This document shows, piece by piece, positions 1 through 64,000 of a stretch of 64,000 nucleotides of DNA (position 1 is its first letter; every line of letters begins with the position of its first letter). The stretch comes from Marinobacterium aestuarii (lineage in GTDB: Bacteria; Pseudomonadota; Gammaproteobacteria; Pseudomonadales; Balneatricaceae), in the NCBI RefSeq assembly GCF_001651805.1, contig NZ_CP015839.1:1612001-1676000 (forward strand), in the 5' to 3' direction. The notes under the pieces were generated by a model. The model was given only the letters and a program-made list of their open reading frames with translations, made no database searches and was not told where the DNA came from. Made by a program: the position numbers and the translations under genes.

Positions 1-1262
1 CCATCAGCGGAGGTGATCACTTCGGTGCCGAATTCCAGCTTGCCGCCTTTCTCGGCGTCTTTCTTGATGATCTGCACTCGCTGCCCGGCGTGGGACAGGG
101 TCCAGTCTTCAGTGCGCGCCTGGGGGTAGAACTTGCGCAGTGCCTCGATCCTGGCGTCATGGGACTGCAATACTTCGCTGATCAGGTAGCGGGTCAGGTC
201 CATGTTGTTCATGCCCACGGACAGCATGGGTTTGATGTTGTTCAGGCGCACGCTCTTGAGCAGATCCAGGTTGGATCCGCGTTTGAGAAACTTGGTGGTG
301 AAGCCTGCAAAGGGGCCAAACAGCAGCGCTTTTTCACCGTCGATAATGCGGGTATCCAGATGGGGTACCGACATGGGGGGCGCGCCAATGGGGGCCTTGC
401 CGTAGACCTTGGCCAGGTGCTGGCTGACAATCTCGGGTTTCTTGCAGACCAGCCACTGGCCGCTGACCGGGAAGCCGCCGTAGCCGTCGCCTTCGGCAAT
501 GCCGGATTTTTGCAGCAGGGGCAGAGCACCGCCGCCTGCGCCCAGGAAGACGAAGCGGGCACGAATCTGTTCCGTGCCGCCGCTCTGGCTGTTCTTCAGC
601 TTCACGTCCCACTGGCCATCGGCCTGCTGCTTGAGATCGGCTACGGTACGCGCGAGCAGCAACTCGAAACCGGTCTGGGTTTGCAGGTTCTGTGTCATGC
701 AGCGTGTCAGGGAACCGAAGTCGACGTCCGAGCCGTAGCGTACGCGGGTTCCTGCGACTTTTTCATCCGGGCTGCGGTTCTGCATGATCAGAGGCATCCA
801 CTGGCGCAGAACCGCGTGGTCTTCGCTGTATTCCATGGCGGCAAAGGCCGGGTGGGCACTGAGGGTTGCATGGCGCTTGCGCAGGAAGTCGACGTTTTCC
901 TCGCCCCAGACGAAGCTCTGGTGCGGCGTGGCATTGATAAAGTTTTTCGGCGCCGGCAATAGCTGCTGTTCCACCAGATAAGACCAGAACTGCAGGCTGA
1001 CTTCAAAGGCGTTATTGATGGTGAAGGCCTTGCGGGTGTCGATGCTGCCATCAGCCGTCAGGGGAGCGTAATTCAGTTCGCAGTAGGCTGCGTGACCGGT
1101 ACCGGCGTTGTTCCAGCCGTCGGTGCTTTCCTGGGCAACCTGGTCCAGGCGCTCAACCATGCTGATGCTGAGGTTCGGATCCAGCTGTTTGAGTAGCGTG
1201 CCCAGGGTTGCGCTCATTGCGCCGGCCCCGACGAGCAGTACGTCTACGGATTTTGCAGTCAT
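1..1262 (-). CDS. mqo: Malate:quinone oxidoreductase, C-terminal end cut off by the window
   Basis: FAD enzyme that oxidises malate to oxaloacetate and passes electrons to the quinone pool; a peripheral membrane step of the TCA cycle. About 420 codons are visible, whereas the family is usually near 490-500, so the last part lies outside the window. The N-terminus reads MTAKSVDVLLVGAGAMSATL, a Rossmann dinucleotide-binding start, followed by the Mqo signatures DGWNNAGTGHAAYCELNY and later GAGGGALPLLQKSGI. The ATG at 1262 is preceded by GGCGGAG. A conventional NAD-dependent malate dehydrogenase sits at the far end of the window (63046), so the organism appears to hold both malate-oxidising routes. 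Confidence 0.95.
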   Translation of the reverse strand, partial: MTAKSVDVLLVGAGAMSATLGTLLKQLDPNLSISMVERLDQVAQESTDGWNNAGTGHAAYCELNYAPLTADGSIDTRKAFTINNAFEVSLQFWSYLVEQQLLPAPKNFINATPHQSFVWGEENVDFLRKRHATLSAHPAFAAMEYSEDHAVLRQWMPLIMQNRSPDEKVAGTRVRYGSDVDFGSLTRCMTQNLQTQTGFELLLARTVADLKQQADGQWDVKLKNSQSGGTEQIRARFVFLGAGGGALPLLQKSGIAEGDGYGGFPVSGQWLVCKKPEIVSQHLAKVYGKAPIGAPPMSVPHLDTRIIDGEKALLFGPFAGFTTKFLKRGSNLDLLKSVRLNNIKPMLSVGMNNMDLTRYLISEVLQSHDARIEALRKFYPQARTEDWTLSHAGQRVQIIKKDAEKGGKLEFGTEVITSAD

Positions 1263-1806
1263 GATAACTCCGCCTCTTAGATAGTTGATCATGGAGTTGA
1301 GACGCTGCGGTTATGGGCTTTTGGCCCTTTCCTGAAGCTTGTCGCCCTGCTGGGCGGCCCTCTTCGGGGTATTCCGCGGTCTCGGTCCCGTTCGCTATGG
1401 AGCGGCTGATGTTCTTGTTCGGCGCTCATCAGGTCGCCGTGGCATCAGCCGGAGAATTCCTGTCTGCGTTTGGGCAGCAGGGCGCTTGGCAGCTTTAAAA
1501 AAGGTGCTTGCGCCCGTCAGATCCGGGTCTGTTCGGTCGGTTCAAAACACGGATTGATCTGGCTGAAGGCTTTATTATTATCTTTCGCAGTTGCGACGCA
1601 TTATAAGTCAGGAGCGACGGAAGGAAACGCGGCCATCTTTTATAGTGTCTATAACACAGCGGTTTCATGAGGGTGTAACGCAGCTGCGGTAGGGCCTGCA
1701 GAGGCTATTTATACTTTGGTATGGCGGGTCTGAAAGAGGACTTTCGAAGGGGCAATGCCCCGGCGCGGCGGCCGGGACATTGCTGGGTCGCAAAAGCGGT
1801 ACTGTA
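1263..1806. other. Intergenic region between mqo and phoH
   Basis: No convincing gene. It must hold the mqo promoter: read on the minus strand there is a TATAAT at 1605-1600, which would give a leader of about 330 nt. A small palindrome, TATAG-TGT-CTATA, lies at 1641-1653 and could be an operator or overlapping -10 elements. The right end holds the hairpin listed separately. All assignments here are weak. Confidence 0.4.
1752..1783 (-). terminator. Hairpin downstream of phoH
   Basis: Inverted repeat GCAATG-c-CCCGGC, loop GCGGCG, GCCGGG-a-CATTGC, starting 24 nt after the phoH stop. The 12 base pairs are interrupted by one mismatch. There is no real U-tract on the minus strand, so this may be an mRNA 3' stabilising hairpin rather than a complete intrinsic terminator. 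Confidence 0.4.
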
Positions 1807-3195
1807 TCAGAGGTGCTCTTCGGCGTAGCGTGCCAGGCGGGAGCGGAAGATGCCTTCGAAGTGGACGTTGGCAGAGCCTTCGAACCCCTTGAAGCGTTCA
1901 ACGATATAGGTCAGGCCCGAGGTCAGGGCGGTCAGGTAGTTGGAGTCGATCTGCGCCAGGTTGCCCAGACAGATCATCTTGGTGCCCTTGCCGCAGCGGG
2001 TGATGATGGTCTTGAGCTGCTGCGGTGTCAGGTTCTGGGCTTCGTCGACGATGACCACCGCATCCTGAATGCTGCGACCGCGAATGAAGTTCAGCGACTT
2101 GAACTGGATATTGGCCTTTTCAATGGCGTACTTGACGCTGCTCTGGGGGCGCTCGTCATGCTCGTGCATGGCCTCGAGGTTGTCGTGAATGGAACTGAGC
2201 CAGGGGGTCATTTTCTCCTCTTCGGTGCCGGGCAGGAAGCCGATATCCTCGGCCACTGGCGGCGTGGAACGGGTGACTATAATCTTGTTGAAGCGCTTCT
2301 GCTCGATCACCATTTCCAGCGCGCAGGCCAGCGCAATCAGGGTTTTGCCCGAACCCGCTGCGCCATTGAGCAGGCACATGTCGACCGTTGGGTCCAGCAG
2401 GGACTGCATGGCAAAGGCCTGGTACAGCGTGATGGGGGTGATGCCCCAGCAGTTCTGCTGCATCAGGTGGCTGTAGCCCAAGTCCAGCAGTACCACCTTG
2501 TCGTCCTCAATTGAAATGGTGCGGGCGGCGAAGTCCTTGCTGTCGTCGTAAACGTATTCGTTGGGGTAGGTGTGGGGCAGCATTTCCCGGTTGACACGGT
2601 GATAGGTGCGATCGCCATCGCGGTAGCTGTCAACCTGCTCGATGCGGTCCCAGAAATTGCCCTCTATCTTCTGGTGCCCGGCGGGCAGCAGGTCGAGATC
2701 GGAGATCAGCTGATCGGTGCGGTAGTCTTCAACTTTCAGCAATCCGGCCCCAAGGGCCTTGAGCCGCATGTTGATGTCTTTGGTGACCAGGATGATGTCG
2801 CGGTGTGGGTTGGTCGCCTGCAGGTGCAGGGCGCAGTTGATGATCTGGTTGTCCTTGTTCTTGTCGGCGGGCAGAAAGCCCTGGCGCGCACCCAGTTCGT
2901 GGTCGGGGAAGATGCTCAGTTTGCCCAGCGGGGTTTCTCGATCGATCCCCGGCAACATGATGCGCACGCCCTTGGTGATCTGGGTGGGGCTGTTCGCGGC
3001 GCTGAGAATATTGTCGATCGCCCGGATCGCAAAGCGGGCTTCCTGCGCCACTGTTTTCTTGCGGTCCTTGATGTCATCAAGTTCCTCAAGCACGGTCATG
3101 GGGATGGTGATGTCCTGTTCCTTGAATTCGAACAGGCACTTGGGATCATGCAGCAACACGTTGGTATCGAGAATATAAAGTTTCGATGCGGTCAT
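1807..3195 (-). CDS. PhoH family protein with N-terminal PIN domain (PhoH2/YlaK type)
   Basis: Predicted RNA-acting protein of 462 residues. Residues 1-140 form a PIN nuclease domain (ILDTNVLLHDP at the start with the first catalytic Asp at 10). The C-terminal half is the PhoH ATPase with Walker A GAAGSGKT at 278-285 and a Walker B-like VVIVDEAQN about 100 residues later. PIN-PhoH fusions are known as RNA helicase/ribonuclease proteins, often linked to stress or toxin-antitoxin-like loci. No antitoxin-like small gene lies upstream here: the next 420 bases lead to the divergent ppnN. The ATG has AAGGAAAAG upstream. The biological role in this organism is not shown by the sequence. Confidence 0.9.
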   Translation of the reverse strand: MTASKLYILDTNVLLHDPKCLFEFKEQDITIPMTVLEELDDIKDRKKTVAQEARFAIRAIDNILSAANSPTQITKGVRIMLPGIDRETPLGKLSIFPDHELGARQGFLPADKNKDNQIINCALHLQATNPHRDIILVTKDINMRLKALGAGLLKVEDYRTDQLISDLDLLPAGHQKIEGNFWDRIEQVDSYRDGDRTYHRVNREMLPHTYPNEYVYDDSKDFAARTISIEDDKVVLLDLGYSHLMQQNCWGITPITLYQAFAMQSLLDPTVDMCLLNGAAGSGKTLIALACALEMVIEQKRFNKIIVTRSTPPVAEDIGFLPGTEEEKMTPWLSSIHDNLEAMHEHDERPQSSVKYAIEKANIQFKSLNFIRGRSIQDAVVIVDEAQNLTPQQLKTIITRCGKGTKMICLGNLAQIDSNYLTALTSGLTYIVERFKGFEGSANVHFEGIFRSRLARYAEEHL

Positions 3196-3616
3196 CGGCT
3201 TTTCCTTCAGCTGCTAGCTTGATAAGCATGCGGCTGTATCCTGCGGATCCATAAGCACAATACAGCTGCCGCACCTACACAATAGCAGTCCCAATGTTAC
3301 GTGTAACCGTTCAGATGATGGCTGCGTTTAATTGGCCGTAAAAAAGTTTGCTGCCTGGGCCGTGATAAGTGGCTTGATCAAAAAATGATCTGGATCGTAT
3401 TGTTTTTAAAAGGGTTATGGTGGGATCCGCGGAAATTCCCTATATTGAAGAGGGTGAACCACTGGCGTGCTGGCCCTGTCTCATGACTGTACTGCGCCAG
3501 AGTACCGACATCTGTCAGCCAGGGTCGGTGCAGGGTTTACCGGTTGGGTCGGTAGCGCATAAGGTGTGGCCGGGCTCGACATTTCAGGAATCCGATGCTC
3601 AAGGGAGGTGATATTC
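3196..3616. other. Divergent promoter region phoH / ppnN
   Basis: No gene of more than 64 codons with any family resemblance. Holds the divergent promoters. A TATATT hexamer at 3441-3446 is a possible -10 for ppnN. A short palindrome TGATCA-AAAA-TGATC near 3374-3388 is visible; I cannot assign a regulator to it. Confidence 0.4.
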
Positions 3617-5005
3617 ATGATCACCGAAGACTTCGTGACCACCAGCGTGACGCCCAGCGAGAGCCTGGCGACACTTTCCCCCGTTGAAGTTGCCAGGTTG
3701 CAGGATGCAAGCCAGGGTGGTTTGTACCGACTGTTTCGGCAGTGCTGCCTGGCGGTACTGAACTGCGGCAGTGAGCTGGATAGCACCAAGATGGTGCTTG
3801 AGCGTTACAAGAAATTTGATATCAAGATCAGCCAGAAACACCGTGGTCTGCAGCTGGATCTGATTAATGCGCCGGCCAGTGCCTTTGTGGATGGCGAAAT
3901 CATCCAGGGTATACGCGAACACCTGTTTTCGGTGCTGCGCGATCTGCTTTATATCGGCGACGAGCTGGATGATTACTGCCATGGTCTGGATGAGGGTGGC
4001 ACTATCACGCACACCGTCTTTCAGATTCTGCGCCATGCCGATGTTTTCCGTCCGCACGTAAAACCCAATCTGGTGGTGTGCTGGGGCGGCCACTCCATTG
4101 GCCATGACGAGTACGAATACACCAAGAAGGTGGGCTACGAGCTCGGCCTGCGGCGGTTGAATATCTGTACCGGCTGCGGCCCGGGGGCGATGAAGGGCCC
4201 CATGAAGGGGGCGGCCATCGCTCACGCCAAGCAGCGAATCCGCGATGCGCGCTATGTGGGCATTTCGGAGCCCGGTATTATTGCCGCCGAGTCGCCGAAT
4301 CCAATCGTCAATGAGCTTTTGATCATGCCGGATATCGAAAAGCGGCTGGAGGCCTTTGTGCGCCTTGGACACGGCATCGTGGTCTTTCCGGGCGGCGCCG
4401 GCACGGCGGAGGAAATCCTCTACATCCTGGGTGTGCTGCTGCACGAAAAGAATAACGAGCTGCCGTTCCCGCTGATCTTTACCGGGCCCGAGGGCAGTGA
4501 AGCCTACTTCGAAACCATTGATCGTTTCCTGCGCAAGACGCTGGGCGATGCGGCGGCGAAGCGCTATGAAATCATTGTTGGCGATCCGGTCAAGGTTGCG
4601 CTGCGCATGGAGGCGGGCCTGCGTGACGTCACGGCTTATCGCAAGGCGACCAGCGAGTCCTTCCACTTCAACTGGCAGATCAGTATTCCGCTGACCTTCC
4701 AGCAACCGTTTGAACCCACCCATGACAACATGGCGACGCTGAATCTGTTCCAGGATCAGTCACCCTGCGACCTGGCGTCCAACCTGCGGCGTGCACTCTC
4801 GGGCATTGTGGCAGGCAACGTCAAGGAGCCGGGGGTACAGGCCATAGAGGAATTCGGGCCTTTCGAACTCTGTGGCGAGCCTGATCTGATGGATCCGCTG
4901 GATCAGCTGCTCAATTCCTTTGTGCAGCAGCGGCGCATGAAATTGAACTATCAGGAATACACACCCTGCTACCGCCTTACCGGGGTAGCCGGCGCCATTG
5001 CCTGA
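3617..5005 (+). CDS. ppnN: Pyrimidine/purine nucleotide 5'-monophosphate nucleosidase PpnN (LOG family)
   Basis: Cleaves nucleoside monophosphates to base and ribose 5-phosphate; the Escherichia coli enzyme (YgdH) is activated by (p)ppGpp. The protein is 462 residues against 454 in E. coli and aligns from the start: LYRLFRQCCLAVLNCGSELD mirrors the E. coli N-terminal domain. The Lonely-Guy nucleotide site is intact, with GCGPGAMKGPM at about 186-196 and PGGAGTAEE at 258-266. An upstream in-frame ATG at 3566 exists, but the start at 3617 has a perfect GGGAGGTGA at 3604-3611 and matches the family length. It is transcribed alone, with a hairpin after the stop. Confidence 0.95.
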   Translation: MITEDFVTTSVTPSESLATLSPVEVARLQDASQGGLYRLFRQCCLAVLNCGSELDSTKMVLERYKKFDIKISQKHRGLQLDLINAPASAFVDGEIIQGIREHLFSVLRDLLYIGDELDDYCHGLDEGGTITHTVFQILRHADVFRPHVKPNLVVCWGGHSIGHDEYEYTKKVGYELGLRRLNICTGCGPGAMKGPMKGAAIAHAKQRIRDARYVGISEPGIIAAESPNPIVNELLIMPDIEKRLEAFVRLGHGIVVFPGGAGTAEEILYILGVLLHEKNNELPFPLIFTGPEGSEAYFETIDRFLRKTLGDAAAKRYEIIVGDPVKVALRMEAGLRDVTAYRKATSESFHFNWQISIPLTFQQPFEPTHDNMATLNLFQDQSPCDLASNLRRALSGIVAGNVKEPGVQAIEEFGPFELCGEPDLMDPLDQLLNSFVQQRRMKLNYQEYTPCYRLTGVAGAIA

Positions 5006-5022
5006 GGTCTAGCCGCCTGAAA

Positions 5023-5060
5023 ACAGAGCGCGATAATCCGTCAGGGTTGTCGCGCTCTGT
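5023..5060. repeat. Inverted repeat after ppnN
   Basis: ACAGAGCGCGA (5023-5033) pairs perfectly with TCGCGCTCTGT (5050-5060) around a 16-nt loop, starting 18 nt after the ppnN stop codon. The 11-bp stem is strong, but no T-run follows on either strand. It could be a Rho-independent terminator lacking its U-tract, an RNA stabiliser, or an operator for the downstream peptidase gene. Confidence 0.5.
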
Positions 5061-5071
5061 GCGTCCTGCGT

Positions 5072-5077
5072 TATGAT
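5072..5077 (+). promoter_or_regulatory. Possible -10 element of the peptidase-bactofilin operon
   Basis: TATGAT followed by a GC-rich CCCCGCGCCC discriminator, about 145 nt before the peptidase start. I see no good -35 at the usual distance, so the call rests on the -10 alone. Confidence 0.3.
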
Positions 5078-5220
5078 ACCCCGCGCCCAGTGGGCGTTTG
5101 GTTTTTGTGGCCACAGTGCGCTGTGGCCTGAGAGTAGCTGTTGCGCTGCAAGTGTCCGCTGAACTTTTGTGAACGGACTGTTGTCTTCAACCTCCTTGTC
5201 GACTCATGCGGGGGCGTGCC

Positions 5221-6180
5221 TTGAAAAACAAACTGATCGTTACCCTGACGACGGTGAAGGGTTCGCGGCAGTACACGCTGAACCAGGTGGCTCGTGTGCT
5301 GGTGCCAGCCTTTTTGCTGATGGCGGTGCTCAGCTTCTTCGTGTCCAATGCCTTGCTGGTAAAAACCAGTGACGATCTGGCCATTCTGGAAGAAGATCAT
5401 CAGATGTTGTCCGATCAGTACGAAACCGTGCTCGGGACTCAGCAGCTCTATGTGTCTGAGTTGAACCAGCTCAGTAGTACACTCGAAGTGCTGCAGCAGG
5501 AAAATTACCGTATCGGTGAATTGAATGCCTCGCTGGACGAAAGTCTTGGCGGGCTGGAGTCGATGCTGGGCATGCCAGCCAGCGACTCCTATACGCCGGA
5601 GCAGGCTGAAGTGCTAAAAGCGACGGCCGCGCAGCGGCTGTTCCTGCTGCATAATATTCCCAACGGTGTGCCGCTGCAGGGGACCCGCATGAGCGATCGT
5701 TTTGGCATGCGTACCCATCCGGTGACGCGCAAGCGCAGTATGCACAATGGCGTCGATTTTGCGGCGACCCGGGGCACCAAGGTCTATGCCACGGCTGATG
5801 GCGTGGTGGAATTCAGTGGCCGGCAAAGTGGTTTTGGCAAGCTGGTCATCATGCAGCACAGTTTTGGTTTCAAGACTTACTTCGCACATCTGGATAAACT
5901 GAATGTCGAAGCAGGTGATCTGGTGGCCAAGGGTCAGTTGATCGCACACAGCGGAAACAGTGGTCGTTCGACCGGGCCGCATTTGCACTATGAGGTAAGG
6001 CGCCTGTTTACGGCGATTGATCCGGCACCTTTTCTGAAGTGGAATATTGCGAATTTTGACACCATCTTTACAGACGTAACGAGCGTGAAATGGGCATCCT
6101 TAAAAGAAATGTATCCGTTAAATCAGGCCGCGGTGCAGTTACCATCATCGCAGAAGGAAACCGATTCACCGGAGACATGA
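5221..6180 (+). CDS. M23 family metallopeptidase (membrane-anchored murein endopeptidase)
   Basis: Predicted zinc endopeptidase that cuts peptidoglycan crosslinks. The 319-residue protein has a short cytoplasmic N-terminus, one membrane segment at about 26-45, a coiled-coil stalk at 55-115 and a LytM/M23 domain. The zinc ligands are complete: HNGVD (His175, Asp179) and PHLHYE (His254, His256). I chose the TTG at 5221, reading LKNKLIVTL, because GCGGGGGCG lies 5-11 nt upstream; an ATG at 5206 has no ribosome site. The last 91 nt overlap the bactofilin gene in another frame. Such anchored M23 proteins are the usual partners of bactofilins in shaping the cell wall. Confidence 0.9.
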   Translation: MKNKLIVTLTTVKGSRQYTLNQVARVLVPAFLLMAVLSFFVSNALLVKTSDDLAILEEDHQMLSDQYETVLGTQQLYVSELNQLSSTLEVLQQENYRIGELNASLDESLGGLESMLGMPASDSYTPEQAEVLKATAAQRLFLLHNIPNGVPLQGTRMSDRFGMRTHPVTRKRSMHNGVDFAATRGTKVYATADGVVEFSGRQSGFGKLVIMQHSFGFKTYFAHLDKLNVEAGDLVAKGQLIAHSGNSGRSTGPHLHYEVRRLFTAIDPAPFLKWNIANFDTIFTDVTSVKWASLKEMYPLNQAAVQLPSSQKETDSPET

Positions 6181-6563
6181 CGGTACAGGGCAAGGTGCAT
6201 GTCGACGGTGTTATCGAGGGCAAAATTGACGCCAATGATGATATTTCCATTGGCAAGACCGGCGAGGTAAAAGGGCTGGTAAAGGCCAAGCATGTACATG
6301 TCAGCGGGCGCCTCGAAGGCGAGGTGATCTGCGATATCCTCTATGTCGAGGCCGGTGGCAAGGTGCGGGCCCGGGTGCTGAGTCGGCAAATGTCGGTCGA
6401 TCCCAAGGGGTGCTTTCAGGGTGAGCGGCGCGAGCAGATTCAGCAGGTGCTGGCGTTGCAGGGCGCAGCGGAAAAGCCGTATGAATTTGGTGTCGAGGCC
6501 ATTGACAGTCTGCCGGATCGAATCGTGCTGGGCCGTGGCCGAGGCAAGTTCGAAGACAAGTAA
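6090..6563 (+). CDS. Bactofilin (polymer-forming cytoskeletal protein)
   Basis: Self-assembling beta-helical cytoskeletal protein (DUF583 family, like BacA or CcmA) of 157 residues. The core at about 15-110 is made of repeated short beta-strand turns rich in G, V and D ([39 protein letters not shown]), which is the bactofilin repeat pattern. The C-terminal 45 residues are charged and probably disordered. It starts inside the upstream peptidase gene (91-nt overlap), which suggests translational coupling. In Helicobacter and other bacteria a bactofilin recruits an M23 endopeptidase to place wall hydrolysis; the overlap here fits that pairing. Confidence 0.92.
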
Positions 6564-6651
6564 GGCCCGGGAACAAGCAAGACCGCTTTTATTGCGTTGC
6601 GCGCCCAGAAGCGCTGCACGCTCACTGATCAGAGCAGACGGAGCCGTACCG

Positions 6652-7467
6652 ATGTGTGAACTCTTGGGCATGAGTGCCAATGTACCCACCGATATCTGTT
6701 TCAGTTTCTCCGGACTGATGCAGCGAGGCGGGGCAACCGGGCCGCACCGCGACGGCTGGGGCATCGCCTTTTACGAGGGTCGGGGTGTGCGCTTTTTCCA
6801 TGACCCGGCACCCAGTGTGGAATCCGCCATTGCGCGTCTGGTGCGCAGTCACCCGATCAAGAGTCATATTGTTATCAGCCATATCCGCCAGGCCAATGTC
6901 GGTCAGATCTGCCTGGAAAATACCCACCCGTTTTCCCGCGAGCTCTGGGGGCGCAGCTGGACCTACGCCCATAATGGGCAGCTGGACGCGCAGTTGTACG
7001 AATTGCCGCTGGAGTTCTATCGTCCCATCGGCACCACCGACAGCGAATATGCCTTTTGCTGGTTGCTGGGACAGGTCCGCAGCCGTTATCCCGAACAGCC
7101 CGATGACATTGCAGAGCTGAGCGACTTTATTGCCGGGCTCTGCGACCGTCTGCGCGGCTTTGGCGTGTTCAACATGCTGCTGACGGAATCACGCTATCTG
7201 TTCTGCTATTGCACCACCAAGCTGTCCTGGATTACGCGCCGGGCGCCATTCGGTGAGGCGAGGCTCAAGGATTATGAGCTGACGGTCGATTTCTGCCAGG
7301 AAACCACGCCGCTGGATGTGGTCACAGTGATAGCGACCGATCCGCTGACCGACAACGAGCGCTGGCAGGCGCTGAAAACCGGCGAGTTGTGCGTGTTTGA
7401 AAACGGTCTGGTGGTGGCGCAGCGTACTGCAGAAGTCGCATCGCAAGCGCCGGTAGGCACCCTCTAA
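6652..7467 (+). CDS. Class II glutamine amidotransferase (YafJ-like)
   Basis: Member of the Ntn-hydrolase glutamine amidotransferase family (GATase_4), 271 residues. Methionine removal exposes the nucleophile Cys2 ([12 protein letters not shown]), and the conserved [14 protein letters not shown] and SHIRQA segments follow. Substrate is unknown; the family includes YafJ of E. coli and relatives of EgtC. An open frame extends upstream to 6421, but that start overlaps the bactofilin gene and would place Cys in the interior, so the ATG at 6652 with GACGGAG upstream is preferred. It lies 88 nt after the bactofilin stop and may share its transcript. Confidence 0.88.
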
Positions 7468-7557
7468 GGCGAGCTTCACTAAAGGTGCGCGCAGGTTTTT
7501 CAGGCGCGCCGCGAGGCTCTGGATTGCAGGGCCCGTGTATCCGCCGAGTGTCTCCTT

Positions 7558-7563
7558 TATAAT
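7558..7563 (+). promoter_or_regulatory. Candidate -10 of the hrpA promoter
   Basis: TATAAT at 7558-7563, 39 nt before the hrpA GTG. The -35 region is unremarkable. The same TATAAT plus GC-rich downstream pattern recurs before the methyltransferase at 27239 and before pyrD at 57506. Confidence 0.4.
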
Positions 7564-7601
7564 GTGGCTCCTCTTTCAGCCTGAACGACTGCAGCCTATT
7601 T

Positions 7602-10600
7602 GTGACTATCGATATTGAACATCTTCGTCAGCAGCTTGCGCTCTGCCAGTGCAAGGATCGCCTTGGTCTTCTCAGAAAGTTTCAGCAGCTGGAACAGCGC
7701 CTGGAAAAGGGCTTGCCGGCGGATCGCATCGCGATCCAGCTGGAACAGGCACTGGAACACTCAGCGGCGCAGGTAAAGGCGCGCGCTGCGCGGGTCCAGA
7801 GCATTAATTACCCCGATTTGCCGGTATCAGCGCGGCGCGAGGAAATCGCCAAGGTGATCGCCGCCAATCAGGTGGTCGTTATTGCCGGTGAGACAGGTTC
7901 CGGCAAGACCACTCAGATACCCAAGATCTGCCTGGAGCTGGGCCTGGGCGTGCGTGGCCTTATTGGTCACACCCAGCCGCGGCGCCTGGCCGCGCGCACT
8001 GTGGCGACGCGCATAGCGCAAGAGATGAATTGCAGCCTGGGTGACCAGGTGGGCTATCAGGTTCGCTTCACCGAGCAGGTGTCTGACCATACCCTGATCA
8101 AGCTGATGACCGACGGTATCCTGCTGGCGGAAACGCAGCACGACCGGTTGCTGGAGCGCTATGACGTCATCATTATCGATGAAGCCCATGAGCGCAGTCT
8201 CAATATCGACTTTCTGCTGGGATACCTGAAACGGATTCTGCCGCAGCGCCCGGACCTTAAGGTCATCATCACCTCGGCCACTATCGATCTGGAGCGTTTC
8301 TCGCGCCACTTTGATGACGCACCCATTATTGAGGTTTCGGGGCGCACCTACCCGGTTGAAGTGCTCTATCGCCCGCTGAATGATCGCGGTGAAGACCAGC
8401 CCGATGTAGACCAGCAGCAGGCAATTCTGGAGGCGGTGGAGGAAATCACCGATCTGGGGCGCAGTCAGCGCAGCAACAGCGCGCGGGATATTCTGATTTT
8501 TCTCAGTGGCGAGCGGGAAATCCGCGAAACGGCCGAAGTGCTGCGCCGGGCACAGTTGCGTGATACCGAAGTCATGCCGCTCTATGCGCGCCTGAGCGTG
8601 GCGGAGCAGAATCGGGTGTTTCAGGCGGATCGTGGTGCAGGCAGGCGCATAGTGCTGGCCACCAACGTGGCGGAAACCTCGGTCACGGTCCCGGGCATCG
8701 GTTACGTCATTGATCCCGGCCAGGCCCGTATTTCGCGTTACAGCTATAGAGCCAAGGTACAGCGTCTGCCGATTGAAGCGGTGTCCCAGGCCAGCGCCAA
8801 TCAGCGCATGGGGCGCTGCGGTCGCATCTCCGCGGGTATCTGCATTCGACTTTATTCGCAAGAGGATTTCGAGGCCCGACCGCGCTTTACCGATGCCGAG
8901 ATCCGGCGTACCAATCTGGCCGCGGTCATCCTGCAGATGCTCAGTCTGAGGCTGGGTGATATCGCCGACTTCCCCTTTATCGATCCACCGGACAGCCGCT
9001 TTATCAGTGACGGCTTCAAGCTGCTCGAAGAGCTCGGTGCTGTTGATACGGGGCGCGGCATGACGGCACTCGGGCGTCAGCTGGCACAGTTGCCGGTGGA
9101 CCCGCGCATCGGGCGCATGGTGCTGGAGGGGGCCAAGCAGAATGCACTGCGCGAAGTGCTGGTGGTGGCCAGTGCGCTGAGCAGCCAGGATCCGCGTGAG
9201 CGCCCGCTCGACAAGCAGCAGGCGGCGGATGAGAAACACCGGGAATACGCCGACGATGAATCGGATTTTGTCACCCTGCTCAAGCTGTGGAATCTGTATG
9301 AAGAGCAGCGCCAGAGCCTGAGTCAGAATCAGCTGCGCAAATACTGCCAGAAGCACTTTCTGTCATTTTTGCGCATGCGCGAGTGGCGCGATGTGCATCG
9401 CCAGCTGCACTTGATTTGCCGGCAGTTGAAGCTGCAGGAAAACTCGATTGCGGCGGAATATGAGCCGTTTCACAAGTCGCTGCTGGCCGGGCTGCTGAGC
9501 CAGATTGGCATGCGACAGGAGAATCGGGAATATCTGGGGGCGCGCAACCGCCGCTTTCATCTGTTTCCGGCTTCGACAATATTCAAGAAGGCGCCCAAGT
9601 GGGTGATGTCGGCGGAAATGGTCGAGACATCGCGCCTGTTTGCCCGCATGAATGCGGCGATCAAGCCTGAGTGGGTCGAGCCACTGGCCGGGCATCTGGT
9701 CAAGCGCAGCTATCTTGAACCGCACTGGGAGAAAAAACGCGCCCAGGTCGTGGCCAGCGAACAAGTCACGCTCTTTGGTCTGATCATAGTACCGCGACGC
9801 AAGATCCATTACGGCACCATAGATCCAGTCGCCTGCCACGAGATCTTCATTCGCAGTGCGCTGGTGGAAGGGGAGTACCAGACCCAGGCGAAGTATTTCA
9901 GCCACAACCGCACACTGCTGGACGGGGTGGAGGCGCTGGAAGCCAAAAGCCGGCGCCGCGACCTGCTGGTGGATGAGGACAGTCTGTACGACTTCTATGC
10001 CGGACGCCTGGCCGAGAGTGGTGGCGCGGATATCGTTAACGGTGCGGGCTTTGAGCACTGGCGCAAGAGCGCCGAGCAGCAGAACCCTCAGGTGCTGTTC
10101 TTTACTGAGGCAGACGTATTGCAGCGCTCGGCGGCCCATGTGACAGCGCGGGACTATCCGCAGCGCATGAGGCTGGAAGGCGTCGACCTGCCGCTTAACT
10201 ATCAGTTCGAACCCGGCACCGCCAGTGACGGCGTTACGCTCGATCTGCCGCTGGCACTGTTGAACGGGGTAACCCCGCGGCGCCCCGACTGGCTGGTACC
10301 CGGCATGCTGCAAGACAAGTGCATTGCCATCCTTAAAGGCTTGCCCAAGCCGCTGCGCAAGCATTTCGTGCCGATTCCGGATCATGTGCGGGCCTTCACC
10401 GATCAGGTGGTGTTTGCCGACGGTGATCTGTACGAGGCGCTCAGCCTGTTTTTGCGGCGCAAAACCGGTGTGCGCCTGGACCCGGCCAAGTTGCGCGCCG
10501 TCGAGCTGGACAAGCACTTCCGCATGAATATTCGTTTGCTGGATGCGGCCGGTCAGCAGTTGGGTGCCGGGCGGGACCTGGAGACGCTCTCAAGTGAATT

Positions 10601-11519
10601 TGGCAAGCAGGCCGAAGCTGCGTTGCGTGAAGGGCCGGGGGATAGCTGGGGTCGCAGCGGCTTGACTCGCTGGGATTTCGGAGAGCTGCCTGAGTCTGTG
10701 GAGCTGCGCCAGGCCGGCGGCATCCGCGTGGCGGCCTATCCTGGGTTGCGGGACTGCGGCGCAAGTGTCGAGCTGCACATCTGTGCCTCGGCGGATCAGG
10801 CGCAGGCGGAATCGCGCCAGGGCGTTGCCCGGCTTGCCATGCTGGAGCTCGCGGCGCCGGTGCGCTATGCGAGGCGCGAGATGCCTCATCTAAATGAAGC
10901 ACTACTGTACGGCGGTGCCCAGTTTGACAAGACGCGGTTGGCGGATGCCATCCTGATGCAGGCGCTGATGCAATTAATGCAGCTGGATGAGTCGCTGCCG
11001 CGCTCAGAGTCGGATTACAGGGCGAGGCTTGAGCAGGCGCGTGCAGTTTTATGGGAAAAGGTTGTTCAACTGGCCGGGTTTGTACGCGACTGTCACCGGG
11101 ATTATCACCAAGTGCGCAAGCAGCTGGGCGGAAACATCCCGCTGCAGGCAGTAACAGTACTGAATGATATAAAAAGTCAGCTTTCGGAGCTGATGCAGGC
11201 TGAATATTTGCTGACTACCCCCTGGCCGCAGTTGCAGCATTACCCGCGTTATCTGCAGGCGATTCTGAAGCGGCTGGAAAAATACCAGCGAGACCTTAAT
11301 CGGGAGCGGTTATTATCTGACCAGTTGCAACAGTACTGGCAGCGCTATAAAGGTTTACGCGACAAAAATAAGGCTCAGGGTTTGTTTGACCCGGCGCTTG
11401 AAGAGTATCGCTGGATGCTGGAAGAGTACCGCGTCTCGCTTTTTGCCCAGGCGCTGGGTACCCAGGTCGCAGTATCGGACAAGCGGCTGCAGCAGCAGTG
11501 GCGCCAGTTGCAGGCGTGA
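7602..11519 (+). CDS. hrpA: ATP-dependent RNA helicase HrpA (DEAH box)
   Basis: DEAH-box RNA helicase of 1305 residues, essentially the E. coli HrpA length (1300). Visible motifs in order: GETGSGKT (96-103), DEAH (193-196), TSATI (about 224-228) and a motif VI QRMGRCGR near residue 400. The helicase core is followed by the helical-bundle and OB domains and the long HrpA-specific C-terminal region. In E. coli HrpA rescues stalled ribosomes by pulling on mRNA. The start is a GTG giving VTIDIEHLRQQL, with no clear ribosome-binding site, so the exact start is less certain than the gene. It stands alone, with 650 bases of spacer after it. Confidence 0.95.
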   Translation: MTIDIEHLRQQLALCQCKDRLGLLRKFQQLEQRLEKGLPADRIAIQLEQALEHSAAQVKARAARVQSINYPDLPVSARREEIAKVIAANQVVVIAGETGSGKTTQIPKICLELGLGVRGLIGHTQPRRLAARTVATRIAQEMNCSLGDQVGYQVRFTEQVSDHTLIKLMTDGILLAETQHDRLLERYDVIIIDEAHERSLNIDFLLGYLKRILPQRPDLKVIITSATIDLERFSRHFDDAPIIEVSGRTYPVEVLYRPLNDRGEDQPDVDQQQAILEAVEEITDLGRSQRSNSARDILIFLSGEREIRETAEVLRRAQLRDTEVMPLYARLSVAEQNRVFQADRGAGRRIVLATNVAETSVTVPGIGYVIDPGQARISRYSYRAKVQRLPIEAVSQASANQRMGRCGRISAGICIRLYSQEDFEARPRFTDAEIRRTNLAAVILQMLSLRLGDIADFPFIDPPDSRFISDGFKLLEELGAVDTGRGMTALGRQLAQLPVDPRIGRMVLEGAKQNALREVLVVASALSSQDPRERPLDKQQAADEKHREYADDESDFVTLLKLWNLYEEQRQSLSQNQLRKYCQKHFLSFLRMREWRDVHRQLHLICRQLKLQENSIAAEYEPFHKSLLAGLLSQIGMRQENREYLGARNRRFHLFPASTIFKKAPKWVMSAEMVETSRLFARMNAAIKPEWVEPLAGHLVKRSYLEPHWEKKRAQVVASEQVTLFGLIIVPRRKIHYGTIDPVACHEIFIRSALVEGEYQTQAKYFSHNRTLLDGVEALEAKSRRRDLLVDEDSLYDFYAGRLAESGGADIVNGAGFEHWRKSAEQQNPQVLFFTEADVLQRSAAHVTARDYPQRMRLEGVDLPLNYQFEPGTASDGVTLDLPLALLNGVTPRRPDWLVPGMLQDKCIAILKGLPKPLRKHFVPIPDHVRAFTDQVVFADGDLYEALSLFLRRKTGVRLDPAKLRAVELDKHFRMNIRLLDAAGQQLGAGRDLETLSSEFGKQAEAALREGPGDSWGRSGLTRWDFGELPESVELRQAGGIRVAAYPGLRDCGASVELHICASADQAQAESRQGVARLAMLELAAPVRYARREMPHLNEALLYGGAQFDKTRLADAILMQALMQLMQLDESLPRSESDYRARLEQARAVLWEKVVQLAGFVRDCHRDYHQVRKQLGGNIPLQAVTVLNDIKSQLSELMQAEYLLTTPWPQLQHYPRYLQAILKRLEKYQRDLNRERLLSDQLQQYWQRYKGLRDKNKAQGLFDPALEEYRWMLEEYRVSLFAQALGTQVAVSDKRLQQQWRQLQA

Positions 11520-12174
11520 TTGTGCCTTGTAAAGGGCGAGAGGCAGCTGTTGCGCTCTAATAAGTGCCTTGTATGTTGCATGTTTTGGCGTCAGCTCCGC
11601 CGGCGACAGCTGGCACAAGTGAAAATGGCAGTAGTGACAGGCCTCGGGTGTCTGGAAGGTTGATAATAGAATCGCCAGCAAAGCATAAAATGTCGCAGCA
11701 GTTGTTGCGATTACGGCGTTTCTTGCTGTGGCGTCAGTGGTTTGGCGATGCGTCTTAATAGCGGGCTATGGTTTTTTGCAAGTCTTTATGTGCCTCGACG
11801 AGGCCTTACGCCAAATCGTTTGATCGCAGGCGGTCTGACGGCTGTGGGCGGGCTTGCGCGCCGCAGGCGGGTATGCTGTAATGCCTGCGGTTTGGCTATT
11901 GTCTGGCGGTTGCAATAGAGATATCCGTACCGGTTTGTTTAAAGCGGGAAAGGGTCAGACAAGGCAAAAGAATGTACAGGATTACTTAGCCTTTAGTTAC
12001 AATTCGTGTGTAGCTATAAATAAAGTGGCCAGGCGAGAAGGAAAAGAAATGAAAAAAATCCTTTCACTGGTTTGAAATATTTAGGATTTATAGTACTTTC
12101 CTAGAAGCACTTAGGTGCACTAAGAAAAACTAGAGTACACAACTAGTAAGTTGAATCATTGAAGGGGAATGTTG
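11520..12174. other. Long intergenic region upstream of the porin
   Basis: No real gene is visible. A perfect 8-bp inverted repeat CCGCAGGC...GCCTGCGG lies at 11861-11890. Further right the sequence becomes AT-rich and carries a probable promoter (TATAAA at 12015-12020), a nine-codon mini-ORF listed separately, and two small hairpins in the leader: CTTAG-GTGCA-CTAAG near 12110-12124 and ACTAG...CTAGT near 12130-12147. This is consistent with a long, structured 5' untranslated region for the porin mRNA. Confidence 0.5.
12049..12075 (+). other. Nine-codon mini-ORF (MKKILSLV-stop) in the porin leader
   Basis: ATG AAA AAA ATC CTT TCA CTG GTT TGA preceded by AGAAGGAAAAG, a good ribosome site. The peptide resembles the beginning of a signal peptide, as does the porin's own start (MKKSLIAL) 100 nt further on. 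It could be a leader peptide, or a remnant of a duplicated porin 5' end that lost its body. Translation is not proven. Confidence 0.35.
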
Positions 12175-13161
12175 ATGAAAAAGTCACTGATCGCTCTGGC
12201 TATCGCCGGTGCCATGACTGCTCCGATCGTCGCTCAGGCTGATGCCACTCTGTACGGTAGCGTCGATACCCGTCTGCAGTTCAAAGAAGACAAAGATGCC
12301 AACCTGTACGTCGACAAAGCTGAAATCGGCGTTAAAGGTTCTTCCGACCTGGAAAACCTGGACGGCGTTAAAGCTACTTACCAGATCGAATTCCGTCTGG
12401 ATGCCAACGGTTCCGATGGCAGCATCGAAGGTTTTGATATCGCTGGTGGTGCTGGCAACGACAGTAATGTCAACGGCGACGTTACCCTGCGTAAAGCCAA
12501 CGTCGGCCTGGTTGGCGGCTTCGGTATCGTGCAGGTAGGTCGTCAGAACCGTCTGACCGAAGCTGCTGAAGGCTATACCGACATCCTGATGGGTGCGAGC
12601 AACAAGTACTGGAATAACGACCGCGTGGGTAACTCCATCGCTTACGTGACGCCAAAAATGGCTGGTTTTGAAGCCTATGCTCAGTTGATCGTCGATGGCG
12701 GCAATAGTGATGTTGAAGAAGACGTTGATGCCTGGATGGCTGGTTTCAACTACTCCATCATGGATCTGAGCCTGTCTGTTGGTTACACCGAAATCGATGG
12801 TAACTACATCGACGGCAACGCTGGTGATTCTGGTTTCCCTGACGGCGAACTGCTGACTGTTGGTGCTGGCTACAACATCGGCGACCTGACCCTGGGCGCT
12901 ACTTACGAAGATGCTGAGTTCGGTTCTTTGGAAGCCGACATGTATGCCGTTGCTGCAACTTACGCAATTGGCAATGCCAAGCTGAAAGCTGTTTACGGAC
13001 AGAATGACTACAACTACCAGTCTGAAGAAGACGCTTACGGCTTGCAGGCTGAATACGCTCTGGGCAAAAAAGCCGGTCTGAAAGCGGCTTACACCGTACT
13101 GGACATTGATGACGGCGATAAAGAAGACACCGTTACTCTGAGCTACTACGTAAACTTCTAA
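12175..13161 (+). CDS. Gram-negative outer-membrane porin
   Basis: Trimeric general porin family, 328 residues. A classical signal peptide (MKKSLIALAIAGAMTAPIVA, then QA-DA) is followed by beta-barrel strands beginning TLYGSVDTRL and ending in the C-terminal YYVNF, whose terminal Phe is the BAM recognition signal. Acidic residues are abundant, as in marine porins. Codon use is markedly biased (GGT, GAA, AAA, CTG), unlike the neighbours, which indicates very high expression. The ATG at 12175 is chosen over 12169 because GAAGGGGA at 12161-12168 is properly spaced from it. A strong terminator follows. Confidence 0.93.
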   Translation: MKKSLIALAIAGAMTAPIVAQADATLYGSVDTRLQFKEDKDANLYVDKAEIGVKGSSDLENLDGVKATYQIEFRLDANGSDGSIEGFDIAGGAGNDSNVNGDVTLRKANVGLVGGFGIVQVGRQNRLTEAAEGYTDILMGASNKYWNNDRVGNSIAYVTPKMAGFEAYAQLIVDGGNSDVEEDVDAWMAGFNYSIMDLSLSVGYTEIDGNYIDGNAGDSGFPDGELLTVGAGYNIGDLTLGATYEDAEFGSLEADMYAVAATYAIGNAKLKAVYGQNDYNYQSEEDAYGLQAEYALGKKAGLKAAYTVLDIDDGDKEDTVTLSYYVNF

Positions 13162-13187
13162 TCCGCCTGGCGTGATTGGTTGTGCAG

Positions 13188-13215
13188 AAGGGTCCCCGCA
13201 AGGGGGCCCTTTTTT
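13188..13215 (+). terminator. Rho-independent terminator of the porin gene
   Basis: AAGGGTCCCC, loop GCAA, GGGGGCCCTT followed directly by a run of T. Located 26 nt after the porin stop. Confidence 0.92.
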
Positions 13216-13345
13216 CGTTGGGGCAATGCTTGCCGAGTGGGCTGGGCGGCGGGGATGCTACTCTGCATCTGGTTTGCGCAGGTGCGAAATGCTATAAAGA
13301 GCAGATGTTTAGGCAGTGTTAAGTTTAGTAAAGGAAGCATTGACG

Positions 13346-14050
13346 ATGAAATCCTGCAAGGCTGCGATGTTGAGCGCAGCGCTGATTGCTGCGCCGCTGG
13401 TTGCGGCCGAACAAGGCGAGAGCGTATCTGCGGATCCATGGGAAGGTTTTAACCGGACCCTGTTCGAGTTTAACGATATGCTGGATCGTTATGCGCTGAA
13501 ACCGGTTGCCCAAGGCTATCAGTATGTGACGCCGGATCTGGTTGAACGTGGCGTGTCGAACTTTTTTGGCAATCTGGGGGATGTACGCACCCTGGTAAAC
13601 AACGCGCTGCAGTTGAAGCTGCATGATGCCGCCAGTGATGCCGCCCGCATAACGCTTAACACCACCTTTGGTCTTGTCGGTGTCCTGGATTTAGCGACGC
13701 CGCTGGGGCTGGAAAAGCACAATGAAGACCTCGGTCAGACGCTGGGCTACTGGGGCGTGCCGAGTGGCAACTATCTGGTGTTGCCACTGTTTGGCCCCAG
13801 CACCCTGCGTGATGGCGTGGCGCTGGTGCCGGACAGCTACCTGGACCCTGTGGGCGAAGTCGAGCATGTGCCGACGCGTAACAGCCTCTATGGGGCGCGC
13901 CTGATTGATACCCGCGCGGAGCTGTTGAAGTCCGAAGGTTTGATCAGCGGTGATCGCTATCTTTTCATCCGCGATGCCTATCTGCAGCGCCGGGAATACC
14001 AGGTTAATGACGGTCAAATCAATGCGCCTTTTGATGCTCAGGACTTCTGA
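13346..14050 (+). CDS. mlaA: MlaA/VacJ family outer-membrane lipid asymmetry protein
   Basis: Removes misplaced phospholipid from the outer leaflet of the outer membrane and hands it to the Mla transport chain. The 234-residue protein carries the family start DPWEGFNRTLFEFND and the motifs GNLGDVRTLVNN, TFGLVGVLDLATPLGL and GQTLGYWGVPSGNYLVLPLFGPST. The signal peptide (MKSCKAAMLSAALIAAPLVA) has no lipobox cysteine near its cleavage site, so unlike E. coli MlaA this protein is probably secreted without lipidation. The ATG at 13346 has AAAGGAAG upstream; an in-frame ATG at 13316 lacks one. The rssB-like gene follows 80 nt later. Confidence 0.93.
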   Translation: MKSCKAAMLSAALIAAPLVAAEQGESVSADPWEGFNRTLFEFNDMLDRYALKPVAQGYQYVTPDLVERGVSNFFGNLGDVRTLVNNALQLKLHDAASDAARITLNTTFGLVGVLDLATPLGLEKHNEDLGQTLGYWGVPSGNYLVLPLFGPSTLRDGVALVPDSYLDPVGEVEHVPTRNSLYGARLIDTRAELLKSEGLISGDRYLFIRDAYLQRREYQVNDGQINAPFDAQDF

Positions 14051-14130
14051 TCTTTGCGTTGCAACTTCAGGGTAATCGGCGTAGTGTGCAGGCTCATGAA
14101 TATGTGGCTTTTTCTACCGCAGGCTACTCT

Positions 14131-15306
14131 ATGAGTCCCCCCTGCCACCGGATTCTGCTGGTGGAGTCCGATACTCAACTTATCGATCAAATCTTTGAAC
14201 TTAGTGAGCAGGTCGAGCCTTTTCGTCTGCAGATACTGAGAGCCTCTGATGCGTCGGCGCTCGAAAGCCTGCTGGATCACTATGAGTTTTCGCTGGCTGT
14301 GGTCAATGTCCAGCGGCTGCCGGCGGATCTTGCTCTGCGCGACCTTTGTATCCGTTTGCACCCCAAGCCGGTTGTTGCGCTGGTGCCAGAGCTGGATGCT
14401 TCCTATCTGCTCAGTGGGCTGCGTGCCGGTGCCAGTGACATCTACAGCTACCGTTGCCTGCAGTACGAAGCCCAGGCCTTTGTCGCGACACTCTCTCGCC
14501 TGCTGAGCCGGGCGGCGCAGCTTGAGGCTGCAAACCTCTACCGCGAGAGTCTGGAGCGCAGTCTTGATGAGCTGCGTTCGGACCAGATGGCAGCTCAGCA
14601 GGTGCAGCAGAATTTGCTGCCGGCCAAGCTGCAAACCATCGGTGGCGTCAGTTTTGCCTATGATCTGACGCCGTCCCTGGTGCTGAGTGGTGACTTTGTC
14701 GATGTGGCGCCGCTGGATGATCATCTAACGCTGTTTTATCTGGCTGACGTTTCAGGCCATGGAGCCTCGTCGGCGCTGGTCACTGTGTTGCTCAAGAATA
14801 TGACCAATCGTGTGTTGCGGGCCCACCATCGTGATACGCCCCTGTCTGAGCTGTCGCCTGCCTCTACCCTCTACTTGCTGAACCGCGAGCTGCTTGATAC
14901 CGGCCTTGGCAAGCATTTTACGATCTTTGCCGGGATTCTGGATGCGCGTAATTCAACCCTCAAATACGCCGTGGGGGGGCACCACCCCATGCCGATCCTG
15001 AGTCAGGGAGGGGAGGCACGCTTTCTGTCCGGTCGGGGCATGCCGGTGGGGCTGTTTGACGAGCCGTTTTTTGATGAGCACGAGCTGCATCTGGCCGATA
15101 CATTTTCACTGACTCTGTTCTCGGACGGCGTGCTGGAAGTCATGGTTGGGGAAGGCTCGCTGGAAAAACGTGAGGAGCGGTTGCGCACTCTGGTAGCGGC
15201 GGGTGTAGTGCAGCCTGATGATTTGCTGGACACTGTGCTGGGTACCGCCAGCTGTCCGGATGATATTGCTATTTTGACTTTGTTCCGGGACGCTTCTGAT
15301 GCGTGA
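14131..15306 (+). CDS. rssB: Response regulator with PP2C/SpoIIE phosphatase output (Pseudomonas RssB type)
   Basis: Predicted serine phosphatase that activates an anti-sigma-factor antagonist in a partner-switching pathway. The 391-residue protein has an N-terminal receiver-like domain (1-120), a short coiled coil (about 130-160) and a PP2C domain with the metal-binding DVSGHG signature and a terminal CPDDIAILTLF. The receiver looks degenerate: the strand that should end in the phosphoacceptor Asp reads AVVNVQRLP with no Asp. It overlaps the downstream STAS gene by 8 nt. The order mlaA - PP2C regulator - STAS - tal - dusA recalls P. aeruginosa PA2800-PA2795, which is why I use the RssB name rather than HsbR. 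The ATG at 14131 was preferred to a TTG at 14059. Confidence 0.85.
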   Translation: MSPPCHRILLVESDTQLIDQIFELSEQVEPFRLQILRASDASALESLLDHYEFSLAVVNVQRLPADLALRDLCIRLHPKPVVALVPELDASYLLSGLRAGASDIYSYRCLQYEAQAFVATLSRLLSRAAQLEAANLYRESLERSLDELRSDQMAAQQVQQNLLPAKLQTIGGVSFAYDLTPSLVLSGDFVDVAPLDDHLTLFYLADVSGHGASSALVTVLLKNMTNRVLRAHHRDTPLSELSPASTLYLLNRELLDTGLGKHFTIFAGILDARNSTLKYAVGGHHPMPILSQGGEARFLSGRGMPVGLFDEPFFDEHELHLADTFSLTLFSDGVLEVMVGEGSLEKREERLRTLVAAGVVQPDDLLDTVLGTASCPDDIAILTLFRDASDA

Positions 15307-15784
15307 AGGCTCGATTTTTTTTGCCCGCGAGGGTGATAGTTACGTATTGAAGTTTGTTGGCGAAGTGCGCCTCACGCTCTGTACGACCCTTGATCGCCAC
15401 CTGGAGCAGGTACTGGCCGTTGGGGGTGTTCGGCATATTCTGGTGGATTTGACCGAAACCGATAGCATTGACAGTACGTCGCTGGGGTTGATTGCCAAGC
15501 TGGCGGTGGGGGCGAGTCGTCTGTCTCTGGAGGCGCCGACCCTGGTATCGACCAATGAAGATGTGACGCGCATTCTTTTTACCATGGGTTTTGAGCGCAT
15601 TTTTTTGCTGCTGGATACCATGCCAACCAGTCTGGTCGATCTCAAGCGGCTGCCGTTTGTGCAGGAATCGGAAGCAGCGGTGCGTGATCGTATTATTGAA
15701 GCGCACAAGGTTCTGATGAGTCTGAATGAGTCTAATCGGGATGCCTTTGTTGATCTGGTTTCTACGCTGGAGTGTCACCTCTGA
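15299..15784 (+). CDS. rssC: STAS-domain anti-sigma factor antagonist (RssC/HsbA-like)
   Basis: Substrate of the upstream PP2C phosphatase: when dephosphorylated, such proteins bind an anti-sigma factor and free its partner. The 161-residue protein has a STAS fold at about 1-110, with the phosphorylatable serine region IDSTSLGLIAKLA, and a C-terminal helical extension like that of the pseudomonad RssC and HsbA proteins. The start overlaps the end of the phosphatase gene by 8 nt, so the two are translationally coupled. No anti-sigma kinase gene is in the neighbourhood. The 3' flank carries the candidate CsrA-binding RNA. Confidence 0.88.
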   Translation: MREGSIFFAREGDSYVLKFVGEVRLTLCTTLDRHLEQVLAVGGVRHILVDLTETDSIDSTSLGLIAKLAVGASRLSLEAPTLVSTNEDVTRILFTMGFERIFLLLDTMPTSLVDLKRLPFVQESEAAVRDRIIEAHKVLMSLNESNRDAFVDLVSTLECHL

Positions 15785-15868
15785 CTCAGGGCGGGATTCT
15801 AGCCAGTCGGGCGTGCTTTTAGGAGTTTGTCCTATGGTATCTGCCGGTAAAAGCTCTAGTATTGACTT

Positions 15869-16004
15869 TGTAAGCTGAGGTCACAGGGATAGGGCGCGAC
15901 GAAGGGATACGAACTCAATTACTCACTTCTCAGGGATTTGAGGGGTGACCGGCAAGGATGCTGGGCGAGGGCTTGATGGCAGGATGCCAAAGAGCCCTTT
16001 TTTT
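15869..16004 (+). ncRNA. Candidate CsrA/RsmA-titrating small RNA (CsrB/RsmZ-like)
   Basis: No ORF. Within 136 nt there are five (A)GGA(U) motifs: AGGGAT at 15885 and 15903, AGGGAT at 15932, AGGATG at 15955 and 15981. The last three each lie in the loop of a hairpin, and the hairpins follow one another: TCACTTCTCA-GGGATT-TGAGGGGTGA (15923-15948), CCGGCA-AGGA-TGCTGG (15949-15964), and TGGCA-GGA-TGCCA inside the terminal stem (15969-15997), which ends in seven T. GGA in hairpin loops is the known recognition element for CsrA/RsmA. The 5' end is not fixed: a TAGTAT at 15857-15862 is a poor -10, and only a half GacA box (TGTAAG, 15869) is present. It may instead be a 3'-UTR-derived RNA from rssC. 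Confidence 0.55.
15969..16004 (+). terminator. Intrinsic terminator after rssC / end of candidate sRNA
   Basis: GGGCTT...AGAGCCC outer stem with an inner perfect TGGCA-GGA-TGCCA hairpin, followed by TTTTTTT (15998-16004). Confidence 0.88.
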
Positions 16005-16158
16005 ATGTCTGCTTTTTATATCTGCAGCTTTATTTATCTCTGCTTCAAGCGCTTTGCAATAATCTGATCTGCCCAGTTTTTTAGACTCGCTTGCGCCTCG
16101 AATTTACCGGTTGCCTGATATTTTCAAGTGTCTGGCGCTCGCCCGGCTTTTATCTTTT

Positions 16159-16207
<49 letters not shown>

Positions 16208-16265
16208 AGCGAAAGTGCGTATAGCTCGCCGTCCCTGGCAGGCTAAGTGCGGCGGTGCCCGTGCG

Positions 16266-17219
16266 TCAGAGTGCCAGCAGCAGTTGCTCGAGCTTGATCT
16301 GGTCTGCGGTAAAGTTGCGAATGCCTTCTGCCAGCTTTTCCGTCGCCATGGCGTCTTCGTTCATCTGCCAGCGGTAGTTGCTTTCTGTCAGGCTGGTGTT
16401 GAGTTCCTGGCGGCGGGCGCTCGCGCGGCTCAGGCGTTGCTCCAGTGGTGCCTGGGTGGCGTCCAGTTCCTGCATCAGTGCGGGGCTGATGGTCAGGCGA
16501 TCGCAACCGGCCAAGGCCTGAATTTCGCCAATATTGCGAAAGCTTGCGCCCATGACAACGGTGCCATAGTCGTGCTGCTTGTAGTGGTTGTAAATGCGCG
16601 TTACTGAAACCACGCCAGGATCGCGGTCGCCACCAAAGTCGGCGTCGGGTTGCTGGGCGCGGTGCCAGTCGAGGATGCGGCCGACAAAGGGAGATATCAG
16701 GAAAGCGCCTGCGTCAGCGCAGGCCTGGGCCTGGGCGAAACCAAACAGCAGGGTAAGGTTGCAGTTGATGCCTTCGCGCTCCAGTATCTCGGCGGCGCGG
16801 ATGCCTTCCCAGGTGGAGGCGATCTTGATCAGGATGCGGTCGGTCTTGATGCCGGCCTCCTGATACATGGCCATAAGCTTGCGGGCGCGGGTGACGGTGG
16901 CGTCCGTATTAAAGGACAGGCGGGCATCCACCTCGGTGGAGACACGTCCGGGCACCAGTTTAAGGATTTCCAGCCCGATGAGTACCGCCAGCTTGTCGGT
17001 CATGTTGCCAAGCTGCTGCTGGTTGTCGCCGCCAAGGCTCTGGGCCCAGCTGCGTGCCTGTTCCAGCAGGGGGCGATAGGCCGGGTTCTGGCCGGCCTTG
17101 AGCAGCAGTGAGGGGTTGGTGGTGGCGTCGACGGGTCTGAACTGGCGTATCGCCTCGATATCGCCGGTATCTGCCACAACACTGGTGATGGCTTTCAACT
17201 GTTCCAGCTGGCTTTGCAT
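16266..17219 (-). CDS. tal: Transaldolase
   Basis: Pentose phosphate pathway enzyme that transfers dihydroxyacetone from sedoheptulose 7-phosphate to glyceraldehyde 3-phosphate through a Schiff base. 317 residues, the length of E. coli TalB. The catalytic lysine is Lys132 in [12 protein letters not shown], the same position as in Tal[13 protein letters not shown] near residue 31 is the other family signature. The ATG has AAAGGA upstream. It follows dusA by 26 nt on the same strand, so the two are probably one transcript. Confidence 0.96.
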
Positions 17220-17245
17220 GCTCTGTGTGTCCTTTGTCGAAATGA

Positions 17246-18262
17246 TTAGGCGGGTATCCGTTCCATTGCTTGCCTGAGTACCTCGGAGCCGGCACCGGGC
17301 TTGTGGGCGTTCTCGCTCAGGTAGCGGCGAAATTGCTTGCCGCCGCGCTGGGCATGAAACAAACCCAGAATATGGCGTGAAATATGCCCCAGGTTGACCC
17401 TGTCACCGAGCTCCTGCTCGCTGTAGCTGATCATCTGCTGCAATGCCTCGAGGCGACTGATGGCGTCACCTGGTGCACCGTATAGTCGGCTGTCGACATC
17501 GGCCAGCAGGCTGTAGGGGTTCTGGTAGGCTTCGCGCCCAACCATCACGCCATCAACGTGCTCAAGGTGGGTGTCGCATTCCTCGAGTGACTTGATGCCG
17601 CCGTTGATAATAATCTCAAGCTCTGGGAAGGCTTGCTTGATGCGATAGACCCAGTCGTATTTCAGCGGCGGTACATGGCGATTTTCCTTAGGGCTAAGGC
17701 CTTTGAGGATCGCCTTGCGGGCATGAATAATGAAAGTGCTGCAGCCCGAGGTGCGTACGGTGTCGACAAAGTGGTGCAGCTCCTCATAGCTGTCCATGTC
17801 GTCAATGCCCAGGCGGTGCTTCACGGTAACGGGTATTGATACGGCGCTTTGCATGCGCTCAAGGCATTCGGCCACCAACTGTGGATGAGCCATCAGGCAG
17901 GCGCCAATCATGTTGTTCTGCACCCGGTCGCTGGGGCAGCCAACATTGAGGTTTACTTCGTCGTATCCATGGTCCTGCGCCATGCGACTGCACAGCGCCA
18001 GCGCATCCGGATCACTGCCGCCAAGCTGCAGCGCTATGGGGTGTTCCGCGTTCTGATAGCGCAGAAAGCGTTCGCTGTCGCCGTGAATCAGTGCGCCGGT
18101 CGTGACCATTTCGGTGTACAGCAGAGCATTGCGGCTCAGCAGACGATGAAAGTAGCGACAGTGACGATCTGTCCAGTCCATCATGGGCGCGACGGAAAAG
18201 CGGCGGTTGGGCGCCTGGCTGTTAGTGCTGGTGGCTGGCTGGTGCTGGAGGCTGCTGGGCAT
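17246..18262 (-). CDS. dusA: tRNA-dihydrouridine(20/20a) synthase DusA
   Basis: FMN enzyme that reduces uridine to dihydrouridine at positions 20/20a of the tRNA D-loop. About 338 residues. N-terminal FMN-barrel start [19 protein letters not shown] is the DusA signature, and the catalytic cysteine is Cys109 in [10 protein letters not shown]. The annotated start is the ATG at 18262 (MPSSLQHQP); an upstream in-frame ATG at 18328 would add 22 residues of no family likeness. No good ribosome site is visible for either. First gene of a dusA-tal pair. Confidence 0.94.
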
Positions 18263-18491
18263 GTTGTACAACTGAGGTCTGTGATCGGCGATGGAATTTG
18301 CGGGCTCGATTATACACCAAGCACGCAAGTGCAGGCGACTGGCGTGGCAGGTGGCCGATAGCGGGAGGGCCTAAGGGGTGCGGCCCGAGGTTTAAATCGC
18401 TATGATTGCCACCTGCGTTTTGTGCAACCGCCCTCGGTGTCTGCACCGGCATCGCCTTCAGGTGGCTGTCGAGCACCCCGTTTAGTATTAA

Positions 18492-20300
18492 GTGTTCAGG
18501 TTTCAATGGGTTATGTTTTTTTCGCGATTTTTAGCCACACCCTGGCATGGGCTCTGTCGGTGCGCTTCACTGTTCCGACGCTCCGCGCTGCTGCTTGCCT
18601 GGGGGCTGCTGATCCTGCTGGATCTGTTTATGGTACGCGACAGCGCCTGGCTGGTTGAGAACCTGTTTGGTAAGCGTTTTATCGTAAATTTCGCCCTCAG
18701 CGCGCTGATTTTCTGGTTGCTGCTGTACTGCGTGCGGGGTTTGCTGTGGCGCAGGCCCTGGTTTGGATCTGTTGTGCTGCTGCTGCTGGGCGCGGCCTAT
18801 TTTGCCCAGACATCCTACTTCAATGTCTATGGCAAATTTGTTACCGCATTTGATTTTCGGTTTTTTGCCGCCGATCCGCTGCTGTCGCTGCAGCTGGGCG
18901 CGCAAAGCGTTGCGCTGTGGCATTCGATCTGGGTAACGGCGTTTGTTGGGCTGATTCTGGCGCTGGTGATGTCGCTCGATGCTCGTCCGTCGTTACTGCG
19001 GCGCGGGTTCAGCGCTGCGCTGGCACTGCCGTTGTTTCTGCTGGTTACACTGAACTGGTATGGCGCCTCGAGCTTTCAGGTGGCGCCAGTGGCCTACCTT
19101 GGCAGCCTTGTCAGTGCGCTTGAGGTACAGGTTAAAACGCTGGAGCGGCCGGTTAAGCCTGAGTTGTTGCGCCATGCCGCCAGTCCCGCTGCGCCTAATG
19201 TCATAGTGGTGATTGGCGAGTCGCTGAACCGGGATCATCTGGGTCTCTATGGCTACGGGCGCGACACGACGCCGCACCTGTCGGCGATGCTCAGGCGCGG
19301 CGAGATGCTGGCCATGGAAAATGCGGTGGGTGTCTCGCCTCGGACCCTGACATCGGTGCCCTATATGCTCACCGGGCTGCAGGGGGTGGATCCCCATGGC
19401 GTCATCTATACCGTGCCCACATTGTTCAATTATGCCAAGAGCGGCGGTTACCAGACGGCGCTTATTACGGCGCAGGATTTTCAGTGGCGTAATCTGGATC
19501 AGCTGTTTGTCGACGATGATCTGGATCACTATGAGCAGGGCGTGAATTTCAGCGCCAATGTGTCGGTATCCGTGGGTGCTGACGACCTGCAGGTGCTGCA
19601 GCGGGGGATTATGCCCTACATAAAGCGCGCGACTGAGCAGGCGGAGCCCTTTATGCTGGTCACTCAGATGAGTGGCAGCCACACGCCGTTTGGCGCCCAG
19701 GTGCCGGCAGCCTACAAGATGTACCTGCCGGAAGCGGGTCCCAATAGCGTGAATGCCTATGACAATACGGTGCGCTATACGGATCTGTACCTGTCGAGGC
19801 TGGTGGAGGAGGCGCGGCGCCTTGATCCCAATACCTGGGTGTTTTATGCCAGTGACCACGGCGAGCATGTGGATGACAAGGGCAGCCGCTTTCATGCCGA
19901 CTTTATTCCCGAAGTGATTCGCAACCCGCTGCTGGTATTTCCCCCAATCGGTCAGCTGGATGCGGTGAAGGCTGCGGTGGATGCGCCGGTCAGTGCGGCG
20001 GATATAGTGCCCAGCGCGCTGGAACTGATGGCGGTTGTGCCTGTCACTGAGCTCGGCGGTGTGAGTTTGCTGCACCCGATAGACCCGCAGCGCATGCGCA
20101 TCGTGACGGCCTACATGATTACGCTGCACAATGACCCGCGGGCCGCCCTGGTGTTTCCTGATCAGTCCATCTATGACATTGATTTCAAGCGCGGCAGCGT
20201 GAAATTAAGTGATGGTGAAACACTGATTCGTTACGATGAGCTGGAACCCAAGTACCGTGGCTTGTTCGAGCCGCGACTTAGCATGTCTGGAGAGGGATGA
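18492..20300 (+). CDS. Phosphoethanolamine transferase (EptA/CptA-like, alkaline-phosphatase fold)
   Basis: Inner-membrane enzyme predicted to move phosphoethanolamine from phosphatidylethanolamine onto lipid A, LPS core or another glycan. 602 residues with five N-terminal membrane segments (about 33-48, 66-83, 92-106, 146-162, 175-190) and a periplasmic sulfatase-fold domain. Metal and nucleophile residues are visible: GESLNRDHLGLYGYGRDTTP (Glu243), the probable nucleophile Thr285 in RTLTSVP, and DHGEHVDDKG. The GTG at 18492 opens the frame; ATG at 18513 is the alternative, and neither has a clear ribosome site. dgkA overlaps its stop codon, which makes sense because this reaction releases diacylglycerol. 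Confidence 0.88.
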   Translation: MFRFQWVMFFSRFLATPWHGLCRCASLFRRSALLLAWGLLILLDLFMVRDSAWLVENLFGKRFIVNFALSALIFWLLLYCVRGLLWRRPWFGSVVLLLLGAAYFAQTSYFNVYGKFVTAFDFRFFAADPLLSLQLGAQSVALWHSIWVTAFVGLILALVMSLDARPSLLRRGFSAALALPLFLLVTLNWYGASSFQVAPVAYLGSLVSALEVQVKTLERPVKPELLRHAASPAAPNVIVVIGESLNRDHLGLYGYGRDTTPHLSAMLRRGEMLAMENAVGVSPRTLTSVPYMLTGLQGVDPHGVIYTVPTLFNYAKSGGYQTALITAQDFQWRNLDQLFVDDDLDHYEQGVNFSANVSVSVGADDLQVLQRGIMPYIKRATEQAEPFMLVTQMSGSHTPFGAQVPAAYKMYLPEAGPNSVNAYDNTVRYTDLYLSRLVEEARRLDPNTWVFYASDHGEHVDDKGSRFHADFIPEVIRNPLLVFPPIGQLDAVKAAVDAPVSAADIVPSALELMAVVPVTELGGVSLLHPIDPQRMRIVTAYMITLHNDPRAALVFPDQSIYDIDFKRGSVKLSDGETLIRYDELEPKYRGLFEPRLSMSGEG

Positions 20301-20677
20301 TGCCCAACGATAAAGTGACAGGGCCTGCACGCTTTTACTATGCAACCTGCTACTCAATGAAAGGAATTCGGGCGGCCTTTGTCCATGAGCCGGCCTTTCG
20401 TTACGAGGTGTATGCGGCGCTGGTGCTGATACCACTGTCGTTCTGGGTCGCCCAGACGGGAGTCCAGCTCGGGCTGCTGATTGCCAGCTGTTTGCTGGTG
20501 CTGATGGCAGAGGTGTTTAACAGTGCCATAGAGGCGGTGGTGGACCGGGCCGGGCTCGAAATGCATGAGCTGGCCGGGCGCGCCAAGGATCTGGGGTCTG
20601 CGGGGGTGTTTTTTACGCTGCTGATCGTGATGCTGATCTGGGGCGGGGTGCTGTGGGACAATCTTGCTGTCGTCTGA
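20297..20677 (+). CDS. dgkA: Diacylglycerol kinase
   Basis: Small three-helix membrane kinase that phosphorylates diacylglycerol to phosphatidate for reuse. 126 residues, as in E. coli. The active-site segment AEVFNSAIEAVVDR is intact, and three hydrophobic helices are evident. Two consecutive ATG codons (20297 and 20300) follow GAGAGGGA; the first overlaps the transferase stop by 4 nt. Coupling to a phosphoethanolamine transferase recalls eptA/mcr-3 loci that also carry dgkA, where DgkA recycles the diacylglycerol by-product. Confidence 0.95.
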   Translation: MMPNDKVTGPARFYYATCYSMKGIRAAFVHEPAFRYEVYAALVLIPLSFWVAQTGVQLGLLIASCLLVLMAEVFNSAIEAVVDRAGLEMHELAGRAKDLGSAGVFFTLLIVMLIWGGVLWDNLAVV

Positions 20678-20730
20678 TGTCAGACTTGACTGAATGCAGT
20701 CGCGTTTTTAAGAAAAGCAAAAACAAAAAT

Positions 20731-20768
20731 AAGCAGGAGCGGGACTCATCCCGGTTCCTGCTTTTTTT
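20731..20768. terminator. Bidirectional terminator between dgkA and speD
   Basis: AAGCAGGA-gc-GGGA, loop CTCA, TCCC-gg-TTCCTGCT followed by TTTTTTT on the plus strand. On the minus strand the stem is followed by TTATTTTTGTTTTTGC, so it serves both convergent genes. Confidence 0.93.
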
Positions 20769-20781
20769 CGTCGCTTGGGGT

Positions 20782-21612
20782 TTAGACTAAGCCCTGGCTG
20801 AACGGCATTTCCGGCAGGTTGCGTGCGTAGAATATTTCCCGCATCTCGCGAAACAGATTGTCGGTAATGGTACTGATTTCTTCTTCGCTCATGCCCTGGG
20901 TGGTGGTGCCAAACAGGTACTGGTTGAGGTCGAAGTCGTTCAGCATCATCTTGGTATGGAAGATGTTTTCCTGATAAACGTTCACATCCACCATCTGGTA
21001 CAGATCGCGGATATCGTCGCTCATGAAATTCTGAATCGAGTGAATATCATGGTCGATATAGTGCTTGATACCGTGAACGTCGCGGGTGAAGCCGCGTACA
21101 CGATAGTCGATCGTCACTATGTCGGACTCGAGCTTGTGAATCAGGTAGTTCAGCGCTTTCAGCGGCGAAATGACGCCACAGGTAGACACCTCGATATCGG
21201 CACGAAAGGTGCAGATGCCGTTGTCCGGATGGCTCTCCGGGTAGGTGTGTACGCAGATATGACTCTTGTCCAGGTGAGCCACGACGGAGTCCGGCTGCAG
21301 CGGGCCCGGCTTTTCCGATGTATCCACCATCAGTGAGTCTTTCAGCGGCTCCTCCGATACCAGAATCGTCACGCTCGCGCCCTGGGGCTCGTAGTCCTGG
21401 CGGGCGACATTCAGTACGTTGGCGCCGATGATATCGCAGACCTCGGTCAGGATCTCGGTCAGGCGATCAGCGTTGTATTGCTCATCAATGTACTCGATAT
21501 ATTCTGCTTTCTGTTCCGGAGTCCGGGTGTAGCAGATATCGTAAATACAGAAACTCAGGCTTTTGGTGAGGTTGTTAAAGCCCTGCAGTTTGATCTTGCC
21601 ACTGGGTGTCAA
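20782..21612 (-). CDS. speD: S-adenosylmethionine decarboxylase proenzyme
   Basis: Makes decarboxylated SAM, the aminopropyl donor for spermidine. 276 residues of the E. coli-type SpeD class (264 in E. coli). Autocleavage occurs before the serine of [14 protein letters not shown] (Ser117 here), which becomes the pyruvoyl group. The frame opens with TTG at 21612 ([20 protein letters not shown]); GGAGG lies 10-14 nt upstream and no better ATG exists before the conserved region. No speE lies beside it. A candidate Fur-regulated RNA lies upstream in the opposite direction. Confidence 0.95.
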
Positions 21613-21797
21613 CGATCAGGCCTCCAAAAAAATAACGCGCCTCTCGGGCGCGATGGACGAATAGCTATGGGGCTGGCCCCGGCAATGTGTCGTGATTGTA
21701 GTGCAACTGGGCGATCAGAAAAAGTCCAAGGGGCGACAAAAGTCCTGCTGTACAAAAATCAGGCCACGGGAAACTCATTCGGATAATATTTCTGCCT

Positions 21798-21830
21798 GTT
21801 ATTGCAAATCATTATCGTTTAGATTATCGT
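21798..21830 (+). promoter_or_regulatory. Fur box overlapping a promoter
   Basis: GTTATTGCAAATCATTATC at 21798-21816 matches 15 of 19 positions of the Fur consensus GATAATGATAATCATTATC, including the whole right half. A promoter can be read through it: -35 TTGCAA (21802-21807), 17-bp spacer, -10 TATCGT (21825-21830), giving a start near 21837. Repression by Fur-Fe(II) would block this promoter directly. The box is also about 185 bp upstream of speD, but in the wrong orientation for the promoter described. Confidence 0.65.
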
Positions 21831-21836
21831 CTGTCT

Positions 21837-21994
21837 TGTTCGCAAGTCGCCGATATTCATCGGAGTTTATGCCGGTGTGCTATCGGTTCGACAGGGCCCA
21901 TCTTTGGCGGGATGCGCTCAGTCACATTTTTAATGTTCAAGGCTCTTATCACGCGTATCGTGAATGCCGGCTCTGTCATGGAGCCGGTTTTTTT
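21837..21994 (+). ncRNA. Candidate iron-responsive small RNA (RyhB/PrrF-like arrangement)
   Basis: A region of about 158 nt runs from the Fur-box promoter to a strong intrinsic terminator, with no convincing ORF between. That is the layout of Fur-repressed sRNAs such as RyhB and PrrF. An internal stretch CAGTCACATTTTTAATGTTC (21930-21949) looks like the kind of single-stranded core used for pairing, and is reminiscent of PrrF from memory; I cannot align it here. The 5' end is inferred from the -10. Confidence 0.55.
21967..21994 (+). terminator. Intrinsic terminator of the candidate Fur-regulated RNA
   Basis: CCGGCTC (21967-21973), seven-base loop, GAGCCGG (21981-21987), then seven T. No protein gene ends upstream of it on this strand, so it must terminate some non-coding transcript. 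Confidence 0.92.
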
Positions 21995-22033
21995 ATTGCC
22001 GCAGGGTTGGGAGTCTGAAAGAAAGCGCTGGGT

Positions 22034-22306
22034 ACTAGTGTACTGCTTCGCCCTAATGGGTGCTTATAGAGCCCGCCAATGCGTGTCCGGCAAGGCGCCG
22101 TCCGCCGGTAATAGTGGGGCTCTTGCCAAGAGCGGCAACGCAGCTGGGCGCGAATTGGCGCGCTCCCTGCGGGCGAGCCGCCAGAAGGTCGTCCGCGGTG
22201 TTGCATTTCCTCGACATAGGCCCACTATGCCTTCGAAAATGCACCGTGCGGCCCACCTCCTGGCGACTCGCTAAAAGTGCCTCTAAGAGCGAAGCAGTAC
22301 ACTAGT
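22034..22306. mobile_element. MITE-like element, 273 bp, with 18-bp perfect terminal inverted repeats
   Basis: ACTAGTGTACTGCTTCGC at 22034-22051 is exactly mirrored by GCGAAGCAGTACACTAGT at 22289-22306, and similarity continues imperfectly for about another 18 bp inwards on both sides. The interior is GC-rich, has open frames but no transposase likeness, and is much too short for an autonomous insertion sequence. I see no clear target-site duplication. It lies between the sRNA terminator and the WGR-like gene, in non-coding DNA. It is probably a non-autonomous element mobilised by a transposase elsewhere in the genome. Confidence 0.75.
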
Positions 22307-22381
22307 GCGGTTGCTCGCAGGGCTAACGTATCTAAGCAAGAAAGCGATAGGGCATCGGAAGTGCCGGAGGTAGCGATAAGC

Positions 22382-22753
22382 TTAGTTAAAATCGAACCCT
22401 AGCTGCTCTTCGCTACGGCCCGTGTGGCGGTAGCCCAGTTTGCGCTGTTGACGGGCGATGCTGCTGAGCAGGCGTCTGGCTTCCTTGTAGGAGTGCAGCA
22501 CGGTATGGGTCACTGTCGCTTCATTCGCCGCTCGATCACCCCAGCTCTGGCTCAGAATCCAGTCACCGACAAGGTCCTGATACAGGCGAACAATGAAGTA
22601 TTCCTGCTCTTTTTGCCAGCGTACTATCAAGGGGCTTTTACCGTAACTCGATCGGGGGGAAAATGTTGCAGTGAATGCATACCCGTTTATGCGACAGACC
22701 CAGGCCCGCCGCGCCAGATCCCGATGCAAGGTGCAGCGGGCGTAACGGCGCAT
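22382..22753 (-). CDS. Small WGR-like domain protein
   Basis: Hypothetical protein of about 123 residues. The segment IVRWQKEQEYFIVRLYQDLVG followed by DWILSQSWGD and a downstream helix EARRLLSSIARQQRKLGYR looks like a compact WGR-type domain of the kind found as stand-alone small proteins in gammaproteobacteria. Function unknown; WGR domains elsewhere accompany PARP or MolR proteins. The open frame runs far upstream through pdxB as a shadow, so the true start is uncertain: ATG 22753 (MRRYARC) or ATG 22768. Divergent from pdxB. Confidence 0.6.
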   Translation of the reverse strand: MRRYARCTLHRDLARRAWVCRINGYAFTATFSPRSSYGKSPLIVRWQKEQEYFIVRLYQDLVGDWILSQSWGDRAANEATVTHTVLHSYKEARRLLSSIARQQRKLGYRHTGRSEEQLGFDFN

Positions 22754-22795
22754 TGAGCCCGAAACCATGGCATTTGTAAAGATCCGGAGTACAGA

Positions 22796-23944
22796 TTGAA
22801 GTCCAGTCATCTGAATATAGTTGCCGACGAAAACATACCCGCGCTCCAGGCCCTGCTGGGGTCTCTTGGCACTGTCCGAACCCTGCCGGGGCGCAGCATG
22901 ACGGCGGCTGATCTGGCCGATACCGATGTGCTGCTGGTGCGCTCCATTACCCGGGTCGACCGGGCGTTGCTTGAAGGCACACCGGTGCGTTTTGTCGGCA
23001 CGGCAACCATTGGCATGGATCATGTTGATCAGGCGTACCTGCGTGAGCAGAGCATTGCGTTTAGCAGTGCGCCGGGCTGCAATGCCGATGCGGTGGTGGA
23101 GTATGTGCTGACCGTGCTTTATAGCCTGGCGGCTGAGCAGGGCTTTGTGCTGCGGGACAAAACCGTTGGCATTATCGGTGTTGGCAATGTCGGATCCCGC
23201 CTGCAGCGTCGCCTGCAGCGCCTTGGCATCAATTTGCTGCTTAACGACCCACCGCGTGCAGCCGAGGGCGGCGAGTCGTTCGTCAGTCTGGACAGGCTGC
23301 TGGACGAGGCCGATATCCTGTGCCTGCATACGCCGCTGGTCACCGCCGGGCCGCACCCCACGCAGCATCTGCTGGGTGCTGCGCAGCTGAAGCGTCTGCG
23401 TGCGGGGGCGATTGTACTGAACGCCGGACGCGGCGCGGCTATCGACGGTGCGGCGCTGCTGCAGGTGGCAGGGCAGCGCCCGGACCTGACTCTGGTGCTG
23501 GATGTCTGGGAAAATGAACCGGGTATTGATACTGCGCTGGCGCCTTTCGTGCGTCTGGGTTCGCCCCATATTGCCGGTTACAGTCTGGACGGCAAGATTC
23601 GCGGCACCTATATGCTGTATCAGGCGCTGTGTCAGCACCTTGGGTTGCCGGAAGCCGCTCCTCTGCAGGACTATCTGCCCGCGGCATCGGTACCTCGGGT
23701 GGAGGCGGGCCCCGGCCTGACTCCGCTTGAGCTGATGCGTCTGTTGTATGACCCCTATCGGGATGACCGTGCGCTGCGCGCAACCCTGGGATTGCCACAG
23801 GCGCAGCGTGGGGTCGCATTTGACCGCCTGCGCAAGGAGTATCCGGTACGGCGGGAGTTCGACACCCTGACGGTTACCGGCCGGCTGGCGCCCGCGCTGG
23901 CCGAGGAGCTTGTGGCGCTCGGCTTCAGGGTGGAATTGTCGTAA
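22796..23944 (+). CDS. pdxB: 4-phosphoerythronate dehydrogenase
   Basis: Second step of the DXP-dependent pyridoxal 5'-phosphate pathway, oxidising 4-phosphoerythronate with NAD. 382 residues. D-isomer 2-hydroxyacid dehydrogenase fold: N-terminal VADENIPALQALLG, the Rossmann motif GIIGVGNVGSRLQRRL near residue 125, LNAGRGAAIDGAAL, and the PdxB-specific C-terminal dimerisation domain after residue 280. The start is a TTG (LKSSHLNIVADEN) with GGAG upstream at the right distance; the family begins at this point. The next gene follows after about 40 nt. Confidence 0.95.
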   Translation: MKSSHLNIVADENIPALQALLGSLGTVRTLPGRSMTAADLADTDVLLVRSITRVDRALLEGTPVRFVGTATIGMDHVDQAYLREQSIAFSSAPGCNADAVVEYVLTVLYSLAAEQGFVLRDKTVGIIGVGNVGSRLQRRLQRLGINLLLNDPPRAAEGGESFVSLDRLLDEADILCLHTPLVTAGPHPTQHLLGAAQLKRLRAGAIVLNAGRGAAIDGAALLQVAGQRPDLTLVLDVWENEPGIDTALAPFVRLGSPHIAGYSLDGKIRGTYMLYQALCQHLGLPEAAPLQDYLPAASVPRVEAGPGLTPLELMRLLYDPYRDDRALRATLGLPQAQRGVAFDRLRKEYPVRREFDTLTVTGRLAPALAEELVALGFRVELS

Positions 23945-23986
23945 GCTGTCGCGCTTTTAATGCGTCATGACCACGCCGGAACCTTA

Positions 23987-24688
23987 ATGCCCAAGTCACT
24001 TGAACAAAGTGCCGAATCCCTGGATCTGGCGCAGTTACGGCCATTGCCGGGCGAGCGCCTGCGGGTTGAAAGCCGCACGCCACGCAGCCGCTTTGTTTCC
24101 GAGCTCATTGGCTATCGGGTTGATGGCAGTGTGCTGATCGCCGCGCCCCGTGCAGGCTCTCTGGCAGCCAGTGTCAATCCGGGCTCGTCGGTGACCGTGC
24201 GGCTGATGGCGGGCAACCGCATTTGCGCCTTTACCAGCCGGTTGCTGCGGATTCAGACACAGCCCTTTGGCTACTGGCACCTTGAGTACCCCGGTGAGGT
24301 GGAAGTCCGCCGGATCCGCAACTGCACCCGTGTGCCTGTGCGCCTGAAAATAGCGCTGGATACCGAGGATGACGCTGCAGCAACACAGTCGGGTTTGCCC
24401 TGTTCGGCGCTCTGTACGGATATCAGCCTGCAGGGCGCCTGTGTCGAGGCCCTGGGGTTGATCGGCCAGCCAGGTGAACGGCTGTTTGTGACCCTGCGCA
24501 TTGTGCTGGCCGGTATCGACCAGGTTCTGCTGGTGCCGGCGCAGATAAGGAGCCAGCAGGCGTTGGCAACCGGTTTTCGCTACGGAGTGGAATTCTGCGA
24601 TCTGGAGGAAGATAGCCGCGTGATGCTGGCAGGCTTTGTCTATCAGCAATTGCTGCTCGAAACCGGCCATATAGACGCGGTTCTCTAA
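23987..24688 (+). CDS. PilZ-domain cyclic di-GMP-binding protein (YcgR-like layout)
   Basis: 233 residues with an N-terminal YcgR-type beta domain (about 25-105) and a C-terminal PilZ domain. The two c-di-GMP ligand motifs are visible: RNCTR, an RxxxR, and about 35 residues later DISLQG (D/NxSxxG). Proteins of this layout act as flagellar brakes or other c-di-GMP effectors; the target here is unknown because no motility genes are nearby. An ATG at 23960 is possible, but the ATG at 23987 has GGAA at good spacing. It sits between pdxB and an AcoX-like kinase on the same strand. Confidence 0.87.
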   Translation: MPKSLEQSAESLDLAQLRPLPGERLRVESRTPRSRFVSELIGYRVDGSVLIAAPRAGSLAASVNPGSSVTVRLMAGNRICAFTSRLLRIQTQPFGYWHLEYPGEVEVRRIRNCTRVPVRLKIALDTEDDAAATQSGLPCSALCTDISLQGACVEALGLIGQPGERLFVTLRIVLAGIDQVLLVPAQIRSQQALATGFRYGVEFCDLEEDSRVMLAGFVYQQLLLETGHIDAVL

Positions 24689-24751
24689 GGGAGCAGGATA
24701 CTGTGGGCCGGCAGTGGTCAATTATTCAAATTATCAGGTGCAGGAGGTCGA

Positions 24752-25864
24752 GTGTTTCGACTGGGATTGATCATTAACCCGCTGGCAGGCATTGGCGGCA
24801 GCGTGGCCCTCAAGGGCAGCGATGGTGCCGAGACCGCGCGTCTTGCGCTGGAACTCGGTGCTAAGCCCAGAGCCTGCGAGCGCGCGCTGCAGGCGCTGCT
24901 GCCGCTGCAGGGGCTGGAGGTCGAGGTGCTGACCTGGCCGGCGGAAATGGGGGCCGATGTGGCGATTAACGCAGGTTTTGAGCCCCGGGTGCTGGGCCAG
25001 ATCGAATCGGGTCATACCGGTCCAGAGGACACGGAGCGCGCGGCGCTGGCGCTGGCGGCGGCTGGGGTCGATCTGATCCTGTTTGCCGGCGGTGATGGCA
25101 CGGCGCGCAATATCTGCAATGTGCTGTCGGATCGAGTACCGGTACTGGGGGTGCCCGCCGGGGTGAAAATCCATTCCGGTGTCTATGCCGTTACGCCGCG
25201 GGCGGCCGGGGAAATTGTTGCCATGCTGGTGCGCGGCGAGCTGGTGACGCTGGCGGATCAGGAAGTGCGGGATATCGACGAAGAGGCCTTTCGCCAGGGA
25301 AGGGTGCGTGCCAAGTACTACGGCGAGCTGCTGGTGCCCCAGGAGCACCGTTATCTGCAGCATGTGAAAAATGGCGCCCGCGAGGTTGAAGAGCTGGTGC
25401 TGGCGGATATCGCCGCGGACATGGTGGAATCCATGTTGCCGGGCGTACGTTATGTGATGGGCTCTGGCACCACGGTGCAGGCGGTAATGCAGGAACTGGG
25501 GTTGGCGAATACGCTGCTGGGCGTGGATGTTGTCGAGGATGGTCAGCTGATCGCCAGCGACTGTACCGCCGAGCAGTTGCTGGCGTTAACCGAGAGCCGC
25601 GACAGCCAGCTGGTGATTACGGTCATCGGTGGACAGGGGCATATTATCGGGCGTGGCAATCAGCAGCTGAGCCCTGCGCTGCTGCGCCGTATCGGGCGCG
25701 ACAATATTCATTTGCTGGCATCCAAAACCAAGCTCAAGGCGCTGGAAGGGCGGCCCCTTATTGTCGACAGCGGGGATCCGCAGCTGGATGCCGCCTTCGC
25801 GGGTCTGATGCGCATTACCACCGGCTACCACGACGCCGTACTCTATCGGGTGGCGGATTACTGA
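24752..25864 (+). CDS. ATP-NAD kinase family protein (COG3199, AcoX-like)
   Basis: 370 residues with the NAD-kinase fold signature GGDGTARNICNVL (about 112-124) and N-terminal LGLIINPLAGIGG. COG3199 proteins are related to AcoX of acetoin catabolism and to NAD/diacylglycerol kinases, but their substrate is not established. The bona fide NadK is encoded at 44152, so this is a second, different member. GTG start with an excellent CAGGAGGTCGA upstream. Possible co-transcription with the PilZ gene 63 nt before it. Confidence 0.85.
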   Translation: MFRLGLIINPLAGIGGSVALKGSDGAETARLALELGAKPRACERALQALLPLQGLEVEVLTWPAEMGADVAINAGFEPRVLGQIESGHTGPEDTERAALALAAAGVDLILFAGGDGTARNICNVLSDRVPVLGVPAGVKIHSGVYAVTPRAAGEIVAMLVRGELVTLADQEVRDIDEEAFRQGRVRAKYYGELLVPQEHRYLQHVKNGAREVEELVLADIAADMVESMLPGVRYVMGSGTTVQAVMQELGLANTLLGVDVVEDGQLIASDCTAEQLLALTESRDSQLVITVIGGQGHIIGRGNQQLSPALLRRIGRDNIHLLASKTKLKALEGRPLIVDSGDPQLDAAFAGLMRITTGYHDAVLYRVADY

Positions 25865-25954
25865 GTGGGCTTCTAACCTGAAAGGACGTTAAAGAACGCT
25901 GGCTGGCGTATGTGGATGCGCGGCTAGATGCGTTCTGTGACTCTGGAGGTGCTC

Positions 25955-26155
25955 ATGTTTCCCGGTCTGTTCGGATTTGTACTGCGATGGCTTGGGCTGG
26001 GCGAATGGCAAGTGCGTTCTCGCCTGAGGCTGGTGCGCAACATCTGGATACTGTCGGGGCTCTTTATGCTATGGCTGGCGCAGCCTCCGCTGATGATAGC
26101 GGTGGCGCTCTTCAGTACCTGCCTGTCCTTTTGTGTGTTGGACGAAGGCGGCTGA
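25955..26155 (+). CDS. Small hydrophobic membrane protein, unknown function
   Basis: 66 residues, MFPGLFGFVLRWLGLGEWQV, then two adjacent hydrophobic stretches (NIWILSGLFMLWLAQPPLMI and AVALFSTCLSFCVL). It has a good ribosome site TGGAGGTG 8 nt before the ATG and ends just before a terminator, which supports it being real. I do not recognise a family. It could be a small membrane regulator of the neighbouring membrane protease HtpX, but nothing shows this. Confidence 0.6.
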   Translation: MFPGLFGFVLRWLGLGEWQVRSRLRLVRNIWILSGLFMLWLAQPPLMIAVALFSTCLSFCVLDEGG

Positions 26156-26171
26156 GCGAGCTGCAGAACGC

Positions 26172-26204
26172 AAAACGGGCGCCCAAGGGCGCCCGCTTTT
26201 GTTT
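26172..26204. terminator. Bidirectional terminator before htpX
   Basis: CGGGCGCCC (26176-26184), loop AA, GGGCGCCCG (26187-26195), then CTTTTGTTT on the plus strand; the AAAA before the stem gives TTTT on the minus strand. It separates two convergent genes. Confidence 0.85.
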
Positions 26205-26242
26205 CTGAAGTGCTGTATCTGCAGTCTTATAGCTTGGGTGGC

Positions 26243-27130
26243 CTAGCGGCGGTTCTGCAGTGCAGCGATACGGTCATCCAGCGGCGGATGCGACGACAGC
26301 AGTGCCATAAAGCCCTGTTTTATGTGGCTGCTGATGCCAAATGCGGTCAGCTGGCCCTGTAACTGGTCAGGCACACCATATTCGGACTTCAGGCGCTGCA
26401 GTGCGCCGATCATGGCGTGGGGGCTGGCCAGGGAGGCACCGGACTCATCGGCACGGTATTCACGGCGACGGGAGAACCAGGCCACGATAACGGAGGCCGC
26501 AATGCCGAACAGGATTTCAAATACAAAGGTGGTGATATAGAAACCAATGCCAGGGCGTGAGTCATCGCCATCACGGCGCAGGAAGGAATCTACGGCATAG
26601 GCGGCGATGCGGGCGAAGAACATCACGAAGGTGTTCACCACCCCCTGCACTAGCGCCAGCGTTACCATGTCGCCATTGGCAACATGGCCAATTTCATGGG
26701 CCAGGACGGCGCGGGTTTCTTCCTTGCGAAAGCGATCCAGCAGGCCCTGGCTGACGGCGACCAGGGCGGCATTTTTGTTCCAGCCGGTGGCAAAAGCATT
26801 GGCCTGCTGCGCCGGGAAAATGCCGACCTCGGGCATCTTGATACCGGCCTTTTCCGACAGTTCTGCAACGGTGTCCAGTAGCCAGCGTTCCGCTTCGGTG
26901 CGTGGCTGGGTGATGATCTGGGTGCCGGTCGACATCTTGGCCATCATCTTGGACAGCAGCAGCGAAATAATGGATCCGGCGAAACCGAACACCGCACAGA
27001 AGGCCAGCAATGAGCCGAGGTTGAGCCCGGTACCGCTGAGGTAATGCTCGACGCCCAGCAGGCTTAGGGTAATGCTGGCGACGATCAGTACAGCGATGTT
27101 GGTGGCAAGAAACAGGACGATCCGCATCAT
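26243..27130 (-). CDS. htpX: Membrane zinc metalloprotease HtpX
   Basis: M48 family inner-membrane protease that degrades misfolded membrane proteins together with FtsH. 295 residues with four hydrophobic segments (about 4-25, 38-60, 158-180, 195-218). The zinc site is HEIGH at 145-149 with the downstream EYRADESGA supplying the third ligand. The frame opens with two adjacent ATG codons; either may be used. Transcribed alone, divergent from the methyltransferase gene. Confidence 0.96.
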
Positions 27131-27238
27131 GGTGTAAGTCTACCTGGTTGGGTGTTAGGCGATAAGATGTGGGCAGGGCGATAAAGTTTCAATGTATTGG
27201 GCATTAAAAATCGTCTGGTTGCTACCCACCACGGCGGC

Positions 27239-27244
27239 TATAAT
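27239..27244 (+). promoter_or_regulatory. Candidate -10 of the methyltransferase-exonuclease pair
   Basis: TATAAT followed by GCCGCGC, 40 nt before the ATG at 27284. The -35 (TGGTTG at 27216-27221, 17-bp spacer) is poor. Confidence 0.42.
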
Positions 27245-27283
27245 GCCGCGCTTTTGCAGCCGCCGATCCGGCCGGGGTACAAA

Positions 27284-28189
27284 ATGGAACCGCTGATCGA
27301 GACAGTCACACAGCAATTGCAGTTAGCGGCGGGCGAAACACGCCGGCTGTTTCATGGTCGTGGCCACCGTTATCCGGGGCTAGAGCACCTGGTGATCGAC
27401 TGGTTTGCACCGGTGGCCGTTGTGCGGCTGTATGAAGAGGTCGAGCCTGGCTGGTGTGAGCGCCTGTGTGCTGCGCTGGCGCAGGTAGCCGGTATCGAAG
27501 CCCTGGTGGTGCAATCCCGTGGCCGCGGCCGCGAGACACGTAACGAGATCGCCTGGGGTCAGGTGCCGGAGCGCCTGGCGGCCACTGAGCTGGGTCTGCA
27601 ATACTGGGTTTCACCGCTGCAGAATCAGAACAGCGGTCTCTTTCTGGATATGCGCGAAGGGCGGCGCTGGGTACGCGAGCAGGCCCGTGGTGCTCGGGTG
27701 CTTAATCTGTTTGCCTACAGTTGTGCTTTTTCAGTGGCGGCCATGGCGGGCGGTGCGGCCTCGGTGGTGAATCTGGACATGAGCCGTGGCGCCCTGGCGC
27801 GGGGGCGCGAGAATCACCAGCTCAACGGGCATGACCAGCGCGATGTGCGCTACCTGGGGCATGATCTGCTTAAATCCTGGGGCAAGCTGCGCAAGCTCGG
27901 CCCCTATGATCTGATTCTGATTGATCCGCCGAGTTTTCAGCCCGGCAGCTTTATCGCCGAGCAGGATTATCGCAAGGTGGTGCGGCGCCTGCCCGAACTG
28001 ACCCAGATCGGCAGCCGCATACTGGCGTGCCATAATGACCCCTTGCATGACAGCGGTTTTATCCGCGCGCTCATGGCGCAGGAGTGCCCGCAGTTTGCCT
28101 TTCGTGAGCGGCTGGATAACCCCGACGACTTTCCCGAGCAGGACCCGGAGCGGGCCCTCAAGGTATTGCTGTTCGAACGGGAGGCCTGA
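27284..28189 (+). CDS. Class I SAM-dependent methyltransferase (RlmI/RlmK-like)
   Basis: 301-residue predicted rRNA/RNA cytosine- or guanine-methyltransferase of the Methyltrans_SAM type. The SAM motif I region reads VLNLFAYSCAFSVAAM, and motif IV is LILIDPPSFQPG, the same DPP-S/T-F found in RlmI and RlmK. There is no N-terminal PUA or THUMP domain, unlike RlmI, so the substrate cannot be named. The open frame extends upstream to 27197, but the ATG at 27284 follows the promoter. Its stop codon overlaps the start of the exonuclease gene (TGATG). Confidence 0.82.
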   Translation: MEPLIETVTQQLQLAAGETRRLFHGRGHRYPGLEHLVIDWFAPVAVVRLYEEVEPGWCERLCAALAQVAGIEALVVQSRGRGRETRNEIAWGQVPERLAATELGLQYWVSPLQNQNSGLFLDMREGRRWVREQARGARVLNLFAYSCAFSVAAMAGGAASVVNLDMSRGALARGRENHQLNGHDQRDVRYLGHDLLKSWGKLRKLGPYDLILIDPPSFQPGSFIAEQDYRKVVRRLPELTQIGSRILACHNDPLHDSGFIRALMAQECPQFAFRERLDNPDDFPEQDPERALKVLLFEREA

Positions 28190-28668
28190 TGGATATTATC
28201 TGCCTGGATTTCGAGGCCAGCGGATTGGGGACAAGTTCCTACCCGATAGAGGTGGCCTGGCGCGATGCCGGCAGCGGCGAACAGGACAGTTTTCTGATAG
28301 ACCCGCAGTCAGTGCCGGGCTGGACACACTGGGATGAGGTAGCCGAGGGCATTCATGGTCTGGCCCGCGAAGAACTGCACGATCAGGGTGTCACTGCGGC
28401 GGCGGCCTGCTGGCGGCTGAACCGGGCGCTGGAAGGCAAGATGGTTTACTGCGATGCGCTGGAGTTCGATCACTTCTGGATGCGGCGTCTGTACGATGCG
28501 GCGCAAATGCGTCCGCTGTTTCAGCTCAGGGGCCTGGAAGTGCTGCTCAGCGCCGTGCAGCGTCAGCGTTTTCTGGATGCCATCGAATGCCAGGATCGCA
28601 ATCACCGCGCGCTGGATGATGTTGCCGACCTGATCAGTGCTTTGCAATACGCCTATCAAAAAGCCTGA
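28189..28668 (+). CDS. DEDDh-type 3'-5' exonuclease domain protein
   Basis: 159 residues. Exo I motif LDFEASGLG, Exo II around VYCDALEFDHFW, and Exo III NHRALDDVADL supply the four acidic ligands and the His of the DEDDh family (as in DnaQ, RNase T and Orn). It is a single catalytic domain, shorter than Orn (180). The substrate is not evident. Its ATG overlaps the stop of the upstream methyltransferase gene, so the two are translationally coupled; a shared role in RNA maturation is an inference only. Confidence 0.8.
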   Translation: MDIICLDFEASGLGTSSYPIEVAWRDAGSGEQDSFLIDPQSVPGWTHWDEVAEGIHGLAREELHDQGVTAAAACWRLNRALEGKMVYCDALEFDHFWMRRLYDAAQMRPLFQLRGLEVLLSAVQRQRFLDAIECQDRNHRALDDVADLISALQYAYQKA

Positions 28669-28777
28669 CCTCCAGGCTTGCAGCTTGAGGCTCAGGGTGC
28701 GGCGCGGCCACTGAGGGCTGAGGAAATCATGCCTTGCAGTGGCGCTCAGGATGCTTGAAGGGTGCCGCAGTATCGCC

Positions 28778-29146
28778 TCAGAGGTTCAGCGTCAGTCCAT
28801 CGATCTGGCTGCGGATGGCATCGTACTGGCCGGTTTCTTCGGGCATGAAGTACAGCTTGAAGTAGCCGCGATCCACCAGATTGCCCTTGTTGCCGTGGAT
28901 GGTCTCCTTGTAAGTGGCGTGCAGGTAGCTCATCTGCAAGTGGATGACCCGGGTGTGCGGCTGCACGGTAAACTCATGGTTTTCCAGGTCGTAGCGCTTT
29001 TTGGCTTCCTTGATACTGTAGAAAGACACCTCGGTGACGTGATTCAGATTGATCAGGAAGTTGGACGTCACCGGAATCAGGCGCTGTTTTTCCAGTCCGT
29101 TGTGTTCCATGTAGATGCCGCTGTTCTTGTTGATTTTGATAAACAT
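28778..29146 (-). CDS. Hypothetical protein, 122 residues
   Basis: No family recognised. The protein is polar and mixed alpha/beta in appearance (MFIKINKNSGIYMEHNGL; HVTEVSFYSIKEAKKRYDL; GYFKLYFMPEETGQYDAIRS), with no signal peptide or membrane segment. AGAGG lies upstream of the ATG, and base composition is lower in GC than the neighbours, which may mean recent acquisition. It stands alone between the exonuclease (convergent) and the histidine phosphatase gene. Confidence 0.65.
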   Translation of the reverse strand: MFIKINKNSGIYMEHNGLEKQRLIPVTSNFLINLNHVTEVSFYSIKEAKKRYDLENHEFTVQPHTRVIHLQMSYLHATYKETIHGNKGNLVDRGYFKLYFMPEETGQYDAIRSQIDGLTLNL

Positions 29147-29288
29147 GATTGACGAACCTCTGCGTGTTTTTTCGACTGCGAATGACTATAAGACAATTTG
29201 ACTAAGGTTGTGTGACAGCTTAGCAGGTTGTTGAAAAATTTGGTCTTTTCGTAATCTTCTGGCTTTTTCCGAGCTTTGGGCTCTATCT

Positions 29289-29903
29289 TTAGCGCGGCTC
29301 CAGGGCCCGGTTGGGCTGTCGCAGATGCCACTGCTGGCCGTCCCAGGCAAAGTGCTGCAGGCAGCGATAATCCAGTTTTACCGGGGCCTTGCCGCGCATG
29401 TCCCACTGACAGGCCGCGGCGAGCAGTGCCCGTATAACGCCCTTGTGACAGAGTGCGCCTGCGCGGCCACATCCTGCCATGCGCATCGACTCTGCCCAGT
29501 CCGTAAGGCGCTGCTGTACCTGGCGAGGCGACTCGCCGTTGGGTGGGCGCAGATCCAGCCCCCGGGTTTCCATCGTCGCCATGCCAGCGGGATCTTTAAG
29601 TCGCAGGTCGGTAATGCGTTGTCCTTCCCAGTCGCCCCAGTCCATTTCGATCAGTGCCGGTGCAATCTGGGCATCCAGCCCGAGCAGCTGAGCGGTTTCG
29701 CGGGCGCGCAGCAGCGGGCTGCTGTACCAGGCGAGCCCGTCCAGGCTCGCGGGTAGCTTGAGGCGCTGAAAATCGCTGCGGCTTTGCGGCATCAGGGGCT
29801 CGTCATGGCGGCCCTGCAGGCGCTTCAGGCGGTTCCATTCGGTTGGGCCGTGGCGCAGGCAGATCAGCTCGAATGCGGCTTCAGGCATTAGCTTTTTAGG
29901 CAT
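29289..29903 (-). CDS. Histidine phosphatase family protein (phosphoglycerate mutase-like)
   Basis: 204 residues. The catalytic RHG motif reads LICLRHGPTEWN near residue 17, followed by LRARETAQLLG with the second Arg, EMDWGDWEG with the acid, and ALCHKGVIRALL with the second active-site His. Members hydrolyse small phosphorylated metabolites or sugar phosphates. It is the last gene of the glycosyltransferase cluster and overlaps the preceding GT gene by 8 nt, so it probably acts on an intermediate of that pathway. The start at 29903 (MPKKLMPEAAF) is preferred; ATG 29888 is also possible. Confidence 0.85.
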   Translation of the reverse strand: MPKKLMPEAAFELICLRHGPTEWNRLKRLQGRHDEPLMPQSRSDFQRLKLPASLDGLAWYSSPLLRARETAQLLGLDAQIAPALIEMDWGDWEGQRITDLRLKDPAGMATMETRGLDLRPPNGESPRQVQQRLTDWAESMRMAGCGRAGALCHKGVIRALLAAACQWDMRGKAPVKLDYRCLQHFAWDGQQWHLRQPNRALEPR

Positions 29904-31038
29904 GAAAGAGCGGCTCCAGTTCGGTGCGCAGCACGGTGGCGGCAGATTGTAGAGAGTGCTGCTGACGAATGCTGGCCAGGCTTGCGTCACGCCATTGCTG
30001 GCGCAGCGCCGGCTGTGCCAGTGCCGCGTCCAAGGCCCGGGCCAGGGCGCCGGGATCCCGCGGGGCAACCAGCTGGCCGGTCAGGTTGTGATGCACCACC
30101 GCCGCCACGCCTCTTTCGTTGCCGGCAATCACCGGCAAGCCCTGCGCCTGGGCCTCCAGCAGTGCCATGCCAAAGGCTTCATTGACCGCGGGCCAGGCCA
30201 TTAGATCGGCAGCCCGCAGCAGGGGCGTCAGCTCAGCGGGCGAGAGCCTGCCCAGAAAGCGCACGCGCGCCTGCTGATCCGACGGGTTCTGCGGGCCAAA
30301 GGCGGCTTGCACCTCATTGCGGGCGCTGCCATCACCGACAATCAGCAGCTGGGCGTCACCGTGCAGCTGTGCAAGGCTTGCCGCCAGCACGCGGTAGGAC
30401 GCCAGCTTGTCGCCGGCGCGCATCATGGCCACGCTGATCAGCCAGGGCTTGTGGGGGTTCAGCTGCCAGCGTCGGGCCAGGGCAGCTTTGTCGATGCAGG
30501 CGACAGCTTGAGCCTCGAGGTCAATAAAGGGCGTCAGGCTGACAATGGGCGCCTTGGGTCCAAGACAGGCCTTGAGGCCGTCGACATCGGTGGGATTGAG
30601 CGTGAAGATGCGTTGTGCCAGATGCAGCGCAGCGTCGACGCTCTGGTGCGACAGTGCCCAGGGGCCCTGGGCGCGGCTGGGGGCCCAGGAGGCTTCGGCG
30701 CAGACGTAGGGAATGCCGAGCTGCCGGCAGACGGCGGGGCCAATCCAGTCCGGCGCCTTGTAGTACAGATGATAGGTAAACCAGAGCCTGGGGCGCCATT
30801 GCTGGCGTTGCCAGTGCCGGATCAGGCGTGTTGCCAACTTTTCGCCCAGCTGTGCCATGTGCAGTTGGCGCACAGGGTCACCGCTGGCATCCCGGCTGCG
30901 CAGGGTGCTGGCCAGGCGTACATCAAAACCCGCTTCCTTCAGTGCGCTCATGAGCAGCCGGGCCAGCAGCCGGTCGCCCGACGGGTTGGCGTGGCTGGGC
31001 GCCTTGAGGGGGGCGTAGAAAGCGACGGGGGCGGACAT
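29896..31038 (-). CDS. Glycosyltransferase family 4-like protein (first of two)
   Basis: GT-B retaining glycosyltransferase of 380 residues. The nucleotide-sugar site EAFGMALLEAQAQGLPVIA (EX7E) is present near residue 297, with LLIVGDGSARNEV in front of it. The sugar and acceptor are unknown. It starts 5 nt after the previous cluster gene ends and overlaps the histidine phosphatase gene by 8 nt at its 3' end, so it is inside one operon. No signal peptide; probably cytoplasmic face of the membrane. Confidence 0.85.
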   Translation of the reverse strand: MSAPVAFYAPLKAPSHANPSGDRLLARLLMSALKEAGFDVRLASTLRSRDASGDPVRQLHMAQLGEKLATRLIRHWQRQQWRPRLWFTYHLYYKAPDWIGPAVCRQLGIPYVCAEASWAPSRAQGPWALSHQSVDAALHLAQRIFTLNPTDVDGLKACLGPKAPIVSLTPFIDLEAQAVACIDKAALARRWQLNPHKPWLISVAMMRAGDKLASYRVLAASLAQLHGDAQLLIVGDGSARNEVQAAFGPQNPSDQQARVRFLGRLSPAELTPLLRAADLMAWPAVNEAFGMALLEAQAQGLPVIAGNERGVAAVVHHNLTGQLVAPRDPGALARALDAALAQPALRQQWRDASLASIRQQHSLQSAATVLRTELEPLFHA

Positions 31039-31043
31039 AAGGC

Positions 31044-32339
31044 TCAGTGGTCGCAGCCGCAGTGTTGGGCGGCTGCGGTGCTGGTGTCGGCCGGTGCTTC
31101 CGGCAGATCGAACAGCGCTGCCAGCTGATCAATGCCGCGCTCGACATCAAACACCTGCTGTACGCGTTGCTGGCCGGCCTGGCCCAGGCGGGTGCGCAGC
31201 GCAGGATTTTGCAGCAGCTGTTGCAGCGCATCGGACAGCGCAGGGCTATCGGCGGGGCCCACCAGCCAGCCGGTGTGCTGGTGTTCGATCAGCTCGGGAA
31301 TGCCGGAAATGGTCGTGCTCAGGCAGCAGAGTCCCTGGCTTTGGGCTTCCATCAGCACATTGGGCAGGCCATCGCGATCGCCATCATCGACGATCTTGCT
31401 GGCCAGCACGAACAGATCCGAGGCGCGGTAGCTTTCCAGTACTTCTGTCTGGGGCAGGGCGCCGAGCCACTGGATGCGCTCGCCGATGCCAAGCGCTTCT
31501 GCCTGTTGTTTCAGGCGGCTCAGGAGCGGGCCGCCGCCGATATGGGTCAGTTGCCAGGCGCAGTCGGCCGGCAGCGCCGCCAGCGCATTGAGCAGGTCAT
31601 CATAGCCTTTTTTGGCCACCGCACGGCCGACCGAGATCAGCCGTACCGGATCCTGCGACTGGCGGGCATCACGCAGCTGTGGCACGCCGGGCGGGGCGGA
31701 AAAACGGCGCAGATCCAGGCCGTGGTACACCAGATGCACTCTTGAAGGGTCGGCGGCCAGTCCCTGCAGATAGTCGTGGTTGGCGCCGGTACAGGTCGCC
31801 AGCCAGGCCAGTTCTGCGAGCTTTTCCCGCAGCTCCCAGGTGTCGCTGGTCCAGATGTCCTTGGCGTGGGCTGAGGCGCTCCAGGGCAGACCGGTGAGCA
31901 GGGCGCAATAGCGTGTGACCGAGGCGGGTGTGTGCAGGAAGTGGGCGTAGAGCTGCTCGGTCCCTGGCGGCAATTCTGCGGCCAGTACCAGGGCCTGGCC
32001 CAGGCGACGCAGGCGATTGCGGCTGCTATCGCGCCTGAAGTCCTGCCACCAGCGTTGCAGACAGGTGCGATAGCCTGGCATGCGGCGTGCCTGCCACCAG
32101 CCCTTGAGCACCCGCAGGGGTTCCTGGTGCAGGTATTCGGGCAGGTAGAGCACCTGTGCCTGAATTTCGTCGTGTATCGGATGGGTGGCCTTGTCGGTGG
32201 GGTGGCGCAGGGAGGCCAGGGTAATCTTCATGCCTCGCAGCTCCAGGGCGCGTATTTCCTGGGCGATAAAGGTTTCCGACAGGCGTGGATAGCCTTTCAG
32301 TACGAGGGTGATCTGTCGGCTCAAGCGGTACTCCTTCAT
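31044..32339 (-). CDS. Glycosyltransferase family 4-like protein (second of two)
   Basis: About 431 residues, GT-B fold. The N-terminal TLVLKGYPRLSETFIAQEIR is typical of GT4 enzymes of exopolysaccharide and colanic-acid type loci (WcaL-like), and the donor site reads DGLPNVLMEAQSQGLCCLS. There is an acidic SKIVDDGDRDG just before it, as in other members. The start at 32339 (MKEYRLSRQ) leaves a 25-nt gap after the deacetylase gene; an ATG at 32393 would overlap that gene. Part of the same minus-strand cluster. Confidence 0.86.
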   Translation of the reverse strand: MKEYRLSRQITLVLKGYPRLSETFIAQEIRALELRGMKITLASLRHPTDKATHPIHDEIQAQVLYLPEYLHQEPLRVLKGWWQARRMPGYRTCLQRWWQDFRRDSSRNRLRRLGQALVLAAELPPGTEQLYAHFLHTPASVTRYCALLTGLPWSASAHAKDIWTSDTWELREKLAELAWLATCTGANHDYLQGLAADPSRVHLVYHGLDLRRFSAPPGVPQLRDARQSQDPVRLISVGRAVAKKGYDDLLNALAALPADCAWQLTHIGGGPLLSRLKQQAEALGIGERIQWLGALPQTEVLESYRASDLFVLASKIVDDGDRDGLPNVLMEAQSQGLCCLSTTISGIPELIEHQHTGWLVGPADSPALSDALQQLLQNPALRTRLGQAGQQRVQQVFDVERGIDQLAALFDLPEAPADTSTAAAQHCGCDH

Positions 32340-32364
32340 GGCCAATACTTTACAAAGCCGCCAC

Positions 32365-33108
32365 TCAGGCGGTTGGCAGGGCAGATCCTTCAATCCAGCG
32401 AACCTGCGGGGACGCTGCCAGTGTGTGGGTCAGCTGCTCGAGGAAGGCCCAGCAGGCCGGATCATGATCCAGGTGGTGGGTCATCAGGCCGCAGGGCTCG
32501 CTTGCATCCACCCGGCCGAGCCTGCGCGCTTCCAGGTTGGCAATAATACGTTTGAGCACCAGGTCGGTGCCGGCGAAGCGCCGCGCCTGCCAGTCGATAA
32601 TATCGATATGGACATTGATCTGCAGCGGGCCCACAGGTTCCGCCGGTCGCGGGCCCAGTACCGACAGGCGTCGATAGCCCAGCCCCGGCAGCAGGGGCAA
32701 CAGGTCGGCATCGATACGGTTCCAGGGCGGCACCAGTATATCCAGCGCCTGGGGGCCAAACAGCTGTGCCAGGCGTTGTCGGCCTGTACGCAGCTGCTGC
32801 AGTATTTCATCCCGGGGCCGGGGGCCACCGAGTTCGCGCTTGCGCTCGCCGGGGGCGGCGTAGGCGCGGTGATCGTAGCCGTGCTGCAGCACCCAGGCGC
32901 GAGGCTCGGTGCCCAGACGCCGGGCCAGGGCCTCGGTGCACAGGGCGGGAATGACCGCCAGGCTCAGATCAATGTCGTGCTGACCGGTGATGGCAAGCAG
33001 TCGGTCGAGTGCGGCGCTGGGTTCAATGGCATCGTCATCGCGCCACCAGAAGGTGGCGGGCGTGTGCCAGAGATCCAGTTCCTGTTGCAGTGCCTGCCAG
33101 GGCGTCAT
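32365..33108 (-). CDS. Polysaccharide deacetylase family protein
   Basis: 247 residues, NodB-like barrel. Motifs resembling the metal-binding set are visible: FWWRDDDA (first acidic), QHGYDHRAYA (His-x3-His), VPPWNRIDAD and a late THHLDHDP. No signal peptide is seen, so it is likely cytoplasmic and may act on a lipid-linked or nucleotide-linked sugar rather than on exported polymer. The ATG at 33108 overlaps the previous gene by 4 nt (ATGA). Removal of N-acetyl groups from a glycan built by the neighbouring transferases is the simplest inference. Confidence 0.8.
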   Translation of the reverse strand: MTPWQALQQELDLWHTPATFWWRDDDAIEPSAALDRLLAITGQHDIDLSLAVIPALCTEALARRLGTEPRAWVLQHGYDHRAYAAPGERKRELGGPRPRDEILQQLRTGRQRLAQLFGPQALDILVPPWNRIDADLLPLLPGLGYRRLSVLGPRPAEPVGPLQINVHIDIIDWQARRFAGTDLVLKRIIANLEARRLGRVDASEPCGLMTHHLDHDPACWAFLEQLTHTLAASPQVRWIEGSALPTA

Positions 33109-34271
33109 GCCGGTGGACCTTTTAGCAGCCTGAGCAGGTCGGCGGCGGCGTCGCGGGCGCCATCGAGGCGCAGCTCGGGCGAGGCGGCGTCCTGTGGTCC
33201 TGCCTTTAGCGCCCGCTGCGCAGCCAGACTGAGGCTCTGGGCGCACAGCTCGGCTTCATCGGCGATGCTGACGTGCCCGGCGTCTGCCAGCTGGCGGGCG
33301 CGGCTAATCTGTTCGGTTTCGCCGCTGCCGATATAGGGCACGACCACCGCCGGTACCTGGCTGACCAGCAGGTCCATCACAGTGTTATAGCCGGCCTGGG
33401 AGATGGATAGCTCAGCGCCTGCCAGGCGGCTGATAAAGTCGCTGCAAAAGCGCACCAGCTGCAGTTCGGGCGAATGCAGTGACTGTTGCAGTTGATCGAA
33501 ATCCGTCTGCGGCAGGTTGGGGCCTGCGATCAGGGTCCAGGGGCGACCCGGCAGCAGCCCTGCACGGTGAGCCGCGATGGCCGCCTGCAGCAGGCGCAGC
33601 CCAACGGCACCGCCACCGGCCGAGACGACAACGCCGCAGCGTGGTCGGGGCGCAGGCACCGCGGGGGCTATATATCCGGTGTAATACAGGCGCTGGTCAA
33701 GCTTGGGTGTCAGGCCATAGCTGGCATCCAGCGGCGCGAAGTGCGGATCGCCATGGGCCCAGATGCGGCTGTAGTGTTGGTTGATCAGTTGCAGGGTTTC
33801 GTCTTCCCGCTGCGGGCTGCGCTGCTGCACTATGTCGCGCAGGGAACACACAAGGTGCGGACGCGGGCTCTGCTGCTGTGCCCAGTCGAGCAGGGGGCGC
33901 AGCTCAAAACGCATCTGGCGACGGCCAAAGGGAAACAGCTCGGTAATGATGACCTCGGGCCGGATCTGCGCCGCCAGCGCCAGTAGCTGGTCGCGGCGGG
34001 CATTGCGGGTGGCATCGCTGAGCGACTTGCCGGTGGCGTCTACCAGGGTGGAGAAGTCGGCATTCTCGACCCGGATGGCGCTAAGGTAATGGCAGTGAGC
34101 GCCGCCAAAACCGATCGAGGGCACCGGCTCTCCGCCCAGAACCATGTGCACATCAAGGCCGGCTTCAACCAGCGCCTCGCACAGCAGGGCGGCGCGGCGC
34201 AGGTGCCCCACACCCAGCAGGTGCTGCACGTAAAACAGTACTCGTGCGGGGGCAGTGCCTGATGGGTTCAT
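33105..34271 (-). CDS. COG4671-type predicted glycosyltransferase (first paralogue)
   Basis: 388 residues, MurG-like GT-B fold. It begins ARVLFYVQHLLGVGHLRRAA, with the GxGHxxR-type loop of this family, and the donor side contains VVSAGGGAVG and a late SQAGYNTVMDLL. It is a tandem paralogue of the next gene upstream, with which it overlaps by 4 nt (ATGA), and the deacetylase gene overlaps its other end by 4 nt. COG4671 proteins have no defined biochemical role known to me. Confidence 0.84.
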   Translation of the reverse strand: MNPSGTAPARVLFYVQHLLGVGHLRRAALLCEALVEAGLDVHMVLGGEPVPSIGFGGAHCHYLSAIRVENADFSTLVDATGKSLSDATRNARRDQLLALAAQIRPEVIITELFPFGRRQMRFELRPLLDWAQQQSPRPHLVCSLRDIVQQRSPQREDETLQLINQHYSRIWAHGDPHFAPLDASYGLTPKLDQRLYYTGYIAPAVPAPRPRCGVVVSAGGGAVGLRLLQAAIAAHRAGLLPGRPWTLIAGPNLPQTDFDQLQQSLHSPELQLVRFCSDFISRLAGAELSISQAGYNTVMDLLVSQVPAVVVPYIGSGETEQISRARQLADAGHVSIADEAELCAQSLSLAAQRALKAGPQDAASPELRLDGARDAAADLLRLLKGPPA

Positions 34272-35446
34272 TGCGGCGCCTGGTTGAACAGCTCACCGAT
34301 GCGCTCAGTAACACTGTCAAGACCGCCAAGCCACTCGGCCTTGTCGGCGACACCCGGGGGTGATTGCAGCGGCAATTGTTGCAGGGCATCGACCATTTCG
34401 GCGGTGGAGCGTTCGCCGTCGGCATCCACCAGGCTGATCAGGTTCAGCGCGGCGGCATTTTGTGCCCGTATCAGCTGCTCCTTGCGCGGGAAGCTGCGGG
34501 GCAGGATCAGCGCCGGGCGATCAAGCGACAGGATCTCGCAGAAGGTGTTGTAGCCGCCCATGGCAACCACGGCGCTGGCGTTGGCCATAAGGCGTTCAAG
34601 CTGCGCATCGAAGGTGATCATGTCCACATTGGGCAGTACTTCTGCGCGGTTCAAAAACTGCTGGCGTTCGGCCTGGGGCATAAAGGGGCCCAGTACAAAG
34701 AGCGCGCGCCAGGGCAGTGGGGCGCCGGATTCGTAAGCGCGCAGCACCCAGTCGGTCATCTCGATGCCATCGCCGCCGCCGCCGGGTGTCACCAGAATGT
34801 AGGGCTGCTCCGGGGAGGTGGAATCGACAGTATTGGCGACCTCGGGAATTTCGCGGCGCAGGTAGCCGGTATAGCGCATCTTGTCCATGGTATCGGCATG
34901 GATCGGCAGACTGCTCAGGGGGTTGCCCATGGCGCGGGGGCCATAGACCCAGAGCTCGTCGTACAGGCGTTCCAGTTCGCCGAAAATACCCTTCTTGTGC
35001 CACTCGGCGGTCAGCAGGTCCGGCGCATCCATGACATCGCGCAGGCCCAGTATGGTCTGGGTTGGCGTGTCCTTGAGCATTTCAAGCGTCGAGTGCACTT
35101 CGCCCTTGAGACCCAGCGGCTCCTTGTCGACCAGGAAAATATCCGGCGCAAACGCCTTGGTGGTGTTCAGGATAATGCTTTCACGCAGTGCCAGGGTGTC
35201 GGCCAGGTCGATGTGCAGCGCAAGCGAGGTGTAGTCGCCATTGTGCAGCTTGATGACGCCTGGGATACGTACGAAGTCGACCCGGGCCTTGAAGTCGAAG
35301 CGGCCGATGATGGGCGACCCGGTCATGATCAGCACCGAAAGCCCCTTGTAGGCATCCACCATGGCATGGGCCAGCGCGCGGCAGCGGCGCAGGTGGCCGA
35401 GACCGAAGGAATCATGGCTGTAGATCAGCAAGCGACGGTTTTTCAA
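34268..35446 (-). CDS. COG4671-type predicted glycosyltransferase (second paralogue, first gene of the cluster)
   Basis: 392 residues. N-terminus LLIYSHDSFGLGHLRRCRAL, then TPGGGGDGIEM and AMGGYNTFCEILS, the same architecture as the preceding protein, so the pair arose by duplication. It is the promoter-proximal gene of a six-gene operon, deduced from overlapping starts and stops. No membrane segment. It lies 97 nt after the mechanosensitive channel gene on the same strand, so read-through from that gene is possible. Confidence 0.84.
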   Translation of the reverse strand: MKNRRLLIYSHDSFGLGHLRRCRALAHAMVDAYKGLSVLIMTGSPIIGRFDFKARVDFVRIPGVIKLHNGDYTSLALHIDLADTLALRESIILNTTKAFAPDIFLVDKEPLGLKGEVHSTLEMLKDTPTQTILGLRDVMDAPDLLTAEWHKKGIFGELERLYDELWVYGPRAMGNPLSSLPIHADTMDKMRYTGYLRREIPEVANTVDSTSPEQPYILVTPGGGGDGIEMTDWVLRAYESGAPLPWRALFVLGPFMPQAERQQFLNRAEVLPNVDMITFDAQLERLMANASAVVAMGGYNTFCEILSLDRPALILPRSFPRKEQLIRAQNAAALNLISLVDADGERSTAEMVDALQQLPLQSPPGVADKAEWLGGLDSVTERIGELFNQAPQ

Positions 35447-35542
35447 ACTATTGCCTTATGCAGCTGCGTCCATTTCTGGCGGCCATAGTAATGCACCGGC
35501 TCGGGGCTTGTATAGCCATGGCCGGTGCGGTGCGGGTGTGGT

Positions 35543-37813
35543 TCAGGCCGAACCATCTTCGTCATACAGGTTTTTGCCGTGGTCATCGTCGATACGGTTG
35601 CTCTTGAGCAGGTCTGGATGCAGTGCCAGTGCTGCAGCTGCGCCCGCCAGACCAAGGCCGGTCGCACCCGCAGGATCCGTGGTATTGGTCGCAGCAGCGC
35701 TGTCGGGCAGCAGGACATGCACCGAACGGTGGGCAAAGCGAATGCCGTTGGCTTCCAGTGCATCCTTCACCTGGCGGTAAGCTTCACGGCGGATCACCCA
35801 TTGCTCGCCGGGTTTGCAGGTGAATTTCATGCGAAAGATTAGGGCTGATTCCTCGACTCGCATCACCCCCTGGGACTTGAGCGGTAGCAGTATATGGGGG
35901 CCCATTTCCGGATCATCGAGCATTGCGATGCCTATTTTCTTGATGATCTTGCGCACCTGCTCGATGTCGGTGTCATAGGGCAGGCGGAACTCGAGCTTCA
36001 TGGTGACCCAGTCCCGTGACAGGTTCTTTACGGTGGCAATTTCGCTGTAGGGGATGGTCTGCACGGCGCCCAGGTGATGACGCAGGCGCATGGAGCGCAG
36101 CGAGATCTGCTCCACGGTGCCGCGAAGGCCAGCGGCCTCAATGTACTCGCCGCGGCGAAAGGCATCATCCAGCAGGAAAAAGATGCCGGACAGTATGTCC
36201 TGCACCAGCTTCTGGGCACCAAAGCCAATGGCGATGCCCACGACACCGGCGCCGGCCAGTAAGGGGCCTATCTCGATGCCAGTCACGCTCAGCGCCATTA
36301 AGGCGACCACGATCACCAGTATGACGGAGGTAAAGCTGCGTACCAGTGGCAGCAGGGTCTCGGCTCTGGAGGCGCCTGCGGCACCGCCTTCGCCTTCAAG
36401 GCTGGCAATGGCGTCTTCGCTCTGGGGTTCAGGCAGGCGCCGTTCGATGGCGGACTGGATCACCTGCCAGCAGGTATAGGCCAGCAGCAGGATGACCATG
36501 ATGTCGATGGCGACGCCCAGGCTGCGCTGCACCAGGGTTTCCTCCAGCATCGACATGGACGAAAAGCCGAAAGTCTCGCTGAGAAAGAACAGTGTCATGC
36601 CGAGCAGAATCAGGCGGCTGCCGTTCTGGATGATGCGGATGAAACTGCGTGAGCGCTGCTCGAAGGTATGGCTTTGCAGCCATGAGAACTGGCACATGCG
36701 CTGCAACAGGGCGTGCAGCAGTCGGTCGATGAGGATAAAGCCCAGTGTCAGCCACCAGACCGGGTCTACGCTGCGGGCGGTTTCGTAATTGCCAATAAAG
36801 ACATGGTAGCTCCAGATGCCCCAGAGCAGCATCAGCCAGAGGGTGGCCAGCATCGGCCAGTTCTGGCGCAGTGTCTGGCGCATGGATGAGCTCTGGTCGG
36901 CTTCAGGATCGGCGAACAGGCGGGTAATGGTGTGGCGGTGATGCCAGACGAAGGTAATGGCGATCAGGTTCAGCAGCAGGCCGCCGAGCGGGACTGTAAT
37001 GGCCGACAGTATGGTTTCAATGCCGTGGTGGTACACCAGTGACAGGCCGCGGGTAACAATGACATAGACGATGGCGAAGCCGATAACCCAGTGGTGGATG
37101 TTCTGGGCATTCTCGCAGTCCATGCGAAACGGGCGTATGCCGCGGGCATGGGGGGCGAACAGTGAGCGCGACAGGATGCTCACCAAGCGGATGATACTCA
37201 CGGCCACCAGCAGCGCCATCAGGGTCGGGCGCAGGCCGGTGCCTGGGTCATAGGCCAGCACGGGGAGGGCGAGGGCACCCAGTACAAAGGCGCCAAGGCG
37301 CACCAGGTTGAGTGCCGCCTGCAGGAACAGATAACCCACACTGGTGGACAGGCTCTGACACTGCTGACAGGAAATATCGGACGACATGCGTCTGAGTTTC
37401 CAGCCCAGCAGGCCTTCAACCGTCAGGCCCGACAGCAGCATCAGCGCAAAGGCGATCATCAGATCGCTGAAACCGTCCCAGCCGCGCTGATCGGTAAGTG
37501 AATCCCAGAAATGCTGTTGCTGTTGCGGCCAGCGCTCGAAGCTCTGTTGCAGCAGCAGGAGCCTGCCTTCGAAATCATTGGTCGGCGCCGGCATGCTTTG
37601 CAGGGCGTCGTAGGGGTTGGGCTTGCGGGCAATGCTTTGCTGTTCGAGCTGGTCGAGCAGCATCTGGCGCACTTCGCCGTCGCTCATCTGGGCGACCTTG
37701 CCGGTGCTGGACTGCCGCGCCTGGTCTGCAGTGACGGCCGCCGCCAGTCCCAGCTGGCTGAACATCAGCAGCAGGGACGACAGTAACAGGTTGCGCCAGA
37801 AAAATCGGGTCAT
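35543..37813 (-). CDS. MscS-family mechanosensitive ion channel, large multi-helix type (YbiO-like)
   Basis: 756 residues: signal peptide, a periplasmic segment with a charged linker (about 25-120), roughly eleven membrane helices, and the MscS pore/beta domain. The pore region reads LLAGAGVVGIAIGFGAQKLV, and the domain continues GIFFLLDDAFRRGEYI and ETVEQISLR-like GTVEQISLRSMRLRHH. Opens under membrane tension to release solutes on hypo-osmotic shock. The ATG at 37813 (MTRFFWRN) has GGAAG close upstream; an in-frame ATG at 37858 exists. The layout resembles E. coli YbiO more than the small MscS. Confidence 0.9.
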   Translation of the reverse strand: MTRFFWRNLLLSSLLLMFSQLGLAAAVTADQARQSSTGKVAQMSDGEVRQMLLDQLEQQSIARKPNPYDALQSMPAPTNDFEGRLLLLQQSFERWPQQQQHFWDSLTDQRGWDGFSDLMIAFALMLLSGLTVEGLLGWKLRRMSSDISCQQCQSLSTSVGYLFLQAALNLVRLGAFVLGALALPVLAYDPGTGLRPTLMALLVAVSIIRLVSILSRSLFAPHARGIRPFRMDCENAQNIHHWVIGFAIVYVIVTRGLSLVYHHGIETILSAITVPLGGLLLNLIAITFVWHHRHTITRLFADPEADQSSSMRQTLRQNWPMLATLWLMLLWGIWSYHVFIGNYETARSVDPVWWLTLGFILIDRLLHALLQRMCQFSWLQSHTFEQRSRSFIRIIQNGSRLILLGMTLFFLSETFGFSSMSMLEETLVQRSLGVAIDIMVILLLAYTCWQVIQSAIERRLPEPQSEDAIASLEGEGGAAGASRAETLLPLVRSFTSVILVIVVALMALSVTGIEIGPLLAGAGVVGIAIGFGAQKLVQDILSGIFFLLDDAFRRGEYIEAAGLRGTVEQISLRSMRLRHHLGAVQTIPYSEIATVKNLSRDWVTMKLEFRLPYDTDIEQVRKIIKKIGIAMLDDPEMGPHILLPLKSQGVMRVEESALIFRMKFTCKPGEQWVIRREAYRQVKDALEANGIRFAHRSVHVLLPDSAAATNTTDPAGATGLGLAGAAAALALHPDLLKSNRIDDDHGKNLYDEDGSA

Positions 37814-37928
37814 GGTGGCTTCCAGTCTTATTATTCTGATGAATCGGCACGTGCGCATTGTTCATGCGCGTCTTCCAGCATGCCAGAGAATGACGCCCGG
37901 GTCAGTCTCCGGCATTCAGGCTGCAGTC

Positions 37929-39143
37929 TTATTGCCGGTACAGGCGCAGAAAGTCGGCCAGACGCTGGATGGCATCTTCGAGTTCATCCTGGCGCGGCAG
38001 GAAGACGACGCGAAAGTGCTGTGTATCCATCATGTTGAAGCCGCTGCCTTGCACCACCAGCACTTTTTGCTGCTGCAGCAGGTCAAGTACCATTTTTTCG
38101 TCGTTGTGGATCGGGTACATCTGCGGATCCAGTTTCGGGAACAGGTACATGGCGGCCTTGGGGCGGACGCAGGAAACCCCCGGGATTTCGTTGATCAGGC
38201 GCCAGGCGCTGTCCATCTGGTCGTACAGGCGCCCGCCGGGTACGGTCAGCTCGTTGATGCTCTGGTAGCCGCCCAGTGCCGTCTGGATGGCGTGCTGTGC
38301 CGGGACATTGGCGCACAGGCGCATGCTGGCGAGCATGTCGAGCCCCTCGATGTAATCGCGGGCGTTGTGCTTGGGACCGCTGACGATTACCCAGCCGGAG
38401 CGAAAGCCGGCGGCGCGGTAGGTCTTGGACAGGCCGTTAAAGGTAAGGCACAAGACATCATCCGCCAGGGAGGCGAGGGAGGTGTGCTCGTGGCCGTCGT
38501 ACAGAATCTTGTCGTAGATTTCGTCGGCAAACAGGATCAGGTCGTGCTCGCGGGCCAGATCAATAATCTGCTGCAACAGCTCCAGCGGGTAGAGGGCGCC
38601 GGTGGGGTTGTTGGGGTTGATTACCACTATGCCCTTGGTGCGCTCGGTAATCTTGCTGCGCATGTCCTCGATATCCGGGAACCAGTCGGCCTGTTCGTCA
38701 CAGACATAATGGATCGGATTGCCGCCGGCCAGGCTCACGGCCGCAGTCCAGAGCGGGTAGTCGGGCGAGGGGATCAGCATTTCATCGGTATCGTTAAGCA
38801 GGCCCTGCATGGCCATGACGATCAGTTCGGATACGCCGTTGCCGATGTAGATGTCTTCGATGGTGACGTTGCGAATGCCCTTGCGCTGGGATTCCTGCAT
38901 AATGGCCTTGCGCGCCGAAAACAGTCCCTTGGAGTCGCAGTAACCCTGGGCTGATGGCAGGTTGTGGATGACGTCCTGCACGATTTCTTCCGGGGCTTCA
39001 AAGCCCCAGGGCGCCGGGTTGCCGATATTCAGCTTGAGAATGCGATGGCCTTCTTCTTCAAGCCGCTTGGCTTCCTGCAGAACAGGGCCGCGGATGTCGT
39101 AGCAGACGTTGATCAGCTTGTTCGATTTTCTGATTACTGGCAT
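37929..39143 (-). CDS. alaA: Alanine transaminase AlaA-type aminotransferase
   Basis: PLP-dependent class I aminotransferase making alanine from pyruvate and glutamate. 404 residues, against 405 for E. coli AlaA (YfbQ). Conserved IRGPVLQEAKRLEEEGH at the start, NPNNPTGALYP in the middle, and the PLP lysine in FNGLSKTYRAAGFRSGW. The ATG at 39143 (MPVIRKSNKL) follows CAGGG; an ATG 21 nt upstream (39164) is possible. Transcribed alone. The upstream region shared with the divergent glycosylase gene holds an inverted repeat. Confidence 0.95.
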   Translation of the reverse strand: MPVIRKSNKLINVCYDIRGPVLQEAKRLEEEGHRILKLNIGNPAPWGFEAPEEIVQDVIHNLPSAQGYCDSKGLFSARKAIMQESQRKGIRNVTIEDIYIGNGVSELIVMAMQGLLNDTDEMLIPSPDYPLWTAAVSLAGGNPIHYVCDEQADWFPDIEDMRSKITERTKGIVVINPNNPTGALYPLELLQQIIDLAREHDLILFADEIYDKILYDGHEHTSLASLADDVLCLTFNGLSKTYRAAGFRSGWVIVSGPKHNARDYIEGLDMLASMRLCANVPAQHAIQTALGGYQSINELTVPGGRLYDQMDSAWRLINEIPGVSCVRPKAAMYLFPKLDPQMYPIHNDEKMVLDLLQQQKVLVVQGSGFNMMDTQHFRVVFLPRQDELEDAIQRLADFLRLYRQ

Positions 39144-39184
39144 GGTTGCAACCCTGAACTCCATTGCAGTTGCGATTGGTTTTA

Positions 39185-39236
39185 GCAGGCTGTCGGGCTT
39201 TTCCGCCGTAGATCAGTGTTAAGTCCGACAGGCTGC
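39185..39236. repeat. Imperfect inverted repeat between alaA and the TagI-like gene
   Basis: GCAG-G-CTGTCGG (39185-39196) pairs with CCGACAG-G-CTGC (39225-39236) except for one G-G mismatch, with a 28-nt loop. Its sequence looks like the ends of short dispersed repeats seen in many gammaproteobacteria, but I cannot confirm other genomic copies from one window. Confidence 0.5.
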
Positions 39237-39407
39237 CAGGCACTGCGACTGGCTGGACAATATTTGGCGAAGTGCCTGTGTCCATTGGCGAAAAGGGATA
39301 AATCATACGTCCTTTTTCAGTGCAAAAGAATATGCGGCCACAGAATAGAGCCGTGCTGCACACGCAATGGTCACGGGCATGCAATATCAGGGATGCAAAG
39401 AGCGGCG

Positions 39408-40076
39408 ATGAAGTCATTTCAGTGGCTGTACCAACATGTGGTTGAGCATCGCGCAGGTGAAGACATCGAGGCCCTGCTGCCGCAGTCGCTTGATGCGGCG
39501 CAGCTGGCGGCGGTGGGTGATGACCGTTTGCTGTCTGATCTGTGTCGGCGGGTGTTCCGTGCCGGGCTCAGGCATGCGCTGGTGGATGCGCGCTGGCCGG
39601 CTTTTGAGGAGGCGTTTTGGGGATTTGATGCTCACAAGGTCGCGCTTATGTCGGATGAGCAGCTCGAACGCCTGATGCAGAACGACAAGCTGATCCGGCA
39701 CTGGGGCAAGCTCAAGTCGGTGCGGGCCAATGCCTTTATGGTGACGGAGATGGCGTCAAGGCACGGCAGCTTTGCGCGCTTTCTGGCGGACTGGCCGCAG
39801 GACAACATAGTTGGGCTCTGGCGGTTGCTCAAACAGCAGGGCTCGCAGCTGGGCGGCAATTCCGGGCCTTACTTCCTGCGCATGGTAGGCAAGGATACCT
39901 TTGTGCTGACCGACGATGTGGTTGCCGGCCTGATTGCACAGGGCGTGGTGGACAAGAGGCCGACGGCGCAGCGTGATCTGCGCCTGGTGCAGCAGGCCTT
40001 CAATCAGTGGCAGCTGGAATCCGGCCGGCCCCTGTGTCAGATCAGCCGGCTGCTGGCCATGACTGTCGGCTGGTAA
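39408..40076 (+). CDS. DNA-3-methyladenine glycosylase I family protein (TagI-like)
   Basis: 222 residues related to TagI, the helix-hairpin-helix glycosylase that removes 3-methyladenine. Characteristic segments: ARWPAFEEAFWGFDAHKVAL and LIRHWGKLKSVRANA, and NSGPYFLRMVGKDTFVLT in the second half. It is a member of the COG2818-related group rather than a canonical Tag: the Zn-binding Cys/His of Tag is not evident. The frame continues upstream without family likeness; the ATG at 39408 follows AGAGCGG. Converges with the yajG gene. Confidence 0.85.
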   Translation: MKSFQWLYQHVVEHRAGEDIEALLPQSLDAAQLAAVGDDRLLSDLCRRVFRAGLRHALVDARWPAFEEAFWGFDAHKVALMSDEQLERLMQNDKLIRHWGKLKSVRANAFMVTEMASRHGSFARFLADWPQDNIVGLWRLLKQQGSQLGGNSGPYFLRMVGKDTFVLTDDVVAGLIAQGVVDKRPTAQRDLRLVQQAFNQWQLESGRPLCQISRLLAMTVGW

Positions 40077-40078
40077 TT

Positions 40079-40107
40079 GCCGGGAGCAGGCGAGGGCGGG
40101 TCCCGGC
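40079..40107. terminator. Hairpin between the convergent TagI-like and yajG genes
   Basis: GCCGGGA (40079-40085) pairs with TCCCGGC (40101-40107). There is no clear U-tract on either side, so terminator function is a guess. Confidence 0.35.
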
Positions 40108-40116
40108 CTGTCGCGT

Positions 40117-40707
40117 TTAATACTGCTGGTTAATGAAGTGCAGCAGTTTGGGGTCGTTGAAGGCGCGGCTCAGAGTATCGCTGGCCAGCAGGTTGAACAG
40201 TTCCTGGTTCTTGCTTTCAGACGGTGTCAGGGGGGACTGATAGCGCTGCTCCGATTTGTACTCTCCACTGAACGAGCGGCCATTCATCTGGGTCACCAGT
40301 CGCAGCGTCATCTGCAGGCGCACCTGTTGCTGTGAGCCTTCCTGGCTGGCCTTGTAGGTCAGCTCGTCCAGCAGCAGTGTGATCTTGAGTTCGTTACGCT
40401 GCCCGGTGTTGCTCCCAAACTGGTATGCGCCCATTTGCCGCAAACCCTGTTGGGCGCTGCTCAGCAGGGTATAGCGCGCATCCCTTGCCAGTGTAATAAA
40501 CGCATTCTGCTCAAAGCGCGATACGCGGTGGCCAATGATCGGAGACGTGCGCAGATCCTTCGCATCCAGCTCGACCTGAATGCCGCTGGGCAGGCGTTGC
40601 TGGGTATCGATCTGAGGCTGAAGCTCGATCTGCTGCGGGCTCAGGCTGGTACAGCCGGTGACGAGGGTGATGAGCAGACTGAAAAACAGGTACGTGCAAC
40701 GGGACAT
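40117..40707 (-). CDS. yajG: YajG family lipoprotein
   Basis: Outer-membrane or periplasmic lipoprotein, 196 residues. Signal peptide with lipobox LVTGC (Cys19). The mature part has the YajG pattern SIQV-like PSGIQVELDAKDLRTSPIIGH and repeated amphipathic strands. Function unknown; in E. coli yajG lies with ampG. Here it is 3 nt downstream of syd on the same strand, so the two form an operon. Confidence 0.85.
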   Translation of the reverse strand: MSRCTYLFFSLLITLVTGCTSLSPQQIELQPQIDTQQRLPSGIQVELDAKDLRTSPIIGHRVSRFEQNAFITLARDARYTLLSSAQQGLRQMGAYQFGSNTGQRNELKITLLLDELTYKASQEGSQQQVRLQMTLRLVTQMNGRSFSGEYKSEQRYQSPLTPSESKNQELFNLLASDTLSRAFNDPKLLHFINQQY

Positions 40708-40710
40708 GAC

Positions 40711-41286
40711 TTACTCCTGATCCTGAAGGGTGTCGGGCTGCAGCGCGTCAAGAAACGCCGTCAGGCTGTCAGCAATTTTGCGCAGCGGCTTTTTGCCCGG
40801 TGCTTCGAGCCAGACGCTGCCGTCGTTGTTGTTAAGACTGATAAACATGTCATCAGGCTCAGTGGTGGCGAAGAACAGTGTCAGTGGCTGCTTCTGACGC
40901 GTTTTCATCAGGGCGTGTCCGAGCAGGTTGCTGCGCAGGCGCTCTCCATCTTCGGGGTTCCACAGTTGCAGCAGGGTTAGCCGGTCGGACTGATGCAGCG
41001 CGGGCAGCGGGTCGGACCAGTAGCGGCTGTAGAAGGTCACTATATCGGGGTGGATGGGTTGCTCCAGTGCCAGACCAATACGCTCGAACAGATCGCTGAT
41101 GTCGGCCTGGCGTACAGGGCGCCACTGGGTGGGTGTGCCTGCATCGGCTTCACTCTGATAGCAGTCTGAACGCCACTGGGTGTCAAAAGCGATAAGAGGC
41201 AGTCTGCCGGCCTGCTGCAACTGATGTTCAAGCACGCGATCAATAAAGCGGTCAAGTGCCTGGGCGGTGCTGGCGCTCTGGGTCAT
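40711..41286 (-). CDS. syd: SecY-interacting protein Syd
   Basis: Small soluble protein that binds SecY and is thought to check the integrity of the translocon. 191 residues, with recognisable family blocks: HPDIVTFYSRYW, LTLLQLWNPEDGERLRSNLL, GHALMKTRQKQPLTLFFAT and a C-terminal DSLTAFLDALQP. Length and order match E. coli Syd (181). ATG preceded by the tRNA promoter region on the other strand; transcribed leftward with yajG. Confidence 0.88.
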   Translation of the reverse strand: MTQSASTAQALDRFIDRVLEHQLQQAGRLPLIAFDTQWRSDCYQSEADAGTPTQWRPVRQADISDLFERIGLALEQPIHPDIVTFYSRYWSDPLPALHQSDRLTLLQLWNPEDGERLRSNLLGHALMKTRQKQPLTLFFATTEPDDMFISLNNNDGSVWLEAPGKKPLRKIADSLTAFLDALQPDTLQDQE

Positions 41287-41702
41287 TGCGTCACTCGGGT
41301 CTGGATGTGGAAAACAGCTTGCGCTGCTATGTCGATCAGCATGTCTGTTTGCGTGTCTGCATATGTGTCTTTAAACGCGGCTTACTCTATCTGCTTCGGA
41401 TTTGATTGTGCAATAGCGCGGTGGAATAGGGCAGTGGACGGCTCTGGCCGATGGTTAAATTGTGGTGAGGCGGTCGGTGGAAGCTTTGCTTTGCAGGCAC
41501 AGGTACGGGTTGCAGCCACGCGTAAGGACTTTTCTGTATGAAAAGTGCGCAGCTTTAGCATGACTTAAAAAAAATGCAGCTAAACGTTTGACAGCACACG
41601 CAAAATCATTAGAATTCGCACTCCGTTCTGAGGCAACAACATCTTCAGGGCGGTTGATCCAAGGGCAGGTTGATGTGTAATCTCCCTTGGTCAGAAGAAT
41701 GC
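41287..41702. other. Spacer between syd and the tRNA array
   Basis: No gene. Holds the leftward syd promoter and the rightward tRNA promoter (listed separately). The middle part (41460-41560) shows nothing I can interpret. Confidence 0.4.
41588..41615 (+). promoter_or_regulatory. Promoter of the tRNA-Asp/Val array
   Basis: TTGACA at 41588-41593, 16-bp spacer, TAGAAT at 41610-41615, a near-consensus sigma-70 promoter. The following TCGCACTCCG is GC-rich, as expected for stable RNA promoters under stringent control. The first tRNA begins about 80 nt downstream. Confidence 0.85.
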
Positions 41703-41779
41703 GGAGTGGTAGTTCAGTTGGTTAGAATACCTGCCTGTCACGCAGGGGGTCGCGGGTTCGAGTCCCGTCCATTCCGCCA
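41703..41779 (+). tRNA. tRNA-Asp (GTC), copy 1
   Basis: 77 nt cloverleaf with encoded CCA; anticodon GTC. Acceptor stem GGAGTGG with CCATTCC. A CACTTTTCGAAGTG hairpin follows directly, without the U-run seen at the end of the array. Confidence 0.97.
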
Positions 41780-41865
41780 CTTTTCGAAGTGGAAGCTTTA
41801 GAAAAATGTAAGCAGCAAGACTTCGTTTCAAAGTGCTGAAGCGTCGTATTAAAGGCCAGCGTTAT

Positions 41866-41941
41866 GGGCGAATAGCTCAGTTGGGAGAGCGTCTGCCTTA
41901 CAAGCAGAGGGTCGGGGGTTCGAACCCCTCTTCGCCCACCA
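41866..41941 (+). tRNA. tRNA-Val (TAC), copy 1
   Basis: 76 nt, anticodon TAC, acceptor GGGCGAA with TTCGCCC, CCA encoded. Four nucleotides separate it from the next tRNA-Asp. Confidence 0.97.
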
Positions 41942-41945
41942 TAAC

Positions 41946-42022
41946 GGAGTGGTAGTTCAGTTGGTTAGAATACCTGCCTGTCACGCAGGGGGTCGCGGGT
42001 TCGAGTCCCGTCCATTCCGCCA
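41946..42022 (+). tRNA. tRNA-Asp (GTC), copy 2
   Basis: Identical to copy 1; starts exactly 243 bp after it, which defines the tandem repeat unit. Confidence 0.97.
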
Positions 42023-42108
42023 CTTTTCGAAGTGGAAGCTTTAGAAAAATGTAAGCAGCAAGACTTCGTTTCAAAGTGCTGAAGCGTCGTATTAAGGGCC
42101 AGCGTTAT

Positions 42109-42184
42109 GGGCGAATAGCTCAGTTGGGAGAGCGTCTGCCTTACAAGCAGAGGGTCGGGGGTTCGAACCCCTCTTCGCCCACCA
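42109..42184 (+). tRNA. tRNA-Val (TAC), copy 2
   Basis: Identical to copy 1 of tRNA-Val, 243 bp downstream of it. The preceding spacer differs by one base (AAGGGCC instead of AAAGGCC). Confidence 0.97.
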
Positions 42185-42188
42185 TAAC

Positions 42189-42265
42189 GGAGTGGTAGTT
42201 CAGTTGGTTAGAATACCTGCCTGTCACGCAGGGGGTCGCGGGTTCGAGTCCCGTCCATTCCGCCA
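42189..42265 (+). tRNA. tRNA-Asp (GTC), copy 3
   Basis: Same sequence as copies 1 and 2. Unlike them it is followed by CTTGCTTTG and a degenerate tRNA-like stretch instead of the hairpin. Confidence 0.97.
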
Positions 42266-42301
42266 CTTGCTTTGTGCATGTGGATAGTTTGAAAGATAGT
42301 G

Positions 42302-42379
42302 TTGGAGTAGCAGGTTAGAATAGCAGCCTGTCATTTCATCACAGGTGCGGTCGGGGATTCAGTCCCGTCCATTCCGCCA
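42302..42379 (+). pseudogene. Degenerate tRNA-Asp-like sequence 1
   Basis: The segment GGTTAGAATA, CCTGTCA, GTCCCGTCCATTCCGCCA is shared with tRNA-Asp, but the 5' acceptor half no longer pairs with the 3' half. The anticodon arm is enlarged (CCTGT-CATTTCATC-ACAGG, a nine-base loop) and the T-arm reads CGGG-GATTCAGT-CCCG. It is followed by the normal spacer hairpin. Probably a decayed or chimeric tRNA copy inserted as a 114-bp addition to the repeat unit. Confidence 0.7.
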
Positions 42380-42465
42380 CTTTTCGAAGTGGAAGCTTTA
42401 GAAAAATGTAAGCAGCAAGACTTCGTTTCAAAGTGCTGAAGCGTCGTATTAAAGGCCAGCGTTAT

Positions 42466-42541
42466 GGGCGAATAGCTCAGTTGGGAGAGCGTCTGCCTTA
42501 CAAGCAGAGGGTCGGGGGTTCGAACCCCTCTTCGCCCACCA
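42466..42541 (+). tRNA. tRNA-Val (TAC), copy 3
   Basis: Identical to the other copies; anticodon TAC, CCA encoded. Confidence 0.97.
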
Positions 42542-42545
42542 TAAC

Positions 42546-42622
42546 GGAGTGGTAGTTCAGTTGGTTAGAATACCTGCCTGTCACGCAGGGGGTCGCGGGT
42601 TCGAGTCCCGTCCATTCCGCCA
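42546..42622 (+). tRNA. tRNA-Asp (GTC), copy 4
   Basis: Identical to copies 1-3, and like copy 3 it is followed by CTTGCTTTG and the second degenerate tRNA-like stretch. Confidence 0.97.
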
Positions 42623-42658
42623 CTTGCTTTGAGCATGTGGGTAGTTTGAAAGATAGTG

Positions 42659-42736
42659 TTGGGGTAACGGGTTAGAATATCAGCCTGTCATTTCATCACA
42701 GGTGCGGCCGGGGATTCAGTCCTGTCCATACTGCCG
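42659..42736 (+). pseudogene. Degenerate tRNA-Asp-like sequence 2
   Basis: Close relative of the first degenerate copy, with the same enlarged anticodon arm (CCTGT-CATTTCATC-ACAGG) but more changes in the 3' end (CCATACTGCCG instead of CCATTCCGCCA), so the CCA is lost. The flanking spacer has also diverged, which suggests it is the older of the two. Confidence 0.65.
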
Positions 42737-42834
42737 TTTCTAGCGAAGTGGAAATTGTAAAAGACACTCGTGACAAGTGTTGAGAGCAAGACTTTGTTTC
42801 AAAGTGCTGAAACGTCGTATTAAGCCAGCGTTAT

Positions 42835-42910
42835 GGGCGAATAGCTCAGTTGGGAGAGCGTCTGCCTTACAAGCAGAGGGTCGGGGGTTCGAACCCCTCT
42901 TCGCCCACCA
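42835..42910 (+). tRNA. tRNA-Val (TAC), copy 4
   Basis: Identical to the other tRNA-Val copies, although the spacer before it has diverged. Confidence 0.97.
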
Positions 42911-42914
42911 TAAC

Positions 42915-42991
42915 GGAGCGGTAGTTCAGTTGGTTAGAATACCTGCCTGTCACGCAGGGGGTCGCGGGTTCGAGTCCCGTCCGTTCCGCCA
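42915..42991 (+). tRNA. tRNA-Asp (GTC), copy 5
   Basis: Last of the array. It carries the acceptor pair GGAGCGG with CCGTTCC, whereas the four upstream copies have GGAGTGG with CCATTCC: a compensatory change that keeps the stem paired (G-C to A-U). Confidence 0.97.
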
Positions 42992-43013
42992 CTTTTCGAA
43001 GTGGCTTTTTTTT
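42989..43013 (+). terminator. Terminator of the tRNA array
   Basis: CCACTT, loop TTCG, AAGTGG, then C and eight T. The first strand uses the CCA end of the last tRNA. Upstream units carry the same hairpin, but followed by AAGCTTTAGAAAAATG instead of T. Confidence 0.93.
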
Positions 43014-43154
43014 GCCTTTTTTTTGCCAGCTTGCTGATCAGTCGCAGTACTTTCTTGGTCAGTGCGGCTATCATCTTGTCCCGTCCTTTGTGTTTTTGTG
43101 GCTTTTTTCCTTGCGCAGCTTCCCAGTGCGTTTCAATACCCAGCTTGGGTGCCC

Positions 43155-44123
43155 ATGACTCTGCCTCATTTCAATCCTTTTGATTCTGTCGCCGTGCCGG
43201 TTCTACAGCCGTTGCCACTGGAGTTCTATCGCCGTGCTGGCGTCGAGGTCTGGATGTTGCGGCTCGATCAGGTTCATCCGCAGGTCAGCGGCAACAAGTG
43301 GTACAAGTTAAAATACGCGCTGCAGAATCTGATGGAGCGGGGCGAGCGGCGTGTGCTCACTTTTGGCGGAGCCTACTCCAATCATGTGCACGCGCTGGCG
43401 TTTGCAGGCAAGGCTCTGGGTATCGAGACCATTGGCGTGATTCGCGGGGAGCCTGCCTATGCTGCCAATCCGACACTGTCGGATGCCAGGGCCTGGGGCA
43501 TGCAGCTCGAATTCGTGGATCGGGCGACCTACCGAAACAAGCAGGATTCTGCATTTGAGCAGCAGTTGCGCACTCGCCTGGGGGATTTTGGTGTTATTGC
43601 CGAAGGTGGCTTCGGGCCACTGGGGCTGGCGGGGTGTCGCGAAATTTTTGCAGGTCTTGATGGTGTGGCTGGTTTTGATTTGATCTGTGTCGCCGCCGGC
43701 ACCGGGGGGACTATGGCGGGGCTGATTGCGACCAGGCCTGCGTCGAGCCGGCTGCTGGGGTTCTCGGCTCTCAAGGGGGGTGAATTTTTATACGCCGATA
43801 TCGCCGCTTTGCTGCACCAGGCGGGTGAAACTGACCCCGGCGGCTGGGCCCTGCAGCTGGATGCCCATGGCGGCGGTTATGCCCGCACATCGCCATTGCT
43901 GGCGGCATTTATGGCGGTTTTTCAGCACAAGACAGGCGTAGCCCTGGATCCTGTGTATACCGGCAAGATGGTGCTGCGTTTCAATCAGATGGTGGAGCAG
44001 GGCGAGGTTGCCGCGGGCTCCAGGGTGCTGCTAATCCACACCGGTGGTCTGCAGGGGCTTAGAGGAATGGAAAAAACATTGTACGATCAAGGAAGTGCTT
44101 ACCGCGGTGGGCTTCCGCTTTGA
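43155..44123 (+). CDS. 1-aminocyclopropane-1-carboxylate deaminase / D-cysteine desulfhydrase family protein
   Basis: PLP fold type II enzyme, 322 residues. The PLP lysine lies in VSGNKWYKLKYAL, and the family segments LTFGGAYSNHVHALA and CVAAGTGGTMAGLI are intact. Members deaminate ACC or release H2S from D-cysteine; which of the two cannot be told from the motifs visible. The frame is open from 43062, but only the ATG at 43155 (MTLPHFNPFDSV) gives a family-like N-terminus. First gene after the tRNA terminator; nadK follows within 30 nt. Confidence 0.85.
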   Translation: MTLPHFNPFDSVAVPVLQPLPLEFYRRAGVEVWMLRLDQVHPQVSGNKWYKLKYALQNLMERGERRVLTFGGAYSNHVHALAFAGKALGIETIGVIRGEPAYAANPTLSDARAWGMQLEFVDRATYRNKQDSAFEQQLRTRLGDFGVIAEGGFGPLGLAGCREIFAGLDGVAGFDLICVAAGTGGTMAGLIATRPASSRLLGFSALKGGEFLYADIAALLHQAGETDPGGWALQLDAHGGGYARTSPLLAAFMAVFQHKTGVALDPVYTGKMVLRFNQMVEQGEVAAGSRVLLIHTGGLQGLRGMEKTLYDQGSAYRGGLPL

Positions 44124-44151
44124 TCGGTTAGCTTAACAACAGGAAGGTTTG

Positions 44152-45033
44152 ATGGACTATTTTCGCAATGTCGGATTGATCGGGCGCCTTGGCAGCAAGT
44201 CGGTTATTGATACGCTGAAACAGCTGATTCGCTTTCTCAATGACCGCGGGCTCAACACTGTGCTGGATGAGCGCATCTCCGATACGATTCCCGGGCACGG
44301 TCAGCAGACCTGCAAGCAGAAGATGATGGGCGAGATCTGCGATCTGGTGATTGTCGTCGGTGGGGATGGCAGCATGCTGGGGGCAGCCCGGGCGCTGTCA
44401 CCTTCCCATGTGCCGGTGCTGGGCGTGAACCGCGGCAACCTGGGATTTCTGACTGATATATCGCCGGCCGATATCGAGGCCAAGGTCGCCGAAGTGCTGG
44501 AAGGCAAGTACACGGTGGAAAGCCGCTTCCTGCTGGATCTGATCGTCAAGCGCGAAGGTGAGCCCATAGGCGAGGGCACGGCCCTGAACGATATAGTGCT
44601 GCACCCCGGCAAGGCGACGCGCATGATTCAGTTTGAGCTCTTTATTGAGGGGCAGTTTGTCTATACGCAGCGCTCCGATGGTCTAATCGTGGCCACGCCA
44701 ACCGGCTCGACCGCCTATTCACTTTCCGGTGGCGGTCCCATCATGTCGCCCAAGCTGGATGCGCTGGTGCTGGTGCCCATGTTCCCCCATACGCTGTCGA
44801 GTCGTCCGATCGTGGTGGATGGCAACAGCGAGCTCAAGCTGGTGATCAGCGACAACAACAAAACCTATCCCACGGTGTCCTGTGACGGTCAGCTGAGCTT
44901 CAGTCTGGCGCCGGGGGATGTGATCACCATTCACAAAAAGCCGCACAAGCTCAAGTTGCTGCATCCTCTCAATTATGACTTTTACCGTACCTGTCGCGAA
45001 AAGCTCGGGTGGGGGACAAGGCTGGGAGCTTGA
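44152..45033 (+). CDS. nadK: NAD kinase
   Basis: Phosphorylates NAD to NADP. 293 residues, same as E. coli. The GGDGS motif (VVGGDGSMLGAAR) binds the phosphate donor, and the conserved NRGNLGFLTD, ALNDIVLHPG and TPTGSTAYSLSGGGPI segments follow. The frame opens with TTG at 44149, but the ATG at 44152 is better spaced from AGGAAGG. One nucleotide separates its stop from the next gene's GTG, so nadK, the metallophosphatase and the rhomboid gene form an operon. Confidence 0.97.
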   Translation: MDYFRNVGLIGRLGSKSVIDTLKQLIRFLNDRGLNTVLDERISDTIPGHGQQTCKQKMMGEICDLVIVVGGDGSMLGAARALSPSHVPVLGVNRGNLGFLTDISPADIEAKVAEVLEGKYTVESRFLLDLIVKREGEPIGEGTALNDIVLHPGKATRMIQFELFIEGQFVYTQRSDGLIVATPTGSTAYSLSGGGPIMSPKLDALVLVPMFPHTLSSRPIVVDGNSELKLVISDNNKTYPTVSCDGQLSFSLAPGDVITIHKKPHKLKLLHPLNYDFYRTCREKLGWGTRLGA

Positions 45034-45034
45034 T

Positions 45035-46021
45035 GTGTCGGATGTAAAAGGCTTTGATCTCATTGGTGACGTGCATGGCTGCGCCTTCAGTCTGGGCATG
45101 CTGCTGGAGCGTCTGGGGTATCGGCTGGAGCGCGGCGCCTATCGTCACCCCGGGCGCCAGGCGCTCTTTGTCGGTGATATCATCGACCGGGGGCCGCGCA
45201 TCCGCGAGTCGCTGCACCTGGTGCGCAACATGGTGGAGGCTGGTACCGCCCAGGTAGTCATGGGTAATCATGAGTACAATTTCCTCTGCTATTGCACGCC
45301 GGGGCGCCCCGGCTCCGGTCTGGAGTACCTGCGCTCCCATACGTCGCGCCATCACCGGGTGCTGGAAGATACGCTGGATGCCTTTGAGTCCTATCCGCAG
45401 GAGCGCCACGATTTTCTTGCCTGGATCCGGGAGATGCCCATTTTTCTGGAATTCGAGCATTTTCGGGTGATCCACGCCTGCTGGCCCCAGGCGCTGCTGG
45501 ACCGCTTTTCCCTCGAGTACGGCGGTAATCGTATCACCGAGGACTTCCTGCACCGCTCGGTCGATCCTGCCAACTTTGAGTGTGAACTGATGGACCGTGC
45601 GCTGCGTGGGACTCAGATGAAGCTGCCCAATGGCGCGGTTATCACCAGCAAGGACGGTTTTCAGCGGCGCTATTTCCGTACCAAGTTCTGGGCCGAGTCG
45701 GCCGAATGTTACGGTGATGTCGTGTTTCAGCCGGACCCGCTGCCGGACGAAATCGCCGGCATGGCCCTTAGTACCGTTGACCGTGAGCAGTTGTTGCATT
45801 ACGGCGAAGACGAAAAACTGTTGTTTGTCGGGCACTACTGGCGTGATGGCGAGCCGGCTCCCATTACCAGCAATATTGCCTGCCTGGACTACAGTGCGGT
45901 GAAGTTCGGCAAGCTGGTGGCCTATCGCTATGATCATGAAGCGCGCATTGATCCCGCCAAGTTTGTCTGGGTGGATGTTGCCCGCGAAGTGCGCAGGCCT
46001 GAGTCTGGAGATGTTCTGTGA
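45035..46021 (+). CDS. Metallophosphoesterase
   Basis: Calcineurin-type phosphoesterase of 328 residues. Metal-binding motifs in order: GDVHGCAFSL, GDIIDRGPR and GNHEYNF, then RVIHACW and FVGHYW near the C-terminus. It resembles PrpA/ApaH-type serine/threonine or dinucleoside polyphosphate phosphatases; the substrate is unknown. GTG start (VSDVKGFDLIGDVHG) with GGGAG at proper spacing inside the end of nadK. Stop overlaps the rhomboid start (GTGA). Confidence 0.88.
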   Translation: MSDVKGFDLIGDVHGCAFSLGMLLERLGYRLERGAYRHPGRQALFVGDIIDRGPRIRESLHLVRNMVEAGTAQVVMGNHEYNFLCYCTPGRPGSGLEYLRSHTSRHHRVLEDTLDAFESYPQERHDFLAWIREMPIFLEFEHFRVIHACWPQALLDRFSLEYGGNRITEDFLHRSVDPANFECELMDRALRGTQMKLPNGAVITSKDGFQRRYFRTKFWAESAECYGDVVFQPDPLPDEIAGMALSTVDREQLLHYGEDEKLLFVGHYWRDGEPAPITSNIACLDYSAVKFGKLVAYRYDHEARIDPAKFVWVDVAREVRRPESGDVL

Positions 46022-46875
46022 TCAAGTTACTTGAAGTGCCTCTGGCGCAGGACTTGCGCGGTTTTACCGAATGTCTCTGGCAGCAGCGGGTGCCCCATCG
46101 GGTGGTGGAACAGGACGCAGTGCAGGAGCTCTGGGTATCCAGCCGGGTGGATGCAGAGCAGGTACTGACGCTCTACCAGCTCTGGCGCGAAGGGGCAGAT
46201 CTGAGTGCGCTCAAGGCGCCGCGATCAGACGGCGGGAAGCTGGTCAATCTGACCGCATTGCGCCAAAGCTGGCTCAGCCTGCTGCTGATTGTCGCCAGTG
46301 TGCTGGTGTCGCTGCTGGTGGGGTTCGGTGACAATATTGACTGGATGCGCCGTTTTGCGCTGGTGGATTTTCAGGTGCGCGGCGATAGCATCTTTTATGC
46401 AGGGCTCGTGGATACCCTGAGCGGGGGGCAGTTGTGGCGTCTGTTCACGCCCGCGCTTATGCATTTCAGTTTGCCGCATATTCTGTTCAACCTGCTGTGG
46501 GTCTGGGTCGCTGGGCGCGGCATTGAATATCTGCACGGTCGCTGGGCGTTGCTGGGTCTGGTGCTATTTTCGGCGCTGCTATCCAATCTGGCCCAGTTCT
46601 GGGTGAGTGGCCCTATGTTCGGTGGCATGTCGGGTGTGGTGTTCGCGCTGCTGGGCTATGCCTGGTTGTGGGACAGGCGCGCAGGGCGCCCGGCCATAGG
46701 CTTGCCACCGGCCTTGATGGGGCTGATGTTGCTGTGGCTGGTGCTGGGGTTTGCCGGCGTACTGGAATATGTCGGCGTGGGCGCCATTGCCAACACGGCA
46801 CATCTGGCGGGGCTGGTGGCAGGGCTGGTTTGGGCCTTGCTGCGCAGTCTGTTTGCCGCGAAACGCCAGGCCTGA
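46018..46875 (+). CDS. Rhomboid family intramembrane serine protease (GlpG-like)
   Basis: 285 residues: a cytoplasmic N-terminal domain of about 80 residues as in GlpG, then six membrane helices. The catalytic dyad is intact, Ser205 in GGMSGVVFALLG and His262 in TAHLAGLVAGL, with HFSLPHILFNLLW supplying the HxxxN-type loop. Cleaves membrane proteins within the bilayer. GTG start overlapping the stop of the metallophosphoesterase by 4 nt; CTGGAG upstream. Confidence 0.92.
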   Translation: MIKLLEVPLAQDLRGFTECLWQQRVPHRVVEQDAVQELWVSSRVDAEQVLTLYQLWREGADLSALKAPRSDGGKLVNLTALRQSWLSLLLIVASVLVSLLVGFGDNIDWMRRFALVDFQVRGDSIFYAGLVDTLSGGQLWRLFTPALMHFSLPHILFNLLWVWVAGRGIEYLHGRWALLGLVLFSALLSNLAQFWVSGPMFGGMSGVVFALLGYAWLWDRRAGRPAIGLPPALMGLMLLWLVLGFAGVLEYVGVGAIANTAHLAGLVAGLVWALLRSLFAAKRQA

Positions 46876-47013
46876 ACAGTGCCTGTAGCAGCGTGCTTTC
46901 TGCACTCAGTGCTCTCCAGACGGTTCAGCCCCTGTGGCACAGTCTGGTACACTGCGTGCGAATCAGATTGAGTGTCCATCCGCTGGACGGTTAGAGAGTG
47001 TGGAGTCTAGAGA

Positions 47014-47274
47014 ATGAATTACGAACAGTTGATTGAAACCATGACCCCTGAAATGCACCGTTCGCTCAAGCTGGCGGTGGAAATCGGTAAATGGCCCAAC
47101 GGTGAGCGTTTGAGTGAAGAGCAGCGCACCCTCTGTCTGCGTGCGGTAATCGCCTATGACCAAAATCGCCTGCCCGAGTCCGAGCGTACCGGTTTCATTG
47201 ACCGCACCCGGCCTGATGGCGCCCAGCATGGCCGTGACCCGCTGCAGCCCCAGCCCCTTAAAATTCTCAATTAG
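47014..47274 (+). CDS. yeaC: YeaC family protein (DUF1315)
   Basis: 86 residues. Family pattern YEQLIETMTPEMHRSLKLAV followed by EIGKWPNGERLSEEQRTLCL matches E. coli YeaC through the middle helix. Function unknown. It ends 13 nt before the DUF2797 gene, and the two are probably co-transcribed with pepN. Confidence 0.88.
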   Translation: MNYEQLIETMTPEMHRSLKLAVEIGKWPNGERLSEEQRTLCLRAVIAYDQNRLPESERTGFIDRTRPDGAQHGRDPLQPQPLKILN

Positions 47275-47287
47275 GTTTTAATTTTTC

Positions 47288-48118
47288 ATGCAAGTACTGG
47301 CACAGGGCGCCCTGCGCAAGATGCGTACCGGGCTGACCGACGGTCAAGCGCACTATCAGCTGGTCTGTGGTGACCAGACCCTGGCGCTCAATGAGCGGCT
47401 GGGGCAGCAGATCAGCCTCAAGCACCTTGGTGCAATCAATTGCCTGCATTGCGGCAGGAAAACCAAGAAAAGCTTCAGTCAGGGATATTGCTACCCCTGC
47501 TTTACCAAGCTGCCCGAATGCGACAGCTGCATCATGAGCCCGGAAAAGTGCCACTTTCACCTGGGCACCTGCCGCGACCCGTCTTGGGGCGAGCAGTTCT
47601 GTTTCCAGAGCCATATCGTTTATCTCGCCAATTCCTCCGGCATCAAGGTGGGTATTACCCGCGGTACCCAGGTGCCTACGCGCTGGATTGACCAGGGGGC
47701 GGTGCAGGCGCTGCCGATTCTGCGGGTTGATTCGCGCCTGCAGTCCGGGCTCATGGAGCATCTGTTCAAGGATCAGGTGGCGGACAAGACCAACTGGCGC
47801 ACCATGCTCAAGGGCGGTATCCCGCCGCTGGACCTGAAGGCCGAGCGCGACCGGCTGTTCGAGGCCAGCGCGGCGGGTATGGGGGAGCTGGAGCAACGTT
47901 TTGGTCTGCAGGCCGTGCAGCGTCTTGAGGCGGAGGAAGTGACGATCGACTATCCGGTATTGAACTATCCGCTTAAAGTCAGCTCACTGAATCTGGATAA
48001 AACACCCGAAATCAGCGGGCAGCTCCTGGGTATCAAGGGGCAGTACCTGATACTCGACACCGGTGTGATCAACTTGCGCAAATACACCTCCTACGAGGTG
48101 GAATTTCGTTCCGAATAG
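47288..48118 (+). CDS. DUF2797 protein with cysteine-rich N-terminal zinc-binding region
   Basis: 276 residues. The N-terminal third holds a cluster of CxxC pairs (CLHCGRKTKKS, GYCYPCFTKLPECDSC, EKCHFHLGTC), suggesting one or two zinc sites. The centre has a GIY-YIG-like strand pattern (IVYLANSSGIKVGITR) followed by WIDQGA, which may mean a nuclease-like or nucleic-acid binding fold. The function is not established. It precedes pepN by 12 nt. Confidence 0.82.
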   Translation: MQVLAQGALRKMRTGLTDGQAHYQLVCGDQTLALNERLGQQISLKHLGAINCLHCGRKTKKSFSQGYCYPCFTKLPECDSCIMSPEKCHFHLGTCRDPSWGEQFCFQSHIVYLANSSGIKVGITRGTQVPTRWIDQGAVQALPILRVDSRLQSGLMEHLFKDQVADKTNWRTMLKGGIPPLDLKAERDRLFEASAAGMGELEQRFGLQAVQRLEAEEVTIDYPVLNYPLKVSSLNLDKTPEISGQLLGIKGQYLILDTGVINLRKYTSYEVEFRSE

Positions 48119-48130
48119 GATGAAACAGGC

Positions 48131-50758
48131 ATGGCAGAACAACCGCAGGCAATTTATCTCAAGGATTACCAGGTACCGGCATACCTGATAGATACAACTG
48201 AATTGCGTTTTGAGCTGGCGGACGACCAGACGCTGGTGCATTCCAGGCTCAAGGTGCGGCGCAATCCCGAGGCGACTTCGGCACAGGCACCACTTGAGCT
48301 GCACGGGCATGAAAGTCTGGAGCTGTGCCGTCTGGCCATCGACGGCAGGGAGCTGGACGCGGCGGATTACCATCGCGAAGGCGAGCTGCTGACCCTCGCC
48401 CGGGTGCCTGAGCGTTTCGAACTCAGCTGCACCACGCGCATCCACCCGCAGACCAACACTGCGCTTGAAGGGCTCTACCTGTCCGGTGGCATGTACTGCA
48501 CCCAGTGTGAGGCCGAAGGCTTTAGACGCATCACCTTCTACATGGACAGGCCCGACGTGATGTCGGTCTTTACTACCACTGTTGAGGCCGATCAGGCGCG
48601 TTTTCCGGTGCTGCTGTCCAACGGCAACCCTGTAGCGTCCGGCGAAAAGGAGGGGCGTCACTGGGTCACCTGGGAAGACCCCTTCCCCAAGCCTGCCTAC
48701 CTGTTTGCGCTGGTGGCCGGCGATCTTCAGCATATTGAACGCCCCTACAAAACTATGTCCGGGCGCGATGTGTCGCTGCGCATCTTTGCCGAGCCCAAGG
48801 ATCTGGACAAGCTCGATCACGCCATGGACTCGCTGATCAATGCCATGCGCTGGGACGAGGAGGTCTATGGCCGCGAATACGATCTGGATATCTACATGAT
48901 CGTGGCGGTGGACTTCTTCAATATGGGGGCCATGGAGAACAAGGGCCTCAATATCTTCAACACCTCCTGCGTGCTGGCCAGCCCGCAAACCACCACCGAC
49001 GCTGCCTACCTGCGTGTCGAGGGCGTGGTGGCCCATGAGTACTTCCATAACTGGTCGGGCAACCGCGTTACCTGTCGCGACTGGTTCCAGCTGAGCCTGA
49101 AAGAGGGCTTCACGGTATTTCGTGATGCCGAGTTCTCCGCTGACATCAACTCGCGCACCGTCAAGCGCATCGAAGATGTGACCCTGCTGCGTACCGCCCA
49201 GTTTGCCGAAGATTCCGGTCCCATGGCGCACCCGGTGCGCCCGGCATCCTATATTGAAATCTCCAACTTCTATACCCTCACCGTGTACGAGAAGGGTGCC
49301 GAAGTGGTGCGCATGCTGCACACCTTGCTGGGGGCCGAGCTGTTTCGCCGGGGATCTGACCTGTATTTCGAGCGCCATGACGGCCAGGCCGTGACCACCG
49401 ATGATTTTGTCTGTGCCATGGAGGCTGCATCCGGGCGGGATCTGACGCAGTTCCGGCGCTGGTACAGCCAGGCCGGCACGCCGACGCTGCGCATGGCGGA
49501 TGACTATGATGCCGCCACGCAGCAGTATCGCCTGCATGTTGAACAGCAGCTGCCACAAACGCCTGATCAGGTTGAAAAGCTGCCGCTGCATATTCCGCTG
49601 GCGCTGGGCCTGCTGGATGCCAGCGGAGCGGATCTGGCGCTGGCAGAGGGTGCCACGACGCAGGTGCTGGAACTCACCGAGCAGCGTCAGACCTTCGTTT
49701 TCGAACAGATCCCGGTACATCCTGTGCCCTCACTGCTGCGTGGCTTTTCGGCGCCGGTGCGACTGCAGTATCCCTATAGCCGTGATGCGCTGGTGTTTCT
49801 GATGAGTCACGACAGCGATGGTTTCAATCGCTGGGACGCCGGCCAGCGCCTTGCGGTTGAGGTGATTCAGGGGCTGATGGCGCAGTACCGCCAGGGTGAG
49901 GCACTGCAGCTGGACGGTGCGCTGGTGGATGCCTATGCCGCGGTGCTGGACGATGAAAGCCTGGACCCTGCGATGGTGGCCAAGGTGCTGTCGCTGCCCT
50001 CCGAGGCCTACCTGAGCGAGCTTGCCGACTGCATCGATGTTGAAGCGATTCACCTGGCCCGCCAGTTTGCCCGCACTGAGCTTGCGCGGTTGCTGGAAGC
50101 GCCGCTGCAGCGTCGCTACGAGGCGCTGGCACCAACCGGGGTCTACGCGCCTGATGCTGATCAGGTCGCGCGGCGCAGTCTGCGCAATCTGTGCCTGTCC
50201 TATCTTGTGGCGCTGGAGGCGCCGGCGCACCTGGCCCGCGCCCGGGCGCAGTATGATAGCTGCGACAACATGACCGAGCGTCAGGCAGCCCTCAGCCTGA
50301 TCGCCCACTCGGGCTTTGAGACAGATGCCGCTGCCGTGCTGGAGGATTTTTACCAGCGCTACCAGAGTGAAACCCTGGTGGTGAATCAGTGGCTGGCGGT
50401 ACAGGCCTGCGATCCCAAGCCTGGTGCCCTGACGCGCATCAAGGCGCTGATGCAGCACGCGGCCTTTGACCTGCGTAACCCCAACAAGGTGCGCTCGCTG
50501 ATATCGACTTTCTGTGGCATCAATGCCGTGAACTTCCATGACGGCAGCGGGGCAGGGTATGCTTTCCTGGCGGACCGGATCATCGAGATGAATCGGCTGA
50601 ATCCGCAGGTGGCTTCACGCCTGCTGACGCCACTGACGCGCTGGCGCAAATATGACGCGGCGCGGCAGGCACTGATGCAGGCACAACTGCGGCGCATTCT
50701 GGACAGCGGTGAGCTGTCACGGGATGTGTACGAGGTGGTCAGCAAGAGTCTGGGCTGA
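48131..50758 (+). CDS. pepN: Aminopeptidase N
   Basis: M1 family zinc aminopeptidase, 875 residues (870 in E. coli). The exopeptidase motif GAMEN is at 266-270 and the zinc site HEYFH at 302-306 with the downstream Glu in the same helix region. Domain order N-terminal barrel, thermolysin-like catalytic domain, then a helical C-terminal half. Major broad-specificity cytosolic aminopeptidase for peptide turnover. Last gene of the yeaC-DUF2797-pepN group. Confidence 0.97.
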
Positions 50759-50842
50759 CACAAGACCGCGATGGCAGGGTTGGTTATACTGCCAGACATT
50801 GTTTAGCAGCACATATCCAAGAAATACTCAGGGATGCATTAG

Positions 50843-51229
50843 ATGGAAAGATTGCTTTCAAGCCACGACAAGTTCGATTTGCAACAGAACTATCGTCGCT
50901 ACCTCAAGTTCCGGGACCAGCGCGAAGACGCCAACCGGGCCATGCAAATCGCCAAGGCAAGCCGGGTTTGGGTCGCCGGTGTCGTGACACTGCTGTTCGC
51001 GCTGGCGTCTGATTTCTTTCTGGGAGCTTCGGCTGCGCTCTTTGGTCTGTATTTTTACCGGCTGCTGATGGCGCGCATGAAGACCAGCCAGGCGGATGAA
51101 GGCTGTGAGGATACGGATCGCTGGTTCGCCTCCAAGGGACTCAAGTTTGAAGGCCGCATTCTGTACTTTCGTGATGACAAGATGCTTGAGCATCCGCTGG
51201 ATCCGTTTGACGACGGTATTTACAAGTAA
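50843..51229 (+). CDS. Hypothetical membrane protein, 128 residues
   Basis: Charged N-terminal helix (1-40, MERLLSSHDKFDLQQNYRRY), two close hydrophobic helices (about 44-62 and 62-78) and a soluble tail with LKFEGRILYFRDDKMLEHPL. I do not recognise a family. It lies between pepN and an AlbA_2 protein on the same strand. Confidence 0.7.
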   Translation: MERLLSSHDKFDLQQNYRRYLKFRDQREDANRAMQIAKASRVWVAGVVTLLFALASDFFLGASAALFGLYFYRLLMARMKTSQADEGCEDTDRWFASKGLKFEGRILYFRDDKMLEHPLDPFDDGIYK

Positions 51230-51268
51230 TAGTGCCGCTGTACTTTTTCCGGGAATTCGCATGAGACG

Positions 51269-52084
51269 ATGTCCATGAGAAAAGAGTATCGCGGCATTAC
51301 CGGGCGCACGCGTCGTCTGCTGCAGATGCCGGAAGGTGTCAATGTCGACTTCAAGCGCGAGGCGTCCGCGGTTCATGCCAGCGACCTGGTCGCCTTTGCC
51401 AATGCCGCCAGCGGCGGTACGCTGCTGATCGGCATTGACGAGTACACCAGCGATGACGGTGTGCAGCGCGGGCAGGTGGTGGGCTGTGACGTTGATGATG
51501 GCGCTCGCCTGAGTCTGATCAACAAGGCCACCGGTTGCTATCCCAATATCGACGTCGAGATTTTCATTGAAAATCTTGGCGCCAGGCCCTTTCTTAGGGT
51601 TGAAATTCCCGCCGGCCCCTCCAAGCCCTATTGCACGCCCAGCGGCCAGTACACCATGCGGGCCGACGGCCGCAATCGGGCGCTCTATCCCGAAGAGCTG
51701 CTGTCCATCTTCATGGATCGCGAGGGTGAGCAGTTCCTGTCGCGCTTTCGCAATGCCGTGTTCCGGCTGGAGCATCAGGTTGGGGGCATCAGCCACTCGA
51801 TCAACGATGGTCTGTTGCAGGTCAGTCAGCATATCCACGATCTGGATGATCAGCTCAGGCGCACCTTCAGTCGTATCGATCAACTGACGGACAGCAGCAA
51901 GAAGCGCTCACGCAACATGCTGCAAACCCTGCGGGACAGCCAGGAGAGCATCGGTAATCTGGAGCGGCTGTTGAGCGAGGGCAACGGCAATCAGCAGCGC
52001 TATCAGGTCATGCTGCGGGAGGTCGAGGAGAAGCTCGGCGGTCTGCTGGACAATATGACCAGCGATACGGCGGTGGATGGTTAA
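51269..52084 (+). CDS. AlbA_2 (Schlafen-like) ATP-binding domain protein with C-terminal coiled coil
   Basis: 271 residues. The N-terminal domain (15-145) has the AlbA_2/divergent AAA_4 signature VNVDFKREASAVHASDLVAF, FANAASGGTLLIGIDEY and later YTMRADGRNRAL. Residues about 165-262 are a long heptad-rich coiled coil (LEHQVGGISHSINDGLLQVS and further). AlbA_2 domains occur in transcription regulators and in defence-associated proteins; there is no DNA-binding HTH here. Two in-frame ATG codons (51269 and 51275). The HAD gene overlaps its stop codon by 8 nt. Confidence 0.82.
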   Translation: MSMRKEYRGITGRTRRLLQMPEGVNVDFKREASAVHASDLVAFANAASGGTLLIGIDEYTSDDGVQRGQVVGCDVDDGARLSLINKATGCYPNIDVEIFIENLGARPFLRVEIPAGPSKPYCTPSGQYTMRADGRNRALYPEELLSIFMDREGEQFLSRFRNAVFRLEHQVGGISHSINDGLLQVSQHIHDLDDQLRRTFSRIDQLTDSSKKRSRNMLQTLRDSQESIGNLERLLSEGNGNQQRYQVMLREVEEKLGGLLDNMTSDTAVDG

Positions 52085-52715
52085 GATGGAATTACTGCAT
52101 CAGTGTCGCTACTGGGTGTTTGATCTGGACGGTACCCTGACCCGGCCGGTGCATGACTTCGAGCATATTCGCCGTGAACTCGGGCTGGCGCCTGGCGCGG
52201 ACATTCTGGCCACGCTGGCGGACTTGCCTGAGCCGCAGCGCAGTGCGCTTTATGTCCAGCTCGATGATCTTGAGCGCTACTATGCCCTCAAGGCGGCGCC
52301 GGCGCCGGGGCTGCATGGCCTGTTTGAATGGCTGAGCGAGCGCAATTGCCGCTTTGGCATTCTGACGCGCAACACGCGCGAGTTCGCCCTGCTGTCGTTG
52401 CGTGCCATTGGCGTGGAGGCTTATTTCGACCCTGCCTTTGTGCTCGGTCGCGATGAGGCCCAGCCCAAGCCCGACCCCGGCGGCCTGCAGCATCTGCTGT
52501 CCTGCTGGGAGATTGAGCCTGAGGATGCGCTGATGGTGGGGGATTATCGCTATGATCTTGAGGCTGGGCGCAATGCCGGGCTTATGACTGTGCATGTCGA
52601 CAGTCGTGAAGATCGTCACTGGCCCGAACTCACCGATCTGCGGGTGCAGGATCTGGGCGAGTTGCACGCTCTGCTGCAGCGCACCGCCGCATCCACAGTG
52701 CCATTGAACACCTGA
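52077..52715 (+). CDS. HAD family hydrolase (phosphoglycolate phosphatase-like)
   Basis: 212 residues. HAD motif I DLDGTLTRP, motif II in GILTRNTREFALL, and motif III/IV around AQPKPDP and MVGDYRYDLEAGRNAG. A four-helix cap follows motif I, so it is subfamily IA, acting on small phosphorylated substrates. The ATG at 52077 overlaps the stop of the AlbA_2 gene; ATG 52086 (MELLHQ) is an alternative. Confidence 0.85.
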   Translation: MVKMELLHQCRYWVFDLDGTLTRPVHDFEHIRRELGLAPGADILATLADLPEPQRSALYVQLDDLERYYALKAAPAPGLHGLFEWLSERNCRFGILTRNTREFALLSLRAIGVEAYFDPAFVLGRDEAQPKPDPGGLQHLLSCWEIEPEDALMVGDYRYDLEAGRNAGLMTVHVDSREDRHWPELTDLRVQDLGELHALLQRTAASTVPLNT

Positions 52716-52791
52716 GTATCCAACTCTGCTGAAGCTGGCTTGTCTATAGTACAGACAGGAAACAGCTATGAATGTAGCACGGAGGTTCGAT

Positions 52792-53337
52792 ATGACAATC
52801 GTGGCGGAACTGCACAGCGATCATCTTAATCTAGACCGGCTGCTGGATATTCTCAGCGCCAAGGTCGCCAAGCTGCGTGCCGGTACCAGGCCGAATTACC
52901 GGCTTATGGCCGATGCGATCAGCTATATCGGTGATTACGCCGATGAGTACCATCACTCACGGGAAGACCGGATGCTGGCCTGGTTCCATGGCCGGGATGC
53001 GCAGCTTGATGACCTTATACAGCAGTGTGAAACCCAGCATCAGCATGTGCAGGCTTTGTCCCGTGATCTGAGTGACGCCATTGACAGTATCCTCAACGAT
53101 ACCCTGATGCCGATGGAGCAGCTGATCGATAAGCTGGAGACCTATGTGCGCGAGCAGAAATCCCATATGGCGTTTGAAGATGAGCAGGTTTTCGTGCGGC
53201 TGGAAAAGCTGGCGCAGCCCCTGGACTGGGCGGCGCTGAGAGAACAGCTGCCGCGCAATGTTGATCCACTGTTTGGCGAGCACCAGTCCGAGGAGTATGT
53301 CGAGCTGTACCGTGATCTGCTACAGGATATGGCGTAG
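52792..53337 (+). CDS. Hemerythrin HHE domain protein
   Basis: 181 residues, four-helix bundle. Several iron ligands are visible: ELHSDHLNLDRLL, EYHHSREDRML, ETQHQHVQAL and MAFEDEQVF. Such domains bind a di-iron centre and are used for oxygen or nitric oxide handling or iron sulfur repair. The ATG at 52792 is chosen for the GGAGG at 52782; an in-frame ATG at 52768 lacks one. Three nucleotides separate its stop from that of the convergent riboflavin synthase gene. Confidence 0.86.
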   Translation: MTIVAELHSDHLNLDRLLDILSAKVAKLRAGTRPNYRLMADAISYIGDYADEYHHSREDRMLAWFHGRDAQLDDLIQQCETQHQHVQALSRDLSDAIDSILNDTLMPMEQLIDKLETYVREQKSHMAFEDEQVFVRLEKLAQPLDWAALREQLPRNVDPLFGEHQSEEYVELYRDLLQDMA

Positions 53338-53339
53338 GC

Positions 53340-53954
53340 TCAGGCCTTTGATTGTGCCTCAAGATAACGCTCCACCGTATCGACTACGGCTTGGGTGTGC
53401 GGGTCGACTTCCAGATTGATGCGTTCACCCACCCGGGCGCTGCCAAAGCGGGTCACCGCCAGGGTTTCGGGAATCAGATAGACATTGAACTGGCCGTTTT
53501 GCACTTCGCCAATGGTGAGGCTGCAGCCATTGAGTGCCACAAATCCCTTGGGAAGAATGTATTTTTGCAGCGCTGTCGGCACGGCAAAGCTGATGATGCA
53601 GTTGTGCTCTGTGCTCTCAATGCTGACGATCTCTGCGGTGGCATGGACGTGCCCCGACAGCAGGTGGCCGCCGATTTCATCGCCAAAGCGCGCCGCGCGC
53701 TCGAAATTAACTTCGTCACCCAGGTTCAACTCGCCGAGGTTAGTGGCGCGCAGGGTTTCGACAATCAGATCAAAATCGACCCGGGTGCCTTCGAAGCCGG
53801 TCACCGTTAGGCAGGTGCCATTCACTGCAATACTGGCACCCTGTTCGAGCTGATTGGCGCGCGCGGGCGGCAAATCCAGACTGAGTTGCATAAACTGAGG
53901 GTGGCGTTGCAGTGCAACGACGCGGGCTTTGCCCTGAACGATACCGGTAAACAT
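53340..53954 (-). CDS. ribE: Riboflavin synthase, single-gene Escherichia-type
   Basis: Makes riboflavin from two lumazine molecules. 204 residues in two similar lumazine-binding halves: MFTGIVQGKARVVALQRHPQ, then the second half after about residue 95 (SGHVHATAEIVSIES), with NGTCLTVTGF and NGCSLTIGEV as the paired repeats. E. coli keeps this enzyme (ribC/ribE) apart from the other rib genes, and no ribBDH genes are here either. I found no FMN riboswitch in the 80-bp upstream region. Divergent from yfcH. Confidence 0.95.
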   Translation of the reverse strand: MFTGIVQGKARVVALQRHPQFMQLSLDLPPARANQLEQGASIAVNGTCLTVTGFEGTRVDFDLIVETLRATNLGELNLGDEVNFERAARFGDEIGGHLLSGHVHATAEIVSIESTEHNCIISFAVPTALQKYILPKGFVALNGCSLTIGEVQNGQFNVYLIPETLAVTRFGSARVGERINLEVDPHTQAVVDTVERYLEAQSKA

Positions 53955-54034
53955 GGCTGTCTCGTGTGGCTGAATTAAAGAGACCGAAGCTTAACTGAAA
54001 AACGGCGCGCTTAGGAAATTCCGAGGAAGCTTGA

Positions 54035-54943
54035 ATGAAGGTTTTGATCAGCGGAGGCAGTGGTTTTATCGGCACGGCGCTGGTGCGTGATCTGGTGGCC
54101 GCGGGGGATGAAGTGCTGGTGCTGTCGCGCTCGGTGCGGCGCAGTGCGCAGAGGCTCGGTGTATCGGCGCAGGTGCAGGTACTGGGCAGTCTGGATCAGA
54201 TCGCCAGCAGCGACACCCTTGATGCTATCGTCAACCTGGCCGGGGCTCCCATTGTCGGGCGGCGCTGGAGTGATGCGCGCAAGCGTTTGCTGCGCTCCAG
54301 CAGGCTTGATACCACCGAGGCCTTGCTGGACCTGATCCGGCGGCTGGAGACGCGTCCGGAGGTGCTGGTGAGCGGCTCGGCGGTGGGCTATTACGGCAGC
54401 CACAGCACCGATATGACCCTCACTGAAGCTGCGGATGACTACAAGCCCGGCTTTTCGCATCAGCTGTGTGCCGACTGGGAGGCCTGTGCACTGCAGGCTG
54501 AGGCGCTTGGCGTACGTGTCTGTCTGCTGCGCACCGGTATAGTACTGGGGCGCGGTGGGGCGCTCGGCAAGATGTTGCCGGCTTTTCGCTGCGGTCTGGG
54601 TGGCCCCATTGGTTCGGGGCGCCAGTGGATGTCCTGGATCGGGCTGGAGGACGAAGTGGCGATCATTCGTTTTCTGCTGGAGCAGCGTACCCTGCGCGGA
54701 CCCTTCAATGCCTGCGCGCCTGAGGCGGTGACCAATGCCGCTTTCGCAACAGCGCTGGGTGCGGCGCTGCACCGCCCGGCCCGCATGCGGATGCCGGCGC
54801 CGTTACTGGAGCTGCTGCTGGGGGAGGCCAGTGAGTTGCTGCTGTCGGGCCAGCGGGTTTACCCAAGGCGTTTGCTTGATGCGGGCTATGAATTTCGCTG
54901 CACGTCGCTTGCCGAAGCACTCAAGAAGGCCACAGCCCACTGA
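54035..54943 (+). CDS. yfcH: YfcH family sugar-nucleotide epimerase-like protein
   Basis: 302 residues, extended SDR fold with the NAD motif GGSGFIGTAL at 7-16 and the C-terminal DUF1731 domain. Family blocks visible: NLAGAPIVGRRWSDARKRLL, SAVGYYGSHS, RTGIVLGRGGALGKMLPAF, and GGPIGSGRQWMSWIGLEDEV. Function unknown despite wide conservation. Transcribed divergently from ribE. Confidence 0.92.
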   Translation: MKVLISGGSGFIGTALVRDLVAAGDEVLVLSRSVRRSAQRLGVSAQVQVLGSLDQIASSDTLDAIVNLAGAPIVGRRWSDARKRLLRSSRLDTTEALLDLIRRLETRPEVLVSGSAVGYYGSHSTDMTLTEAADDYKPGFSHQLCADWEACALQAEALGVRVCLLRTGIVLGRGGALGKMLPAFRCGLGGPIGSGRQWMSWIGLEDEVAIIRFLLEQRTLRGPFNACAPEAVTNAAFATALGAALHRPARMRMPAPLLELLLGEASELLLSGQRVYPRRLLDAGYEFRCTSLAEALKKATAH

Positions 54944-55016
54944 AGTGTTGGTGCGAATGCGAACTGATTAAATTAAATAGGCAAACGAACATTTAGGCTG
55001 GCGATGGGAATTGCCG

Positions 55017-56777
55017 CTATCCGGATGCGAAGTGCAGCTCCGGCAGCGGTGCCGCTTCGTAGCCTTCGGGGCGGCGGTCTCGCAGTTTCTCAATGGCTTC
55101 CAGTAACAGATCACCCTGCCAGAGCGCCTTGTCGTCCTGATGTACGTGCTGTTCGAGATCCAGAATCAGGAAGTCGAGCGTCTGGCTGCGGGCGGCATCG
55201 CTGATATCTTCACTGTTGAAAATGTGCTGATCGGGCCAGAAATTCTGCGCCCATTCGACCAGCCGCAACTTGGCCACTTCCGGATTGTTCTGCTGGCAGG
55301 CCATGGCCAAGGCCTGGAAGGTGTTCTTCTCGGCCATCTGGTGGGCCATCAGCAGTTTGCGGCGGCGGCGCATTTCTTCCTGCTGCGCCTGTTGCTGTTC
55401 TTCCCTGCGCAGCTGGCGCAGGTGGTTGAAGGTGTACAGCCAGCCCAGGGATGAAATCAGACTGATGACGGTGAGCAGGCCGATAAGCAGCCGACTTTCG
55501 TTCAGCGCCTGTTGCAGCCGCGCAACCGAGGCGGCAGTCGCGGCCGCTGCGTTGATCGCGGCATGAGGTGATGACTTATCAGCGGCGGTGTTGATGTCGG
55601 CCTGGGTTCTGGGCTGGGGTAGTGCAGCAGCCATGGCCAGAGCCGCCTCGGCGGCCGGCGAACGCGGCTTCACCTGCAGCAGATGTTCGGGCAGGGCGAC
55701 ATTGCGCGCGCTGTCGGTGTTCAGATCCCACCAGGTAATATCGATGGGCGAAAGTGTCAGGGCGCCCGCTGTGTGGGGGCGCAGCACGATATGTTCGGTA
55801 CGTCGGCTGGTCAGGCCCTGTTCGGATACATCTTCAGCCAGTTCAACGCTGTCGACACTGATATCAAAGTTGGCACCCGCGGGCGGAGCCAGAGAAGGCA
55901 GGCGGGACGCCGGCAATCCAGTCGCCGTCATACTGATGCTGTAACTCAGGTTTTCGCCAAGGCTGGTAGCCGCGGTGTTCGGCAGCGCGCCGGTTTGCCA
56001 GTCATCGTCCAGCGTCAGTACCGTTGCCGGCAGCCAGTAGCCGCGGGCGCTCTGGTAGGCCGGGGGGATAACGGCGACTTCCAGCGGTCGCGCCTGCAAC
56101 TGGATCTGGCTGTTGTCCTGGCGGGCGCGGCCTTCGAATATGGGGCCGTCCAGCGTCAGGGTTCCAGTCTGGCCTGGGAATAGTGCATAGCGCTGCTCGA
56201 TGACGCTGTAGTTGCGCCCGCGTACCTGCTGAGTGGAGCGTGCCTGCTCGCCCAGTGGCTTGATTAGCGCGCCGGGCAGATAGGGGTCGGTCAGCTGAGT
56301 GTCGGGAAGCAGCTCAATGGCATGGTACAGGCGCACAGTGTAGATCAACTGGCTGTCCTGATAGACCTCGTTGGTGTCGAGGCTTGCCTCGATAAATACC
56401 TGCTCTCCCTGCAGGCCGCTTTCGCGGGCGGCGCCGCTTAAAACTTTGAGTTGCAGGCTGTTACTGGATTCAAGTCCGAGCTGCAGCGGGGGAATATTGA
56501 TTTCGCCGGTCGATTTTGGGCGCAGCAGAACTTCCCAGCGGGTGCGATACTGGCTGTCACCGCCGGCATGGCTCGACAGGGTGAGCTGTTTACTGCCCAG
56601 AAACTGGAAATTGCGGTAAAGCGGGGAGAAGTCGATTTCCTGCTGTATGCGAGAGTCGGCCTCAAGCGTCAGACGAACCGTGTCCTGCGCCGTGATCGTA
56701 TTTCGATCAAGGTAAGCCGACACGTCAGCGAAGACGGGCAGGCAGATGAGGTTCAGTACTAACGGCAGCTTGCGCAT
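55017..56777 (-). CDS. batD: BatD family protein (oxygen tolerance)
   Basis: 586 residues with a signal peptide (MRKLPLVLNLICLPVFA), two immunoglobulin-like periplasmic domains, an Ala-rich linker (about 400-430), one membrane helix near 440-460 (LLIGLLTVISLISSLGWLYT), and a soluble tail with HQMAEKNTFQALAMACQQNN. BatD normally sits with MoxR, BatA, BatB and BatC, which assemble a von Willebrand-domain complex. None of these is present within the window on either side, so this is an orphan copy. Upstream on the minus strand there is only spacer. Confidence 0.88.
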   Translation of the reverse strand: MRKLPLVLNLICLPVFADVSAYLDRNTITAQDTVRLTLEADSRIQQEIDFSPLYRNFQFLGSKQLTLSSHAGGDSQYRTRWEVLLRPKSTGEINIPPLQLGLESSNSLQLKVLSGAARESGLQGEQVFIEASLDTNEVYQDSQLIYTVRLYHAIELLPDTQLTDPYLPGALIKPLGEQARSTQQVRGRNYSVIEQRYALFPGQTGTLTLDGPIFEGRARQDNSQIQLQARPLEVAVIPPAYQSARGYWLPATVLTLDDDWQTGALPNTAATSLGENLSYSISMTATGLPASRLPSLAPPAGANFDISVDSVELAEDVSEQGLTSRRTEHIVLRPHTAGALTLSPIDITWWDLNTDSARNVALPEHLLQVKPRSPAAEAALAMAAALPQPRTQADINTAADKSSPHAAINAAAATAASVARLQQALNESRLLIGLLTVISLISSLGWLYTFNHLRQLRREEQQQAQQEEMRRRRKLLMAHQMAEKNTFQALAMACQQNNPEVAKLRLVEWAQNFWPDQHIFNSEDISDAARSQTLDFLILDLEQHVHQDDKALWQGDLLLEAIEKLRDRRPEGYEAAPLPELHFASG

Positions 56778-57234
56778 AGTGCCTTTAATTCAGCTGGCTG
56801 TGAAAGACCCGTCAGGGCCACTCTGAGGCATGCCGTCAAGCGGAATACAAGCTCGAAATGGCCCAGAGTTTCAGGTCCGCGTCCTGCGTCATTATCAGGT
56901 AACCCCCCTCGTATATCAATGACTTGTTGGAAATCACGGCCGCTTGGAGCCTTGCATCGGCAGATGCCGGGGCGAGCATTTTTTACGTCTGCCGACTCTT
57001 GGCGTCGTTAAAAAGAGACGGGTGTCTCAAAACAATAGCAGAGCTTAACGGCGAGGGCGCGGTTTCGGGGCCGCTGGCGCCTGTTTAAAGCCCATTAATC
57101 ACGGGCTGCAGCCTCAGCTGCGCTATCGTCTTGCTGTGCCGCGAAAGCGGCGCGGTACTATGAGTCGAAATAGGGCCTGGGATGGTGCATTATCAGGGTT
57201 GCGGAGTGTTTTGGTTTATGCAGTCGGGGCAAAA
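56778..57234. other. Spacer between batD and the DUF2835 gene
   Basis: About 460 bp without a gene. It contains a T-run preceded by a weak hairpin near 56980-57000, and a GC-rich patch at 57060-57090. I cannot name a regulatory element with confidence. Confidence 0.4.
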
Positions 57235-57459
57235 ATGGCACAGGTTGAGTTTGATCTTGCAATCAGCCGGGAGGAGTACCTGAGGCACTATCAGGCGCAG
57301 GGTCGGCTTCAGGTCACGGTGACTGCGCTGGACGGGCGGCGGGTGCGTTTTCCTGCCGGTATTTTGCAGCGCTTTGTCTTGAGCGATGGCGTGCGCGGGC
57401 GCTTTGTGATTCATTTTGATCCGCAGGGGCGGCTCAGTTCGATTGCACGACTGCGGTGA
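57235..57459 (+). CDS. DUF2835 family protein
   Basis: 74 residues; MAQVEFDLAISREEYLRHYQ and further RVRFPAGILQRFVLSDGVR are the conserved pattern of this small gammaproteobacterial family. Function unknown. The frame is open from 57136, but the family starts at MAQ, where the ATG at 57235 follows GGGGC at modest spacing. Lies just before pyrD. Confidence 0.83.
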   Translation: MAQVEFDLAISREEYLRHYQAQGRLQVTVTALDGRRVRFPAGILQRFVLSDGVRGRFVIHFDPQGRLSSIARLR

Positions 57460-57505
57460 TGACGGCCGTTGTGGTGGGCGGGTGTTCAGGAACCACTGCG
57501 TCGCC

Positions 57506-57511
57506 TATAAT
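57506..57511 (+). promoter_or_regulatory. Candidate -10 of the pyrD promoter
   Basis: TATAAT followed by GCCGCC, 35 nt before the pyrD start. The hexamer TGTTCA at 57483-57488 lies 17 bp upstream as a poor -35. Confidence 0.45.
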
Positions 57512-57546
57512 GCCGCCTTATTTCTGTAAACCCTATTGGATAATCC

Positions 57547-58581
57547 ATGTTGTATCAGCTTGCGCGTTATTCGATGTTCAAACTGGAGCCCGAGCTGTCC
57601 CATAATCTGGCTCTGGGGGGCATGAACCTGATGGCGAATCTGGGCATGCATCGTCTGCTCGGAGCGAAGACGGAAAGCTGCCCGGTGGAAGTCATGGGCA
57701 TTCGCTTTCCCAATCCGGTTGGACTCGCCGCTGGGCTGGATAAAAACGGTGTTGCCATCGATGGCCTGGCCGCCATGGGGTTTGGCTTTATTGAGGTGGG
57801 TACGGTAACGCCGCGCCCCCAAGTGGGTAATCCGCGCCCCCGCATATTCCGCATTCCGGAGCACAAGGCGATCATCAACCGCATGGGATTTAACAATCTG
57901 GGTGTTGATCAGCTGTTGAAAAATATTGAACGCAGCCGCTTTGATGGTGTGCTGGGGATTAATATCGGCAAGAACAAGGATACGCCGAACGAGCGGGCGG
58001 ACGAGGATTACATTTATTGCCTGCGCAAGGTCTATGCACGGGCGAGCTACATTACGGTGAATATCTCATCACCCAATACGCCCGGGCTGCGCACGCTGCA
58101 GTTTGGCGAGTCGCTCAACAGCCTGCTGAACCGTCTCAAGCTGGAGCAGGCGCGCCAGGCCAGGCTGCATGATCGATATGTGCCTATAGCGGTGAAGATT
58201 GCGCCGGACATGACGCACGAAGAAGTCATCATGGTGGCCAAGGCGCTGAAAACCTATGAGCTGGACGGTGTTGTCGCCACCAATACGACGCTGTCGCGCG
58301 ATGGGGTCGAGGATTCTCCGCTGCGTAACGAAGATGGCGGCCTCAGCGGGGCGCCGGTACGTAACAGTTCTACGCGTACCATTCGACAGCTGGCGGCGGA
58401 GCTGGGCGGTGCCTTGCCCATTATTGGCGTCGGCGGTATTACCGAGGGCTTTGATGCGGCCGAGAAAATGGAAGCGGGTGCCAGCTTGGTGCAGATTTAC
58501 AGCGGTTTTATTTATCAGGGCCCAAGGCTGGTGAGCGATTCGGTTGAAGCGATCAGGGCTTTACAGGCACGACAGCGCTAG
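57547..58581 (+). CDS. pyrD: Dihydroorotate dehydrogenase (quinone), class 2
   Basis: Membrane-associated FMN enzyme of pyrimidine synthesis, oxidising dihydroorotate and reducing ubiquinone. 344 residues (336 in E. coli). The amphipathic N-terminal extension that holds the quinone tunnel is present ([20 protein letters not shown]), the catalytic Ser lies in [10 protein letters not shown], and [10 protein letters not shown] and [15 protein letters not shown] bind FMN. In E. coli pyrD is close to rlmKL and rmf, and the same trio is here. Confidence 0.97.
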
Positions 58582-58602
58582 CGTTACCATCTGTCTGATG
58601 GC

Positions 58603-58628
58603 AAATGGCTCCCCGCCGGGAGCCATTT
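58603..58628. terminator. Bidirectional hairpin between pyrD and rmf
   Basis: AAATGGCTCCC, loop CGCC, GGGAGCCATTT: a perfect 11-bp stem whose terminal A and T runs give short U-tracts in both directions. Confidence 0.82.
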
Positions 58629-58660
58629 AAAATCCTGAAAGTTAGGTTGTTCGAGCTATA

Positions 58661-58867
58661 TCAGTGAAGTGACGGGTTAGCTTGTATTGCAGAGACGCCG
58701 GATTGACCGCTCCAGTGGGCCTCCCGTCCCTCTCGCCATCCACTCATCCAATGTGTGCGTGAATCGATCTCGCTGACTGGGCAGGTGCTTTTGGATTTAC
58801 CGTCTAAGCCCGCCTGAAAGCCGCGGTTAAACAAAGTAGAGGTTTTATCGCGTTTCTGTGTCTTCAT
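58661..58867 (-). CDS. rmf: Ribosome modulation factor
   Basis: 68-residue protein that dimerises 70S ribosomes into inactive 100S particles in stationary phase. N-terminus MKTQKRDKTSTLFNRGFQAG and the block HWMSGWREGREAHWSG match RMF; the E. coli protein is 55 residues. The frame is open upstream to 58960, but GAGAGG lies 10 nt before the ATG at 58867, which gives the family start. A hairpin sits in its 5' UTR. Confidence 0.93.
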   Translation of the reverse strand: MKTQKRDKTSTLFNRGFQAGLDGKSKSTCPVSEIDSRTHWMSGWREGREAHWSGQSGVSAIQANPSLH

Positions 58868-59207
58868 AGTACGCCTCTCTAAAATTCTAAATCCGGGAAC
58901 AGGCCTAACCGTCTGTTCCCAGCAGATGTGGCAGATCCTCTCGTGTACCACAGCTTTCATTGATAACGGAATTTGGCGGCAGTTACGATCCTAAAAAACT
59001 ATGAGGATGGGCAAGGCAATAGTGCTTATGCTCGAAATGGCTAGAAACTACATATTTATCAGTAAGTTAAATTACTGTCGCCAGATATAGTCAGTTAATG
59101 AATTATTTTCATTGCTAAAGTATTAAGTTTGAATGAATTTCTCGACTCAGCTGCGTGCCGCATTTTCCGGGGGCTAGCTGTGTGAAACAACTTGAAGAGC
59201 GTGGCTG
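58868..59207. promoter_or_regulatory. Divergent rmf / rlmKL upstream region with a strong 5'-UTR hairpin
   Basis: Contains the leader and promoter of rmf on the minus strand and of rlmKL on the plus strand. GGGAACAG (58895-58902) pairs perfectly with CTGTTCCC (58913-58920), a hairpin 28 nt from the rmf ATG. This could influence mRNA stability or translation of rmf, which is strongly post-transcriptionally controlled in E. coli. No gene lies here. Confidence 0.5.
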
Positions 59208-61343
59208 ATGAATTTTTTTGTAACCTGTCCCAAGGGTATCGAAGGACTGCTGCTGGATGAGCTGAAAATGCTCGGTATGGCATCGGTGAAGGAAACGCAG
59301 GCAGGGGTTTATTTCGCAGGCGAGCTGAGGGATGCCTATCGGGTCTGCCTGTGGTCGCGTCTTGCCAACCGTGTACTGCTGCCGTTGCAGGTGAGTCCGG
59401 TCAATACGGCGGATGAGTTGTATGAGGCTGTGCAACAGGTGCAGTGGCTGGATCACCTGCGCCCACTGGGAACCCTGTCGGTGGACTTCTCCGGGCGCAC
59501 TGAGCAGATCATCAATACGCACTTCGGCGCTCAGAAGGTCAAGGATGCGGTGGTGGATCAGATTCGTGCGGCAACGGGGAGCCGTCCAACCGTGGATCGG
59601 GTGGAGCCGGATCTGGGTATCAATGTGCATCTGTACAGTGGCAAGGCGACTATTGCGCTGGATCTGTCCGGTGGCAGCCTGCACAGGCGCGGTTACCGCA
59701 AGCGTGCAGGTCTCGCGCCGATGAAGGAGAACCTGGCGGCGGCGGTGCTGTATCGTGCCGGCTGGCCGCAACTGGCGGCAACGCATCCGCAGTTGCTGGA
59801 TCCGATGTGCGGCTCAGGCACGCTGCTGATCGAGGCGGTCATGATGGCGGCGGATGTCGCGCCGGGTCTGCTGCGCGAGCGCTTTGGTTTCAGTCGCTGG
59901 CTGCAGCACGACAAGAGTCAGTGGCAAAAGCTGCAGGCAGAGGCTGTCAAACGCCGTGATGCGGGGCTGGCGGCGCTAACGGTGCGCTTCACGGGCTATG
60001 ATCGCGATGCTTCCGTTTTGCAGCTTGCGGCACAAAACGCCGAGCAGGCGGGCCTTGCTCGGGTTATCGACTGGCGCGAGCAGGATATGGTGGAGCTGGG
60101 TGCGCCGGCCCCGGGCCCGGGTCTACTGGTGACCAACCCGCCTTATGCCGAGCGTATCGGTGATGAAACCGAGCTGATGTATATGTACCGCCAGATGGGG
60201 GAGCGCCTCAAGCGCCAGTTTGGCGGCTGGAAGGTGGCGATCTTCAGCGGCAATGCGGATCAGTGCAAGGTCATAGGTCTCAAGGTCGATCGTCAGTACA
60301 AACTGTATAACGGCGCCATCGAGTGTGGTCTGTTTCTGTTTACGCTGCATGCCGAGCGGGACCGTCCCCTGCCGCTGGAGCCGGGCACGCCGATCAGCGA
60401 GCAGGCGCAGATGTTTGCCAACCGCCTGAAAAAGAACCTTAAGGCTTTGTCCAAGTGGGTCAAGCGCGAGCAGATCGAATGTTATCGCCTCTATGATGCG
60501 GATATGCCGGAGTATGCCGTTGCGGTGGATTGCTACGGTGACTGGGTGCATGTGCAAGAGTATGCGCCACCGAGCTCCATCGACCCGCGCAAGGCTTTCG
60601 AGCGGCTGCAGGATGTGATCAGCGTTATCCCCGAGGTGCTTGGGGTCAAGCAGGAGCGTGTGGTGCTCAAGCAGCGCAGGCGCCAGCAGGGTTCAAGTCA
60701 GTATGGTCGCCAGGGTCAGACCGATCATTTTATTGAAGTGCAGGAACATGGCTGCAAGTTACGCGTCAATCTGCATGACTATCTCGATACCGGGCTCTTC
60801 CTGGATCACAGGCCCGTGCGGCGCCGTATTCAGTCACTGGCGCTGGGCAAGGATGTGCTGAACCTGTTCTGCTATACCGCCACCGCATCGGTGCATGCAG
60901 CCCTGGGGGGCGCCGAGTCCACCACCAGTGTGGATATGTCGGCCACCTACCTTGGCTGGGCAATGAAAAACATGGGGCTGAACGGTTTTTCCGGTGGTGA
61001 CAATCAGTTTATTCAGGCCGATTGCATCAAGTGGCTGAATCAGCCCCGTGCGGCGGCTTTTGATGTGATATTCATGGATCCGCCGACCTTCTCGAACTCC
61101 AAGCGCATGGAGGAGGTGCTGGATATCCAGCGTGATCACGTATCCCTGGTGCAGGCCGCCATGAAGCTGCTGCGACCGGGCGGTGTTTTGCTGTTCTCGA
61201 ACAACTACCGTCGCTTCGTGCTTGATTATGAAGTGCTGGCCGATTTTGATATTCAGGACATAACCGCCAAGACGCTGGATCCGGACTTCAAGCGCAGCAA
61301 GAGCATTCATGTTTGCTTTGAGATCCGTCATCGCGCCGGCTAG
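59208..61343 (+). CDS. rlmKL: Bifunctional 23S rRNA methyltransferase RlmK/RlmL
   Basis: 711 residues (702 in E. coli). N-terminal THUMP domain, then the RlmL half that makes m2G2445 (motif IV TNPPYAER), then the RlmK half that makes m7G2069 (motif IV DPPTFSNSKRM near the C-terminus). The RlmK SAM site reads LNLFCYTATASVHAALGGAE. Starts at the ATG of MNFFVTCPKGIEGLL. A clear terminator follows the stop. Confidence 0.96.
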   Translation: MNFFVTCPKGIEGLLLDELKMLGMASVKETQAGVYFAGELRDAYRVCLWSRLANRVLLPLQVSPVNTADELYEAVQQVQWLDHLRPLGTLSVDFSGRTEQIINTHFGAQKVKDAVVDQIRAATGSRPTVDRVEPDLGINVHLYSGKATIALDLSGGSLHRRGYRKRAGLAPMKENLAAAVLYRAGWPQLAATHPQLLDPMCGSGTLLIEAVMMAADVAPGLLRERFGFSRWLQHDKSQWQKLQAEAVKRRDAGLAALTVRFTGYDRDASVLQLAAQNAEQAGLARVIDWREQDMVELGAPAPGPGLLVTNPPYAERIGDETELMYMYRQMGERLKRQFGGWKVAIFSGNADQCKVIGLKVDRQYKLYNGAIECGLFLFTLHAERDRPLPLEPGTPISEQAQMFANRLKKNLKALSKWVKREQIECYRLYDADMPEYAVAVDCYGDWVHVQEYAPPSSIDPRKAFERLQDVISVIPEVLGVKQERVVLKQRRRQQGSSQYGRQGQTDHFIEVQEHGCKLRVNLHDYLDTGLFLDHRPVRRRIQSLALGKDVLNLFCYTATASVHAALGGAESTTSVDMSATYLGWAMKNMGLNGFSGGDNQFIQADCIKWLNQPRAAAFDVIFMDPPTFSNSKRMEEVLDIQRDHVSLVQAAMKLLRPGGVLLFSNNYRRFVLDYEVLADFDIQDITAKTLDPDFKRSKSIHVCFEIRHRAG

Positions 61344-61371
61344 CGGCTTGTTGAATTAGGTAACGCAGTAG

Positions 61372-61398
61372 CGCCGTATCTCATTGATACGGCGTTTT
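61372..61398 (+). terminator. Intrinsic terminator of rlmKL
   Basis: CGCCGTATC, loop TCATT, GATACGGCG then TTTT: a perfect 9-bp stem. Confidence 0.88.
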
Positions 61399-61457
61399 GC
61401 GTTGTGGCAGCGGTTTTTTCAGAGCTGCGCGGGGGAGGGCCTCTGTGGTCTATGTGG

Positions 61458-61473
61458 TGGCACAAATAATGCT
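61458..61473 (+). promoter_or_regulatory. Sigma-54 promoter upstream of amt
   Basis: TGGCACAAATAATGCT has the invariant GG-N10-GC of RpoN promoters, a perfect -24 box (TGGCAC) and a good -12 box. Transcription would start near 61484, leaving a leader of about 218 nt before the amt start codon. Confidence 0.7.
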
Positions 61474-61613
61474 TTAAATTAGGGCGAGTTGTTTCGGTAT
61501 GCGCCATTTGAGTGCTCGTTGGGCTCCAGTCAGGTGCGTTGAGCGCTCGGGAAGTGGTGGTTTGTGAGATTCGGGCAAGGCTGAAGGGAAGCAGGTTCTG
61601 ATATGGCGGGGCT

Positions 61614-61660
61614 TGCACCGGGATGGGTCAATTAATAACAATATGCACCTTATTGGTGCG
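61614..61660 (+). promoter_or_regulatory. Two NtrC-type binding sites upstream of amt
   Basis: TGCACC-TTATT-GGTGCG at 61644-61660 fits the NtrC consensus TGCACC-N5-GGTGCA in 11 of 12 defined positions. A weaker site, TGCACC-GGGAT-GGGTCA, is at 61614-61630. They are 30 bp apart, about three helical turns, as in the glnA enhancer. Both lie downstream of the sigma-54 promoter and before the amt start codon. Confidence 0.65.
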
Positions 61661-61701
61661 CCATGGGTCGCTTGGGTGACTCGAGACTTAGGAGGTTGTT
61701 C

Positions 61702-62910
61702 TTGGATACTGTCAACAGTGCGGTTGAAACCCTGATCCAGAGTTCGAATACGCTGTTTATTCTGCTGGGTGCCATCATGGTGTTTGCCATGCATGCGGGC
61801 TTTGCCTTTCTTGAAGTCGGCACGGTTCGGCACAAGAATCAGGTCAATGCCCTGGTCAAGATCATGACCGATTTCGGTTTCTCGGCCGTGGTGTATTTTT
61901 TTGTCGGTTATTGGGTGGCCTATGATGTGACTTTCTTCGCCGATGCGGCAACGCTGGCGCAGAATAACGGCTATATCCTGGTCAAGTTCTTCTTTCTGAT
62001 GACCTTCGCAGCAGCAATTCCGGCCATTATTTCCGGCGGTGTGGCTGAGCGTGCGCGCTTCTGGCCCATGCTGACGGCGTCGGCGCTGACGGTCGGCTTC
62101 GTGTACCCGTTCTTCGAGGGCATTATCTGGAACGGCAACTATGGCTTTCAGGCCTGGCTAGGAGCGAGTTTTGGGGCGCAGTTCCATGATTTTGCAGGCT
62201 CCGTTGTCGTGCATGCCGTGGGTGGCTGGATAGCGCTGGTGGCGGTGCTGCTGCTGGGGAATCGCCATGGTCGTTACCGGGGTGAGCGGCTGGTGGCGCA
62301 TCCACCGTCGAGTATCCCGTTCCTGGCCCTTGGTGCCTGGGTTCTCTGTATCGGTTGGTTTGGCTTTAATGTGATGTCGGCGCAGACGCTGGATGGCATT
62401 TCCGGACTGGTCGCGGTGAACAGCCTGATGGCCATGGTCGGTGGCATCATCGTGGCTCTTGTGCTGGGGCGCAATGACCCGGGCTTTATCCACAATGGTC
62501 CGCTGGCGGGTCTGGTGGCGGTCTGTGCCGGTTCCGATCTGTTGCACCCCATTGGTGCGCTCGCGGTGGGCGGTGTGGCGGCGGCTATTTTCGTCTGGCT
62601 GTTCACGCTGATGCAGAATCGCTGGAAGATCGACGATGTGCTGGGTGTGTGGCCGCTGCACGGTGTTTGTGGTGCCTGGGGCGGTATTGCCGTGGGTATC
62701 TTCGGCAGTGAGGCGCTGGGCGGTCTGGGCGGGGTGAGTCTGCTGTCGCAGCTGGTCGGAACCCTGGCCGGTGTCACTGTGGCGTTGGTGGGGGGGGCGC
62801 TGGTGTACGGTGGCATCAAGCTGGTGGTCGGGCTGCGTCTGTCGCAGGAGCAGGAATTTAACGGCGCTGACCTGAGTATTCATAGCATCGAGTCCACGTC
62901 CGTGGAGTAA
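61702..62910 (+). CDS. amt: Ammonium transporter
   Basis: Amt/MEP/Rh family ammonium channel of 402 residues with eleven membrane helices. Family segments visible: FAMHAGFAFLEVGTVRHKNQ, FFEGIIWNG, DFAGSVVVHAVGG (pore His region), NGPLAGLVAVCAGSD and HGVCGAWG with the second pore His. The TTG at 61702 is the start because AGGAGG (61690-61695) is well spaced from it; an ATG at 61663 would add 13 residues. No glnK (PII) gene accompanies it. Nitrogen control is indicated by the NtrC and sigma-54 sites. Confidence 0.93.
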   Translation: MDTVNSAVETLIQSSNTLFILLGAIMVFAMHAGFAFLEVGTVRHKNQVNALVKIMTDFGFSAVVYFFVGYWVAYDVTFFADAATLAQNNGYILVKFFFLMTFAAAIPAIISGGVAERARFWPMLTASALTVGFVYPFFEGIIWNGNYGFQAWLGASFGAQFHDFAGSVVVHAVGGWIALVAVLLLGNRHGRYRGERLVAHPPSSIPFLALGAWVLCIGWFGFNVMSAQTLDGISGLVAVNSLMAMVGGIIVALVLGRNDPGFIHNGPLAGLVAVCAGSDLLHPIGALAVGGVAAAIFVWLFTLMQNRWKIDDVLGVWPLHGVCGAWGGIAVGIFGSEALGGLGGVSLLSQLVGTLAGVTVALVGGALVYGGIKLVVGLRLSQEQEFNGADLSIHSIESTSVE

Positions 62911-62946
62911 GTGCGCCCGATTGTTGCGTTATTGTCTGCTATTACG

Positions 62947-62969
62947 GCCACCTTCGGGTGGCTGTTTTT
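62947..62969 (+). terminator. Intrinsic terminator of amt
   Basis: GCCACC, loop TTCG, GGTGGC then TGTTTTTG, 36 nt after the amt stop. Confidence 0.88.
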
Positions 62970-63045
62970 GTTTAAGGGGTAATACTTCTCAGTAGAGGTG
63001 TGGCGTGCTGCATCGAGTGCGGCGGTGCCGGCCGGGAGGTGGGTG

Positions 63046-63975
63046 ATGAACAAAATATCGATTGTGGGGGCGGGTCTGGTGGGTGAAGCGGCAGCTCAGG
63101 TGATCGCCAGGGAAGAGCTTTGCCGTGAGTTGATGCTGATCGATGTGCAGGGTGATCTGGCGCAGGGCAAGGCGCTGGATGTTTGGCAGGCGGCGGTGGA
63201 GGCGGGGTCCGATACCTGGGTTTATGGTGGTGCCAGTGCCGAGTTGCTGCAGGACTCCGAGCTTGTGGTCATTACCGCAGGCGTGCCGCGCAAGCCTGGT
63301 CAGTCGCGCCAGGCGGTGCTGAGTACCAATCTGCCGATTCTGGACGGCATCATGCAGGATGTGAATCGGCACGCGCCGGCGGCGATGGTGCTGGTGGTGT
63401 CCAATCCGGTGGATGTGCTGACCTATAGGGCCTGGGGTATCAGTGGTTTGAGTCGTAACAGGGTATTCGGTCAGGCTGGGGTGCTGGATACGGCGCGCAT
63501 GAAATGCTTTATCGCCGAAGAAACCGGATTTTCTGTGCGGGATATCAGTGCTCTGGTGCTGGGAGGGCATGGCGACAGCATGGTGCCGTTAATGCGCTAC
63601 TGTGCGGTGGCTTCGGTACCGTTGTCGCATTTTTTGTCGCAGCAGCAGATAGCGCGCATCGTTGAGCGCACGCGTCAGGGTGGCGGTGAAATACTGGGCT
63701 TGAAAAAGCAGGCCAGTGCCTGCGATGCGCCGGGTGTGGCGATCGCGAAGATGGTTGATGCCATCGTCAATGGGCGTAACCGCATTTTGCCGGTGGTGGC
63801 GATTCTGGAGGGTGAGTACGGTCGCACCGATATTGCCATGGGTGTGCCTTGTGTGTTGGCGGCAGAGGGTGTGACGCGGGTGGTCGAGCTTGCGCTGGAT
63901 GCGCAGGAGCAGGTGATGTTTGATCACTCGGCTGATCAGGTTGCGCGTGATATCGAGGAGATGCGGGCGCTGTAG
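63046..63975 (+). CDS. mdh: Malate dehydrogenase, LDH-like type
   Basis: NAD-dependent malate dehydrogenase of the lactate-dehydrogenase-like group, 309 residues. MNKISIVGAGLVGEAAAQVI is the Rossmann start, VPRKPGQSR is the mobile loop with the two arginines typical of malate (not lactate) substrate, NPVDVLT follows, and the catalytic His is His175 in GGHGDSMVP. Start chosen at the ATG 63046 with GGGAGGTG upstream; the frame is open from 62998. Complements the membrane Mqo at the start of the window. Confidence 0.93.
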   Translation: MNKISIVGAGLVGEAAAQVIAREELCRELMLIDVQGDLAQGKALDVWQAAVEAGSDTWVYGGASAELLQDSELVVITAGVPRKPGQSRQAVLSTNLPILDGIMQDVNRHAPAAMVLVVSNPVDVLTYRAWGISGLSRNRVFGQAGVLDTARMKCFIAEETGFSVRDISALVLGGHGDSMVPLMRYCAVASVPLSHFLSQQQIARIVERTRQGGGEILGLKKQASACDAPGVAIAKMVDAIVNGRNRILPVVAILEGEYGRTDIAMGVPCVLAAEGVTRVVELALDAQEQVMFDHSADQVARDIEEMRAL

Positions 63976-64000
63976 CCAATATCTGTGCTGCTGAGGGGTG

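Follow-up and report, generated by a model that had tools for sequence, protein, structure and literature searches.

The stretch that follows the rssC homologue in this Marinobacterium genome raised the question of whether it forms an RNA gene of its own, able to sequester the regulator CsrA, or only the tail of the rssBC transcript, and of which regulator would control it. The window (the whole stretch of 64,000 nucleotides that was analysed) belongs to a genome of 5.19 Mb in one contig, placed in Gammaproteobacteria and in Oceanospirillaceae by NCBI taxonomy. The locus comprised the following features.

14131-15306, + strand: rssB homologue (PP2C phosphatase, SpoIIE domain); start codon chosen in an open frame that begins at 14059
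15299-15784, + strand: rssC homologue (STAS anti-sigma factor antagonist), overlapping the rssB homologue
15818-15835, + strand: palindromic box TTTAGG-N7-CCTAT, presumed operator, centred some 43 bp upstream of the predicted start
15857-15862, + strand: -10-like hexamer TAGTAT (TAGAAT, TAAACT or TAGACT in relatives)
15868-16004, + strand: CsrA-sponge candidate RNA gene with five A(N)GGA motifs, three 3' hairpins and a T7 end, as judged from folds, covariation and covariance model R1
15887-15889 and 15905-15907, + strand: GGA sites 1 and 2, in the 5' part, invariant in seven of seven genus members
15923-15948, + strand: hairpin 1, loop GGAU, GGA at 15934, three compensatory pairs in the genus
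15949-15964, + strand: hairpin 2, loop AGGA, GGA at 15956, almost invariant in the genus
15967-16004, + strand: hairpin 3 and T7, presumed intrinsic terminator (stem 15967-15999, inner loop GGA at 15982)
16266-17219, - strand: convergent downstream gene, an open frame and a conserved neighbour in other genera

The upstream genes had been taken for a partner-switching pair with rssC, and they were indeed RssB and RssC homologues, with profile scores below the cut-offs. The former gave 253.5 bits with NCBIfam RR_RssB_Pseudo (cut-off 700) and 110.5 bits with Pfam SpoIIE, the latter 186 bits with NCBIfam RssC (cut-off 250) and 30.2 bits with Pfam STAS; the Rss names as used here denote homology, not curated membership. 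The convergent gene is presumably tal (transaldolase). A single look at the rssB leader for local CsrA control showed AGGACTT and no obvious GGA at the ribosome site.

The stretch 15868-16004 had a folding energy of -49.9 kcal/mol, its shuffles averaging -37.3 (z -3.71; none of 200 as stable). Its three-hairpin part alone (15918-16004) reached z -4.56, again with no shuffle out of 200 as stable, and the wider interval 15780-16010 was less striking (z -1.98; 8 of 200 shuffles). The first two hairpins were recovered exactly as initially annotated, while the third, placed at 15969-15997, was present with its GGA but proved two bases longer at each end. The GGA in each of the three hairpin loops and the seven T after the last were also seen in this fold, and both AGGGAT motifs described upstream of the hairpins were present. 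The five A(N)GGA motifs have the first G of their GGA at 15887, 15905, 15934, 15956 and 15982, and three of the five lie in loops of stable hairpins; RNAs of this class carry several such motifs, most of them in hairpin loops. Counting both strands, the window has three places with five A(N)GGA per 137 nt, namely the RNA gene, 44020-44199 (+) and 2986-3177 (-). Since two other places are equally dense, motif density alone is not decisive, and it is the conservation of loops and stems that carries the case for the RNA. Simple scans of 15750-16060 returned no sigma-70 promoter match and no terminator call; the fold displays hairpin 3 followed by T7. Open frames of 20-50 aa overlap the RNA stretch. 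Between the RNA and the convergent gene, positions 16160-16207 hold twelve perfect copies of CCTG, which are absent or different in relatives.

DNA searches recovered the RNA in all seven Marinobacterium genomes searched, near relatives of the window genome being M. sedimentorum, M. profundum, M. rhizophilum and M. nitratireducens. The initial annotation had named a lack of conservation of the GGA loops or stems in relatives as the finding that would speak against it; GGA sites 1-4 were invariant in all seven genomes, the fifth was lost only in M. rhizophilum, and the stems covaried. The RNAalifold consensus of the seven sequences contained 34 pairs, nine of them with both sides changed and pairing kept, and 94.9 % of cells paired in the MAFFT alignment of the genus. 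The covariation score was 0.312; shuffled alignments gave 0.208, none of the 500 reaching the observed value, and slid alignments 0.063-0.115. Further pair types, one of five covariation measures, did not exceed the shuffles (127 of 500). Six of the nine compensatory pairs belonged to a 5' helix that closes around the two upstream GGA sites and three to hairpin 1, which was paired in 96.8 % of cells. Hairpin 2 was paired in 100 %, and hairpins 2 and 3 hardly varied within the genus. The minimum-energy fold of the window sequence itself pairs the 5' part otherwise and lacks the consensus 5' helix. By its covariation, the element is probably a non-coding RNA with conserved secondary structure.

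Upstream of the RNA, the palindrome TAGG-N7-CCTA (15820-15834) was kept in seven of seven genus members, four of which displayed the fuller form TAGGA-N5-TCCTA. Its distance to the -10-like hexamer was constant, the alignment being gapless in all seven. Box, promoter-like hexamer and RNA are directly seen in the sequence. The start of the RNA is predicted at about 15869-15870; the covariation of the 5' helix near 15868 fits an RNA starting there, and the earlier proposal of a start within 15840-15890 agrees with the conserved palindrome and hexamer. A TGTAAG in the 15869-15875 region, inside the RNA, was weighed as a possible canonical GacA box and set aside, being imperfect and not kept in relatives.

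The box was not confined to this locus. Pattern TTTAGGNNNTTNNCCTAT occurred at 24 sites in the seven genus genomes and its reversed control at none. All 24 were read, and 21 preceded GGA-rich RNAs while three preceded apparent protein-coding sequence. Five sites belonged to the RNA behind rssC, seven to a second RNA type and nine to a third type in two forms; for the RNA behind rssC in the other two genus genomes, the box spacer fell outside the pattern. At least four A(N)GGA, counted in 150 nt starting 45 nt after the beginning of the box, followed 20 of the 24 box sites, against 140 of 4792 background windows taken from the same loci, RNAs included. Each of the seven genomes thus has at least three box-marked RNA genes, which apparently form one regulon.

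The second box-marked RNA (L078:1501-1700; G000:C1:4607169, +, G000 being the window genome) carries seven A(N)GGA and was found once per genome in seven of seven genus genomes. A TPP riboswitch lies about 180 nt from it on the opposite strand in L078 and L088. The third (L085:1501-1670; G000:C1:5012761, +) carries five A(N)GGA and in L085 has 5S and 23S rRNA genes close by on the opposite strand. The box also stands before similar protein starts (MLSDKQLL) in two genus genomes (L075:1501 and L094:719).

The order was also screened for a stricter box, ATAGGANNNNNTCCTATA, in 390 genomes, 18 of them sampled from the family and 372 from elsewhere; this stricter form misses the window genome because the boxes of the latter begin with TTTAGG. 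The 18 family genomes yielded 15 sites: at least four A(N)GGA came after 13 of these, none after one, and the remaining one was cut off by a contig end. Outside the family, eight of the 372 genomes gave nine matches, each with at most one A(N)GGA after it. A looser pattern applied to 116 family genomes produced many chance matches according to controls, and only returned loci were read. The textbook GacA/UvrY box TGTAAG-N6-CTTACA had no exact match anywhere in the seven genus genomes, and its presence in 11 of 116 family genomes was about the control level (10 genomes). The family search gave 12 sites of this canonical box; of ten loci inspected, L221, on one strand, was followed by four A(N)GGA and the others by at most two.

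The distribution beyond the genus was explored with a covariance model (R1) built from the seven genus sequences, which is blind to gene neighbours and whose E-values are rough owing to a short calibration. R1 matched 45 of 116 family genomes, representing 11 of 16 genera; under strict filters, 71 of the 116 gave no match. The 13 other-genus loci first returned (L145-L157) all displayed rssB and rssC homologues upstream, and ten of them a tal homologue downstream. TAGGA-N5-TCCTA was located within 120 nt upstream in nine of these loci, the remaining four having a variant of it that differs by one or two bases. Another 38 non-genus matches, in 31 loci, were looked at. Seven of them, in six genomes (G059, G108, G058, G036, G074 twice, G035), had a same-strand rssC homologue upstream, at 54-70 nt for four and at 272, 494 and 1342 nt for the rest; six, in three genomes (G010, G112, G114), had a tal homologue and no rssC in the stretch; and 25 had neither homologue nearby. 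A box-like match lay upstream of 30 of 37 non-genus R1 matches in that check. Linkage to rssC was found in 19 of the 38 non-genus genomes with an R1 match, and the 16 best-scoring non-genus matches were all downstream of rssC. Matches without this linkage are probably sister sponge RNAs.

When 26 rows were aligned to R1, double changes were observed in 29 of 34 pairs, a count that is only supportive because the alignment was fitted to the structure. In this wider model-fitted set, hairpin 2 showed double changes in five of five pairs. A MAFFT alignment of 25 sequences misaligned the third hairpin and was left out of the pair counts. Six other-genus genomes displayed tandem R1 matches, two or three within about 1 kb (L198, L208, L209, L210, L212 and L216), suggesting a possible local duplication of sponge RNA genes. 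In more distant bacteria (28 of 33 loci, L012-L039), the approximately 500 nt after rssC contained no TAGGA-N3..8-TCCTA and never more than four A(N)GGA.

As for the proteins, CsrA was detected above cut-off in seven of seven genus genomes. In each of these, exactly one protein was related to E. coli UvrY at E < 1e-30, with 40-41 % identity; in the window genome it is encoded at G000:C1:2597969-2598628. The best NCBIfam match of this GacA-like regulator was UvrY/SirA/GacA with 176.7 bits, below the cut-off of 280, and no uvrC-like frame was recognised by reading beside its gene. Relatives were present in 104 of 116 family genomes. The recognition helix, examined in 29 proteins from 30 loci, read SPKT[VI]HAHR in 27, SRKTVHAHR in one and SPKTVRAHR in one, unlike the SPKTVNSYR of E. 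coli UvrY. BarA-like kinases were found in all seven genus genomes, the best of the window genome scoring 577.6 bits, below the cut-off of 890.

Could the hairpins have arisen by chance in an intergenic stretch? Two other places in the window equal the RNA in A(N)GGA per 137 nt and Rfam gave nothing above threshold, but invariant GGA sites, compensatory changes and R1 matches beside rssC in other genera make this scarcely conceivable. It is also quite improbable that the RNA is no more than the 3' UTR of rssBC with its terminator, with CsrA binding the GGA hairpins and tuning mRNA stability and with no independent gene. The RNA does come after rssC on the same strand, the gap holding no apparent terminator, and similar 3'-UTR candidates have been predicted in Vibrio fischeri (PMC5568370). 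Against this stand the conserved palindrome and the -10-like hexamer in the gap that follows rssC, the occurrence of the same box before GGA-rich RNAs elsewhere in the same genomes, and the covarying 5' helix near 15868. Judging from these sequence comparisons, 15868-16004 very probably constitutes an independent CsrA sponge gene of the CsrB/RsmX-Y-Z class, with its own promoter activated via the palindrome, and one of at least three box-marked genes per genome.

Such a gene would be switched on by a NarL-type response regulator, most likely the divergent GacA/UvrY-like protein, which in its phosphorylated form would bind TAGG-N7-CCTA near -43 and activate the RNA's own promoter. The GGA loops would then capture CsrA and draw it off mRNAs, so that target mRNAs would be released. 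Transcription of rssBC may also run on into the RNA and add copies, since nothing like a terminator is apparent in the gap after rssC. It appears rather unlikely that some other NarL-type regulator, and not the GacA-like protein, reads the box, so that the sponge RNAs would answer a different signal. In favour of this alternative, the box is unlike the textbook GacA/UvrY repeat and the candidate regulator scores below its family cut-off; yet the GacA-like protein is the sole UvrY relative at E < 1e-30 in each of the seven genomes, it is present in 104 of 116 family genomes, and its recognition helix is common to the family and unlike that of UvrY, as expected had the box changed along with it. 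Returning to control by the GacA-like protein, a family-wide rewiring of the Gac/Csr system may be put forward tentatively and with more doubt than conviction: a divergent GacA-like regulator with a changed helix would read TAGGA-N5-TCCTA, not TGTAAG-N6-CTTACA, and one of its sponge genes would long have been kept directly behind rssBC, so that RpoS-turnover genes and a CsrA sponge would be co-expressed by read-through and also expressed separately. The regulator helix and its presumed box would offer a natural case for how a global regulator changes its DNA site.

Searching Rfam, as had been suggested for this locus, produced no match at the gathering score on the RNA stretch, the best in the clan being rsmX with 18.8 bits against 56 (E 0.23). 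The top sub-threshold row, with 20.9 bits and E 0.091 on the opposite strand, was H19_3, an animal RNA, and was taken as chance. RNAs in eight further box or R1 loci of the family likewise had no match at gathering, and the second and third RNA types, in five genus loci, matched no Csr/Rsm Rfam family at E up to 2. Whole-genome searches of the seven genus genomes with rsmX (RF02144; 150 of at least 737 first-look candidates scored per genome) and PrrB_RsmZ (RF00166) gave sub-threshold matches only (best E 0.00114 and 0.00051, in one genome). Similar matches appeared in 11 and 12 of 14 control genomes, and those of the window genome were at none of its three box-marked RNA sites; they were treated as chance or as a dispersed GGA repeat. 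Owing to the below-threshold scores, the RNA is assigned to a functional class but to no listed Rfam family, so the CsrB/RsmZ-type label of the initial annotation holds for the functional class and not for a family. Its interpretation of the locus is supported.

The RNA resembles RsmX/RsmY/RsmZ of Pseudomonas (Rfam clan CL00106) as a short RNA with several GGA-loop hairpins, a presumed terminator and a predicted upstream repeat, and differs from them in its scores below Rfam thresholds, its other upstream repeat and its position beside rssC. Several genes per genome, as here, are also described for P. brassicacearum, which carries rsmX, rsmY and rsmZ (PMC7911923). CsrB/CsrC of E. coli are CsrA sponges activated via an inverted repeat by a response regulator, as proposed here; but their repeat is of the 18-nt TGTAAG-N6-CTTACA type and lies about 180 nt upstream (PMC4682653), in contrast to 15-nt TAGG-N7-CCTA about 43 nt upstream here, and UvrY of E. 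coli shares only about 40 % identity with the present regulator. The 3'-UTR-derived RsmA-binding RNAs predicted in V. fischeri are likewise GGA-rich RNAs downstream of protein genes (PMC5568370), whereas here a conserved promoter-like box separates gene and RNA.

Azotobacter vinelandii shares rssBC homologues with this genome and also has RsmZ; the excerpted text of PMC12923157 reports no Rsm RNA gene next to rssC, while here the two are adjacent across several genera. According to this excerpt, RssB and RssC promote RpoS degradation in A. vinelandii, where Gac-Rsm controls RpoS stability, and lower RpoS in growing cells of Azotobacter and P. aeruginosa. In P. aeruginosa, the related partner switch HsbR-HsbA ties RpoS to rsmY (PMC6482189). 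If RssBC act on RpoS here by analogy, a sponge RNA kept behind rssBC would physically join the Csr/Gac-Rsm and RpoS circuits, and its long maintenance beside homologues of genes implicated in RpoS turnover makes a Csr-RpoS link directly testable. Literature searches limited to open-licence PMC, which test absence weakly, returned no paper combining Marinobacterium and CsrA; papers with Marinobacterium and GacA were, by title, about other bacteria. The kind of RNA, a CsrA sponge, is known, while this RNA, its upstream box and its fixed place beside rssBC appear not to have been described before. To a specialist, the noteworthy points would be the altered box and the linkage to rssC. Likely Csr sponge RNAs are supplied for a group of marine bacteria at whose tested loci Rfam detects none, and the TAGG-N7-CCTA box allows further ones to be found by plain search.

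Weak R1 matches within the genus (L258, L259 and L260; E 0.008-0.083) were rejected as box-marked RNAs and attributed to a dispersed repeat. The latter, at about 1460-1640 of these loci in two genus genomes, displays the GGA-loop hairpin CCGCCAAGGATGGCGG and may represent a CsrA bait or a REP-like element. Elsewhere in the window, positions 41703-42991 are occupied by a tandem array of nine tRNA genes in which Asp(gtc) and Val(tac) alternate in nearly identical units.
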